From: an uncultured bacterium
Lineage (GTDB): Bacteria > DUMJ01
NCBI GenBank assembly: GCA_937958695.1
Contig: CALGNK010000005.1
Coordinates: forward strand, 1-44,278
Length of the DNA: 44,278 nt
Direction: 5' to 3'
The notes beneath the pieces are model-generated. The model had not been told where the DNA came from, did not search any database, and saw only the letters and a program-made list of their open reading frames with translations. The position numbers and the translations under genes are program-made. Each line of letters opens with the position of its first letter. The first letter of the stretch is position 1. Of this stretch, positions 1 through 44,278 are shown in pieces.

Positions 1-539
1 AAGCCGACAGCATGGGCTAAACCACCGAGTTGCCTTTTTATATCTACTATTTCTTTTTGCATCCCTTCAACTACCGCTATAAGTTTTTCTAGTCTAGCCT
101 CGGTTCTAGCCTGAGCTTGAGCCAGCTCTTCCAGTCTAGCCTCGGTCTTAGCCTGAGCTTGAGCCAGCTCTTCCAGTCTAGCCTCGGTCTTAGCCTGAGC
201 TTGGGCCAGCTCTTCCAGTCTAGCCTCGGTCTTAGCCTGAGCTTGGGCCAGCTCTTCTAGTCTAGCTTCGGTCTTAGCCTGAGCTTGGGCCAGCTCTTCT
301 AGTCTAGCTTCGGTTCTAGCCTGAGCTTGGGCCAGCTCTTCCAGTCTAGCCTCGGTTCTAGCCTGAGCTTGGGCCAGCTCTTCCAGTCTAGCTTCGGTTC
401 TAGCCTGAGCTTGAACTAATTCCTTTATGGCTACTCTTAACTCGCTTACCTCTCTATCTATGGGAAGTAATATCTCAAGCTCCTGCTTTAGGACCTCTCT
501 AGCAATTCTATATATCTCTTCTCTTTCTATCGTTTCCAT
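1..539 (-). CDS. DUF3782-like coiled-coil protein, 5' part only
   Basis: Open from an ATG at 539 to the left edge (179 codons), so the C-terminus is missing. The N-terminus (METIEREEIYRIAREVLKQE) leads into about eight copies of a 14-residue unit, AQAQARTEARLEEL, which is two heptads and predicts a long coiled coil. After the repeats comes LEKLIAVVEGMQKEIVDIKR and then QLGGLAHAVG. That last part resembles DUF3782 proteins of thermophiles, in which a coiled coil precedes a PD-(D/E)XK nuclease-like domain. The nuclease part would lie outside the window, so the family call rests on resemblance only. An extended -10 promoter lies just upstream, and a divergent gene starts at 656. Function unknown. 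Confidence 0.7.
   Translation of the reverse strand, partial: METIEREEIYRIAREVLKQELEILLPIDREVSELRVAIKELVQAQARTEARLEELAQAQARTEARLEELAQAQARTEARLEELAQAQAKTEARLEELAQAQAKTEARLEELAQAQAKTEARLEELAQAQAKTEARLEELAQAQARTEARLEKLIAVVEGMQKEIVDIKRQLGGLAHAVG
91..414. repeat. 42-bp in-frame tandem repeat, about 8 copies
   Basis: The motif AGTCTAGC recurs at 91, 133, 175, 217, 259, 301, 343 and 385, an exact 42-bp period. Each unit encodes one 14-residue coiled-coil unit on the minus strand. Copies differ mainly at one site: the four copies at 133-259 encode AKTEARLEEL, while those at 91, 301, 343 and 385 encode ARTEARLEEL. This clustering suggests recent expansion by slippage or unequal exchange. Confidence 0.95.
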
Positions 540-566
540 CTTTATACCCTCAATATCTTTTCTTAA

Positions 567-575
567 ATTATACCA
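567..575 (-). promoter_or_regulatory. Extended -10 promoter for the coiled-coil gene
   Basis: The minus strand reads TGGTATAAT, a perfect -10 with a TGn extension, about 28 nt before the ATG at 539. No good -35 is visible at the usual distance. Confidence 0.45.
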
Positions 576-590
576 CAAACTACTTATTAT

Positions 591-619
591 TTGACTGTTG
601 TAAACTTCCTATCTATAAT
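591..619 (+). promoter_or_regulatory. SigA-type promoter for the FAD oxidoreductase
   Basis: TTGACT (591-596), a 17-nt spacer and TATAAT (614-619) lie 36 nt before the chosen start at 656. The promoter is divergent from that of the repeat gene. Confidence 0.75.
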
Positions 620-655
620 CTTATCTAGATTTATTTTTATAAAGAGGTGAACCAG

Positions 656-1858
656 ATGAAAGAAATTGTTATTATTGGAAATGGTGTAGCCGGTATAAAT
701 GTGGCTAATAATCTAAGAAGGCTAGATAAAGATATTGGAATAACGGTATTTACCGATGAGCCTTATCATTATTATCCGCGTCCTAGATTGATAGACCTAT
801 TAGCAGGTAAGGTCACATTAGAAGAGATGCCTTTCTATGGGGAAGATTGGTATATAAAGAATAGTATCAATGTGCATCTGAATTCTCCTGTAGAGAAAAT
901 ATCTTGCGATGAAAAGAGAATTATCCTTTCTAATGGAAAAATTTTTAGTTATGATATTCTTGTCCTTGCTAATGGAGCTAAACCTTCTCTTCCTCCTATA
1001 GATGGGGTAGACAAAATAGGTGTCTTTACCATTAGATGGCTAGATGATGTACTAAGGCTTAAAGAGAGGATCAAGGAATCTGGAGAAGTGGTTGTTATAG
1101 GTGGAGGGCTTCTTGGTTTAGAGATTGCCTCAGCTATACAGACCTCTGGGGCTAATGTAAAGGTAATAGAGATACTTCCTTGGCTCTTACCAAGACAGCT
1201 AGATGAGATTGGTGGTAATCTTCTAAGGAGAATACTGGAAGGTAGAGGGTTAGAGATTTTTGTAAATTCTGCAACAGAGAGGATTTTTGGAGATGTAGAA
1301 GTAGCTGGTGTAAGTACAAAGGACGGTAAAGAATTCAAATGTAATACGGTTGTTGTCTCTGCTGGTATAAAATGCAACACAGAGTTAGCAAAAAGCAGTG
1401 GACTTAATGTAAATAGAGGGGTTATAGTAGATAAATTTCTTAGGACCTCTAGAGAAGATATCTATGCCCTTGGTGATGTGGCAGAATGGGAAGGAAAGGT
1501 CTATGGTATAATACCACCTGTCTTAGATCAGGCTAGGATAGTTGCTAGCAATATCTTGGGAGAAGGTATAGAGTATGCTGGCACTGTTCCTTCTAATATA
1601 CTAAAGGTAGCTGGTATTGATCTTTTTTCTATAGGAATCATAGACGATACAGAAGGTTATGATGTCTTATCTCATTTAGATGAAGAGAGAAATATCTATA
1701 AGAAGTTTGTCTTTAGAGAGAATAAATTAATAGGAGCAATTGTTCTTGGAGATAGAAGAAATGTGGCATCTATAGAGAAGGTAGTAAAAGAAGGGAGAGA
1801 TATATCCAAGTATAAGGATAACATCCTCTCCGATGATTTTGATTGGAAAATAGTTTAA
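656..1858 (+). CDS. NAD(P)/FAD-dependent oxidoreductase (NirB/rubredoxin-reductase-like)
   Basis: A 400-residue flavoprotein of the pyridine nucleotide-disulfide oxidoreductase fold, expected in the cytoplasm. The N-terminal FAD-binding glycine motif is VIIGNGVAG. A second dinucleotide motif, VVVIGGGLLGLE near residue 145, binds NAD(P)H. The DIYALGDVAEW segment near residue 270 is the usual flavin-contact motif. There is no redox-active CxxC, so it resembles the flavin part of nitrite reductase or NADH:rubredoxin reductases rather than thioredoxin reductase. A GTG at 647 is possible, but AGAGGTGA (643-650) looks like the ribosome-binding site for the ATG at 656. It has its own promoter. The electron acceptor cannot be told from sequence. 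Confidence 0.85.
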   Translation: MKEIVIIGNGVAGINVANNLRRLDKDIGITVFTDEPYHYYPRPRLIDLLAGKVTLEEMPFYGEDWYIKNSINVHLNSPVEKISCDEKRIILSNGKIFSYDILVLANGAKPSLPPIDGVDKIGVFTIRWLDDVLRLKERIKESGEVVVIGGGLLGLEIASAIQTSGANVKVIEILPWLLPRQLDEIGGNLLRRILEGRGLEIFVNSATERIFGDVEVAGVSTKDGKEFKCNTVVVSAGIKCNTELAKSSGLNVNRGVIVDKFLRTSREDIYALGDVAEWEGKVYGIIPPVLDQARIVASNILGEGIEYAGTVPSNILKVAGIDLFSIGIIDDTEGYDVLSHLDEERNIYKKFVFRENKLIGAIVLGDRRNVASIEKVVKEGRDISKYKDNILSDDFDWKIV

Positions 1859-1867
1859 TTGGTTCCC

Positions 1868-1896
1868 TTGCAAACGTGTCTTTGTTTTGATATACT
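1868..1896 (+). promoter_or_regulatory. Promoter for tRNA-Pro(GGG)
   Basis: TTGCAA (1868-1873), 17 nt, then TATACT (1891-1896). Transcription would start a few bases before the tRNA at 1909 and continue into the downstream flavoprotein gene and purA. Confidence 0.65.
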
Positions 1897-1908
1897 TATT
1901 TATAGCAT

Positions 1909-1986
1909 CGGGGCGTAGCGCAGGTTGGTTAGCGCACCTGCTTGGGGTGCAGGAGGTCGAAGGTTCGAGTCCTTTCGCCCCGACCA
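1909..1986 (+). tRNA. tRNA-Pro, anticodon GGG
   Basis: A complete cloverleaf with acceptor pair CGGGGCG/CGCCCCG, an anticodon stem CCTGC/GCAGG with loop TTGGGGT (anticodon GGG), T-arm GGTTCGAGTCC, discriminator A and an encoded CCA (1984-1986). It is closely similar to the second tRNA-Pro at 4679. The next gene starts 26 nt downstream, so the two are probably co-transcribed. Confidence 0.97.
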
Positions 1987-2012
1987 TCTTTTATGCTGGA
2001 GGAGAAGTAGTA

Positions 2013-4656
<2,644 letters not shown>

Positions 4657-4662
4657 ATTCTT

Positions 4663-4671
4663 TGATATAAT
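4663..4671 (+). promoter_or_regulatory. Extended -10 promoter for tRNA-Pro(CGG)
   Basis: TGATATAAT combines a TGn extension with a consensus -10 and ends 7 nt before the tRNA at 4679. There is no clear -35. Confidence 0.55.
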
Positions 4672-4678
4672 TTAATTG

Positions 4679-4754
4679 CGGGGCGTAGCGCAGTTGGGAG
4701 CGCGCCTGTTTCGGGTACAGGAGGCCGAAGGTTCGAGTCCTTTCGCCCCGACCA
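4679..4754 (+). tRNA. tRNA-Pro, anticodon CGG
   Basis: Acceptor CGGGGCG/CGCCCCG, anticodon stem CCTGT/ACAGG with loop TTCGGGT (anticodon CGG), T-arm GGTTCGAGTCC, discriminator A and encoded CCA. It differs from the GGG tRNA at 1909 mainly in the D loop and anticodon arm, which suggests an old duplication. Confidence 0.97.
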
Positions 4755-4779
4755 ATTTTGTTTTTTGAGGAGCTACTAG

Positions 4780-5190
4780 ATGAAGGTATATACAGAAGTA
4801 TCAAATATAAGGTCTCAAAAAAGGATAGAGATTATAAATATAAGTCCTCAGGTGAGACAAGTGGTAAATAGAAGTTCTATAAGGGATGGGGTAGTATTAA
4901 TATACTCTCTACACACTACTACTGCTCTGTATATAAATCAGAGTGAGAGAAACTTAGAATCAGACCTAGAGGAGGTCCTAGGTAGATTAGTTCCTCAACA
5001 GAATAACTATAGGCATAATGCTATAGATAATAATGCAGATGCTCATCTAAGGGCTATCCTCTTAGGTAATCATGTGGCTTTGCCACTAACTAATGGGGAC
5101 CTAGATTTAGGCGTTTGGCAGGCAATCCTTTTTGTTGAACTTGATGGCCCTAGAAGAAGGGCATTTATAACTAAGGTTATAGGAGAATAA
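4780..5190 (+). CDS. yjbQ: YjbQ/UPF0047 family protein
   Basis: A 136-residue single-domain protein of the UPF0047 (YjbQ) family, some members of which have weak thiamine-phosphate synthase activity. The signature SLHTTTALYINQSE (residues about 44-57), the HNAIDNNADAHLRA segment and LGVWQAILFVELDGPRRR all match, and the conserved His and Asp residues likely form a metal or substrate site. The true cellular role is not established. The ATG at 4780 has a GGAG ribosome-binding site. It starts 25 nt after tRNA-Pro and ends 15 nt before recA, so the three are probably co-transcribed. Confidence 0.92.
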   Translation: MKVYTEVSNIRSQKRIEIINISPQVRQVVNRSSIRDGVVLIYSLHTTTALYINQSERNLESDLEEVLGRLVPQQNNYRHNAIDNNADAHLRAILLGNHVALPLTNGDLDLGVWQAILFVELDGPRRRAFITKVIGE

Positions 5191-5205
5191 TAGGGGGAGT
5201 GTAAA

Positions 5206-6207
5206 ATGGCTATATCGGAAGATAAGTTAAAGGCTATAGAGTCAGCCATATCTAAAATAGAGAAGGATTTTGGCAAAGGTTCCATAATGAAGCTTGGAGA
5301 GATAAGTGCTAAACTTCAGGTAGAGGTTATACCTACCGGTTCTTTAGGGCTTGACATAGCGTTAGGAATAGGAGGAATTCCCAGAGGAAGGATTACAGAG
5401 ATATTTGGGCATGAGGCTTCGGGAAAGACTACGTTGGCTCTCCATATAATTGCCGAAGCCCAGAAACGAGGTGGCATTGCTGCCTTTATAGATGCTGAGC
5501 ATGCCTTAGATCCTATCTATGCTAGAAACCTGGGAGTAAATATAGATGAAATGTGGATATCCCAGCCTGATAATGGGGAACAGGCTTTAGGTATTGCCGA
5601 TGTCTTAGCATCTAGCGGAGCAGTTGATGTTGTAGTAATAGATTCTGTAGCAGCACTAGTTCCTAAGGCTGAGATAGATGGAGAGATTGGAGACCAGTTT
5701 ATTGGTCTTCAAGCCAGGCTTATGTCACAAGCCTTGAGAAGATTAGCTGGTACACTAAGCAAGTCTAAAACCGCATGTGTATTTATTAATCAGCTTAGAG
5801 AAAGGATGCAGGCTGGATATGGCCCTCCAGAGATAACACCAGGGGGAAGAGCTCTTAAATTCTATGCCTCTATAAGATTAGATATAAGAAAGACTGATAG
5901 TGTAAAAGATGGTGATGATTCATTAGGTAATAGGGTTAGGGTCAAGGTAGTGAAGAATAAATTAGCTCCACCATTTAGACAGGCAGAGTTCGATATAGTA
6001 TATGGAAAGGGTATATCAAGGCTTGGAGAAATTGTTGACCTAGGGGTAGAGTTAGGAATAGTTACTAAAGCTGGATCTTGGTATTCCTACAATACCGAAA
6101 GACTTGGGCAGGGAAAACAGCGAGCAATAGAGTATCTATCACAGCATCCCGACATGGCAGCCGAAATAGAGCGCCAGATTTTAGAAAAGTCGGGGGTTCT
6201 AGGATGA
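5206..6207 (+). CDS. recA: Recombinase A
   Basis: A DNA-dependent ATPase for homologous strand exchange and LexA co-protease activity. At 333 residues it has a full core and a short C-terminal tail. Walker A is GHEASGKT at residues 68-75, where most RecA proteins have GPE(S/A)SGKT, so His replaces Pro. Walker B is [10 protein letters not shown]. The L1/L2 DNA-binding region includes [12 protein letters not shown] and [20 protein letters not shown]. There is no intein. A GGGGAGTG ribosome-binding site precedes the ATG at 5206. The last codons overlap the presumed original start of rny (ATGA at 6204-6207). Confidence 0.98.
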
Positions 6208-6225
6208 ATAGTGAGGTGATTTACC

Positions 6226-7761
6226 ATAATCTGGAATATAGTTATAGGAATAATTGCTTTCCTAGCTGGAGGAAGCATTGGGTATATCTATCGAAGATAC
6301 AAAGCAGAAGGAATATTAAAGAATGCGGAGAGGGTAGCCAATGAGATAGTTGAGAAGGCTAAAGCTGAAGGAGAGAAAAAGAAGTTAGAGATTATAGTCT
6401 CTGCCAAAGATGAGGCGGAGAGGATAAAGAATGAAGCAGATAGGCAGATAAGACAGAGGCGAGGAGAGCTTCAAAAGCAAGAGAGAAGAATAGCTCAGAA
6501 AGAATTAACCTTAGATAAAAGACTAGAACAGATAGAAAAGAAGGAAAAGGCTTTACAGGTAAAAGAAGAAGCCATCTCTCAGACCGAAAGAGAGATAGAG
6601 GCTTTAAAGGAACAAATCCTTAAGGAGTTAGAGAGAGTAGCCAATATGACAACGGAAGAGGCTAAAAATCTTTTGATATCAAATATAGAATCAGAGGCAA
6701 GAAGAGAAGCAATGGCAAGATTATATGAGATAGAGATGGAATTAAAAGAGGAAGCAGATAAAAAGGCTAGAGAGATAGTAGCTTCTGCTATACAGCGTTG
6801 TGCTTCGGATGAGGTAGCCTCTTCTACGGTAACTGTTGTAAATCTTCCTAGTGAGGAGATGAAGGGAAGGATTATAGGTAGGGAAGGAAGAAATATAAGA
6901 ACCATAGAGATGCTTACCGGAGTAGACCTTATAATAGATGATACTCCGGAGGTAGTTGTTTTATCGAGTTATGATCCTATAAGGAGAGAAATAGCCAGAA
7001 TATCCCTCGAAAAACTTATTCAGGATGGAAGGATACATCCTGCTCGAATAGAAGAGGTGGTAGAAAAGGCTCAACAAGAAGTTGAAGCAAGGATCAAGGA
7101 AGAGGGAGAGAAGGCTATATTTGAGGCTAAAATAACTAGAATTCACCCCGAGATTGTAAGGGCGCTCGGAAGGCTTACTTTTAGGACAAGTTATGGACAG
7201 AATGTACTCCAACACTCTAAAGAGGTTTCTAGATTAGCAAGTATGATGGCATCAGAATTGGGTTTAGACCCTACTCTAGCCAAGAGAGCAGGTTTACTTC
7301 ATGATATAGGTAAAGCTTTAGATTATGATGCTGAAGGTCCTCATGCATTGCTTGGAGCAGAGTTTGCACGCAAGTATAATGAGAATGAAATAGTAGTAAA
7401 TGCTATAGCAAGTCATCACGGAGAGGAAACGCCGAATAGTATAGAGGCGGTTTTGGTTCAGGCTGCAGATGCTATATCAGCAGCTAGACCTGGTGCTCGT
7501 AAAGAGACTATAGAGGCTTATATAAAGCGTATAAAAAGGCTTGAAGAACTAGCTACCGCATTTAATGGGGTTGAAAAGGCTTATGCCCTACAGGCTGGCA
7601 GAGAGATAAGAGTTATAGTTGAACCAGAAAAGATAGATGACCTATCCGCTTATGAATTAGCTAGAGACCTTGCTAAGAAGATAGAGGATGAACTAGAATA
7701 TCCAGGTCAGATAAGAGTGATAGTCATAAGGGAAACGAGAGCGATAGAATATGCAAGGTAA
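6226..7761 (+). CDS. rny: Ribonuclease Y, start codon problematic
   Basis: A membrane-anchored endoribonuclease that initiates mRNA decay. The reading frame gives one N-terminal membrane helix ([18 protein letters not shown]), a long charged coiled coil, a KH domain ([19 protein letters not shown]), an HD domain (HDIGKALD) and the usual C-terminus. From 6226 it would be 511 residues, normal for the family. The frame has no ATG, GTG or TTG between the TGA at 6217-6219 and the ATG at 6646, and the latter would remove the membrane helix and most of the coiled coil. Either an ATA (6226) or ATC (6229) is used, 9 nt after GAGG (6213-6216), or a 1-base insertion lies near 6224. Dropping one C would join the frame to the ATG at 6204, which overlaps the recA stop. 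Identity is certain, the start is not. Confidence 0.9.
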
Positions 7762-8560
7762 TATAGTAAGGATCCTAGTTGGTGGAGATGTAGTAGGAAG
7801 ACCAGGAAGAAAAGCTTTGGCTAAGGCTTTGGAAGAGCTAAAGGAGATGGTAAACATAGATTTGATAATAGTCAACGGGGAAAACTCTGCCGGTGGCTTT
7901 GGCATAACTAAAGAGGTGGCAGAAGAGCTCTTCTCCCTTTCGGTAGATGTAATTACCTCTGGGAATCATATCTGGGATAAGAAGGAAGGGATAGAGTTAG
8001 TTAGAGAAGAGGAGAGGATTTTGAGACCTTTTAATTATCCTCCTGATGTACCGGGTAGAGGGTATTTGATATTAGACTTGCCGAATAGAGAGAAACTTGG
8101 TATTATTAATCTTATGGGACGTGTCTTTACAGGGGTATACCTAGACTGCCCCTTTAGAAAAGGCAGAGAGTTGGTGGAAGAGTTACACAGTGAGGGAGTA
8201 AAGTCAATAGTAATTGATTTTCATGCCGAAGCTACTTCTGAGAAGATAGCTTTGTGGAGATATCTTGATGGCATAGTAAGTGCTATATTTGGAACACATA
8301 CCCATGTCCAAACTGCAGACGAAGAGATATCTCCTTTGGGAACTGCCTATATATCTGATGTAGGGATGATAGGGTCTGCCGATGGAATTATAGGGGAAGA
8401 TAAGGATCTCATTATAGAGAAATTTTTGACTTCTATCCCTAAAAGATTTAGAGTGGCTAAAGGAAGGGCTCTTTTTAATGGGATAATATTAGAGATAGAT
8501 ACTAGTTCTGGTAAGGCTATATCTATAGAAAGAATTAGAAAATATTATAAGGAGGATTGA
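7751..8560 (+). CDS. ymdB: YmdB-family metallophosphoesterase
   Basis: A 269-residue calcineurin-like phosphoesterase of the TIGR00282/YmdB family. In Bacillus, YmdB hydrolyses cyclic nucleotides and interacts functionally with RNase Y. Metal-site motifs are [10 protein letters not shown] near the N-terminus, [29 protein letters not shown] and [10 protein letters not shown]. It overlaps the end of rny by 11 nt and lies 3 nt before spoVS, the conserved recA-rny-ymdB-spoVS arrangement of many Firmicutes and Thermotogae. It is probably part of one transcript with recA and rny. Confidence 0.93.
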
Positions 8561-8563
8561 AGA

Positions 8564-8827
8564 ATGACAACATTAAAGGTATCTGCAAAGTCCAATCCAA
8601 ATTCTGTCGCCGGAGCTTTAGCAGGGGTAATAAGAGAGGAAGGCTCTGTTGAGATGCAGGCTATAGGAGCAGGAGCAGTGAATCAGGCGGTAAAGGCGAT
8701 AGCTATAGCTAGAGGATTTTTGGCCCCAAGTGGTATAGAGCTTATATGCATCCCAGCGTTTGTTAATGTGGAGATAGATAATGAGGAAAGGACAGCAATA
8801 AAGTTTATAGTAGAACCTCGTAGATGA
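8564..8827 (+). CDS. spoVS: Stage V sporulation protein S family (SpoVS)
   Basis: An 87-residue Alba-fold protein whose full length matches SpoVS: VSAKSNPNSVAGALAGVIRE, AIGAGAVNQAVKAIAIARGF and a C-terminal basic end. In Bacillus it affects sporulation, but the family is widespread in non-sporulating thermophiles and likely binds nucleic acid. It does not by itself imply spores. The AAGGAGGATTGAAGA ribosome-binding site before the ATG is strong, suggesting high expression. Its stop overlaps the surE start. Confidence 0.95.
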   Translation: MTTLKVSAKSNPNSVAGALAGVIREEGSVEMQAIGAGAVNQAVKAIAIARGFLAPSGIELICIPAFVNVEIDNEERTAIKFIVEPRR

Positions 8828-9603
8828 CGAAGTCTATACCTATCATCCTAGTATCTAATGATGATGGACTTGGTACCAGTGGACTTTTGGTATTAGGAAG
8901 GCATTTAAGTAAGCTAGGTAGAGTAGTAATTGTTTCCCCTGATAGGCAGAGAAGTGCTGGTGGTCATGCTATAACGCTAAAAGAACCTATAAGGATAAAG
9001 AGAGTTCCTGATAGTATAGAAACTTGGGTAACTACTGGAACACCTGCAGATTGTATCCTTATTGGGGTATATGAGATTATAAAGGATAAGGTGGACTTAG
9101 TAGTTTCTGGTATAAATCATGGGGCAAATGTAGGTATAGATATCACTTATTCTGGGACTGTATCTGCCGCTATGGAGGGAGTTATATGTGGTATTCCTTC
9201 CATAGCGGTTTCTTTAGCCTCTTATAAAGATGTGAATGATAGTATTCTTGAGATGGCTGGAGACTTTACTTGTAAGTTGTCGGAGTTAGTCCTAAAATAC
9301 GGATTACCTAAGGATGTCCTACTTAATGTAAATATCCCTCCTATAGAGAGACCTTTAGGGGTTAAATTTACCCATCAAGGGTCTAAGAGGTATTTACCTA
9401 GGATTATTAAAAGACTTGATCCTTCTGGGGAACCCTATTATTGGCTTGATGCCTCTCCGATAGATAACGATAAGGATGGAAGTGACCTTAGCGCTATAAG
9501 AGATGGATATATCTCTATTACCCCAATAAAGATTGATATGACAGACTATGAACATCTAGATGAGGTGAAAGAACGTTATAGAGAGATTATAAAATTTTTA
9601 TGA
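8824..9603 (+). CDS. surE: 5'-nucleotidase SurE
   Basis: A 259-residue metal-dependent nucleoside monophosphatase (EC 3.1.3.5). The N-terminal metal site is VSNDDG (Asp-Asp pair), with VSPDRQRSAGGHAIT, VSGINHGANVGIDITYSGTV as the central signature and LNVNIPP downstream. The length is normal. The ATG overlaps the spoVS stop (ATGA), and the lptC start overlaps its own stop in the same way, so translation is coupled through the whole cluster. Confidence 0.96.
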   Translation: MTKSIPIILVSNDDGLGTSGLLVLGRHLSKLGRVVIVSPDRQRSAGGHAITLKEPIRIKRVPDSIETWVTTGTPADCILIGVYEIIKDKVDLVVSGINHGANVGIDITYSGTVSAAMEGVICGIPSIAVSLASYKDVNDSILEMAGDFTCKLSELVLKYGLPKDVLLNVNIPPIERPLGVKFTHQGSKRYLPRIIKRLDPSGEPYYWLDASPIDNDKDGSDLSAIRDGYISITPIKIDMTDYEHLDEVKERYREIIKFL

Positions 9604-10118
9604 AGTACCTAATTGTAATTATTGTGATTCTTTGCCTATCTCTTTTAAGTTGGTGGCTCTGGAAGACTTCTCCTGAGAAAGAAGAAAAGACATCTCCTGG
9701 ACCTAAGTTAATAATAGAGGGTGGAGAGATAGTAGGTATGTATGGAGGTAGAAAAAGTTTTATATTAAAGGCTGAAAGGTTTACTGCTAGGACCGAAACA
9801 ACTGCTATTATAGATGGAAAGATAGAGGGTAGTGTCTTTGATGAGAATGGAGATTTGATTGTCTCTTTTGAAGGAGTAGGCGGTGAAATAAATCTAGTAA
9901 ATAGTGATTTTAGAATATACTCGAAAGGAAGGATTAGGGGAAAGGATTTTGAGGTATTAGCAGATAGCCTGAACTGGGAAAATAGAAATAATATCTTTGA
10001 AGCCAATGGGGATATAGAGGTTCGTATAAGTTCTTATAGGGCTAGATGCTCAAATATAAGGGCGGATTTTATAGCTCAGAAGATAGAACTATCAGGTAAT
10101 CCAGTAGTAGAGTTTTAA
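9600..10118 (+). CDS. lptC: LptC-like periplasmic LPS-transport protein
   Basis: 172 residues. A single N-terminal membrane helix (YLIVIIVILCLSLLSWWLW) anchors a beta-rich domain with repeated short strands, as in the LptC jellyroll. The segment DGKIEGSVFDENGDL and the LADSLNWENRNNIFEANGDI repeat are typical of the LptC/OstA fold. The role would be to pass LPS or a similar lipid from the inner membrane to LptA. Sequence identity in this family is low, so the call leans on the adjacent lptA-like gene 12 nt downstream. It implies an outer membrane. Confidence 0.78.
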   Translation: MKYLIVIIVILCLSLLSWWLWKTSPEKEEKTSPGPKLIIEGGEIVGMYGGRKSFILKAERFTARTETTAIIDGKIEGSVFDENGDLIVSFEGVGGEINLVNSDFRIYSKGRIRGKDFEVLADSLNWENRNNIFEANGDIEVRISSYRARCSNIRADFIAQKIELSGNPVVEF

Positions 10119-10130
10119 GAAGGAGGTTGT

Positions 10131-10769
10131 ATGCGTAAGTTATTAATTTTAGGTTTGTGTTTATTGATTTTTATCCCCACTGTTATCTATGCTCAGAAGC
10201 AACAAACTACTACTCAGAGTGGAAAACTTTATGGAGATAAATTTATCTATGATATGAAGACGAAGCTCTTGAAGGTAGAAGGTAATGTAAGGATCGAACT
10301 CAAGGATGGACCTAAGATATGGGGCAGTAGGTTAGACTTTGACCAGGATAAGCAAACAATGGTTATTCCTGGAGCAGTAAGGGTAGAAATGGAGAGATTA
10401 AAGATTACAGGAATGGATCTGGAAGCAGCCTTAAAAAATAATAGAATTGTTATAAAGAAAGATGTAAAGATTCTGAGTCTTGATGAAAAGGGAAATGTCT
10501 CTGCTACGGTAAATTGTAATAAGCTTGATTATAACACAAATACCAAGGAGGCAAGAGTAGAGCAGGTAACCGTGGAACAGGAGGGAACAAAGGCTACTGC
10601 TAATAGTGGGATATTTCTTATAGATAAAGATGAATTTCGATTAACCGGTAATGTAGTTATCGCTAGGGAAGATATAACATTAAAGAGTAATGAAGCTATA
10701 CTCAACACCAAAAATCAGACGTTAGAGGCTATCGGTTCTGTGGAGGCAGAATTTCAGGTAAAAGAATAA
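10131..10769 (+). CDS. lptA: LptA/OstA-like periplasmic protein
   Basis: 212 residues with a signal peptide (MRKLLILGLCLLIFIPTVIY, cleavage near YAQ). The mature part consists of repeated OstA-type beta strands: LYGDKFIYDMKTKLLKVEGN, LDFDQDKQTMVIPG, NKLDYNTNTKEARVEQV and NEAILNTKNQTLEAIGSV. It likely forms the periplasmic bridge for lipopolysaccharide together with the preceding lptC product. An AGAAGGAGG ribosome-binding site precedes the ATG. It is in the same operon as surE and lptC. Confidence 0.85.
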   Translation: MRKLLILGLCLLIFIPTVIYAQKQQTTTQSGKLYGDKFIYDMKTKLLKVEGNVRIELKDGPKIWGSRLDFDQDKQTMVIPGAVRVEMERLKITGMDLEAALKNNRIVIKKDVKILSLDEKGNVSATVNCNKLDYNTNTKEARVEQVTVEQEGTKATANSGIFLIDKDEFRLTGNVVIAREDITLKSNEAILNTKNQTLEAIGSVEAEFQVKE

Positions 10770-10772
10770 TAG

Positions 10773-11300
10773 GTGTTGTATAGATATCTAAAGCCATTTG
10801 GCTATGCCATCAACATATCAGATATTGATGTCCCAAGGCTATTAGGTTATAATATCAGAGGTGTTATACTTGATATAGATAATACTCTTGTCCCTTGGGG
10901 ATCTTGGAATATACCTGAAGACTCTTTGAGATTTGTGCAAAGCTTAAAAAGGGTAGGGATAAGGTGTTGTCTATTATCTAATACCGATGATAGAGCTAGG
11001 GCTTTATCTATTGGTAGAGAGTTGGATTTACCTGTGATAACAAATGCTTTTAAACCTTTGCCGTTTAAATTTCTTAAAGCTATAATGATACTTGGCTTGA
11101 AGAAAGAGGATGTTGTCTCCATAGGAGACCAACTATTTATGGATGTATTTGGTAGTAATTTAGTTGGAATTAGATGCATATTAGTTAAGCCATTAACTGA
11201 TAGAGATTTTTTTAGTACTAGAATTTTACGAATATTAGAAAGGAGACTTATACCAAGATTGTTAAAGGAGGTTGAATACTTTGGAGATATCAGACCTTGA
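10773..11300 (+). CDS. YqeG-family HAD IIIA phosphatase
   Basis: A 175-residue HAD phosphatase. Motif I is VILDIDNTLVPWG (nucleophile Asp), motif II LLSNT, motif III the Lys in AFKPLPFKF and motif IV SIGDQLFMDVFGSN. This pattern is that of the YqeG/HAD-IIIA family, related to mitochondrial PGP phosphatase GEP4, and a phosphatidylglycerophosphatase role is possible but unproven. The start is GTG at 10773 or TTG at 10776, both close behind lptA. The 3' end overlaps rpoZ by 20 nt. Confidence 0.88.
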   Translation: MLYRYLKPFGYAINISDIDVPRLLGYNIRGVILDIDNTLVPWGSWNIPEDSLRFVQSLKRVGIRCCLLSNTDDRARALSIGRELDLPVITNAFKPLPFKFLKAIMILGLKKEDVVSIGDQLFMDVFGSNLVGIRCILVKPLTDRDFFSTRILRILERRLIPRLLKEVEYFGDIRP

Positions 11301-11484
11301 TAGAGTGTTAAGATTAACATCCAATAGATATATAGTAACCATTGTTATAACAAAACGCGCAGAAGAGATACACGATACAGCAACGCTCCTTACAAGAAAG
11401 TTAAACCCAATAAGTATAGCTGTAAAGGAGCTAGTAGAAGGTAAAATTAAGATTAAAGAAGCAGAGCTTATAGAAAGCCAATAG
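11281..11484 (+). CDS. rpoZ: RNA polymerase omega subunit
   Basis: A 67-residue protein with the omega signature: LTSNRYIVTIVITKRAEEIH, then NPISIAVKELVEGKIKI. Omega assists assembly of the beta' subunit. TTG codons at 11272 and 11281 are both in frame. AAAGGAGG (11264-11271) sits 9 nt before the second, so 11281 is preferred. The gene overlaps the preceding phosphatase and is followed after 7 nt by tRNA-Ser, so the tRNA is probably processed from the operon transcript. Confidence 0.88.
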   Translation: MEISDLDRVLRLTSNRYIVTIVITKRAEEIHDTATLLTRKLNPISIAVKELVEGKIKIKEAELIESQ

Positions 11485-11491
11485 CTTTGGT

Positions 11492-11579
11492 GGAGAGGTG
11501 GCTGAGTGGATTAAAGCACTCGCCTCGAAAGCGAGCGGGTAGAAATACCCCGTGGGTTCGAATCCCACCCTCTCCGCCA
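11492..11579 (+). tRNA. tRNA-Ser, anticodon CGA
   Basis: An 88-nt class II tRNA. Acceptor GGAGAGG/CCTCTCC, anticodon stem CTCGC/GCGAG with loop CTCGAAA (anticodon CGA), long variable arm (GGGTA-GAAA-TACCC) and encoded CCA at 11577-11579. There is no separate promoter, and it lies directly after rpoZ. Confidence 0.97.
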
Positions 11580-11610
11580 TAAATTTTTTATAAGGAATGG
11601 AGGAAAGAAA

Positions 11611-12417
11611 GTGTTACTAGACTATCATATGCACTTAGAAAAGGGAGAATTTACAAAAGAATGGTGGGAAGAATTCTATTGTAGGGAACTGGAGAATGGT
11701 ATAAGAGAGGTTGGAGTAAGTGAGCATGCCCATAGGTTCGTAGAAGCTAGATACATCTATGAGCATCTTCCATATACAGAGAAGTGGTGCGATAGCTCAT
11801 TAGAAAAATATATAGGCTTTATGGAAGAATTAAAGAGTATTTACAATGTAAAGATAGGCATAGAGATGGATTATTTCCCTGAGAAAGAGGATGAGATTAG
11901 AAGTTTTTTAGAGAGATATAATGTTTTTGATTATGTTTTAGGATCGGTTCACTGGCTTAGATGTGGATTTGGCTTTGATATAGATCCCAATGACCCTAGA
12001 TGGAGTAATGATTTAGAAGAGATTTTTTTAGACTATTTTGATAGGATCAAAAGGGCTATTAATAGTGGAATTTTTGATATCATAGCCCATCTAGACCTTA
12101 TAAAGCTTTGGGGTGTACCATTACCGGAGAATATAGATGAGATATACGAAGATATTTCCAAAGTAATAGCAGATTCTGGGATAGTCTTAGAGATAAATAC
12201 CTCAGGTCTAAGGAGACCTGTTAAGGAGATATATCCCTCTCTTAAATTCTTAAAGATTATCTCTAGATATGATGTGCCAATTACCTTTGGTTCAGATGCG
12301 CATCTGCCTGAAGATGCTGGGCGATCTATTAGAGACACCTACACCCTAATAAAAGATCTTGGGTTTAGAAGATTGACTGTATTTAATAAGAGAAGACCAG
12401 AATTTATAGATTTATAG
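11611..12417 (+). CDS. PHP-family phosphatase, histidinol-phosphatase-like
   Basis: A 268-residue PHP-domain hydrolase. Metal-binding motifs appear in order: LDYHMHLE (N-terminal His pair), VSEHAHR, GIEMDYFPE, VLGSVHWL, IAHLDLIKLWG and FGSDAHLPEDAG. This layout matches HisJ/HisK-type histidinol-phosphate phosphatases (EC 3.1.3.15), but no other his gene is nearby, so another small phosphoester could be the substrate. The start is GTG at 11611 behind GGAGG. A gap with a promoter and riboswitch follows. Confidence 0.85.
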   Translation: MLLDYHMHLEKGEFTKEWWEEFYCRELENGIREVGVSEHAHRFVEARYIYEHLPYTEKWCDSSLEKYIGFMEELKSIYNVKIGIEMDYFPEKEDEIRSFLERYNVFDYVLGSVHWLRCGFGFDIDPNDPRWSNDLEEIFLDYFDRIKRAINSGIFDIIAHLDLIKLWGVPLPENIDEIYEDISKVIADSGIVLEINTSGLRRPVKEIYPSLKFLKIISRYDVPITFGSDAHLPEDAGRSIRDTYTLIKDLGFRRLTVFNKRRPEFIDL

Positions 12418-12430
12418 TGTTTGTAAAGAC

Positions 12431-12458
12431 TTGACAGTTAGTAATTGTGGATTAAAAT
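12431..12458 (+). promoter_or_regulatory. Promoter of the cation-efflux gene
   Basis: Consensus TTGACA (12431-12436), 16-nt spacer, TAAAAT (12453-12458). The expected start near 12465 puts the whole riboswitch in the 5' leader. Confidence 0.75.
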
Positions 12459-12469
12459 CCTAAATTGGG

Positions 12470-12532
12470 GGGAAGAACAGGTAAAGCCGGGCTCCTTTCT
12501 GGAGCAGCAGTATCTTCACTGCAGGACTTCCC
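12470..12532 (+). promoter_or_regulatory. Probable NiCo (czcD) riboswitch
   Basis: The leader folds into an outer stem GGGAAG (12470-12475)/CTTCCC (12527-12532) that encloses two hairpins: GCTCC/GGAGC (12491-12505) and GCAGT/ACTGC (12507-12522). The unpaired purine-rich junctions, ACAGGTAAAGCC, GCAGCAG and GCAGGAC, fit my recollection of the czcD (NiCo) riboswitch class, which binds Co2+ or Ni2+ cooperatively. Its position before a cation diffusion facilitator is the classical context. No terminator hairpin with a U-tract is visible. CTCCTT (12492-12497) is complementary to AAGGAG of the ribosome-binding site (12549-12554), which suggests control of translation. Confidence 0.7.
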
Positions 12533-12562
12533 GATAAACCATTTTTATAAGGAGGGATATTT

Positions 12563-13483
12563 GTGAGTTTTAATGCCTGGCTTATAGAAAAGTTCTTTTC
12601 TCGTAAAGATAGAAGCAGAAAAGATTTTGGATATTTAGAGGCTTGGGTAAGTATTATTGGTAATATTTTACTATTTCTTTTTAAATTCTTCTTTGGATTG
12701 GCACTCAATAGTATTGCTCTAATAGCAGAGGGTTTTCATTCTCTTTCTGATGTCTTAACTTCGATAGTGGTTCTTTTTGGCTTTAAGCTTGGAAGTAAAC
12801 CCGCAGATGAGAAGCATCCATTTGGTCATGGTAGAATTGAGCATATAGCTACACTTTTAATTGCTTTTATGCTTCTATTAGTAGCTTATGAGTTTGGAAA
12901 GACATCTATAGGAAGAATAATAAGTTCGCCAAAGGTTGAGTTTAGTGCTATTGTAATGGTATTTATGTTTCTCTCTGCATTAATTAAGGAATGGATGGCA
13001 AGGTTCTCGATATTTTTAGGTAAGAAGATTAATTCTTCTACTTTAATAGCAGATGCATGGCATCATAGGAGTGATGCTATAGCCTCATTATTAGTAGGGA
13101 TTGGTTTTATATTTGTTAGATTTAAGCTTTTCTATGTTGATGGAATCCTGGGTTTAATTGTAGCTATTTTCATAGGCTTAACCGGTGTAGACCTTATAAA
13201 GTCCTCTGTCGATTTTCTTTTGGGAAGAGCACCTGATAAGGACTTTTTAGACCGAGTAAGGGACATTACTCTGTCTGTTCCAGGCGTCTTAGACCTTCAT
13301 GATATCCTTGTCCATGATTATCAGAGTAACAAGGCTATCTCCCTTCATATAGAAGTAGAAGATGATCTTTCGGCAAAAGATGCACATAGAATAGCCTTAG
13401 AGGTTCAGGACAGGCTAAAAAAGAGACTAAAAGAGTCTAATATATCTGTCCATATAGACCCTAAAGGGGATAGAGAAGACTGA
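12563..13483 (+). CDS. Cation diffusion facilitator, probable Co/Ni/Zn efflux
   Basis: A 306-residue CDF-family metal/H+ antiporter with about six membrane helices and a C-terminal cytoplasmic ferredoxin-like domain (from about residue 210). Transport-site motifs are AEGFHSLSDVLTS (His and Asp on TM2) and ADAWHHRSDAIAS (TM5). KHPFGHGRIEHIA is the cytoplasmic loop signature. The histidines ILVHDY and SLHIEVEDD in the C-terminal domain may sense metal. Start is GTG at 12563 behind AAGGAGGG. The upstream riboswitch suggests induction by Co2+/Ni2+, plausible in a cell that makes a [NiFe] hydrogenase. Confidence 0.92.
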   Translation: MSFNAWLIEKFFSRKDRSRKDFGYLEAWVSIIGNILLFLFKFFFGLALNSIALIAEGFHSLSDVLTSIVVLFGFKLGSKPADEKHPFGHGRIEHIATLLIAFMLLLVAYEFGKTSIGRIISSPKVEFSAIVMVFMFLSALIKEWMARFSIFLGKKINSSTLIADAWHHRSDAIASLLVGIGFIFVRFKLFYVDGILGLIVAIFIGLTGVDLIKSSVDFLLGRAPDKDFLDRVRDITLSVPGVLDLHDILVHDYQSNKAISLHIEVEDDLSAKDAHRIALEVQDRLKKRLKESNISVHIDPKGDRED

Positions 13484-13518
13484 TGGCTTTATGAACCTCT
13501 CCTGAACCTCAAGATGTC

Positions 13519-14364
13519 TTACTGTTGTAACACTAATATTGGATAGTCAAATATTAATTCATCATTGAGATAAACCTTAACTGTATAAGCTCCAGCTTTC
13601 TCAAATATTATGTCTTCTAATTGATCATATACTACAGATACAGTCTTAGGCCCATGTTCAAAATTCTGTGGTTCTGATTTATAGATGATCTTTCCATCTG
13701 GATTCAATAGCTCTATATATTGAGAGTATTCTCCATCTCCAGAATACCATATATTAGCTATAATAAAGTCATATGCAAAAGGAAATCTCTTAGCAATAAA
13801 GTATTCAAACACTCCAGATACTACTTTAAGTCCATTTTCTTTTTCTGTCACATTGCCTGCAGGGGCAGAAAGTATTAAAGCGGGATATTCAGGTGCTTCT
13901 TCAAATTCTAATTCCTTGCCTTCTAACTCAACGAATACAGGAATCTCATTAACTACTTCACCATCTAGTAAGGCTTGAATCCAATATATACCAGGTTTTG
14001 TGAATACTATGTTTTTAAAGTCAAAATACTGATAATACGTTGAGTTATCACTTTCAAACTCTAGATCTACATCATCGCTATCCATAATAACGTTATCACT
14101 TTCATCTAATACCTGAACCTTTATTACATGTTTTCCGCTACCTATCCAACGTGAATAGACCTTGAAATCGTCAACTCCAGGAAACTTTTTAAATCTAGTT
14201 ATAGAGAAGATTCCACTTAAAACAACAAGACCATCTTCATCTTTAGTGATATCTTCTGCTATTACTAAGCCAGCACTATAGGTTTTGGTCTCCCCTGCAA
14301 TAACAGATCTTGTAGATATTAAAATCAATAAAGATAAAACTACAAAAACTAAGATCCTTTTCAT
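13519..14364 (-). CDS. Secreted protein with tandem beta-domains, function unknown
   Basis: About 281 residues. The signal peptide MKRILVFVVLSLLILISTRS ends near VIAGE. The mature protein is an internal duplication of a domain of about 120 residues. The first copy has GLVVLSGIFSITRFKKFPG and FTKPGIYWIQALLDGEVV; the second has GLKVVSGVFEYFIAKRFPFA and FEKAGAYTVKVYLNDELI. The pattern resembles DUF6941-type beta-sandwich domains, from memory only. It is probably periplasmic or surface-exposed. ATG at 14376 is also possible, but GGAGG lies between it and the ATG at 14364, which therefore is preferred. It is convergent with the efflux gene. Confidence 0.75.
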   Translation of the reverse strand: MKRILVFVVLSLLILISTRSVIAGETKTYSAGLVIAEDITKDEDGLVVLSGIFSITRFKKFPGVDDFKVYSRWIGSGKHVIKVQVLDESDNVIMDSDDVDLEFESDNSTYYQYFDFKNIVFTKPGIYWIQALLDGEVVNEIPVFVELEGKELEFEEAPEYPALILSAPAGNVTEKENGLKVVSGVFEYFIAKRFPFAYDFIIANIWYSGDGEYSQYIELLNPDGKIIYKSEPQNFEHGPKTVSVVYDQLEDIIFEKAGAYTVKVYLNDELIFDYPILVLQQ

Positions 14365-14404
14365 CTCATCCTCCATAATTTATTTAAAAATTTTTAACAC
14401 CTCT

Positions 14405-14431
14405 ATTATAACATATCTTGAAATTTGTCAA
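14405..14431 (-). promoter_or_regulatory. Promoter for the secreted tandem-domain protein
   Basis: On the minus strand TTGACA (14431-14426), a short 15-nt spacer and TATAAT (14410-14405), about 40 nt before the start. Both boxes are consensus; the spacing is below the usual 16-18. Confidence 0.55.
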
Positions 14432-14544
14432 TTTTATAGTAAAAATATTGGTGCTATTACTTCACAAATAATCTAAATAGTTATAATTTCCTCTAACTGT
14501 TATAATAGTAAAGCACACTCTTAGCTAATAGGAGGATGAAATTT

Positions 14545-15339
14545 ATGATTCCACTGTGGGAAAGAGATATTCCAGGATATGATTCAAGTATAAATAATGG
14601 AGAGATACCTTCATTAACACCGTATATCTTAGAAAATGACAGGGTGAATAGTGCGATTATTGTTTGCCCTGGCGGAGGTTATGTAAGAAGGGCAGAGCAT
14701 GAGGGAGAACCGGTAGCTTTATGGCTTAATAGCATAGGCATCTCTTCTTTTGTTCTAAACTATAGAGTGGCTCCTTACAGATATCCTTATCCACTCTTAG
14801 ACGTCAAAAGGGCTATAAGATTAGTAAGATTTAATGCAAATAAGTTTCATATAAACCCAAATAGAGTCGGCATATTAGGATTTTCAGCTGTTGGTCATCT
14901 TGCCTGTATGTCTGCAGTACTTTTTGATAATGGAGACCCTGATTCTAGCGACCCCATAGATAAGGTAAGTTCAAGGCCTGATGCTCTTATACTCTGTTAT
15001 CCTGTAATAAGCTTTCTTAGATTTTACCATAAAGGTTCTATGACTAGTCTCCTTGGAGAAAATCCTTTAGAAGACCTAAGGGAATTTCTTTCCTGTGAAA
15101 ATCGTGTAACTAAAGATACTCCCCCTACATTTATATGGCATACTACTGATGATTCAGGTGTTCCTGTAGAGAATAGTCTTCTTTTTGTACAAGCCCTTAG
15201 AAGGTTTGGTATACCATTTGAACTTCATATCTTTCAAAGTGGTAGGCATGGTTTAGGCTTGGCTAAAGACAATCCTTATATATCTAAATGGACTAAGTTA
15301 TGTGAGGGATGGCTCAGAGAGAATGGGTTTATAGGATAA
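14545..15339 (+). CDS. Alpha/beta hydrolase, acetyl esterase-like
   Basis: A 264-residue alpha/beta hydrolase of the COG0657 (Axe/acetylxylan esterase-like) group. The oxyanion-hole region is VCPGGGYVRRAEHEGE. The nucleophile elbow is GFSAVGHLA (Ser near residue 114), with Val where Gly is more common. The acid is in HTTDDSGVPVENS, and the catalytic His is in GRHGLGLA. There is no signal peptide, so it acts in the cytoplasm, perhaps deacetylating imported sugars. ATG at 14536 is in frame, but GGAGG (14531-14535) touches it; ATG at 14545 has normal spacing. A TATAAT at 14501-14506 may serve as its -10. Confidence 0.85.
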   Translation: MIPLWERDIPGYDSSINNGEIPSLTPYILENDRVNSAIIVCPGGGYVRRAEHEGEPVALWLNSIGISSFVLNYRVAPYRYPYPLLDVKRAIRLVRFNANKFHINPNRVGILGFSAVGHLACMSAVLFDNGDPDSSDPIDKVSSRPDALILCYPVISFLRFYHKGSMTSLLGENPLEDLREFLSCENRVTKDTPPTFIWHTTDDSGVPVENSLLFVQALRRFGIPFELHIFQSGRHGLGLAKDNPYISKWTKLCEGWLRENGFIG

Positions 15340-15364
15340 AGGCATATATTTAAAGATCCTTTAT

Positions 15365-15420
15365 ACGGGGGGATACTGAAGTTCGGAAATCTGGATTCAG
15401 ATAAAAATACCCCTTTCCGT
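15365..15420 (+). other. Imperfect long hairpin after the esterase
   Basis: Nested complementary blocks ACGG/CCGT, GGGG/CCCC (15369-15372 with 15410-15413) and CTGAA/TTCAG (15376-15380 with 15396-15400). No U-tract follows. It could be a weak transcript end or the outer edge of the insertion-sequence relic that follows. Confidence 0.4.
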
Positions 15421-15449
15421 AGTGTTATCATATTTAGATAAAACTAGTA

Positions 15450-15470
15450 GAAGGGGGGCTAGCCCCCTTC
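15450..15470. terminator. GC-rich palindromic hairpin
   Basis: A nearly perfect palindrome of GAAGGGGG and CCCCCTTC arms around a GCTAG-type centre. It is very stable but lacks a following T-run, so it may be a factor-dependent transcript end or an insertion-sequence end structure. Confidence 0.4.
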
Positions 15471-15491
15471 GAAGAATCATACCTAGATTCC

Positions 15492-15718
15492 TTCACTAAA
15501 ATTATTATAGCATATCTACAGCTAAGAAACTCTGTATATCTAACATAGCTAATTCTATGAGAATTATCTTACGCAAAAAGGGTAATAATGCAGATAAGAT
15601 AGATGAGACTAACTATAAAGCCATACAAAGATTCCTAAAAACATACTTAAAAGGTTCCTATCTCCAAAAGCTGAATTTATTAATTTCTATTTTACTACCT
15701 ATTCTTCTAAGACTATAA
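15492..15718 (+). pseudogene. Relic of a transposase N-terminus (IS4-like)
   Basis: Two adjacent frames join into one transposase-like N-terminus. Frame one from 15495 reads TKIIIAYLQLRNSVYLT and stops at 15546. Frame two from 15545 reads IANSMRIILRKKGNNADKID, then ETNYKAIQRFLKTYLKGSYL and QKLNLLISILLP, and stops at 15716. The NYKAIQRFLK block resembles the R-x-R-x-L-Q-R-F-L segment near the N-terminus of IS4-type transposases. No catalytic DDE part follows, so the element is truncated as well as frameshifted. The rest of 15340-15797 holds only the two hairpins described. Confidence 0.55.
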
Positions 15719-15797
15719 AAGATTAAGCCAGTTCACGTAATCTAGAACATCACTTCTGCCCGAGTTTCAATTTATATGCTTGACTTATGTGTTACAA

Positions 15798-15820
15798 TAT
15801 AATTGACTAACCGGTCAGTC
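15798..15820 (+). promoter_or_regulatory. -10 element and TetR operator
   Basis: TATAAT (15798-15803) is followed at once by GACTAACCGGTCAGTC (15805-15820), a 16-bp palindrome with one mismatched pair centred on CCGG. This is the classical form of a TetR-family operator. It sits 11 nt before the tetR start, so autorepression of tetR and the transporter behind it is likely. The best -35 candidate, TTGACT (15780-15785), is only 12 nt from this -10. Confidence 0.7.
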
Positions 15821-15831
15821 GGAAAGGATAT

Positions 15832-16383
15832 ATGGGAAAGAGAGAAGATATACTGAATTCGGCTTTAAAGTTATTTTTAGAGAAAGGTTTTAGTGGAACT
15901 TCTATTGATGAGATTACTAGACTTGCTGGTATCTCTAAGGGGAGTTTCTATACGTATTTTTCCTCGAAAGAAGGTCTGCTTAGTGAAGTAATTAGATTAT
16001 TCTTAGAAGAGGTTAGTAGACAATTTGAAGTTATCTTAGAGAATAAAAAGGGTAAGCCATTAGAACTTCTTGAAGCATTCTTTGAACTGAACTTAAATTT
16101 AGCCAAAGAATATGCATCTAACATCTTTACCATTGTCAGAGAGGTAAGTTTTGCACCTATCCAGACAAGAGAAAAGTTGACCCTTTCTTTTAGTAGATTG
16201 ATAGAGGAGAAGCTAAGGGAATTTATAGCCACTCTGAAAGGGTCTTGCGATGAAAGTGATATAATTATACTACTTGGAGCAGTAATAAATTTTTGGGTAA
16301 GATTTATATTTAATGAAAAGGTTCCAACAATAAAAGAGCTAAGTAGAAGGGTATGGTTTGGATTAAGTAACGGGTTAGTATGA
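15832..16383 (+). CDS. TetR-family transcriptional repressor
   Basis: 183 residues. The N-terminal helix-turn-helix covers residues about 8-52: ILNSALKLFLEKGFSGTSID, then EITRLAGISKGSFYTYFSSK. The C-terminal all-helical ligand domain is variable, as usual in this family. A palindromic operator lies directly upstream of its own start. The MMPL transporter gene begins inside its stop codon region (4-nt overlap), so it very likely controls export of a hydrophobic compound, with that compound or a relative as the inducer. Confidence 0.92.
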   Translation: MGKREDILNSALKLFLEKGFSGTSIDEITRLAGISKGSFYTYFSSKEGLLSEVIRLFLEEVSRQFEVILENKKGKPLELLEAFFELNLNLAKEYASNIFTIVREVSFAPIQTREKLTLSFSRLIEEKLREFIATLKGSCDESDIIILLGAVINFWVRFIFNEKVPTIKELSRRVWFGLSNGLV

Positions 16384-18443
16384 AAATACTGGCAGAATTT
16401 ATAGCGAGGAAAAGGGTATACATATTAGTAGTCTTTCTTCTTTTAGCATCTGTTTCCATATTTATTATGCCACATAGGAAACTCTCCTATAGCATCTTCG
16501 ATATATTACCTTCTAATATTAAATCCTTAACTGGAATTAGGATACTTTCTGAAAAGATTTCTAAAGGTCCAGAGTTTACTATACTGTGCGAGAAAGATGA
16601 CATAGATGCTATAGAAGCATTAGTCAGAAATTTAGAGTCTTTACCTTATGTTATATCTGTAAGCTGGCTGGGAAATAATCAGGACCTTGCCTATCCAGAA
16701 GAATTGTGGGATAGTAATTCGAATTCTTGGTATAAAGAAGGTTTTTATAAAATTGGTATAACCTTAAAGTCTAGTAATTCCTATAAGGAGCAGATAAAAG
16801 AGATAAAAGAACTTCTACCTAGTTGGGCAGGACTTACCGGAACTGAAGTTATCTCGTATGATATGGAGGATTACTTTAAAAATTCTACAATAGTATATTT
16901 CTCTCTTGGAATCCTTTTTGTTATAGTCTTCTTGTTCTTAACCTTCCCTAGCGCTATAATTCCTGTTCTTATGATATTTTCTATGATAGTTGGCGTCTTG
17001 ATAAATATGGCTTTTACAGCTATCTCTGGAAGATCTATCTACTTTTTAATGGATACAATAGTTGCTATACTTCAAGTAGCAGTTACTCTAGACTATGCAT
17101 TATTTCTCTATCATAGATATGAAGAGGAAAGGTCTAATAAAGATAAGGAATCAGCTATGGTATCTGCTATCCTATCTACGTTTAAACCTATCTCTCTGAG
17201 CTCTTTGACAACTATAGCTGGTTTTTTTGCTCTTACCTTTGGTAGACTTACTCTCTATAGTGTAATGGGTTGGATTTTAGTAAGGGGTGTGTTTATATCA
17301 CTTATCGTCATATTGACCTTCTTTCCATCACTACTTCTTATATTTGATAGATTTATTTCAGGTAAGAAACATAGGATTATTCCTCTAGATGTTGGCAAAC
17401 TAGGGAGATTCATAGGCAGATATTCGTATCTCTTTGGTATATTTTTCTTAGTATTACTTGTAGTCTCTCTCTATTCTAATAGTAAGACAAAACCTGTTTT
17501 TGATATAAATATCTTCTTGCCTAAAGATATACCTTCAGTGGCGATAATGAATAAGACAAATGAAATCTTTGGTAGAACAGAGAGTGCTATTATAGTAGCA
17601 AGAGAAAATACTCCAGGTTTGACTGATGCACTTACAAGCATTAGAGATTTAGATGGGGTAAAGGCGGTTATGCATTATTCTACTGTATTAGACCCTGCCT
17701 TTCCAGAAGAATTGATACCAAAATCCCTTATAGATAGGTTTACTAATAATGGTTACACATTTGCATCTGTCTCATTAAGCTATAAATTAGGAGAAGGAAA
17801 GGGCAAAAAGCTTAAGTCCGCTATGGCAAGAATCATTGAGCAAAGGGTGAAAGGAGAAGCTTATTTAACTGGAGAATCTGTTCTTCTGACTGATATAAGA
17901 GATATATCTTTTAAAGACCAGCGTCTAACTACTAGACTTTCTCTAGTGTTAATAGTATTTATTATGGCTTTAGGCTTTTTCTCTTTTTCAGTTCCGATTA
18001 TCCTTACACTAGTAATACAGTTAGCTATCTGGCTGAATATAGGGTACTACTATATCCTTAATACGCCTATGCCGTTTTTCATTCCTTCTATCTTAGGGAC
18101 TATACAACTTGGAGCTACAATAGATTATGCGGTTCTTTTAACAAGTAGATATCAAGAAGAGAGAAGAAAGGGTAACAGTCCTATCGACTCAGCGAACAAA
18201 TCGGTGTATTGGGGAGCTCATTCTATAATAACTAGTGTAGGGACTATGGTACTTATGAATCTACCTGCTGGTATCTTCAGTAGTATAAGGCTTATAAGGC
18301 TTACAATGGGTAGTCTCGCTAGAGGCGGATTCCTCAGCTTTTTGATTGTTTTATTTTTCTTGCCAGCCCTATTGGTTATCTTAGATAAAATCTTTAGATT
18401 TACGTCGTATAAATGGAGTGAGGATAAGGATGAAAAAGATTGA
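16380..18443 (+). CDS. MMPL/RND-family exporter (HAE3-like)
   Basis: A 687-residue inner-membrane transporter with the RND/MMPL two-fold repeat: TM1, a large periplasmic loop, TM2-6, then TM7, a second loop and TM8-12. Proton-relay-type Asp residues sit in matching helices, VAVTLDYALFLYHRYEEER in the first half and GATIDYAVLLTSRYQEER in the second. The size and symmetry fit the hydrophobe/amphiphile efflux-3 group, whose members include hopanoid and lipid exporters. The substrate is unknown. It is translationally coupled to tetR (4-nt overlap) and overlaps the next gene. Confidence 0.9.
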   Translation: MKILAEFIARKRVYILVVFLLLASVSIFIMPHRKLSYSIFDILPSNIKSLTGIRILSEKISKGPEFTILCEKDDIDAIEALVRNLESLPYVISVSWLGNNQDLAYPEELWDSNSNSWYKEGFYKIGITLKSSNSYKEQIKEIKELLPSWAGLTGTEVISYDMEDYFKNSTIVYFSLGILFVIVFLFLTFPSAIIPVLMIFSMIVGVLINMAFTAISGRSIYFLMDTIVAILQVAVTLDYALFLYHRYEEERSNKDKESAMVSAILSTFKPISLSSLTTIAGFFALTFGRLTLYSVMGWILVRGVFISLIVILTFFPSLLLIFDRFISGKKHRIIPLDVGKLGRFIGRYSYLFGIFFLVLLVVSLYSNSKTKPVFDINIFLPKDIPSVAIMNKTNEIFGRTESAIIVARENTPGLTDALTSIRDLDGVKAVMHYSTVLDPAFPEELIPKSLIDRFTNNGYTFASVSLSYKLGEGKGKKLKSAMARIIEQRVKGEAYLTGESVLLTDIRDISFKDQRLTTRLSLVLIVFIMALGFFSFSVPIILTLVIQLAIWLNIGYYYILNTPMPFFIPSILGTIQLGATIDYAVLLTSRYQEERRKGNSPIDSANKSVYWGAHSIITSVGTMVLMNLPAGIFSSIRLIRLTMGSLARGGFLSFLIVLFFLPALLVILDKIFRFTSYKWSEDKDEKD

Positions 18444-19806
18444 ATTTTACATTAAAATCTTGTTTTTATTGTCTATTTTACTCTTATATAATATCCAATT
18501 ATCTTTCTCTAACAGTATCTCTGTTTCTGATGATGAGACTATCTACGCTATTACAAATCCTGATGGAAGAATAGAGAAGATTGTTGTTATAAATTGGATA
18601 AGAATAGAGGGAAATGGTAACTATGTTGTATATGATAATGCTAGTAATCTTAGGAACGTTAGGAAGCTTTTAGGAGATGGAAGGGTATCTCTAGAGGGAA
18701 ATAAGGTAAAGATAGAAGGTAAAGTTAACGGCATATCGGACATATACTATAGAGGGGAAACAGATAAGAAGCTTCCTGTCTCTCTTAGTGTTGCTTATTA
18801 TCTTAATAAAAAGAAGGTACAGTATAGGGACGCAAAAGATAAGAATGGAACCTTGAAGATTGAATTTACTCTGAAAAATAGAACGGTAAATAGGGTAAAG
18901 ATAAAGGATAGAATAGAAGAGGTTTATACTCCATTTACAGTTATAATAACTACTAACTTACCAGTTTCTAAGATAAAAGATATCAGGGTCTCTAGTGGAG
19001 GAACGGTTACAACTGCTGGTAGTAATATAACAGTAAATATAATGGGAATGCCCCAGCCAGAGTTTAAAGGTTGGCTAGAGGTAAGTATGGATAAGATATC
19101 ATTGGGTTCTATTCAGGTGGTATTAATGCCATCCTCTCCAGCATTGGCAGGTTTACTCAACAGTATCAGTGAGTATATGAGTGGGATAGAGCAGATAGAC
19201 CAGATACTCAAGTTCCAGCAGGACATCTTAAAGCAGATGGCTCAGGAGATAGGAATTACTTTGAATAATGGTAATGTAGAAGATTCTTTAGACAATATTG
19301 GTCGGATAAAAGATGGTTTAGATGCACAGATTAAGTTGCTAGATGGTCTAGATAAAGATATTACTAGAATGATTGAAAGGAATAGAAAGATGATAAGTCT
19401 TACTAAAGAGAATAATAAGGGTTTACTTGATTTATTAGAGGAAGAGATTAAAGATTTAGAGTCACTAAGATCAAAGATAAAGGCTCTCAAAGAGAGTAGT
19501 ATGGAGATTTATAAACTCTTGTTAGATATACCTTTAGAGAGTATAAAGAGTATAATTGCTAGTTTGTCAAGGATACAGATGAGCTTAAATGCATTAGCGG
19601 AAAGTGGAACCGTTGGTTTTTTTATGATACCTGGGCTTAATATGGTGCGAGAAGGGATAAAGACCGCTAAGTCAGAGTTAGAAAAGAATAAGGAGAAGAT
19701 GGACATCCTTGAAAGATTAGCTAAGAATTACAACTCCTTTATAGGAAGACCTAACAATGCCAAGAAGAGTAGTGTTAAGTTTGTCTACCATATAAAGTTC
19801 GAGTAA
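18430..19806 (+). CDS. Periplasmic coiled-coil protein linked to the MMPL exporter
   Basis: About 458 residues. An N-terminal signal or anchor segment (IKILFLLSILLLYNIQLSFS) is followed by a beta-rich region to about residue 230. It has recurring phrases such as VRKLLGDGRVSLEGNKVKIE and FTLKNRTVNRVKIKDRIEE. Residues about 235-450 are helical with long coiled coils (LDAQIKLLDGLDKDITRMIE, LLEEEIKDLESLRSKIKALK). I do not recognise the family. The coiled-coil part recalls YhgE/Pip or adaptor-like proteins that accompany MMPL exporters, so a periplasmic partner is the inference. ATG at 18430 follows GAGGATAAGG; GTG at 18418 is the alternative. Confidence 0.75.
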   Translation: MKKIEFYIKILFLLSILLLYNIQLSFSNSISVSDDETIYAITNPDGRIEKIVVINWIRIEGNGNYVVYDNASNLRNVRKLLGDGRVSLEGNKVKIEGKVNGISDIYYRGETDKKLPVSLSVAYYLNKKKVQYRDAKDKNGTLKIEFTLKNRTVNRVKIKDRIEEVYTPFTVIITTNLPVSKIKDIRVSSGGTVTTAGSNITVNIMGMPQPEFKGWLEVSMDKISLGSIQVVLMPSSPALAGLLNSISEYMSGIEQIDQILKFQQDILKQMAQEIGITLNNGNVEDSLDNIGRIKDGLDAQIKLLDGLDKDITRMIERNRKMISLTKENNKGLLDLLEEEIKDLESLRSKIKALKESSMEIYKLLLDIPLESIKSIIASLSRIQMSLNALAESGTVGFFMIPGLNMVREGIKTAKSELEKNKEKMDILERLAKNYNSFIGRPNNAKKSSVKFVYHIKFE

Positions 19807-19809
19807 TTT

Positions 19810-19839
19810 TTGACAAGGTATTGACTTTTATGCTATACT
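19810..19839 (+). promoter_or_regulatory. trp operon promoter
   Basis: TTGACA (19810-19815), an 18-nt spacer and TATACT (19834-19839) with a TGC extension just before the -10. The leader is only about 45 nt, too short for a T-box or a peptide attenuator. Confidence 0.85.
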
Positions 19840-19852
19840 CTTAGGCAACTTT

Positions 19853-19905
19853 TAGTTTAGATTAGATTGAGAAAGGAGAGTTGAGTTAAGATGAGAAGAG
19901 AAGAG
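19853..19905 (+). promoter_or_regulatory. Candidate TRAP (MtrB) binding site over the trpE start
   Basis: (T/G)AG triplets begin at 19853, 19858, 19863, 19869, 19876, 19883, 19893, 19898 and 19903, with spacers of 2, 2, 3, 4, 4, 7, 2 and 2 nt; an AAG at 19888 fills the largest gap. TRAP binds about 11 such triplets with short spacers. The series covers the ribosome-binding site (AAGGAG 19873-19878) and the start codon at 19891, so tryptophan-dependent block of translation is possible. The local purine bias could produce a similar pattern by chance. Confidence 0.35.
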
Positions 19906-21300
19906 TTCTTCTCTTTAGCAGAAAAGTATAGAGTATTTCCCGTTTTTAAAGAGGTATTACAGGATACAGAAACCCCTATCAGCCTTCTGTCTAGAGTTAT
20001 TTCTTATCCGTATATCTTTCTCTTGGAGAGCGTAGAAAAAGGAGAATATCTTGGCAGGTACTCTTTTCTTGGATGGACTCCTAGGGAGGTGTATGAGATA
20101 TATGATGATCCATTTCCTGTTTTAGAGAAAGCGTTAGAAAAGGATGTATACTCTTTCCCTAATTTCCCTAGATTCTGGGGAGGTCTAGTAGGTTATATCA
20201 GTTATGATGCGGTAAGATATATAGAAAAGATCCCTTATTCTCCCAAGAAGGATGTTGTAAATTTTCCTAAAGGGGCATTCATTAGGCCTGATTTTGTTGT
20301 TGCCTTTGACCATGTAAAGAATAGAATGAGTGCTATTACCGATGTAGCTATCAATGGTAACGAGTCTAACATCTACAATTCTAGTTGTGAGAAGCTTGCA
20401 TATGCTTTAGATATACTCAATCTACCAAGGAAAGATATGGATGACTTTAACTCTCAAGATGACCTAAAGATAGAAAGAGCTATATCTAAGGATGATTTTG
20501 AAAGGGCTGTGGAAGTTGCCGTTGAATATATAAAGATGGGTGAGGCATTTCAAATAGTTCTTTCTCAGAGATTTTCCTTTGATGCTAATATTATAGATCC
20601 TCTTCAGCTTTATAGGGCTTTAAGATTCATAAATCCATCCCCCTATATGTTCTTTTTAAAGTTTAAAGATACCTATGTCATTGGCTCTTCCCCTGAGGTT
20701 CTAGTAAGGGTAGAGAATGGGATAGTTGAGGTTAGGCCTATAGCTGGCACAAGAAAGAGGGGGATGAATTTAGAAGAGGATAAGAGATTAGAGGAAGAGC
20801 TACTTAGTAATGAAAAAGAGAGGGCTGAACATATTATGTTGGTAGATCTAGGCAGAAACGACGTTGGAAGGGTATCTAGCCCTGGAACTGTTAGGGTAGA
20901 TAAGCTGATGGATATAGAGAGATATTCCCATGTGATGCATATAGTAAGTAGTGTGAAGGGGAAATTAAAACCTGATTTAGATTGTGTTTCTGCCCTTAAG
21001 GCTAGTTTCCCTGCTGGAACCGTCTCTGGAGCACCAAAGGTGAGGGCTATGGAGATAATAGAAGAGTTAGAACCATTTAATAGGGGACCATATGCTGGAG
21101 GGGTAGGATATGTAACACCAGATGGAAATATGGATACCTGTATAGCCATAAGGAGTGTATTTATAAAAGGTAATTTTGGTTATACACAAGCTGGAGCAGG
21201 AATAGTGTATGACTCTATCCCAGAGGCTGAGTATTATGAGACCATCAATAAATCAAAGGCAATGGTAGAGGCATTAAGATTGGCAAGGAGGTCAAGATGA
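19891..21300 (+). CDS. trpE: Anthranilate synthase component I
   Basis: 469 residues, converting chorismate and ammonia to anthranilate. The N-terminal feedback region has FLLESVEKGEYLGRYSFLG, the tryptophan-binding LLES type. The catalytic C-terminal half includes GEAFQIVLSQRF, PSPYMFFLKF, IAGTRKRG, EHIMLVDLGRNDVGRVS, FPAGTVSGAPKVRAMEII and GAGIVYDS, all standard. It heads a complete trpEGDCFBA operon, and trpG starts inside its stop codon (4-nt overlap). The length and the LLES motif favour TrpE over PabB. Confidence 0.96.
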   Translation: MRREEFFSLAEKYRVFPVFKEVLQDTETPISLLSRVISYPYIFLLESVEKGEYLGRYSFLGWTPREVYEIYDDPFPVLEKALEKDVYSFPNFPRFWGGLVGYISYDAVRYIEKIPYSPKKDVVNFPKGAFIRPDFVVAFDHVKNRMSAITDVAINGNESNIYNSSCEKLAYALDILNLPRKDMDDFNSQDDLKIERAISKDDFERAVEVAVEYIKMGEAFQIVLSQRFSFDANIIDPLQLYRALRFINPSPYMFFLKFKDTYVIGSSPEVLVRVENGIVEVRPIAGTRKRGMNLEEDKRLEEELLSNEKERAEHIMLVDLGRNDVGRVSSPGTVRVDKLMDIERYSHVMHIVSSVKGKLKPDLDCVSALKASFPAGTVSGAPKVRAMEIIEELEPFNRGPYAGGVGYVTPDGNMDTCIAIRSVFIKGNFGYTQAGAGIVYDSIPEAEYYETINKSKAMVEALRLARRSR

Positions 21301-21860
21301 TACTCCTTATAGATAATTATGATTCATTTACTTATAATCTTGTCCAGTATATAGAGGAATTGGGGGAGGATGTGGTTGTATTTAGGAATGATGCTATCTC
21401 CTTAGAAGAGATTAAGAGGTTAAACCCTTCTGGGATAGTTATATCTCCAGGTCCTTCTTCCCCTGACAACGCCGGTATTTCAGTAGAGGTTATAAAGAAT
21501 TTCTACAGAGAAAAACCTATCCTCGGGGTATGTCTAGGACATCAAGCTATAGGATACGCCTTTGGTGCGAAGGTGGTAAAAGCAAACGTTCCTGTTCACG
21601 GTAAAATATCACTTATCTATCATAGAGGGGAAGATATCTATAGAAATGTTCCTAATCCATTCTATGCAACTAGGTATCACTCATTGATAGTTACCGATAT
21701 ACCTCAAGTCTTTGAAGTCTCAAGCTGGACAGAAGACAACATTATAATGGGAATAAGACTAAAGGATTATCCTGTTTTTGGTGTACAGTTTCATCCCGAG
21801 TCTTGTATGACAGAGTATGGTAAGGTAATCCTGAATAATTTTTTAGAGGAGGTTAGATAA
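21297..21860 (+). CDS. trpG: Anthranilate synthase component II (glutamine amidotransferase)
   Basis: 187 residues of class I glutamine amidotransferase, delivering ammonia from glutamine to TrpE. The nucleophile is in GVCLGHQAIGYAFG (Cys near residue 79), and the His-Glu pair is in FGVQFHPESCMTEYG. The glutamine pocket is NYDSFTYNLVQYIEELGE at the N-terminus. It is not fused to trpD. It may also serve folate synthesis (PabA), since no separate pabA is seen here. ATGA overlap with trpE; trpD starts after one base. Confidence 0.95.
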   Translation: MILLIDNYDSFTYNLVQYIEELGEDVVVFRNDAISLEEIKRLNPSGIVISPGPSSPDNAGISVEVIKNFYREKPILGVCLGHQAIGYAFGAKVVKANVPVHGKISLIYHRGEDIYRNVPNPFYATRYHSLIVTDIPQVFEVSSWTEDNIIMGIRLKDYPVFGVQFHPESCMTEYGKVILNNFLEEVR

Positions 21861-21861
21861 G

Positions 21862-22836
21862 ATGAGTATAGATGTCTTAGTTAGGCTATCTAGAGGAGAA
21901 CATCTAGATCTAGAAACTACATATATGATTGTCAAGAGGATAGCTGAAGACAGTATAACCGAATCTCAACTTGGAGCTTTACTTATGGGATTAAGGTTGA
22001 AAGGGGAAACTCCTGAAGAGATTGCTGGTTTTGTAAAATGTCTAAGGGAGATGTCTATAAAGGTTCCAAATAATAGATTGGCTATAGATGTATGTGGAAC
22101 AGGTGGAGATAGGAGTGGGACATTTAACATCTCTACTGCGGTTGCGCTTTTACTTCCTAGATATGGGGTAGCGGTTGCGAAACATGGAAATAGATCTGCC
22201 TCTAGCAGGTCTGGTAGTATTGATGTTATAGAGGCTCTTGGGATAAAGTATTCGAATGACCCTAAGGTTGTAGCCCAAGAGATAGATGAGAAGGGAATTT
22301 CTTTCATATTTGCTCAATATTTTCATCCAGTAGTAGGGAAGGTTGCTAAGGTTAGGAGAGAGATGGGTTTTGGTACCATATTCAATCTATTAGGTCCCCT
22401 ATTAAATCCAGCTAGACTTAAGGCTCAACTTATAGGTGTCTATAGCGAAGAGGCTTTAGATAAAATTTCAGAAGTAGTAAGACTCCTTCAGATGCATAGA
22501 ACTGTAATAGTTCACGGGATTGAAGACCATCTAGATGAGGTCTCTATATCTGGTCCAACTAAGGTGGCTTTCATAGAGGATTCTATGATAAAGACGTTCG
22601 TGTTTGATCCAAGGGATATAGGGCTAAAGTTATACCCTCTTGAGAGTATAAAGGGTGGGGATGCTAAGGATAATGCTGAAATTATAAAAGCAGTATTAAA
22701 TGGTGAAGGGACAGAGGCTCAGAGGATGGTTGTTGCTCTAAATACCGCCTTTTCTCTATGGGCAGCGGGAGAGATAGATGATATAGAAGAAGGGATAAGG
22801 ATGGTAGGGGGTGATTTACATCTCAATCTTGGATAA
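21862..22836 (+). CDS. trpD: Anthranilate phosphoribosyltransferase
   Basis: 324 residues. Transfers phosphoribose from PRPP to anthranilate. The PRPP loop is DVCGTGGDRSGTFNIST, followed by KHGNRSASSRSGSIDVIEAL for the anthranilate site and FNLLGPLLNPARLKAQLIGV. The Mg-binding DE pair appears as DEVSISGPT. The length is slightly short compared with the usual 335-345 residues, mainly at the C-terminus, which overlaps the trpC start. Confidence 0.96.
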   Translation: MSIDVLVRLSRGEHLDLETTYMIVKRIAEDSITESQLGALLMGLRLKGETPEEIAGFVKCLREMSIKVPNNRLAIDVCGTGGDRSGTFNISTAVALLLPRYGVAVAKHGNRSASSRSGSIDVIEALGIKYSNDPKVVAQEIDEKGISFIFAQYFHPVVGKVAKVRREMGFGTIFNLLGPLLNPARLKAQLIGVYSEEALDKISEVVRLLQMHRTVIVHGIEDHLDEVSISGPTKVAFIEDSMIKTFVFDPRDIGLKLYPLESIKGGDAKDNAEIIKAVLNGEGTEAQRMVVALNTAFSLWAAGEIDDIEEGIRMVGGDLHLNLG

Positions 22837-23575
22837 GATAGTTCAAGACAAACTGTGTGAAATACCATCCTTAGAACGCTATAGAGGACAGTATAGATTG
22901 GTAAGATCTAAATTTAAAGATATCTTTATTGATGGAAAGATCGCTTTTATTGGAGAGGTAAAGCCTGCCTCACCTGTGAAGGGAGAATTTAGAAGTAGAG
23001 ATAACCTAGATCTTACAGTAAAGGAACTAGCTATGACTCCTATTTCTGCTATCTCTGTATTAACCGATAGTCATTTTAATGCAAGTATAGATAACATAAC
23101 CCTAGTAAAAAGATATACAGACGTTCCTATATTGAGAAAGGACTTTATAATAGACGAACTACAGATTTTTGAGTCTAGTTTTTATGATGTAGATGCTATA
23201 CTTCTTATCGCTAAGATATTAGACAAAGAATTGTTTAAGACTTTATATGGCTTATCTATCTCCTTAGGTATTGAACCAGTTATTGAGGTTTATAGTCTAG
23301 AAGATCTAGAAAAGGCACTTGAGCTTAATCCAAGTATAATTCTTGTAAATAATAGGAATCTAGAAACCTTTGAGGTCGATATAAGACACACAGAGGAGAT
23401 AAAAAGATACATACCCAAAGGTATAAGAGTAATAAGTGCTAGTGGTATATCTAATAGAGAAGATATTAGATATCTTAGAAATCTTGGTATAGATGGGGTT
23501 CTGGTAGGAGAGGCTATAATGAAAGCCGGTAATATTAGGGAAAAGATTATGGAGCTGATGAACTTTGAAGATTAA
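22811..23575 (+). CDS. trpC: Indole-3-glycerol-phosphate synthase
   Basis: A 254-residue TIM barrel that closes the indole ring from CdRP. Catalytic-site motifs are IGEVKPASPVKGEF (Lys and Ser), ISVLTDSHFNA, VPILRKDFIID, DAILLIAKIL, VEVYSLEDLEKAL-type strand 6, NNRNLETFEVD and ASGISNREDI. The GTG at 22811 gives a start inside trpD; a TTG at 22829 would also work and begins LDKIVQDK, where many homologues begin, so the start is uncertain by six codons. Confidence 0.95.
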   Translation: MIYISILDKIVQDKLCEIPSLERYRGQYRLVRSKFKDIFIDGKIAFIGEVKPASPVKGEFRSRDNLDLTVKELAMTPISAISVLTDSHFNASIDNITLVKRYTDVPILRKDFIIDELQIFESSFYDVDAILLIAKILDKELFKTLYGLSISLGIEPVIEVYSLEDLEKALELNPSIILVNNRNLETFEVDIRHTEEIKRYIPKGIRVISASGISNREDIRYLRNLGIDGVLVGEAIMKAGNIREKIMELMNFED

Positions 23576-24197
23576 GATATGTGGTATTACAAGGGTTGAG
23601 GATGCCTTACTGGCAGGTCAATTGGGTGCTTGGGCGATAGGGTTGATATTTGTCTCAACAAGTCCTAGGATGTTAACATTAGAGAAAGCTTTGAAAATAA
23701 TAGATGCTTTAGAGAGGTCTTATCCAAAGGTATTAAAGATAGGTGTATTTGCAGACCAGCCAGAAGATTTTATCTCTAGTGTAAGTGAGTTATGTAAGCT
23801 TAATGGTATACAGTTTCATGGAGAAGAACCACCAGAATTTATAGATAGGTTTCATTGTAGCCTTAAGATCAAGGCATTCATAATTACTGATATTGGCTTA
23901 GAGAGTCTATTAGAAAAAATAAGGCTTTATAGAGACTGTTTACCCCTTTTGGATTTACCTAAAGGAAAGAGTGTATCACAGGATTTATTATTTACTTACG
24001 CCTCAGAGTTAAAAAATCATAATATTGAATTTATTATTGCTGGTGGAATAGGTCCAGAGAATATAAATAGGTTTATTCCTTTATCTCCCTATGCGATTGA
24101 TATCGCTAGAGGTGTAGAGATTTCTCCTGGCATAAAGGATAAAGAAAAGTTAATAGAGATATTTAGGATAGTAAAAGGAGATGAGATCAATGTATAA
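23565..24197 (+). CDS. trpF: Phosphoribosylanthranilate isomerase
   Basis: A 210-residue TIM barrel performing the Amadori rearrangement PRA to CdRP. The general base Cys is in [12 protein letters not shown] (residue 6), and the general acid Asp is in LLDLPKGKS. The phosphate site is [10 protein letters not shown] near residue 160. TTG start at 23565, inside the end of trpC. The trpB start lies inside its end, so the whole operon is coupled. Confidence 0.94.
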
Positions 24198-25368
24198 CTT
24201 ACCTGATGAACGAGGTTATTTTGGAGAATATGGTGGAAGATTTGTTCCAGAGACACTTATGGAGCCACTCTTACAGTTAGAAGATGCTTATAATAGGATA
24301 AAGAATGATGAATTTTTCTGGCAAGATTATAATAGACTTCTGCAGGATTATGTAGGTAGACCAACGCCTTTATACTATGCGGGTAGACTTTCGGAGAAAC
24401 TTGGTTTTAAGGTTTATCTCAAAAGGGAAGATCTCTGTCACACCGGTGCTCACAAGATAAATAACTGTATAGGTCAGGCTCTTTTAGCTATAAAGATGGG
24501 AAAGTCTAGAATTATAGCAGAAACAGGAGCGGGACAGCATGGGGTAGCTACCGCTACTGTGGCTAGTCTTCTTGGGCTAAGATGTACTATATATATGGGT
24601 GAGGAAGATATGGCACGCCAAAAGATGAATGTATTTAGGATGAAACTGTTAGGGGCAGAAGTTATTCCAGTGTCTAGTGGAAGTAAAACCCTTAAGGAGG
24701 CTATAAATTCTGCCTTAAGAGATTGGGTTACAAATATAGATGATACTTATTATCTGATAGGTTCTGTGATAGGTCCTCATCCTTACCCTATGATAGTAAG
24801 GGATTTTCAGTCAGTAATAGGTAAGGAGGCTAGAAAGCAGATTTTAGAAAAGGAGGAGAGACTTCCAGATTATGTAGTTGCCTGTGTTGGAGGAGGAAGT
24901 AACTCTATTGGGATTTTCTATCCATTTTTAGAGGATGATGTGAAGCTGATTGGTGTGGAAGGTGGCGGTTTAGGATTGGAAACTAAGAAGCATGCTGCAA
25001 GTATATCTAACAGTCAGATCGGCATCTTACATGGTTGTAAGATGTATCTTATGCAGGAAGAGTATGGAAATATAATGAATACATACTCAGTCTCTGCGGG
25101 GTTGGATTATCCAGGTGTTGGTCCAGAGCATAGTTATCTGAAAGATATAGGAAGGGTAAGGTATGATTATGCTACAGATGATATAGCACTTAAAGGTTTT
25201 AAGGAGCTTTCTCAGCTTGAGGGGATAATTCCAGCCCTAGAAAGTGCACATGCGGTTGGCTATCTTTTTGTAAGCGATATACCAAAAGATTCTATAGTGA
25301 TAGTAAACCTCTCTGGGAGAGGGGATAAGGATATAGATATTGTAATGAGGGAGATAAATTATGAATAG
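24190..25368 (+). CDS. trpB: Tryptophan synthase beta chain
   Basis: About 392 residues (TrpB1 type). The PLP enzyme joins indole and serine. The PLP lysine is in [20 protein letters not shown], and the phosphate loop is [22 protein letters not shown] at the N-terminus and the alpha-chain channel residues are standard. ATG codons at 24181 and 24190 are in frame. AAAGGAG (24174-24180) is directly before the first and 9 nt before the second, so 24190 is preferred. It overlaps trpA by 8 nt. Confidence 0.96.
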
Positions 25369-26140
25369 AATAGCTGATGCCTTTACCAAAGCCAAGTCTG
25401 ATAATAGGATATGTTTTATCCCATTCTGCGAATTTGGTTATCCTAGTTTAGAAGAATTTTCTAAGATAATAGATATAATCTGTAAGTATGGGGATATCGT
25501 AGAGGTAGGAATCCCATTTTCAGATCCTATAGCAGATGGTCCCATAATTCAGAAGGCAAGTAATATTGCCTTAAAAAATGGAGCTAATCTTTCTAAAGCC
25601 TTTGAATGGCTCTATAATTTTAGAAAATATAATACTTCTATCCCAGTAGTCTTTATGCTTTACTATAACCTTATACACTATGTAGGTGTGAGAGAGTTCT
25701 TTAAGATAGCAAAAGATATAGATTTAGATGGAGTAATAATTCCTGATCTTCCCATAGAGGAATCAGATAATGTCTATCCTTACAAAGATGGTGTATCAGT
25801 TATATGGCTAGCTTCAGTTACAACAAGTGATAAGAGATTAGAAAAGATCGTAGAAAAGAGTGATAGTTTTGTATATTGTGTTTCGGTTAAAGGTGTCACT
25901 GGACCTAGAGAGGAGATTTCAAAGGACGGACTAGATTTGATTAGGAGGATAAAAAGGATTTCGAATATTCCTACTGTGCTAGGTTTTGGCTTAAAGAGTA
26001 AGGATCAGATAAGGAGTCTTGTCGGTATAGCAGATGGAGTTATTGTGGGAAGTGAGATAGTTAGAATTGTAGAAGATCTAGATGATAGTAAATTGGTAAG
26101 ATTTTTGGAAGAATTAAAGTCTGCCACATCTATGTTATAA
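25361..26140 (+). CDS. trpA: Tryptophan synthase alpha chain
   Basis: A 259-residue TIM barrel that cleaves indole-3-glycerol phosphate to indole for TrpB. The catalytic Glu is in [21 protein letters not shown]-type strand 2 (EVGIPFSDP), the catalytic Asp in [13 protein letters not shown], and the phosphate site in [13 protein letters not shown] and [10 protein letters not shown]. It is the last trp gene. DUF951 begins 8 nt later, and no terminator hairpin is visible between them. Confidence 0.96.
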
Positions 26141-26147
26141 TATCTCT

Positions 26148-26351
26148 GTGGAGAAAGATATTATACTACAGCTTAGAAAGAAACATCCCTGTGGTAGTGA
26201 CCTTTGGAGGGTCTTAGAGGTTGGAATTGATGTAAAGATAGAGTGCTTAGGATGCGGTAGAGTAGTAGTTTTGGATAGAGAAGAGATCAATAAGAAGATA
26301 AAGAGGGTATTATTAGATGAGTCTCTCATGGGGTCTAGTAGGTCTACCTAA
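26148..26351 (+). CDS. DUF951 small protein
   Basis: 67 residues with a GTG start. The pattern LRKKHPCGSDLWRVLEVGID and KIECLGCGRVVVLDRE contains a Cys (residue 16) and a CxxC pair, as in DUF951 proteins, which are commonly encoded directly before ychF in Firmicutes. The cysteines suggest a small zinc site. Function unknown. Its last 12 codons overlap the ychF start. Confidence 0.85.
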   Translation: MEKDIILQLRKKHPCGSDLWRVLEVGIDVKIECLGCGRVVVLDREEINKKIKRVLLDESLMGSSRST

Positions 26352-27372
26352 TGTTGGTAAGTCTACACTTTTCAATGCGTTAACCAGGGCAGGTGTCCCT
26401 ACCTCTATATATCCATTTTGCACTATAGAACCACATAAAGGTGTTGTTCAGGTTCCTGACGAAAGACTCTATGCATTGGCTAATATCATAAAACCTGAGA
26501 GGATTATACCTGCGGTTATAGAGTTTTGGGATATTGCAGGACTTATAAGAGGTTCTAGCAAAGGAGAAGGGCTCGGTAACGAGTTTTTGTCTCATATAAG
26601 AAGTGTAGATGGTATTCTTCATATAGTTAGATGTTTTGATTCCCCAAATATCCCTGCCTTAGGAGAAGGGAATCCAATAAAAGACATAGAGCTTATCAAT
26701 ATAGAGTTAGCTCTCTCTGACCTTGCTATAGTAGAGAGAAGATTAGATAGGGTAAGATCTTTAAGGAGAGTAGGGAAGGGAGATCCAGAAGAAGAGGCAG
26801 AGCTGGAGGTTCTTAAGGAAAGACTCCTTAGAGGGGAATCTATAAAGGATCTGCCAATTATCAAAGACTTACCATTACTCTCTTGGAAGCCTGTAATATA
26901 TGTGGCAAATACTGATAGTTTGGATAATCCAAAGGTTTTAGAACTAATTGAGTGGGGAAAAGAGAGAAAAGAGGTTGTTATTCCTGTTTTGGCTAAGATA
27001 GAAGAAGAACTAGCAGAGTTTTCTGATGAGGAAAGGATGGCTTTTCTTAAGGATGGATATGGTGTTGAGGAATCTACACTTCATAGACTTGTTAGGGAGG
27101 CATACAGGTTACTAGGGCTTATAAGTTTTTTTACTATATGGTCTAAAGAGGTTAGGGCTTGGACAGTTGTTTCTGGGACTAAGGCCCCTCAGGCAGCTGG
27201 TAAGATACACTCAGATTTTGAGAAAAACTTTATAAAGGTAGAGGTTGTTCCTGTAGAAAAGCTAATCTTAGCAGAGTCTTGGGCTAAAGCTAGAGAGCTA
27301 GGTTATATAAGGATAGAAGGTAAAGAATATATAGTGAAAGACGGAGATGTCTTATACTTTAAGGCCGGCTAG
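26317..27372 (+). CDS. ychF: Redox-regulated ATPase YchF (Obg family)
   Basis: 351 residues. N-terminal G domain: GLVGLPNVGKSTLFNALTRA (P-loop), then FCTIEPHKGVVQVPDERL. WDIAGLIRGSSKGEGLGNEF is the switch II region. The NKxD box is replaced by a variant (YVANTDSLD), consistent with ATP preference. A coiled-coil insertion and a C-terminal TGS domain (SGTKAPQAAGKIHSDFEKNF) complete the family plan. It binds ribosomes and acts in stress responses. It converges with fhs, 5 nt apart. Confidence 0.96.
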   Translation: MSLSWGLVGLPNVGKSTLFNALTRAGVPTSIYPFCTIEPHKGVVQVPDERLYALANIIKPERIIPAVIEFWDIAGLIRGSSKGEGLGNEFLSHIRSVDGILHIVRCFDSPNIPALGEGNPIKDIELINIELALSDLAIVERRLDRVRSLRRVGKGDPEEEAELEVLKERLLRGESIKDLPIIKDLPLLSWKPVIYVANTDSLDNPKVLELIEWGKERKEVVIPVLAKIEEELAEFSDEERMAFLKDGYGVEESTLHRLVREAYRLLGLISFFTIWSKEVRAWTVVSGTKAPQAAGKIHSDFEKNFIKVEVVPVEKLILAESWAKARELGYIRIEGKEYIVKDGDVLYFKAG

Positions 27373-27377
27373 AGATA

Positions 27378-29021
27378 TTAAGTGATACCAATTATTTCTC
27401 CGTCATCATCCACGTCAATCTTTACCGCAGATGGAATCTTAGGAAGACCTGGCATTGTTAATATGTTCCCAGTATAGGCTACTATAAATCCTGCTCCAGA
27501 AGATACTTTTATCTTCTGGACGTTTATATAGAATCCTCTGGGTTTACCTAATTTTTTAGGGTCATCGGTCAATGAATACTGTGTCTTAGCTATACACACT
27601 GGAAGATTCACAAAGCCCCATCTGTATATCCTATCGAGGTCTGCCTTTGCCTCGTCACTAAACCTTACTCCTTCTCCACCATAGACTAATCTGCTTATCT
27701 TATCTATCTTATCCTCATACGGTTCTTCTAAGGAATATAAGTGTCTAAAAGAATTAGTGTCATATGAGATTGATTCTATTACTTCTCTAGCTAACTCTAA
27801 GGCCCCTTCTCCTCCAGCCTCATAAACATTAGAGACCGCAAATCTTACATTTACCTCTTTTAATTTTTCTTCTAGGAATTTTATCTCATTAAGAGTATCG
27901 TTTGGAAACCTATTTATTGCTACAACTACAGGTACATTAAAGACATCTTTTAGAACCTTCAGATGATGTAATAGATTTGGTAACCCTTTTTCAATTGCAT
28001 CTAGATTTTCATTTTCTATCCCTTTCTGATTTCCAAGTCCATGATATTTCAGAGACCTTATGGAGGTTACTAAAACTGTAGAGTCTGGGTGTAGATTCCC
28101 AACCCTACACTTTATATCAAAGAATTTTTCTCCTCCTAGATCAACGCCAAAACCTGCCTCAGTAATTACATAATCTGCCAAGAGACTGGCAAGGGTAGTT
28201 GCTATTATGGAGTTACATCCGTGAGCTATATTACCAAATGGTCCACAGTGTATGAATGAAGGTGTACCCTCCAATGTCTGAACTAAGTTAGGAGAGAGTG
28301 CATTTCTTAGTAAGGCGGTCATAGCTCCTTCTATCTTTAATTCTTTACTTAAGATAGGATCACCTTTACGATTTACACCAATTACTATATTACCTAGTCT
28401 CTCCTTTAGATCGTTTAGACTTTTTGCCATAGCTAGTATAGCCATTATCTCTGAGGCTGCTGTTATTTCAAATCCGTCTTCTCTAGGTATTCCGTTACCC
28501 TTTCCTCCAAGGCCACTTACTATTGACCTTAATTGCCTATCATTCATATCTATACATCGTTTCCAATATATCTGTAATGGATCTATATCTAATTCATTGC
28601 CGTGATATATATGATTATCTATAACTGCTGATAGAAGGTTATGGGCGGAAGAGACTGCATGTATATCTCCAGTGAAGTGTAGATTTATATCGACATCGGG
28701 AAAGACTTTAGCCCTTCCTCCTCCTACAGCTCCTCCCTTAACCCCAAATATAGGACCTAAAGATGGTTCTCTTAGACAGATAATTACCCTTTTGCCCAAC
28801 CTAGAGAACGCATCGCCTAAACCTATAGTTGTGGTAGTCTTACCCTCACCCTTGGGGGTAGGATTTATAGAGGTGACTAATATAAGTTTTCCTCTATCTT
28901 TGTTCTTTAACTTGTTTAAGAGCCTCCAATCTACTTTTCCAATGTACCAACCATATGGGCTATAATCATCTTTGCTAAGCCCTAAAGACTCTGCCAATTC
29001 TTCAACCCTTTTTATGTGCAT
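27378..29021 (-). CDS. fhs: Formate-tetrahydrofolate ligase
   Basis: 547 residues; ATP-dependent formation of 10-formyl-THF from formate. The P-loop is TPKGEGKTTTTIGLGDAF near residue 57. KGGAVGGGRAKVFPDVDINL, HFTGDIHAVSSAHNLLSA, EAGFGVDLGGEKFFDIKCR and PRGFYINVQ are signature blocks. It serves C1 metabolism, purine synthesis and, if other genes exist, the methyl branch of the Wood-Ljungdahl pathway; this window alone cannot tell. An AGGAGG ribosome-binding site is about 10 nt before the ATG. Confidence 0.97.
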   Translation of the reverse strand: MHIKRVEELAESLGLSKDDYSPYGWYIGKVDWRLLNKLKNKDRGKLILVTSINPTPKGEGKTTTTIGLGDAFSRLGKRVIICLREPSLGPIFGVKGGAVGGGRAKVFPDVDINLHFTGDIHAVSSAHNLLSAVIDNHIYHGNELDIDPLQIYWKRCIDMNDRQLRSIVSGLGGKGNGIPREDGFEITAASEIMAILAMAKSLNDLKERLGNIVIGVNRKGDPILSKELKIEGAMTALLRNALSPNLVQTLEGTPSFIHCGPFGNIAHGCNSIIATTLASLLADYVITEAGFGVDLGGEKFFDIKCRVGNLHPDSTVLVTSIRSLKYHGLGNQKGIENENLDAIEKGLPNLLHHLKVLKDVFNVPVVVAINRFPNDTLNEIKFLEEKLKEVNVRFAVSNVYEAGGEGALELAREVIESISYDTNSFRHLYSLEEPYEDKIDKISRLVYGGEGVRFSDEAKADLDRIYRWGFVNLPVCIAKTQYSLTDDPKKLGKPRGFYINVQKIKVSSGAGFIVAYTGNILTMPGLPKIPSAVKIDVDDDGEIIGIT

Positions 29022-29049
29022 TATAGGTATGCCTCCTATTGTTACAGTA

Positions 29050-29076
29050 TTTACAATATTTAATCTGAATTATAAT
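29050..29076 (+). promoter_or_regulatory. Weak promoter for the Spy-like gene
   Basis: TTTACA (29050-29055), 15 nt, TATAAT (29071-29076). The sequence ATTATAAT (29069-29076) is self-complementary, so the same bases also read TATAAT on the minus strand toward fhs. Confidence 0.4.
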
Positions 29077-29159
29077 AACATATCAAAGCCTGCTATGGAA
29101 TAAAATTTCATCCTGCTAAGTCTATATTTTAGGGAATAAATAAGGAGGAGGTGAATTGT

Positions 29160-29645
29160 ATGAAGAAGATAGTAGCCTTGGTTTTAGTCTTAGCCCTATC
29201 ATTGGGGATAGTTGGGATTGCCTCTGCTAGAGCTTTTAAGGCACCTTTAGCAAAACTATACTGCCCTGAAGTTTGGGGATATCCTTTCTTAACTCAAAAC
29301 ATGATAAAATATCTAAATCTTACCGATGAGCAGATAAATAAGATTAAGGAGCTAAGGACTAAGTACTATGAAAAGCTAAAAGACCTTTATGCTAAACTTC
29401 AGGATGCGGTATTCTCACTGAGGCAGTTACAACTTGAGAGGCAACCTGACTGGACCCAGATAGAGAAGAAAAGAGAAGAGATCTATAATATTAGAAAAGA
29501 GATTAGAGAGACACTAGATAAATACTGGAAGGAATTTAAAGAAATACTTACAAAGGAGCAACTGTCGAAGCTGAGTAAAAGATTTATGCCTCCTTATAGA
29601 GTTAAAAGAATGCCTTGGGATTATGGTCCATTCTTTAGGTGGTAG
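29160..29645 (+). CDS. Spy/CpxP-like periplasmic protein
   Basis: About 161 residues. A signal peptide (KKIVALVLVLALSLGIVGIA, cleavage near ASA-RA) is followed by a mostly helical domain. The LTXXQ-type segments LNLTDEQINKIKELR and ILTKEQLSKL are those of Spy/CpxP envelope-stress chaperones and zinc-resistance proteins. The C-terminus is basic and aromatic (PPYRVKRMPWDYGPFFRW). GTG at 29151 is in frame, but the AAGGAGGAGGTGA site overlaps it, so ATG 29160 is preferred. The role in envelope protein quality is inferred. Confidence 0.78.
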   Translation: MKKIVALVLVLALSLGIVGIASARAFKAPLAKLYCPEVWGYPFLTQNMIKYLNLTDEQINKIKELRTKYYEKLKDLYAKLQDAVFSLRQLQLERQPDWTQIEKKREEIYNIRKEIRETLDKYWKEFKEILTKEQLSKLSKRFMPPYRVKRMPWDYGPFFRW

Positions 29646-29652
29646 GGGTTTC

Positions 29653-29682
29653 AGGGTCTTAGGATAACTATCCTAAGACCCT
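29653..29682. terminator. Hairpin between convergent genes
   Basis: AGGGTCTTAGGA, loop TAACTA, then TCCTAAGACCCT: a perfect 12-bp stem (14 bp if the loop closes). It lies between the Spy-like gene and hypF and includes the hypF stop codon. There is no U-tract on either side, so it may act in both directions through stability alone or protect 3' ends. Confidence 0.6.
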
Positions 29683-31925
29683 ACCCTTCCTCCAACTATT
29701 GCTTGTCCTAATGATATCCCTCCATCGTTACAGGGGATATTAGAATGGATATGTATTTTAAATTTCTCTCCTTCTAAAAGCTCTAGACTTTTCTCTAAAA
29801 GTACCCTATTCTGAAAACACCCACCACTAAGTACTACTGTGTTTATCTTTGTTTCCTCTCTTATTAAAGTAGATAGGTTAACTATTATTCTGGCTATCGT
29901 ATTATGAAATTTGATTGAGATATGGCTATTCGGGACATTACCTATATCATCTAAAAGCCCTTCAAATAGAGGTTTAACCTTTACAATAAAGGTATCGTTA
30001 TCTTTTTCTATTTCCCATGTATAACATTCTTCAGAATTATTATCCTTAATAGCCATTTCTAACTCTATAGCAGGTTGTCCCTCGTAAGTTGCTTCATTAC
30101 AGACGCCTAAGATGCTTGAGACAGCATCGAATAACCTTCCCATAGAGGAGGTGAATGGTGTGTTTATCCTCTTTTCTATCTGTTCTTTTATAATTTTTAT
30201 CTCCTCCTCTGAAATTCTATCTAAAGATAGTAACTTGGGAACCGTTCCAAAGGTAGCATATAAGTATCCTATGGCAAGTCTATACGGTTTTCTTATCGCT
30301 AGTTCTCCACCAGGCATTGGAAGATACTCTAGATGCGCTTTTCTTATAAAACTATCATAATCTGATATGAGTACTTCACCTCCCCATATATTACCGTCAA
30401 GTCCGTATCCTGAACCGTCAAATGCTATCCCAATTACAGGCTCAGTAATACCATTCTCAGCCATACAACTTACGATATGTGCATAGTGATGTTGGACCAT
30501 TACCACTGGTAAGGTTCCTTCAAATTGTAGTGCATATCTTGTTGATAGATAGTCCGGGTGCATATCGCAGGCAATTACTTCAGGCTCTATCCTAAATAGT
30601 CTTTTATAAAGTCCTACTGTATTTATAAAGTGTTCCAATGTTTCTATATTTTCTAGATCTCCTATATGTTGACTAATAAATCCATAATTATCCTTGGTGA
30701 GACAGAATGTATTCTTTAATTCACCTCCGCAGGCTAGGGTTTGTCTTACTTTAAATGGCAGTTTTATGGGTGACGGGGCATAACCTCTTGCCCTTCTTAT
30801 TATTTGAAGTTTATCTTTAAGAGCAAAGACTACACTATCGTCATAGCGAGAGTATATATCTCTATCATTTAACAAAAAATAATCTGCTATCCCTCTTAGT
30901 CTATCTAGGGCCTCTTCATTATCTTGGCATATAGGTTCTTCACTTAGATTTCCACTTGTCATTACTAAAGGGATATCCGCCTCTCTGAGGAGTATATGAT
31001 GAAGCGGAGTATAGGGAAGCATAACTCCAAGATAGTTATTATTTGGAGCAACTTCCTCTGAGATATCCCCTAAATTTTTTATCCTAAGAAGTACTATTGG
31101 AGATTGTGGCGAGTCTAGAAGATTTTCCTCTTCTTGAGATACATAGCAGTATCTTTTTACTGTATCTATATCTTTCATCATAACAGCAAATGGCTTGTAT
31201 CTCCTCCTCTTTCGTTCCCTTAGGAGTTTTACCGCTATACTATTTGTAGCGGAACATGCTAGATGAAATCCTCCTAGCCCCTTTATTGCAACAATAGCTC
31301 CTTCTTTTAAGAGCTTGATCGTTTCTTTTATAGGGTCTTCTGACTCTATCCCTTCTATCCACAGTTTTGGTCCGCAGACAGGACAGGCATTAGGTTGTGC
31401 ATGAAACCTTCTATCTAGAGGATCATTGTATTCTACCTCACAGTCTTGACACATCTTGAACTTAGCCATAGTAGTATTTTTTCTGTCATAGGGGATATCT
31501 TTTATTATGGTAAATCTTGGCCCACAGTTTGTACAGTTTATGAAAGGATATCTATACCGTCTGTCTTTAGGATCAAATAGTTCTCTAAGGCAATCTTTGC
31601 ATACCGCTATATCAGGAGAAATAAGCTGATAACCTAGATCCTCTTTACTCTCCTTAATAAGAAAATCCTGGTAGTTATTTAAAAGAGAGTCTTCTACCTC
31701 TATCTTTTCTATCCTTGCAATAGGAGGAAATTTTGATTGTAAGTCAGTTATAAACTTTTCTACGTTTTTTTCTTCGCCTTCAACTTCTATCTCAACCGAG
31801 CTAGAGGTATTTAATACCCATCCTTTTAGCCCATATCTCTTTGCTAATCTATATACAAAGGGCCTAAATCCTACACCTTGGACTACACCGTAGACCTTTA
31901 TCTTTTTACCTATAAGGATTTTCAC
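29673..31925 (-). CDS. hypF: Carbamoyltransferase HypF, hydrogenase maturation
   Basis: 750 residues. HypF uses carbamoyl phosphate and ATP to carbamoylate HypE, the source of the CN ligands of the [NiFe] site. Domains: acylphosphatase (GVVQGVGFRPFVYRLAKRYG, residues about 10-95), two zinc fingers (CKDCLRE with CTNCGPRF; CQDCEVEYND with CPVCGPK), a YrdC domain (about 195-380) and a Kae1-like domain (HHYAHIVSCMAENG, AFDGSGYGLDG). GTG start, overlapping hypB by 20 nt. It is the last gene of the hydrogenase unit. Its partner HypE is not in the window. Confidence 0.96.
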   Translation of the reverse strand: MKILIGKKIKVYGVVQGVGFRPFVYRLAKRYGLKGWVLNTSSSVEIEVEGEEKNVEKFITDLQSKFPPIARIEKIEVEDSLLNNYQDFLIKESKEDLGYQLISPDIAVCKDCLRELFDPKDRRYRYPFINCTNCGPRFTIIKDIPYDRKNTTMAKFKMCQDCEVEYNDPLDRRFHAQPNACPVCGPKLWIEGIESEDPIKETIKLLKEGAIVAIKGLGGFHLACSATNSIAVKLLRERKRRRYKPFAVMMKDIDTVKRYCYVSQEEENLLDSPQSPIVLLRIKNLGDISEEVAPNNNYLGVMLPYTPLHHILLREADIPLVMTSGNLSEEPICQDNEEALDRLRGIADYFLLNDRDIYSRYDDSVVFALKDKLQIIRRARGYAPSPIKLPFKVRQTLACGGELKNTFCLTKDNYGFISQHIGDLENIETLEHFINTVGLYKRLFRIEPEVIACDMHPDYLSTRYALQFEGTLPVVMVQHHYAHIVSCMAENGITEPVIGIAFDGSGYGLDGNIWGGEVLISDYDSFIRKAHLEYLPMPGGELAIRKPYRLAIGYLYATFGTVPKLLSLDRISEEEIKIIKEQIEKRINTPFTSSMGRLFDAVSSILGVCNEATYEGQPAIELEMAIKDNNSEECYTWEIEKDNDTFIVKVKPLFEGLLDDIGNVPNSHISIKFHNTIARIIVNLSTLIREETKINTVVLSGGCFQNRVLLEKSLELLEGEKFKIHIHSNIPCNDGGISLGQAIVGGRVGS

Positions 31926-32550
31926 TTTTGAGCCATTCTACCAAAGCTTCTATTCCTTCTTTTGTCTTGCATGAGATAAGAAAGATCTTTGCATCTCTAT
32001 TTATAGCAATTATTCCCTTTCTAAATCTTTCTAGGTCGAAATCTACATAGGGCATAAGATCAATCTTGTTTAATATAACTGCATCTACACTTGAGAAGAG
32101 CCCTGGATATTTATATGGTTTATCATCCCCTTCGGGGACACTAGATATTGCAATCCTTATATGTTCTCCTAGGTCAAAACTAGCAGGGCAGATTAGATTT
32201 CCAACATTTTCTATGAATAGATATTTTACCCCGTCAAGTGATAATTTCTTCACCGCCTCTCTTGTCATTGTTGCCTCAAGATGGCAGTTACCCCCAGTAT
32301 TTATCTGGACTACCGGAATACCAAATTCTGCTATCCTTTCACTATCTATGCTAGAGGCTACATCTCCTTCTATTACAGCAGATGGAGCATCTAGTCTATG
32401 GATGGTTTCAAGTATGAAACTAGTCTTCCCAGCCCCAGGAGAAGCCATTATGTTTATTGTAAATACCTTTAGGTTATCAAAAAACTCTCTGTTTAATAGA
32501 GCTACCTGGTCATTAGCATCTAAAATGTTCTTCACTATCTCTATCTTCAT
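31906..32550 (-). CDS. hypB: Hydrogenase nickel incorporation GTPase HypB
   Basis: About 214 residues. A SIMIBI GTPase that drives nickel insertion with HypA. The P-loop is MASPGAGKTSFI, Walker B-like IEGDV, switch GGNCHLEA, IENVGNLICPASFDLG carries the dimer metal-site Cys, and NKIDL is the base-specificity box. There is no His-rich N-terminal nickel store. TTG at 32562 is in frame, but GAGGTGG lies between it and ATG 32550, which is preferred. It overlaps hypA by 38 nt. Confidence 0.95.
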   Translation of the reverse strand: MKIEIVKNILDANDQVALLNREFFDNLKVFTINIMASPGAGKTSFILETIHRLDAPSAVIEGDVASSIDSERIAEFGIPVVQINTGGNCHLEATMTREAVKKLSLDGVKYLFIENVGNLICPASFDLGEHIRIAISSVPEGDDKPYKYPGLFSSVDAVILNKIDLMPYVDFDLERFRKGIIAINRDAKIFLISCKTKEGIEALVEWLKSENPYR

Positions 32551-32878
32551 CTTCCACCTCAATACTGTCTATATAGAATTCTTTACCTTCAATTATATCA
32601 CCACCAAGACTGTTACAGTATGGACATAAGAAGGTTTCATCCGGATTAAATTCTCTCTGACAGTTATAACACCTTAACTTCACAGGGATCCTTTTAAATA
32701 GAAGACTAGCCCCTTCTAGTGGGGTCGACTTTGTCAATAGATCAAAATAAAACCTTATAGATTCATCAATAAAACTAGAAAGGTCGCCTATTACTATCTC
32801 TATAACTTTTACCTTTCTACCCTCGCTTGCCTCTGTTACAGTTTTTATTATCTCTTCTGTAACCGCCAGTTCATGCAT
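32513..32878 (-). CDS. hypA: Hydrogenase nickel chaperone HypA
   Basis: 121 residues. The N-terminal MHELAVTEEI binds nickel (His2, Glu3). The zinc site is formed by CYNCQ and CPYCNS, two CxxC pairs about 15 residues apart. It has an acidic tail (IEVEDEDRDSEEHFRC) that overlaps hypB. The family and order (protease, hypA, hypB, hypF) support delivery of nickel to the HoxH-like subunit encoded just upstream. Confidence 0.95.
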   Translation of the reverse strand: MHELAVTEEIIKTVTEASEGRKVKVIEIVIGDLSSFIDESIRFYFDLLTKSTPLEGASLLFKRIPVKLRCYNCQREFNPDETFLCPYCNSLGGDIIEGKEFYIDSIEVEDEDRDSEEHFRC

Positions 32879-33312
32879 ATCTCTTTGATCTTCTCTATAG
32901 CCCTTTCAGAATTCTGCTTTGCCATTTCAGTTATTTCAAAGCCAAAGTCGAAGTTATATCCCTTTATAGACACTAAGTATGCCTTTGGTCTTTTATTATA
33001 GAGCTCTTCTGTTATAGCTAGAAGCATATCAGGACTTATATGATGAGAAAAGATAGGAGTCTTATATCTAGGTGTTATCTCTCTTATAATAAATGGTTCT
33101 TCTTGGTCTATACTAGCATCAACAAAAAATAAGAGCTCGCATCCTGAGATATCTTCACATAACTCAGGACCGAGCTCTTGAAGAATTAATATATCTATAC
33201 TAGTATCTTCTGATAAAAGCCTTTGGGCAACATACTCTCCTAATCCATCATCGCTTCTTGCAGGATTCCCATACCCTATAACTAAGATGCTAGTCCCTTT
33301 TGACGCTTCCAA
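32848..33312 (-). CDS. Hydrogenase maturation protease (HyaD/HoxW type)
   Basis: 154 residues. The endopeptidase removes the C-terminal tail of the large subunit after nickel insertion. The motif VIGYGNPARSDDGLGEYVAQ carries the nickel-sensing acidic residue. Further conserved residues are FVDASIDQEEP and HHISPDMLL (His). The only reasonable start is TTG at 33312, just behind GGAGAGGTGA and 23 nt inside the hoxH 3' end. The position next to hoxH strongly suggests HoxH is its substrate. Confidence 0.9.
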   Translation of the reverse strand: MEASKGTSILVIGYGNPARSDDGLGEYVAQRLLSEDTSIDILILQELGPELCEDISGCELLFFVDASIDQEEPFIIREITPRYKTPIFSHHISPDMLLAITEELYNKRPKAYLVSIKGYNFDFGFEITEMAKQNSERAIEKIKEICMNWRLQKR

Positions 33313-34717
33313 TCACCTCTCCGGTAGAGCTAGAAACGATATCTATTACCATCGGCATCTTCCCTACCGCATGAGTAGAACAGGAGAGACAGGGATCATA
33401 ACACCTTATCAATCCTTCTACTCTATTTAGCATACCTTCGGTAAGATTTTTACCGTCAACATATCTCTTAGCTACCTCTTCTACCCCTTTACTCATAGCC
33501 CAATTGTTATGACCTGTAGCGACTATCAGATTTGCCTTTACTATAGCTCCTTTTTCATTCACCCAATAGTGATGGATGAGTGTTCCTCTAGGAGCCTCTA
33601 TTACTCCAACACCCTCTGGTAGAATCCTGCCTGTGGTAACTACTATATCCTCTGATAGGATATCTGGATCTAGTAAAAGTTCTTTGGCTCTTTCAACTGC
33701 AAACAGATCTTCTATCAATCTGGCATAGTGGTAATAGAGAGAACCTTCTACAGGCTTTCCTCCATTAATACTCTTAAAGTTCTTAAACTCTTCCTGGGCT
33801 AGAGGAGTATCAATCTTTTCTGCCACATTTAGTCTAGCTAGAGGACCTACTCTATAAACCCCATTAGGCCATCCTAACTTTTTATAGAATGGGAATTTTA
33901 GATAAGACCAATCTTCTACATGTTCACCTATATAGTCTAGATATTTTGAGCCTTCAAAAAGTTCTAATAGATTTCCATCCTTATCTATAAGTTTCACCTT
34001 GCCATCGTACAGTTCCAGCCCACCTTCATCTGTTACAAGTCCCATATATCCTGTAGAAAGCACTCCAAACTCTTCTACAGTCTCTTTATTCTTTTCTATC
34101 CAGTCCTTGGCTAGACTTATACCTTCTTGAATATAAGAGATCATCGTATCTGTCTCTTTTAAGATCTCATCCCTATCCTTTACTGAGAGTGTATTGTTTA
34201 CACCACCTGGCACTGCATAGTTTGGATGTATCTTTCTTCCAGCAAGTTTTGCTATTATCTCCTGTCCGAACTTTCTAAGCCTTACAGCTTTTAATGCTAA
34301 CTCTGGGTTGGCTTCTACTATACCTACCACATTTCTGATTTTAGGATCAGCATCCCATCCAAATATTAGATCTGGTCCAGCTAGTTCAAAGAAGTGCATA
34401 GAGTGTGACTGTATAACCTGTCCCATATGCATTAGTTCTCTAAGGAGCTTTGCTGGCCTTGGTATATCTGCAGAGATAATAGCGTCACATGCTTTTGCAG
34501 AAGCTAGATGGTGACTTACAGGACATATTCCACATATACGGGGGGTTATTATCGGCATTTCGTAGTGCATTCTCCCTTCACTGAATTTTTCAAAACCTCT
34601 AAACTGGTCTACATGGAAATATGCCCTATCGACCTTACCATCATCATTTACATATATAGTTATTCTGGCATGCCCCTCTATTCTAGTAACTGGTTGAATA
34701 GTTATCTTCTGGGTCAT
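33290..34717 (-). CDS. hoxH: [NiFe] hydrogenase large subunit, HoxH-like
   Basis: 475 residues. It carries the H2-activating Ni-Fe(CN)2CO centre. The L1 motif is RICGICPVSHH (C62, C65). L2 is DPCLSCSTH with C443 and C446; His449 is followed by a 26-residue tail for protease cleavage. The proton-transfer Glu14 lies in TRIEGHARI. The sequence type is the soluble, bidirectional group 3 (HoxH) class rather than membrane uptake enzymes, as judged by L1/L2 and the lack of a Tat-bearing small subunit. It likely couples H2 and cellular reductants. A strong AAAAGGAGGTAGT site precedes the ATG, 12 nt after hoxY. Confidence 0.94.
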   Translation of the reverse strand: MTQKITIQPVTRIEGHARITIYVNDDGKVDRAYFHVDQFRGFEKFSEGRMHYEMPIITPRICGICPVSHHLASAKACDAIISADIPRPAKLLRELMHMGQVIQSHSMHFFELAGPDLIFGWDADPKIRNVVGIVEANPELALKAVRLRKFGQEIIAKLAGRKIHPNYAVPGGVNNTLSVKDRDEILKETDTMISYIQEGISLAKDWIEKNKETVEEFGVLSTGYMGLVTDEGGLELYDGKVKLIDKDGNLLELFEGSKYLDYIGEHVEDWSYLKFPFYKKLGWPNGVYRVGPLARLNVAEKIDTPLAQEEFKNFKSINGGKPVEGSLYYHYARLIEDLFAVERAKELLLDPDILSEDIVVTTGRILPEGVGVIEAPRGTLIHHYWVNEKGAIVKANLIVATGHNNWAMSKGVEEVAKRYVDGKNLTEGMLNRVEGLIRCYDPCLSCSTHAVGKMPMVIDIVSSSTGEVIGSVKRD

Positions 34718-34728
34718 ACTACCTCCTT

Positions 34729-35271
34729 TTAGTCATACCTCAATAGTTCTCCAACAAGAAGCGGTTTTCTTCCCTCAACTAGTTCTTTCAGTACGTAGAA
34801 TATGGCATCTGCTCTTGGTGGACACCCAGGTATATAGAAATCTACTTTCACTATCTGATTTACAGCCTTGACTAATTTAGTATGTTTACCTATCTCTTGG
34901 GAGGTAGGTATCTTTCCATCAACTGTGCTCTCTGTTTCTATATAACCACGTCTCAGTAGTTCTTCTACTGAGAAGTAGTTTCTCATAGTTACAATACCCC
35001 CAAAGACAGCACAATCTCCTATAGCTATAAGAGTCTTACATTTATTACGCATATTCTTAACAACTTCTATATGATGATCGGTACTAACCGCCCCTTCTAA
35101 GATCCCTATATCAACCTCTTCTGTAGGTTCTTTAAAGTCTGTTATAGGAGTAGCATTCAATTCTACTCCCATCTTTATAAGCTCAACTAGGCCCTCGTCC
35201 ATATCTAACATAGACATATGGCAACCAGAGCAACCTTCGAGCCAATCTGAGGCTATAGTAATCTTTTTCAT
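34729..35271 (-). CDS. hoxY: [NiFe] hydrogenase small subunit, HoxY-like
   Basis: 180 residues, the short small subunit with only the proximal [4Fe-4S] cluster. Ligands are C14 and C17 (DWLEGCSGCHMS), C87 (IAIGDCAVFGG) and C150 (YIPGCPPRAD). There is no signal peptide and no medial or distal cluster domain, so the enzyme is cytoplasmic and passes electrons to the Fe-S subunit encoded 14 nt upstream. An AAAAGGAGGAAAG site precedes the ATG. Confidence 0.94.
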   Translation of the reverse strand: MKKITIASDWLEGCSGCHMSMLDMDEGLVELIKMGVELNATPITDFKEPTEEVDIGILEGAVSTDHHIEVVKNMRNKCKTLIAIGDCAVFGGIVTMRNYFSVEELLRRGYIETESTVDGKIPTSQEIGKHTKLVKAVNQIVKVDFYIPGCPPRADAIFYVLKELVEGRKPLLVGELLRYD

Positions 35272-35284
35272 AACTTTCCTCCTT

Positions 35285-36943
35285 TTACCTTCCTAGAAGC
35301 ATACTAAGTATTTCTAAGTTACTCTTTACCCCTTTCTTAGGTTCCAGCGCTCTATTTAGCTTTTGTTCTATCCCTTCGATGTTTATATAGGTTCCTTCCT
35401 CTTCTAACCATATTGAACTTGGCAGTACAACCTCTGCTTCTTCAATAGCTGGGGTGTAATAGCTAGTCTGTAGGATAACTTTATTTAGATTTTCTGGAAG
35501 TTTTTCTATATAAGTTGCAACTACATAGGCATTCTTCTTATGGTTAATGTTCCCATTAATTCCTAGTTTTTTGGCCCCTAAGTAGTTTGAAGCTGGAGCT
35601 AACCATATAAACTTAGCCTTACCTCTTATGCGTGATAGACTATTAACTATAGTTTCGTCCGTATAACTGTATATGATCACAGGATTGTTTCCTGTAAGTG
35701 CATCCCCTATAGCCTTATCTATGTCTTTCATCTGATATACTAATTTGGCATATTTACTTAGGCTGTTAGGGTTATCGTCAACTATTGTAAGCTCACTACT
35801 ATTAAATATTGCTCTCTTTACATATGAACCTACAACACCAAATTTCTTATCTAGATCTACTCCTACTACAACAATCTTATCAGACTCTAATATATCGCTT
35901 AACTTACCGAAATTATCTATAGGATTATAGGTATTTTCTAGTAATCCTACGTTATCTTCTAGAAGGTCTTTAAATTTGTCAAGAACCTCTAGTGGTAAAG
36001 ATGCTGATATATAACCGACTGTCTCTTTTTCGTTAAGTATAGCTTTTACCCTATCAATTGCCTCTTCCCAAGTTACTGGCTCCAATCTACCATCTTTTCT
36101 TACCATAGGTTGAGTGATTCTCTTCTTATCATCACTTAGTGGTTCATATCTACCTAATCTACATAAGACCCCTTTATTTATAGAATTCTCCCAGTCTCCT
36201 AAAATCTGGACAACATTATTAGCCTTTTTATATACTTCTATCCCACAGCCAACACTGCAGTTTGCACATATGGTTTTTACTAGCTCGCTTTCTCTCCTAG
36301 TACCGAGGTAAGCTCCCTTCTTATCAGTTAAAGCTCCAGTAGGACAGACTTGTACACAGAGCCCACAAGAAACACAAGAAGATTCACCAAGATACACATT
36401 TAGATCTGCAGTGAGCATAGAATCTATTCCTCTTTGGCTTATACCAAGGACATTATGTCCTGCTATTTCTGAACAAGCCCTAACACATCTTCTACATAGG
36501 ATACATCTATTATGATCTAAAAGTATTTCTTCATGGGTTGTATCCACAGGGAACTTTGTCATATAGGTTGGAAGTTCAAAGTGATCCATCCCTAAAGAAT
36601 ATCCTAGATCTTGAAGCTCACAGTTACTATTCATTTCACAGTACATACAGTAGTGATTTCTCTCGGCAAATATTAAGTTTAATACAAATTTCCTTGCCTT
36701 CTTTATTGTTTCAGAATCAGTTTGTACCTCTAGCCCTTCAGATAAAGGTAAGGTACAAGATGCCTGTAATACTCCGGGTCTTGTCTCTACCACGCACATT
36801 CTACATGCCCCTATAGAGGGCAATTTGGGATGATAACATAGTACAGGGACATCTATACCGATCTCCTTTAATACTTCTAGGACCGTCTTCCCCTCTTCTA
36901 CTTGAACTGTTTGTCCATTTACTTTGATATTTACTAAAGCCAT
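35285..36943 (-). CDS. HoxU/NuoG-like Fe-S subunit with a molybdopterin-type C-terminal domain
   Basis: 552 residues, more than twice a classical HoxU (about 240). Ligands visible: [2Fe-2S] C36, C47, C50, C63; NuoG-type cluster H97, C99, C102, C108; two ferredoxin clusters C147/150/153/157 and C190/193/196/200; and a molybdopterin-family [4Fe-4S] motif C226, C229, C233, C261. Residues about 270-552 resemble the NuoG/formate dehydrogenase molybdopterin fold, probably without cofactor. It would wire HoxYH to a flavin subunit or a ferredoxin, but no HoxF, HoxE or NuoEF gene is present here. It is the first gene of the hydrogenase unit, and GGAGG lies 7 nt before its ATG. Confidence 0.88.
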   Translation of the reverse strand: MALVNIKVNGQTVQVEEGKTVLEVLKEIGIDVPVLCYHPKLPSIGACRMCVVETRPGVLQASCTLPLSEGLEVQTDSETIKKARKFVLNLIFAERNHYCMYCEMNSNCELQDLGYSLGMDHFELPTYMTKFPVDTTHEEILLDHNRCILCRRCVRACSEIAGHNVLGISQRGIDSMLTADLNVYLGESSCVSCGLCVQVCPTGALTDKKGAYLGTRRESELVKTICANCSVGCGIEVYKKANNVVQILGDWENSINKGVLCRLGRYEPLSDDKKRITQPMVRKDGRLEPVTWEEAIDRVKAILNEKETVGYISASLPLEVLDKFKDLLEDNVGLLENTYNPIDNFGKLSDILESDKIVVVGVDLDKKFGVVGSYVKRAIFNSSELTIVDDNPNSLSKYAKLVYQMKDIDKAIGDALTGNNPVIIYSYTDETIVNSLSRIRGKAKFIWLAPASNYLGAKKLGINGNINHKKNAYVVATYIEKLPENLNKVILQTSYYTPAIEEAEVVLPSSIWLEEEGTYINIEGIEQKLNRALEPKKGVKSNLEILSMLLGR

Positions 36944-36981
36944 CTAAGACCTCCTAATTAATCTAAGAGATTACCTAAAAT

Positions 36982-37010
36982 ATTTTAAACGTAAATTCTG
37001 TTCAAGTCAA
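36982..37010 (-). promoter_or_regulatory. Promoter of the hydrogenase operon
   Basis: On the minus strand TTGACT (37010-37005), 17 nt and TAAAAT (36987-36982). It lies over the end of the cof gene and would start transcription about 30 nt before the HoxU/NuoG-like gene. Confidence 0.6.
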
Positions 37011-37809
37011 GGTTTCTCATAAACAATAATTCTATAGCGTAAGCCACTCCATCTTCGGTATTTGATAGGGTAACAAAATCTGCATGGCTTTTTACCTTCT
37101 CATCAGCATTCTCCATAGCAACTCCTATACCAGCCCATTCTAGCATTGGTATATCATTATGACTATCTCCTATGGCCATAACCTCTTCCCTTTTTATGTT
37201 GAATCTATCTGCAATCCACTTCAATGCGGAAGCCTTTGTGGCATTCTTATTTACGATCTCTAAGAACTGAGGGAGAGATGTCAAAGCTATCAATTCATCA
37301 TCTAGATTAGAAAATTTTTCTTCCAGTTTAGATATAATCTCTGGATCGTCTACAAACATAAGTTTAAGAGGATCATTTACTACTATCTCTTCTAAGTCTT
37401 TTACTACTTGTAACTCTACCTCATTGAGTTGTGCATCTAGGATTGAATACTGATTTGGTTTTTCCGTATAGAATGTAAATTGATCCATATAGACATTTAG
37501 CGCTAGATTGTGCTTTCTAGAGTATCTTATTACCCTTAGAGCCTTATCTTTTGGAATCCTTAACTCATAGAGGACATTGTCAGTCCTATGATCTATTATC
37601 ATCGCTCCTTGATATATCACACAAGGACCAGAAAGCCCTAATTCAAGAGCGTATCTCTTGCAGGTTGGATATAATCGACCTGTAACTAGAGAGACCATGA
37701 TCCCCTTATCCTCTACACACCTCAATATCTCCCTAACCCTAGGAGTTATCCTTTTATCTGGGGTTATTAGAGTACCATCTATATCTATAGCTATAAGTTT
37801 TATTCCCAT
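36985..37809 (-). CDS. Cof-type HAD-IIB phosphatase
   Basis: About 274 residues. HAD phosphatase with motif I LIAIDIDGTLITPD, motif II VSLVTGR, motif III Lys in NATKASALKW and motif IV AIGDSHNDIPMLEWAG, plus a C2-type cap (residues about 85-190). Typical substrates are sugar phosphates or phosphorylated cofactors such as FMN and pyridoxal phosphate; the actual one is unknown. A GTG at 37854 gives a 15-residue extension, but that region contains a good promoter whose start point would fall at about 37811, so ATG 37809 on a leaderless mRNA is preferred. Confidence 0.88.
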   Translation of the reverse strand: MGIKLIAIDIDGTLITPDKRITPRVREILRCVEDKGIMVSLVTGRLYPTCKRYALELGLSGPCVIYQGAMIIDHRTDNVLYELRIPKDKALRVIRYSRKHNLALNVYMDQFTFYTEKPNQYSILDAQLNEVELQVVKDLEEIVVNDPLKLMFVDDPEIISKLEEKFSNLDDELIALTSLPQFLEIVNKNATKASALKWIADRFNIKREEVMAIGDSHNDIPMLEWAGIGVAMENADEKVKSHADFVTLSNTEDGVAYAIELLFMRNLDLNRIYV

Positions 37810-37817
37810 AGATATTG

Positions 37818-37846
37818 ATTTTACCTTATTAACGTTCCCTTGACAA
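37818..37846 (-). promoter_or_regulatory. Leftward promoter of the Cof phosphatase
   Basis: On the minus strand TTGTCA (37846-37841), 17 nt, TAAAAT (37823-37818). The -10 ends 9 nt before the ATG at 37809, so the transcript would begin at or within 1-2 nt of the start codon. The -35 overlaps the -35 of the rightward promoter. Confidence 0.65.
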
Positions 37847-37869
37847 GTAAGCACAAATAGTACTATACT
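37840..37869 (+). promoter_or_regulatory. Rightward promoter of the MIP18-ABC operon
   Basis: Consensus TTGACA (37840-37845), 18 nt, TATACT (37864-37869), about 37 nt before the ATG at 37907. Confidence 0.75.
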
Positions 37870-37906
37870 GATAGAGAGTTTTATATATTAAGGAGGAATA
37901 TTTGCG

Positions 37907-38161
37907 ATGCTAGATAAGGATAAGATTATAGATGCTTTAAGGGATGTATATGATCCGGAGCTAGGCATAAGTATTGTAGATCTAGGTCTAATAAAAGAAA
38001 TAAAGATAGATAATAATGATGTTACTATAGATATGACGTTTACTATCCCTGGTTGTCCACTCAGGGACTATATGCTCTCCCAAGTAAAAGAGACAGTAGA
38101 ATCTATAGAGGGGGTTAGTTCTGTAACTGTAAATATCTTAGACGATGTATGGAACTGGTGA
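37907..38161 (+). CDS. MIP18/DUF59 Fe-S assembly-type protein
   Basis: 84 residues. The signature LRDVYDPELGISIVDLGLIK, the central IDMTFTIPGCPLRDY with a conserved Cys, and a short C-terminal strand match the MIP18 (SufT/PaaD-like) family, which helps mature Fe-S proteins. A good AAGGAGG site precedes the ATG. It overlaps the following ABC ATPase gene by 17 nt, an unusual partner, so co-expression may be incidental. Confidence 0.9.
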   Translation: MLDKDKIIDALRDVYDPELGISIVDLGLIKEIKIDNNDVTIDMTFTIPGCPLRDYMLSQVKETVESIEGVSSVTVNILDDVWNW

Positions 38162-39089
38162 ACCTGTAATACAAACCTTTGGGCTTACAAAGAATTTTAA
38201 AGGTAAATTAGCGGTTGAGAACCTTTCCCTAACCGTATATAGAGGAGACATATATGCCTTTCTTGGACAGAATGGGGCAGGAAAGAGCACTACAATAAAA
38301 ATGCTTCTAGGTTTGCTCTATCCTACCCAAGGATATGCTAAGGTTTTATATGCAAAAGTTCCAGGAGAATTAAGTAAGGTGCTTCCTAAAATAGGTGTGG
38401 TTACTGAGTCTCCAGCCTTTTATCCATATCTTACTGGCGAAGAAAATCTAAGAATCTATGCCAAGTTACTTGGTATAAGAAGTGAAAAGAAGATTAGAGA
38501 TGTCCTTAGTAAAGTAAATCTTTTAGGTGTTAAACAGAAGTTTTCAGAGTATTCACAGGGCATGAAGCAAAGATTGGCTTTGGCTTTAGCCCTCTTAAAT
38601 GATCCTGAGCTTTTGATATTAGATGAACCTACGAATGGTTTAGATCCTCAAGGTATGTATGAGATAAAAAATATGATAAAAGACTTGAATAGAGAAGGTG
38701 TAACTATATTCTTATCTAGCCATCTCCTCTCAGAAGTTCAAGAAATGGCAACTAGGGTAGGGGTTATACACAGAGGTAGACTAATAGCTGAGGGATCAGT
38801 CGATGAATTATTAACCTTTGGAGATAGGCTTACCCTTATGGCAAGCCCAAGGGAATTGGTTTTGAATGTCCTTAAAGAGAATTCTATGGTGAAAGGGTTT
38901 AATGAAGATGGTGATAAGTTTTTGGTTTATGTAGATAAAGAACATATCTCTAGACTAAATAGGGAGTTAGTAAATGCAGGAATAGATGTCTTTGCCCTTA
39001 TCCCTGTTAGGTCTACCTTGGAAGACTTCTTTATAAGTATAACTGGAGAGAATAACTATGCTAGCAATAGAACTCTACAAACTCTTTAA
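38145..39089 (+). CDS. ABC transporter ATP-binding protein
   Basis: 314 residues. Walker A GQNGAGKSTTIKMLLG, Q-loop region VVTESPAFYPYLTGEENL, signature YSQGMKQRLALALAL, Walker B LLILDEPTNGLDPQG and switch His SSHLLSE. The C-terminal extension of about 90 residues, with a DFFI end, is typical of DrrA/CcmA-type exporters and ABC-2 partners. It starts inside the MIP18-like gene and overlaps the permease by 32 nt, so the two form one complex. Substrate unknown; bacitracin-type or antibiotic efflux is only a family possibility. Confidence 0.93.
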   Translation: MYGTGEPVIQTFGLTKNFKGKLAVENLSLTVYRGDIYAFLGQNGAGKSTTIKMLLGLLYPTQGYAKVLYAKVPGELSKVLPKIGVVTESPAFYPYLTGEENLRIYAKLLGIRSEKKIRDVLSKVNLLGVKQKFSEYSQGMKQRLALALALLNDPELLILDEPTNGLDPQGMYEIKNMIKDLNREGVTIFLSSHLLSEVQEMATRVGVIHRGRLIAEGSVDELLTFGDRLTLMASPRELVLNVLKENSMVKGFNEDGDKFLVYVDKEHISRLNRELVNAGIDVFALIPVRSTLEDFFISITGENNYASNRTLQTL

Positions 39090-39861
39090 ACAGAGACAGA
39101 TTTACTATACTTTTTTGGGGACTATTTTTCTTGTAGTTATTCTAATTATAGTAGCTAAATCTGGAGCCAATTTGGAGCTTCAACTCCAAACCGGATCTAC
39201 CATAGACCTTAGACCCTTAATTAATGCATATTTTGTTATGGGATTTACCCTTACTATAGGTATGCCATTTTTATTACCTCTATTTGTATCTTTAAACACC
39301 TCTAATATATTTACTAGAGAATTTGCCGAAGGAACTATAAAGACCTATCTTGTTAGGATAGGTGGTAGAAAGAGAATCTTTATAGCTAAGGTCATAGTTA
39401 ATATAGTAATTACATCCTTACTTTTATTGTTTACAGGTATAATAAGTTTCTCTTTAGGGGCTCTGTTCTTTGGAACTGAAACCAGAACCTTTATCTCTCC
39501 ACTGTTACCAATACCTATCCCATTCTCATGGGAAGATAACTTTTTACCGGCTTACTTCTATAGTTGTGTATGCCTAATTACTGTTGCTAGCCTCTCTGTC
39601 CTTTGGTCTGTGACCTCTAACTCAACAGGGGAGACACTTCTTAAGACTTTATCTACTGTAATACTCCTTAATGTCCTTTCTAACATACAGAGGATAAAAC
39701 CATTTCTCTTTACATCATACCTAGATATTTGGAGCAAGGCTTGGAGTGATCCTATACCTTGGGCTGAACTTAATAGATCATCTTTAATACTGCTTTTACA
39801 TTCCTTAGGATTTATAGTCTTGGCTTATCTATTTTTTGCCAAAAAAGATGTAACTTGCTAA
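39058..39861 (+). CDS. ABC-2 type permease
   Basis: 267 residues with about six membrane helices. TM1 is YTFLGTIFLVVILIIVAK, followed by TFSL-like strongly hydrophobic segments around residues 58-80, 110-135, 168-185 and 235-260. Conserved ABC-2 features include NIFTREFAEGTIKTYLVR in the cytoplasmic coupling region between TM2 and TM3. It pairs with the ATPase encoded upstream (32-nt overlap). Its stop overlaps by 4 nt the end of the convergent phosphoesterase gene. Confidence 0.9.
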   Translation: MLAIELYKLFKQRQIYYTFLGTIFLVVILIIVAKSGANLELQLQTGSTIDLRPLINAYFVMGFTLTIGMPFLLPLFVSLNTSNIFTREFAEGTIKTYLVRIGGRKRIFIAKVIVNIVITSLLLLFTGIISFSLGALFFGTETRTFISPLLPIPIPFSWEDNFLPAYFYSCVCLITVASLSVLWSVTSNSTGETLLKTLSTVILLNVLSNIQRIKPFLFTSYLDIWSKAWSDPIPWAELNRSSLILLLHSLGFIVLAYLFFAKKDVTC

Positions 39862-40526
39862 ATTTCCAATACATAATATCCATAGCAATCTATAACCTTA
39901 GTATCTCCTAAGAATTTTACCCTGGCATTTCTCTTATTTAGATATCCTAGGTGTGTATGTCCATGCAGATGAAATTTGGGTTTGTATCTTAGATCTAATT
40001 CCCTTAATGCTTTAAATCCTCTATGAGCGATATCCTTTGATTCTTCACAAAGAATATCTTCATTTTCTGGACATCTCTTACCTATTCCTGCTGGAGAATT
40101 ACATCTTGCCAAATTTTCTCTGCACATAAGTGGTGGAGCATGGGTTACTAGTATATCAATCCCTTTATTCTTCCATATCTGCGGAAGTGTCTTAATTATC
40201 TTCCATCGCATCTGTTGTTCGGTGTACTGTAGGTCTTTACCACCATAGAACATAGATCCTCCAAAACCTAGAAGTCTTATCCCTTTATAGACTGTAACTC
40301 TACCTTCTATATTCGTACAACCTTCGGGAGGTTTGTCCTCATATATTGTGTCATGATTTCCTCTAACATAAAAAAGTGGGCCTCTTATAACAGTGACCAA
40401 GAATGAGAGAAACTCTGGTGGTAGATCTCCACAGGAGATAGTAAAGTCAATATCTTTCCATCTTTCCTCATCAAAATAATCGTATAGTATTGGCTCTTTA
40501 TAATCGCTTACAACTAGTATCTTCAT
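39858..40526 (-). CDS. Metallophosphoesterase
   Basis: 222 residues, calcineurin-like fold. Motifs: VVSDYKEP (Asp8, with Lys where the DxH His normally lies), SCGDLPPE, VRGNHD, THAPP and LHGHTH. A cysteine-bearing insertion (CRENLARCNSPAGIGKRCPE) sits between the last motifs and could bind a metal or form disulfides in a thermophile. Substrate unknown. It is convergent with the ABC permease. No obvious promoter was identified upstream. Confidence 0.86.
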   Translation of the reverse strand: MKILVVSDYKEPILYDYFDEERWKDIDFTISCGDLPPEFLSFLVTVIRGPLFYVRGNHDTIYEDKPPEGCTNIEGRVTVYKGIRLLGFGGSMFYGGKDLQYTEQQMRWKIIKTLPQIWKNKGIDILVTHAPPLMCRENLARCNSPAGIGKRCPENEDILCEESKDIAHRGFKALRELDLRYKPKFHLHGHTHLGYLNKRNARVKFLGDTKVIDCYGYYVLEI

Positions 40527-40646
40527 AATATAGTGCCTCTAATATTAATTTTATCACCGATACATAGTATTGCATAAGAAAATTTATAGTGGTTTATTTT
40601 AATTAAGACTCAAGGCACAAGTTTTCTGATAAACCTTTTAAAAATA

Positions 40647-40862
40647 CTAAATTAGAGAAAATCCGTATTTCTCAGGATTTTCTAAGAGCATCTTAATCGA
40701 AGTGATGAATTCTTTTAGATCTATAAGCCTAGTTTGGATTATCTCATACATCTCTTCTTCAGTTATCTCTGCATAAAAGTGAACTAATCTATTCCTATAT
40801 CCATCCATTTTAACAAGCTTATCTCTTGCAAGATCCTCTCTATTAAGCGGAATTTCTTTCAT
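40647..40862 (-). pseudogene. HEPN (HepT/DUF86) toxin remnant, N-terminal half missing
   Basis: 71 residues matching only the C-terminal half of HepT-like RNases. The catalytic RX4HXY motif is intact as RNRLVHFY (R23, H28, Y30), inside DKLVKMDGYRNRLVHFY. Family members are usually 110-140 residues, and the first two helices are absent. The ATG at 40862 overlaps the stop of the upstream nucleotidyltransferase pseudogene, the usual MNT-HEPN arrangement. It may be a decayed toxin or an unusually short one. Confidence 0.7.
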
Positions 40863-41256
40863 ATCCTCTCCAATATTGCTTTGTCTTGCTCTTCTAAAAG
40901 AGGCTTTATGTCGATATATTCTTTTATAACTCTCTCTTTGTAGTTGTACTGAAACTCTTTAGATATCCTATATAATACCTTACCAGTAGTAACAACTTCA
41001 AACCTTAGATTTAATGGGGCTTTATCTAAGAATACTATATCTATCTCATCCTTAGGGTAAATTTTAGAGAAGATACTGTATAGGGAATCAAAAGGATCTA
41101 AATAATCTTTAGTATTTAGGTTTTAGAAGAACAATGCCTATATCTATATCACTGAGCGCTCCATAGGTATTTAGAGTATAAGAGCCGAATAGATAAACTA
41201 AGGCTATATTTAAATCTCTAAGCTTTCTTATAACTTCTCTGTAACTAAATTATCAT
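40859..41256 (-). pseudogene. MNT nucleotidyltransferase (antitoxin) pseudogene, frameshifted
   Basis: The minus strand encodes REVIRKLRDLNIALVYLFGS, continuing YTLNTYGALSDIDIGIVLL, then stops. This holds a perfect GSX10DXD catalytic motif (about 41140-41189). After a +1/-1 shift near 41115-41130 the homology resumes: DSLYSIFSKIYPKDEIDIVF, then LNLRFEVVTTGKVLYRISKE and VIKEYIDIKPLLEEQDKAIL. Upstream of REVIRK the frame is also broken: LVTEKL ends in a stop in another frame and there is no start codon. With at least two lesions it is a relic. In intact systems MNT AMPylates the HEPN toxin tyrosine. Confidence 0.8.
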
Positions 41257-41329
41257 CTCTCTACCCCAAAAGTATATAGAAAGTTTAGGAAAGTGTTTTT
41301 ATCCATCTCTATTTAACAGATATAAAACA

Positions 41330-41530
41330 ATAAGCCGTAGGTCCCTAACGAATCTTTGAAAACCTGCCCCAAAGTCCCTTAAGCGGTTTGCCCATCTACC
41401 TTTAGGCTCCTTACTAACTTCTGGAATGGACTCCAGAATCTTAGCAGGTTTCCCTTAGTAGCCTAGGCTACCAACCTAAGTTTCTTTGGGTTTAAGGTCT
41501 TCTAGACCCCTCAGAAACCTACGGCACTTA
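41330..41530. ncRNA. Nested inverted-repeat element, possible structured RNA or IS relic
   Basis: The ends carry GCCGTAGGT (41334-41342) and ACCTACGGC (41517-41525), flanked by ATAA/TTAT. Inside are AAACCTGC (41360-41367)/GCAGGTTT (41444-41451) enclosing hairpin TCTGGA/TCCAGA (41420-41437), a perfect palindrome GTAGCCTAGGCTAC (41458-41471), and hairpin GGTCT/AGACC (41496-41508). Together these form a branched fold of about 195 nt. It is GC-richer than its surroundings. It resembles neither tRNA, RNase P nor SRP RNA as far as I can see. GCCGTAGG-type ends recall IS200/IS605 right ends and TnpB guide RNAs, but no tnpB is present. The strand is unknown. Confidence 0.45.
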
Positions 41531-41669
41531 TATAATACTCCCCATATAAAACACTGTCAATACCCGCTGGGGGTATAAGAGAATGGCTTTAAAAATAATT
41601 AAGACAGGAAAGCTAGTTCTTATATTGTAGGGAATTAAAAAGTGATTACAGACCGATGGGATCGAGCTA
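41531..41669. other. Non-coding spacer, nothing recognised
   Basis: AT-rich sequence between the structured element and the deoR promoter. No credible gene or repeat was seen. The stretch 41263-41329 is likewise empty. Confidence 0.5.
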
Positions 41670-41712
41670 TTGACATTAAAGGTATAAAAAGTATGATATG
41701 TTATTATAACAT
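41670..41712 (+). promoter_or_regulatory. deoR promoter with palindromic operator
   Basis: TTGACA (41670-41675), 16 nt, TATGAT (41692-41697), immediately followed by ATGTTATTATAACAT (41698-41712), a palindrome with 7-bp arms around a single T. Its position over the transcription start fits autorepression by the DeoR-type protein. Confidence 0.65.
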
Positions 41713-41734
41713 TTATATTATATAGATATGAGAT

Positions 41735-42505
41735 ATGAAAGTTTCTTTAAGTAAGATAACACGGAAAGAAAAGATAATAGAGATATTGAAGTATAATAGC
41801 AAGATCTCTAAGAAGGAACTAATTAGAAGACTTAAGGTTTCTCCTATGACTTTAGAAAGAGATATCAAAGAACTTGAAGAAGAAGGTATCATTTATAAAA
41901 TATGGGGAGGAATAGCTCTTAGAGAAGAATTTCCTATACCTCCATTTGAAGAAAGGGAAACACTTAATTTGCAGGAGAAGCAAAGTATTGCAAATGAAGC
42001 AATTAAGCTGATAAGCCCAGGAGAAAGTATTGGCCTTAGTGCGGGAACTACAGTTTATGAATTTGCTAAATTAATACCGTCAAAAAGTAACATTAAAGTT
42101 GTTACATATGCAGTTAATACTGCTAGCCTTTTAATTTCTAAAGGTATAGAAGTTATTATGCCTGGTGGAATATGCAAAGATGGGACTTATGCTTTGGTAG
42201 GAGATATCGCAGTCAATTTCTTTAAAAGTGTACATCTTGATAAATGTTTCATAAGCATAAATGGAATAACCTTGGAAAATGGACTAAGTGAAATAGATAT
42301 TCAAGAGGCGATTCTCCTTTCTGCTATGCTTAAGGTTTCTTCAGAGGTGATAGTACTTGCGGATCATACTAAGTTTGGCAGGCAGAAGTTGACTTTTGTC
42401 TGTGGAATAGAAGATGTAGATACTATTGTTACTGATCGTGAAACCCCCCAATATTATATACAAGCTCTTAGAGAGAAAGGAATAAAGGTATTAATAGGAG
42501 AATAA
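41735..42505 (+). CDS. DeoR-family transcriptional regulator
   Basis: 256 residues. The N-terminal winged helix (residues about 10-60) has KISKKELIRRLKVSPMTLER with KELEEEGIIYKIWGG, the DeoR signature. The C-terminal sugar-phosphate sensor domain has SAGTTVYEFAKLIP (phosphate site), VMPGG-type strand IEVIMPGGICKDG, ISINGITLENGLSEIDIQEA and VLADHTKFGRQKL. Such proteins repress sugar catabolic operons until a phosphorylated intermediate binds. The ribosome-binding site is weak. An aminotransferase gene follows after 33 nt. Confidence 0.93.
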   Translation: MKVSLSKITRKEKIIEILKYNSKISKKELIRRLKVSPMTLERDIKELEEEGIIYKIWGGIALREEFPIPPFEERETLNLQEKQSIANEAIKLISPGESIGLSAGTTVYEFAKLIPSKSNIKVVTYAVNTASLLISKGIEVIMPGGICKDGTYALVGDIAVNFFKSVHLDKCFISINGITLENGLSEIDIQEAILLSAMLKVSSEVIVLADHTKFGRQKLTFVCGIEDVDTIVTDRETPQYYIQALREKGIKVLIGE

Positions 42506-42538
42506 TAAAATTTAGTCTATAAAGGAGGATAAAGAGGT

Positions 42539-43819
42539 ATGGCTAAGAAATTAGCAATAGAAGGTGGTACTCCAGCTAAAACTACACCAAATCCTCCTAT
42601 GTTTCCAGGAGGTTTGGAAATTGGAGAAGAGGAAAAGAAGGAAGTTTTAGAAGTTTTAGAACGTAAATATCTGTTTCGCTATTATGGTCCTAAGGAATTT
42701 CCTTCTAAGGTTAATCAATTCGAAGAAGAATTTGCAAAGAGAATAAAGGTAAAACATGTGTTAGCAGTTAATTCTTGTACTTCTGCATTAATCTGCTCAT
42801 TAGTAGCTTGTGGTGTAGGTCCTGGATGCGAAGTTATAGTTCCTGCTTATACATTCTTTGCTACTTGCGCTTCTGTAATAGCTGCCAAGGCTATTCCTAT
42901 TATAGCAGAGGTCGACAAGTCCTTAACGTTAGATCCAGATGACTTTGAACGTAAGATAACGCCAAGGACTAAAGCTGTTATTCCAGTTCATATGCGTGGA
43001 TTTCCCTGTAAGATGGATAAGATAATGGAAATAGCAAGAAAACATAATATAAAAGTTATAGAAGACGTGGCTCAAAGCTGTGGTGGTAGTTTTCATGGAA
43101 AACCATTGGGCTCATTTGGAGATTGTAATGCTTTTAGTTTTCAATATCATAAGATAATTACCGCAGGAGAAGGTGGAGCTGTAGCAACAGATGACGATCT
43201 CTTATTTGATAGGGCGCAGGAACAGCATGATACTGCTGCGTGCTGGAGGCCAAATAGGTTTGCTCTACCTAGATATCCGGGGGAAGTTTTCCCTGGAGAG
43301 AACTATAGAATGAGTGAACTCCACGGTGCAGTTTTGCTAGCACAACTAAAAAAACTTGATGGACTTATAGCTAGGATGAGAGAGCATAATAGAAGAATAA
43401 GGGAAGGGATAAGAGATATAAAAGGTATAGAGTTTAGGGAGAATCCAGATCCAGAAGGAGATACCGGGATAAGTTTAATATTTTACTTACCTGATAAAGA
43501 GATTACTAAGAAGTTTATAGAAGCTTTAAGAGCAGAAGGTATTGAAGCTGGAGGAATTTATGATAAAGGTATCCCCGATTGGCATATCTATGTTCACTGG
43601 AAGCATATAATGGATAAAGTTACAGCTACCCCTGAAGGATGTCCATATACCTGCCCATATTATAAAGGACCAGAACCAAAATATACTGAGGATATGTGTC
43701 CTAAGACATTAGACTATCTTAGTAGAGCTGTCCACATTGATATTCCTCCACAGCTTACATTTGAAGATGATGATATGATTGTAGAAGGTATTCGTAAGGT
43801 AGCAGAAGCCTACTTGTAA
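42539..43819 (+). CDS. DegT/DnrJ/EryC1-family aminotransferase
   Basis: 426 residues, PLP-dependent fold type I. The PLP-binding region is CTSALICSLVACGVGPGCEV, then PAYTFFATCASVI; the Asp contacting the pyridine is in VIEDVAQSCGGSFHGKPLG; and the Schiff-base Lys is in FSFQYHKIITAGEGGAV. The family acts on keto-sugars or keto-inositols. A Cys-rich insertion (ATPEGCPYTCPYYKGPEPKY) is notable. CGT arginine codons recur here (42662, 42950, 42992 areas), whereas most window genes use AGA/AGG, which hints at transfer. It lies downstream of a DeoR regulator, so it may belong to a sugar pathway whose other genes are absent. Confidence 0.88.
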   Translation: MAKKLAIEGGTPAKTTPNPPMFPGGLEIGEEEKKEVLEVLERKYLFRYYGPKEFPSKVNQFEEEFAKRIKVKHVLAVNSCTSALICSLVACGVGPGCEVIVPAYTFFATCASVIAAKAIPIIAEVDKSLTLDPDDFERKITPRTKAVIPVHMRGFPCKMDKIMEIARKHNIKVIEDVAQSCGGSFHGKPLGSFGDCNAFSFQYHKIITAGEGGAVATDDDLLFDRAQEQHDTAACWRPNRFALPRYPGEVFPGENYRMSELHGAVLLAQLKKLDGLIARMREHNRRIREGIRDIKGIEFRENPDPEGDTGISLIFYLPDKEITKKFIEALRAEGIEAGGIYDKGIPDWHIYVHWKHIMDKVTATPEGCPYTCPYYKGPEPKYTEDMCPKTLDYLSRAVHIDIPPQLTFEDDDMIVEGIRKVAEAYL

Positions 43820-43916
43820 GTAAAATGTTATTAATTTCTGTTATAGGCTATTCGTCTTGCATAAATTTAAATTAAGAGATATAATTTTATTGAAATAATA
43901 GTCTCTCGGAAACCTC

Positions 43917-43946
43917 TTGACAAATGTGGGTGTGGGGGGGTAAAAT
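43917..43946 (+). promoter_or_regulatory. Orphan rightward promoter
   Basis: TTGACA (43917-43922), an 18-nt G-rich spacer and TAAAAT (43941-43946). There is no coding gene rightward of it inside the window, and a leftward transposase remnant begins at the edge. Confidence 0.6.
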
Positions 43947-43973
43947 ATAGGTAAAATAGAGTAAAAGTATATG

Positions 43974-44005
43974 ACCCCAGGGATAAGATCCCATAAATAA
44001 GGGGT
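43974..44005 (+). other. Nested hairpin in the orphan leader
   Basis: ACCCC (43974-43978) pairs with GGGGT (44001-44005) and encloses GGGAT (43980-43984)/ATCCC (43988-43992). It is followed by CCTTGAAAATTGAATA, which resembles the TTGAAAACTGAATA motif of many Firmicutes rRNA leaders and spacers. This may be the leader of an RNA operon cut by the transposon. Confidence 0.4.
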
Positions 44006-44045
44006 ACGCACCTTGAAAATTGAATATTGGAGTAAAAAAGAGTAG

Positions 44046-44278
44046 TTAGTAACTAGCGAAACTTCCAACTATATTAAGCCTAGCAAAGTCTATCCAAGCG
44101 TCTAGATGGATGTTGATACATACAAGAGCAATTCTCCATATCCACTGTTTTCTGCTGTAGACTCTGGCTTTCTCTACCTCATAATCAACCAAGATTCGCT
44201 TTATACATCTCTCTACTGAGGATCTATTCATAGTATAAAGTTCGTTCCATAAATTAGATCCTCTTGGTGGATTAGTAA
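44046..44278 (-). CDS. DDE-type transposase, C-terminal part
   Basis: Open from the right edge to a stop at 44046 (77 codons, no start inside). It reads TNPPRGSNLWNELYTMNRSS, then VERCIKRILVDYEVEKARVY, SRKQWIWRIALVCINIHLDA and WIDFARLNIVGSFASY. The SSVERCIKR segment matches the S-V-E-R block that holds the last catalytic Glu of IS4/IS5/IS1182-type transposases, and KxWxWRxALxxINxHLDAW is a typical C-terminal helix. Whether it is intact depends on sequence outside the window. Confidence 0.75.
   Translation of the reverse strand, partial: TNPPRGSNLWNELYTMNRSSVERCIKRILVDYEVEKARVYSRKQWIWRIALVCINIHLDAWIDFARLNIVGSFASY

Follow-up and report, generated by a model that had tools for sequence, protein, structure and literature searches.

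A predicted family of dispersed, rod-shaped small RNA genes with a common CsoR-type operator in an uncultured bacterium

We analysed a 44,278-nt stretch of DNA from an uncultured bacterium (hereafter the window) and find that its minus strand probably carries, at 41324-41577, one copy of a dispersed family of small RNA genes repressed by a CsoR-family (CstR-like) thiol sensor, a reading to which we give a probability of roughly 0.7. The DNA itself displays the transcription unit with its promoter, a conserved fold, further copies elsewhere and the operator common to them, and what this unit may do in the cell is discussed further below.

The initial annotation had proposed a search for other copies in this and related genomes. 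Such copies exist: in the window's genome (G000; 2.09 Mb in 57 contigs) there are four full ones, on contigs C5, C45, C8 and C7, together with one partial copy (a 62-base fragment), and the other three full copies are 87-95% identical to that in the window. Two sister genomes of the same genus (G001 and G002) carry two copies each, with one fragment in one of them, and a fourth MAG contains a single copy truncated by a contig end (CALLBR010000042.1). No copies were found by a covariance-model search of 287 genomes outside the genus, where stricter filters may lose weak matches, nor did plasmid and phage records (blastn) or viral contigs (IMG/VR, two exact patterns) give a match. The family is apparently lineage-specific and seems to be undescribed, in a lineage without close sequenced relatives. 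The repeated unit, delimited by the extent of similarity to other copies (41324-41577, operator to tail), coincides exactly with the predicted transcription unit, and outside these limits the loci share no more than short pieces (such as MNT genes and an insertion-element-like repeat).

A promoter scan of the minus strand returned a -35 box TTGACA (41555-41560) and a -10 box TATTAT (41532-41537) separated by a 17-nt spacer; this sigma-70 promoter (TTGACA-17-TATTAT, 41560-41532) scores 11/12, and the promoters of nine copies have the same geometry. Judged from its position, transcription would begin with the first base, a G, of the closing stem, giving the predicted transcript a 5' end at 41525. 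Following the closing stem is a T-rich, terminator-like tail, CTTATTGTTTT (41324-41333, minus strand), which as UUAnUGUUUU is conserved in the copies; a simple scan for terminators, restricted to short loops, did not pick it up. By sequence, the unit has its own promoter and 3' end signal, as a structured small RNA gene has. We also considered the RNA as the leader of a downstream operon and ruled this out, because different copies are followed by different sequence, often in convergent orientation.

The minus strand from 41526 to 41332, folded as RNA, reaches -96.7 kcal/mol, compared with -56.9 +/- 4.05 for shuffled sequences (z -9.8), so the structure noticed by the initial annotation lies far beyond chance. 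The plus strand of the same element folds more weakly (z -4.0), an asymmetry that comes from G-U pairs and speaks for an RNA of the minus strand. Among 227 minus-strand tiles of 195 nt, the element is the most stable, even when cut out of register. Where a branched fold had been suggested, both the minimum-energy and the consensus folds of 41525-41334 give a single rod of ~195 nt with 72-74 pairs, whose internal loops are small (the largest 5x3 to 5x5 nt). This predicted transcript body (41334-41525, minus strand, 192 nt) matches the covariance model with 208.5 bits. The outer 9-bp repeats are indeed present at 41334-41342 and 41517-41525, as is the 14-nt palindrome GTAGCCTAGGCTAC at 41458-41471, within the rod. 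In the other two species the latter is not a perfect palindrome. A local hairpin of 5 bp could still form from the sequences flanking it in all copies, without changes on both sides, and this hairpin is possibly an alternative conformer only.

Conservation of the rod was assessed in a shallow alignment of the eight full copies, which come from three species of one genus and have 89% mean identity. The consensus over these copies comprises 72 pairs, with 97.9% of cells staying paired. Changes on both sides occur at 7 pairs (12 cells), compared with 2.9 +/- 1.0 in shuffles and reached in 0/500 of them, a count that is not a probability given that the aligned rows are related. Controls in which the partner was slid retain this relatedness: sliding by 1-3 columns lowered pairing to 32-56%, and covariation, 0.147 in register, was 0.03-0.06 with the partner slid. 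Pairing is conserved with compensatory changes, as in structured bacterial small RNAs. Owing to small insertions and deletions, the copies are between 192 and 198 nt long, and the open frame of ~51 codons that had been noted on the minus strand is not conserved, being broken by indels of 1 to 3 bases and by stops in every frame of every copy, which rules out a protein-coding reading.

Overlapping the -35 box of this promoter is the palindrome ATACCC-N5-GGGTAT (41560-41576), which fits the pattern, TAC-X9-GTA with G-tracts, measured for type-2 CsoR operators of Streptomyces (PMC3902906). G000 contains five exact sites of this kind where 0.08 would be expected from base composition. Three of them belong to rod promoters and one to that of a CsoR-family gene (contig C19), and the fifth is a different sort of palindrome next to CRISPR-like repeats. 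The C7 copy breaks off with its contig, short of the operator. In each of the three genomes the CsoR-family gene carries an exact operator at its promoter, and the rod operators match it, exactly at three rods in G000 and with one mismatch each in G001 and G002 (GGAGTAT, GTGTAT), as would members of one CsoR/CstR regulon. The one-mismatch sites that we inspected fall inside open frames, except one belonging to an unrelated recurring palindrome, and most of the other near-operator sites inspected look like chance. The operator was noticed by inspection, which makes these statistics post hoc; despite this, its recurrence at the CsoR gene in three genomes is hard to dismiss. Separately, an exact CsoR-type operator lies between genes in G001 (G001:C118:5447; L061 948), together with a promoter-like sequence, TTGATA; no rod RNA follows it, and it possibly marks a further member of the regulon.

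The CsoR-family protein encoded on C19 (78 aa) matches CsoR-family structures (InrS, CsoR and others). Its two cysteines are kept in three species (RPC...NYLEHC / NYLEQC / NYLDKC), and it has a Tyr at the position where copper sensors have a His; this combination of two conserved cysteines without the copper-site His is that of the persulfide-sensing CstR subgroup, and for this reason the protein looks like a thiol-sensing repressor of the CstR type. Two thioredoxin-like genes follow its gene, and published work links dithiol CsoR-family repressors with sulfur or thiol genes (PMC10318464, PMC5480029). A second paralogue (C30), adjoining a copper-type ATPase, resembles a typical copper CsoR; the sequence examined around it showed no full ATACCC-N5-GGGTAT operator.

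Transcription, repressor binding and the inducer are matters on which we infer the following course from these sequence features. A CsoR-family repressor, most likely the CstR-like C19 protein, would bind ATACCC-N5-GGGTAT at the -35 box and shut the promoter, and modification of its two cysteines (by reactive sulfur, or by other thiol-reactive or soft-metal stress) would lead to its release. An RNA of ~200 nt would then begin with the closing stem's first base, stop past the stem at the T-rich tail and form a rod interrupted by small internal loops. The presence of several near-identical units would raise the dose, and the rod may act as a protein-binding decoy or regulator. The operator common to these genes points to a regulator and an inducer that are directly testable.

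A multicopy rod whose bases are nearly all paired with each other, in a genome where no Hfq is recognisable, prompts the question which protein it would serve. We looked for Hfq in the three genomes and found none, and since the rod is also almost entirely self-paired, our leading guess, a weak one, is that it is a protein-binding decoy or regulator, perhaps a decoy of CsrA, rather than an mRNA-pairing RNA. CsrA is present in all three genomes, and the eight copies, which are related to each other, contain 31 ANGGA motifs compared with ~16 in shuffles, many of them adjoining internal loops. These observations would suit a CsrB-like sponge titrating CsrA, a specific form of our main reading; yet GGA is not enriched overall, none lies in an apical loop where such a sponge would have many GGA in hairpin loops, and the motifs are not all conserved between species, so that we regard this form as unlikely.

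Directly downstream of the window's rod lies an MNT-HEPN (MntA/HepT-like) toxin-antitoxin pair (~41270-40650, minus strand), whose MNT part is frameshifted with a stop and whose HEPN part keeps RNRLVH. MNT genes stand near rods more often than genome numbers predict (3/8 within 1.2 kb and 5/8 within 6 kb, counted after the fact; loci C5, C8, G002 C287, G001 C154 and G002 C40). Two copies flank a plasmid-type Rep gene (replication initiator), and others adjoin an integrase and a phage-type repressor. We read the rods and MNT genes as lying on common mobile islands, with a functional link possible, and this dispersal, together with the nearby Rep, integrase and phage-type repressor genes, suggests that the rod unit may travel with mobile DNA. 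A fuller picture, which we put forward tentatively, would have a CstR-type persulfide/thiol repressor control a multicopy rod decoy in an Hfq-less lineage, as an RNA arm of a reactive-sulfur response spread by MNT-HEPN mobile islands. As an observation apart, another palindromic repeat, ATGCCCTGGTAGGGTAT, recurs at L052 (C45:37153), at L060 (C3:66928) and at the starts of C28, C38, C40 and C51; it is part of a conserved stretch, adjoins CRISPR-like repeats in at least one place, and may perhaps be an array leader or the end of an insertion element.

The same surroundings are what a non-autonomous mobile, or plasmid- or prophage-borne, element would be expected to have, one that uses its hairpin and promoter to spread or replicate itself (for example as an antisense or copy-control RNA) and whose CsoR-type operator only ties it to a host signal. 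Copies and fragments dispersed at unrelated loci, the Rep gene between two of them, the integrase and phage-type repressor beside others, and the excess of MNT genes all speak for such an element. Against it, the unit has no terminal inverted repeats and no evident target duplication, the plasmid, phage and viral collections gave no match, and the boundaries are those of a transcription unit with different neighbours everywhere. We therefore consider this explanation unlikely, and the miniature mobile element that had been proposed does not hold as the primary nature of the sequence, which ends at an operator and a T-run between unrelated flanks, unlike a MITE. Nor did the suggestion of a TnpB/IscB guide RNA relic find support: no such gene occurs among the neighbouring frames examined, there is no HEARO- or IS605-type Rfam hit, and the unit starts with a promoter. 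It is very unlikely, finally, that we are dealing with an untranscribed palindromic repeat acting at the DNA level (a binding site or a chance hairpin), in view of the strand asymmetry through G-U pairs, the compensatory changes, and a promoter and tail conserved in register.

Among known RNAs, none of 4227 Rfam families matched the rod RNA at gathering score, and at E<=10 no family, RF00013 included, was found over 41100-41800. The new structured RNA that was among the original suggestions is thus supported, the element being multicopy, covarying, furnished with its own promoter and without an Rfam match. In the same genome, a fluoride riboswitch scores above gathering on contig C8 (L005 14-76, minus strand), and an ARAGORN call of tRNA-Pyl (CUA) in the window (278-375, plus strand), unsupported by the Rfam tRNA model, is probably false. 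Canonical 6S RNA occupies a separate locus (L026 1501-1678, C8:2081-2258; 50.5 bits), and a search for it in G002 found none; the rod was rejected as canonical 6S RNA on the basis of this separate locus and the missing RF00013 match. Some bacteria carry two 6S RNAs, and a divergent second one, a rod binding RNA polymerase, would agree with the length and overall shape seen here. The absence of any RF00013 match even at E<=10, with the canonical gene elsewhere, and a multicopy rod that has no large central bubble and sits behind a CsoR-type operator make this highly improbable.

The small RNA gene family that we favour, with its unusually rod-like fold, is of a kind already known, namely a structured small RNA controlled by a regulator, and it can be set beside several established systems. 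6S RNA is likewise a stand-alone, rod-like bacterial non-coding RNA of ~180-200 nt, from which the present RNA differs in model match, central bubble, copy number and operator. The CsrB/RsmZ sponges are also structured, controlled by a regulator and supplied with ANGGA motifs, and CsrA is present in the rod's host; they consist of many short hairpins, whereas the rod is one long hairpin with its GGA outside apical loops. The Qrr small RNAs of vibrios form a multicopy family under one regulator; they depend on sigma-54 and Hfq and act by base-pairing to mRNAs. The rod family resembles them in having several near-identical small RNA genes at separate places with a common promoter and operator, and differs in its sigma-70 promoter, CsoR-type operator, lack of a detected Hfq and almost complete self-pairing. 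To our knowledge, CsoR/CstR-type repressors are known only from regulons of protein genes, and in the open-licence papers searched we found neither a small RNA member of a CsoR/CstR regulon nor the combination of a rod RNA with CsoR-type control. With the CsoR/CstR regulons (S. lividans CsoR, S. aureus CstR, T. thermophilus TTHA1953) the present case has the operator type and dithiol repressors in common; in the cited papers those regulons consist of protein genes, whereas here the sequences would link a CsoR/CstR-type repressor to a small RNA.
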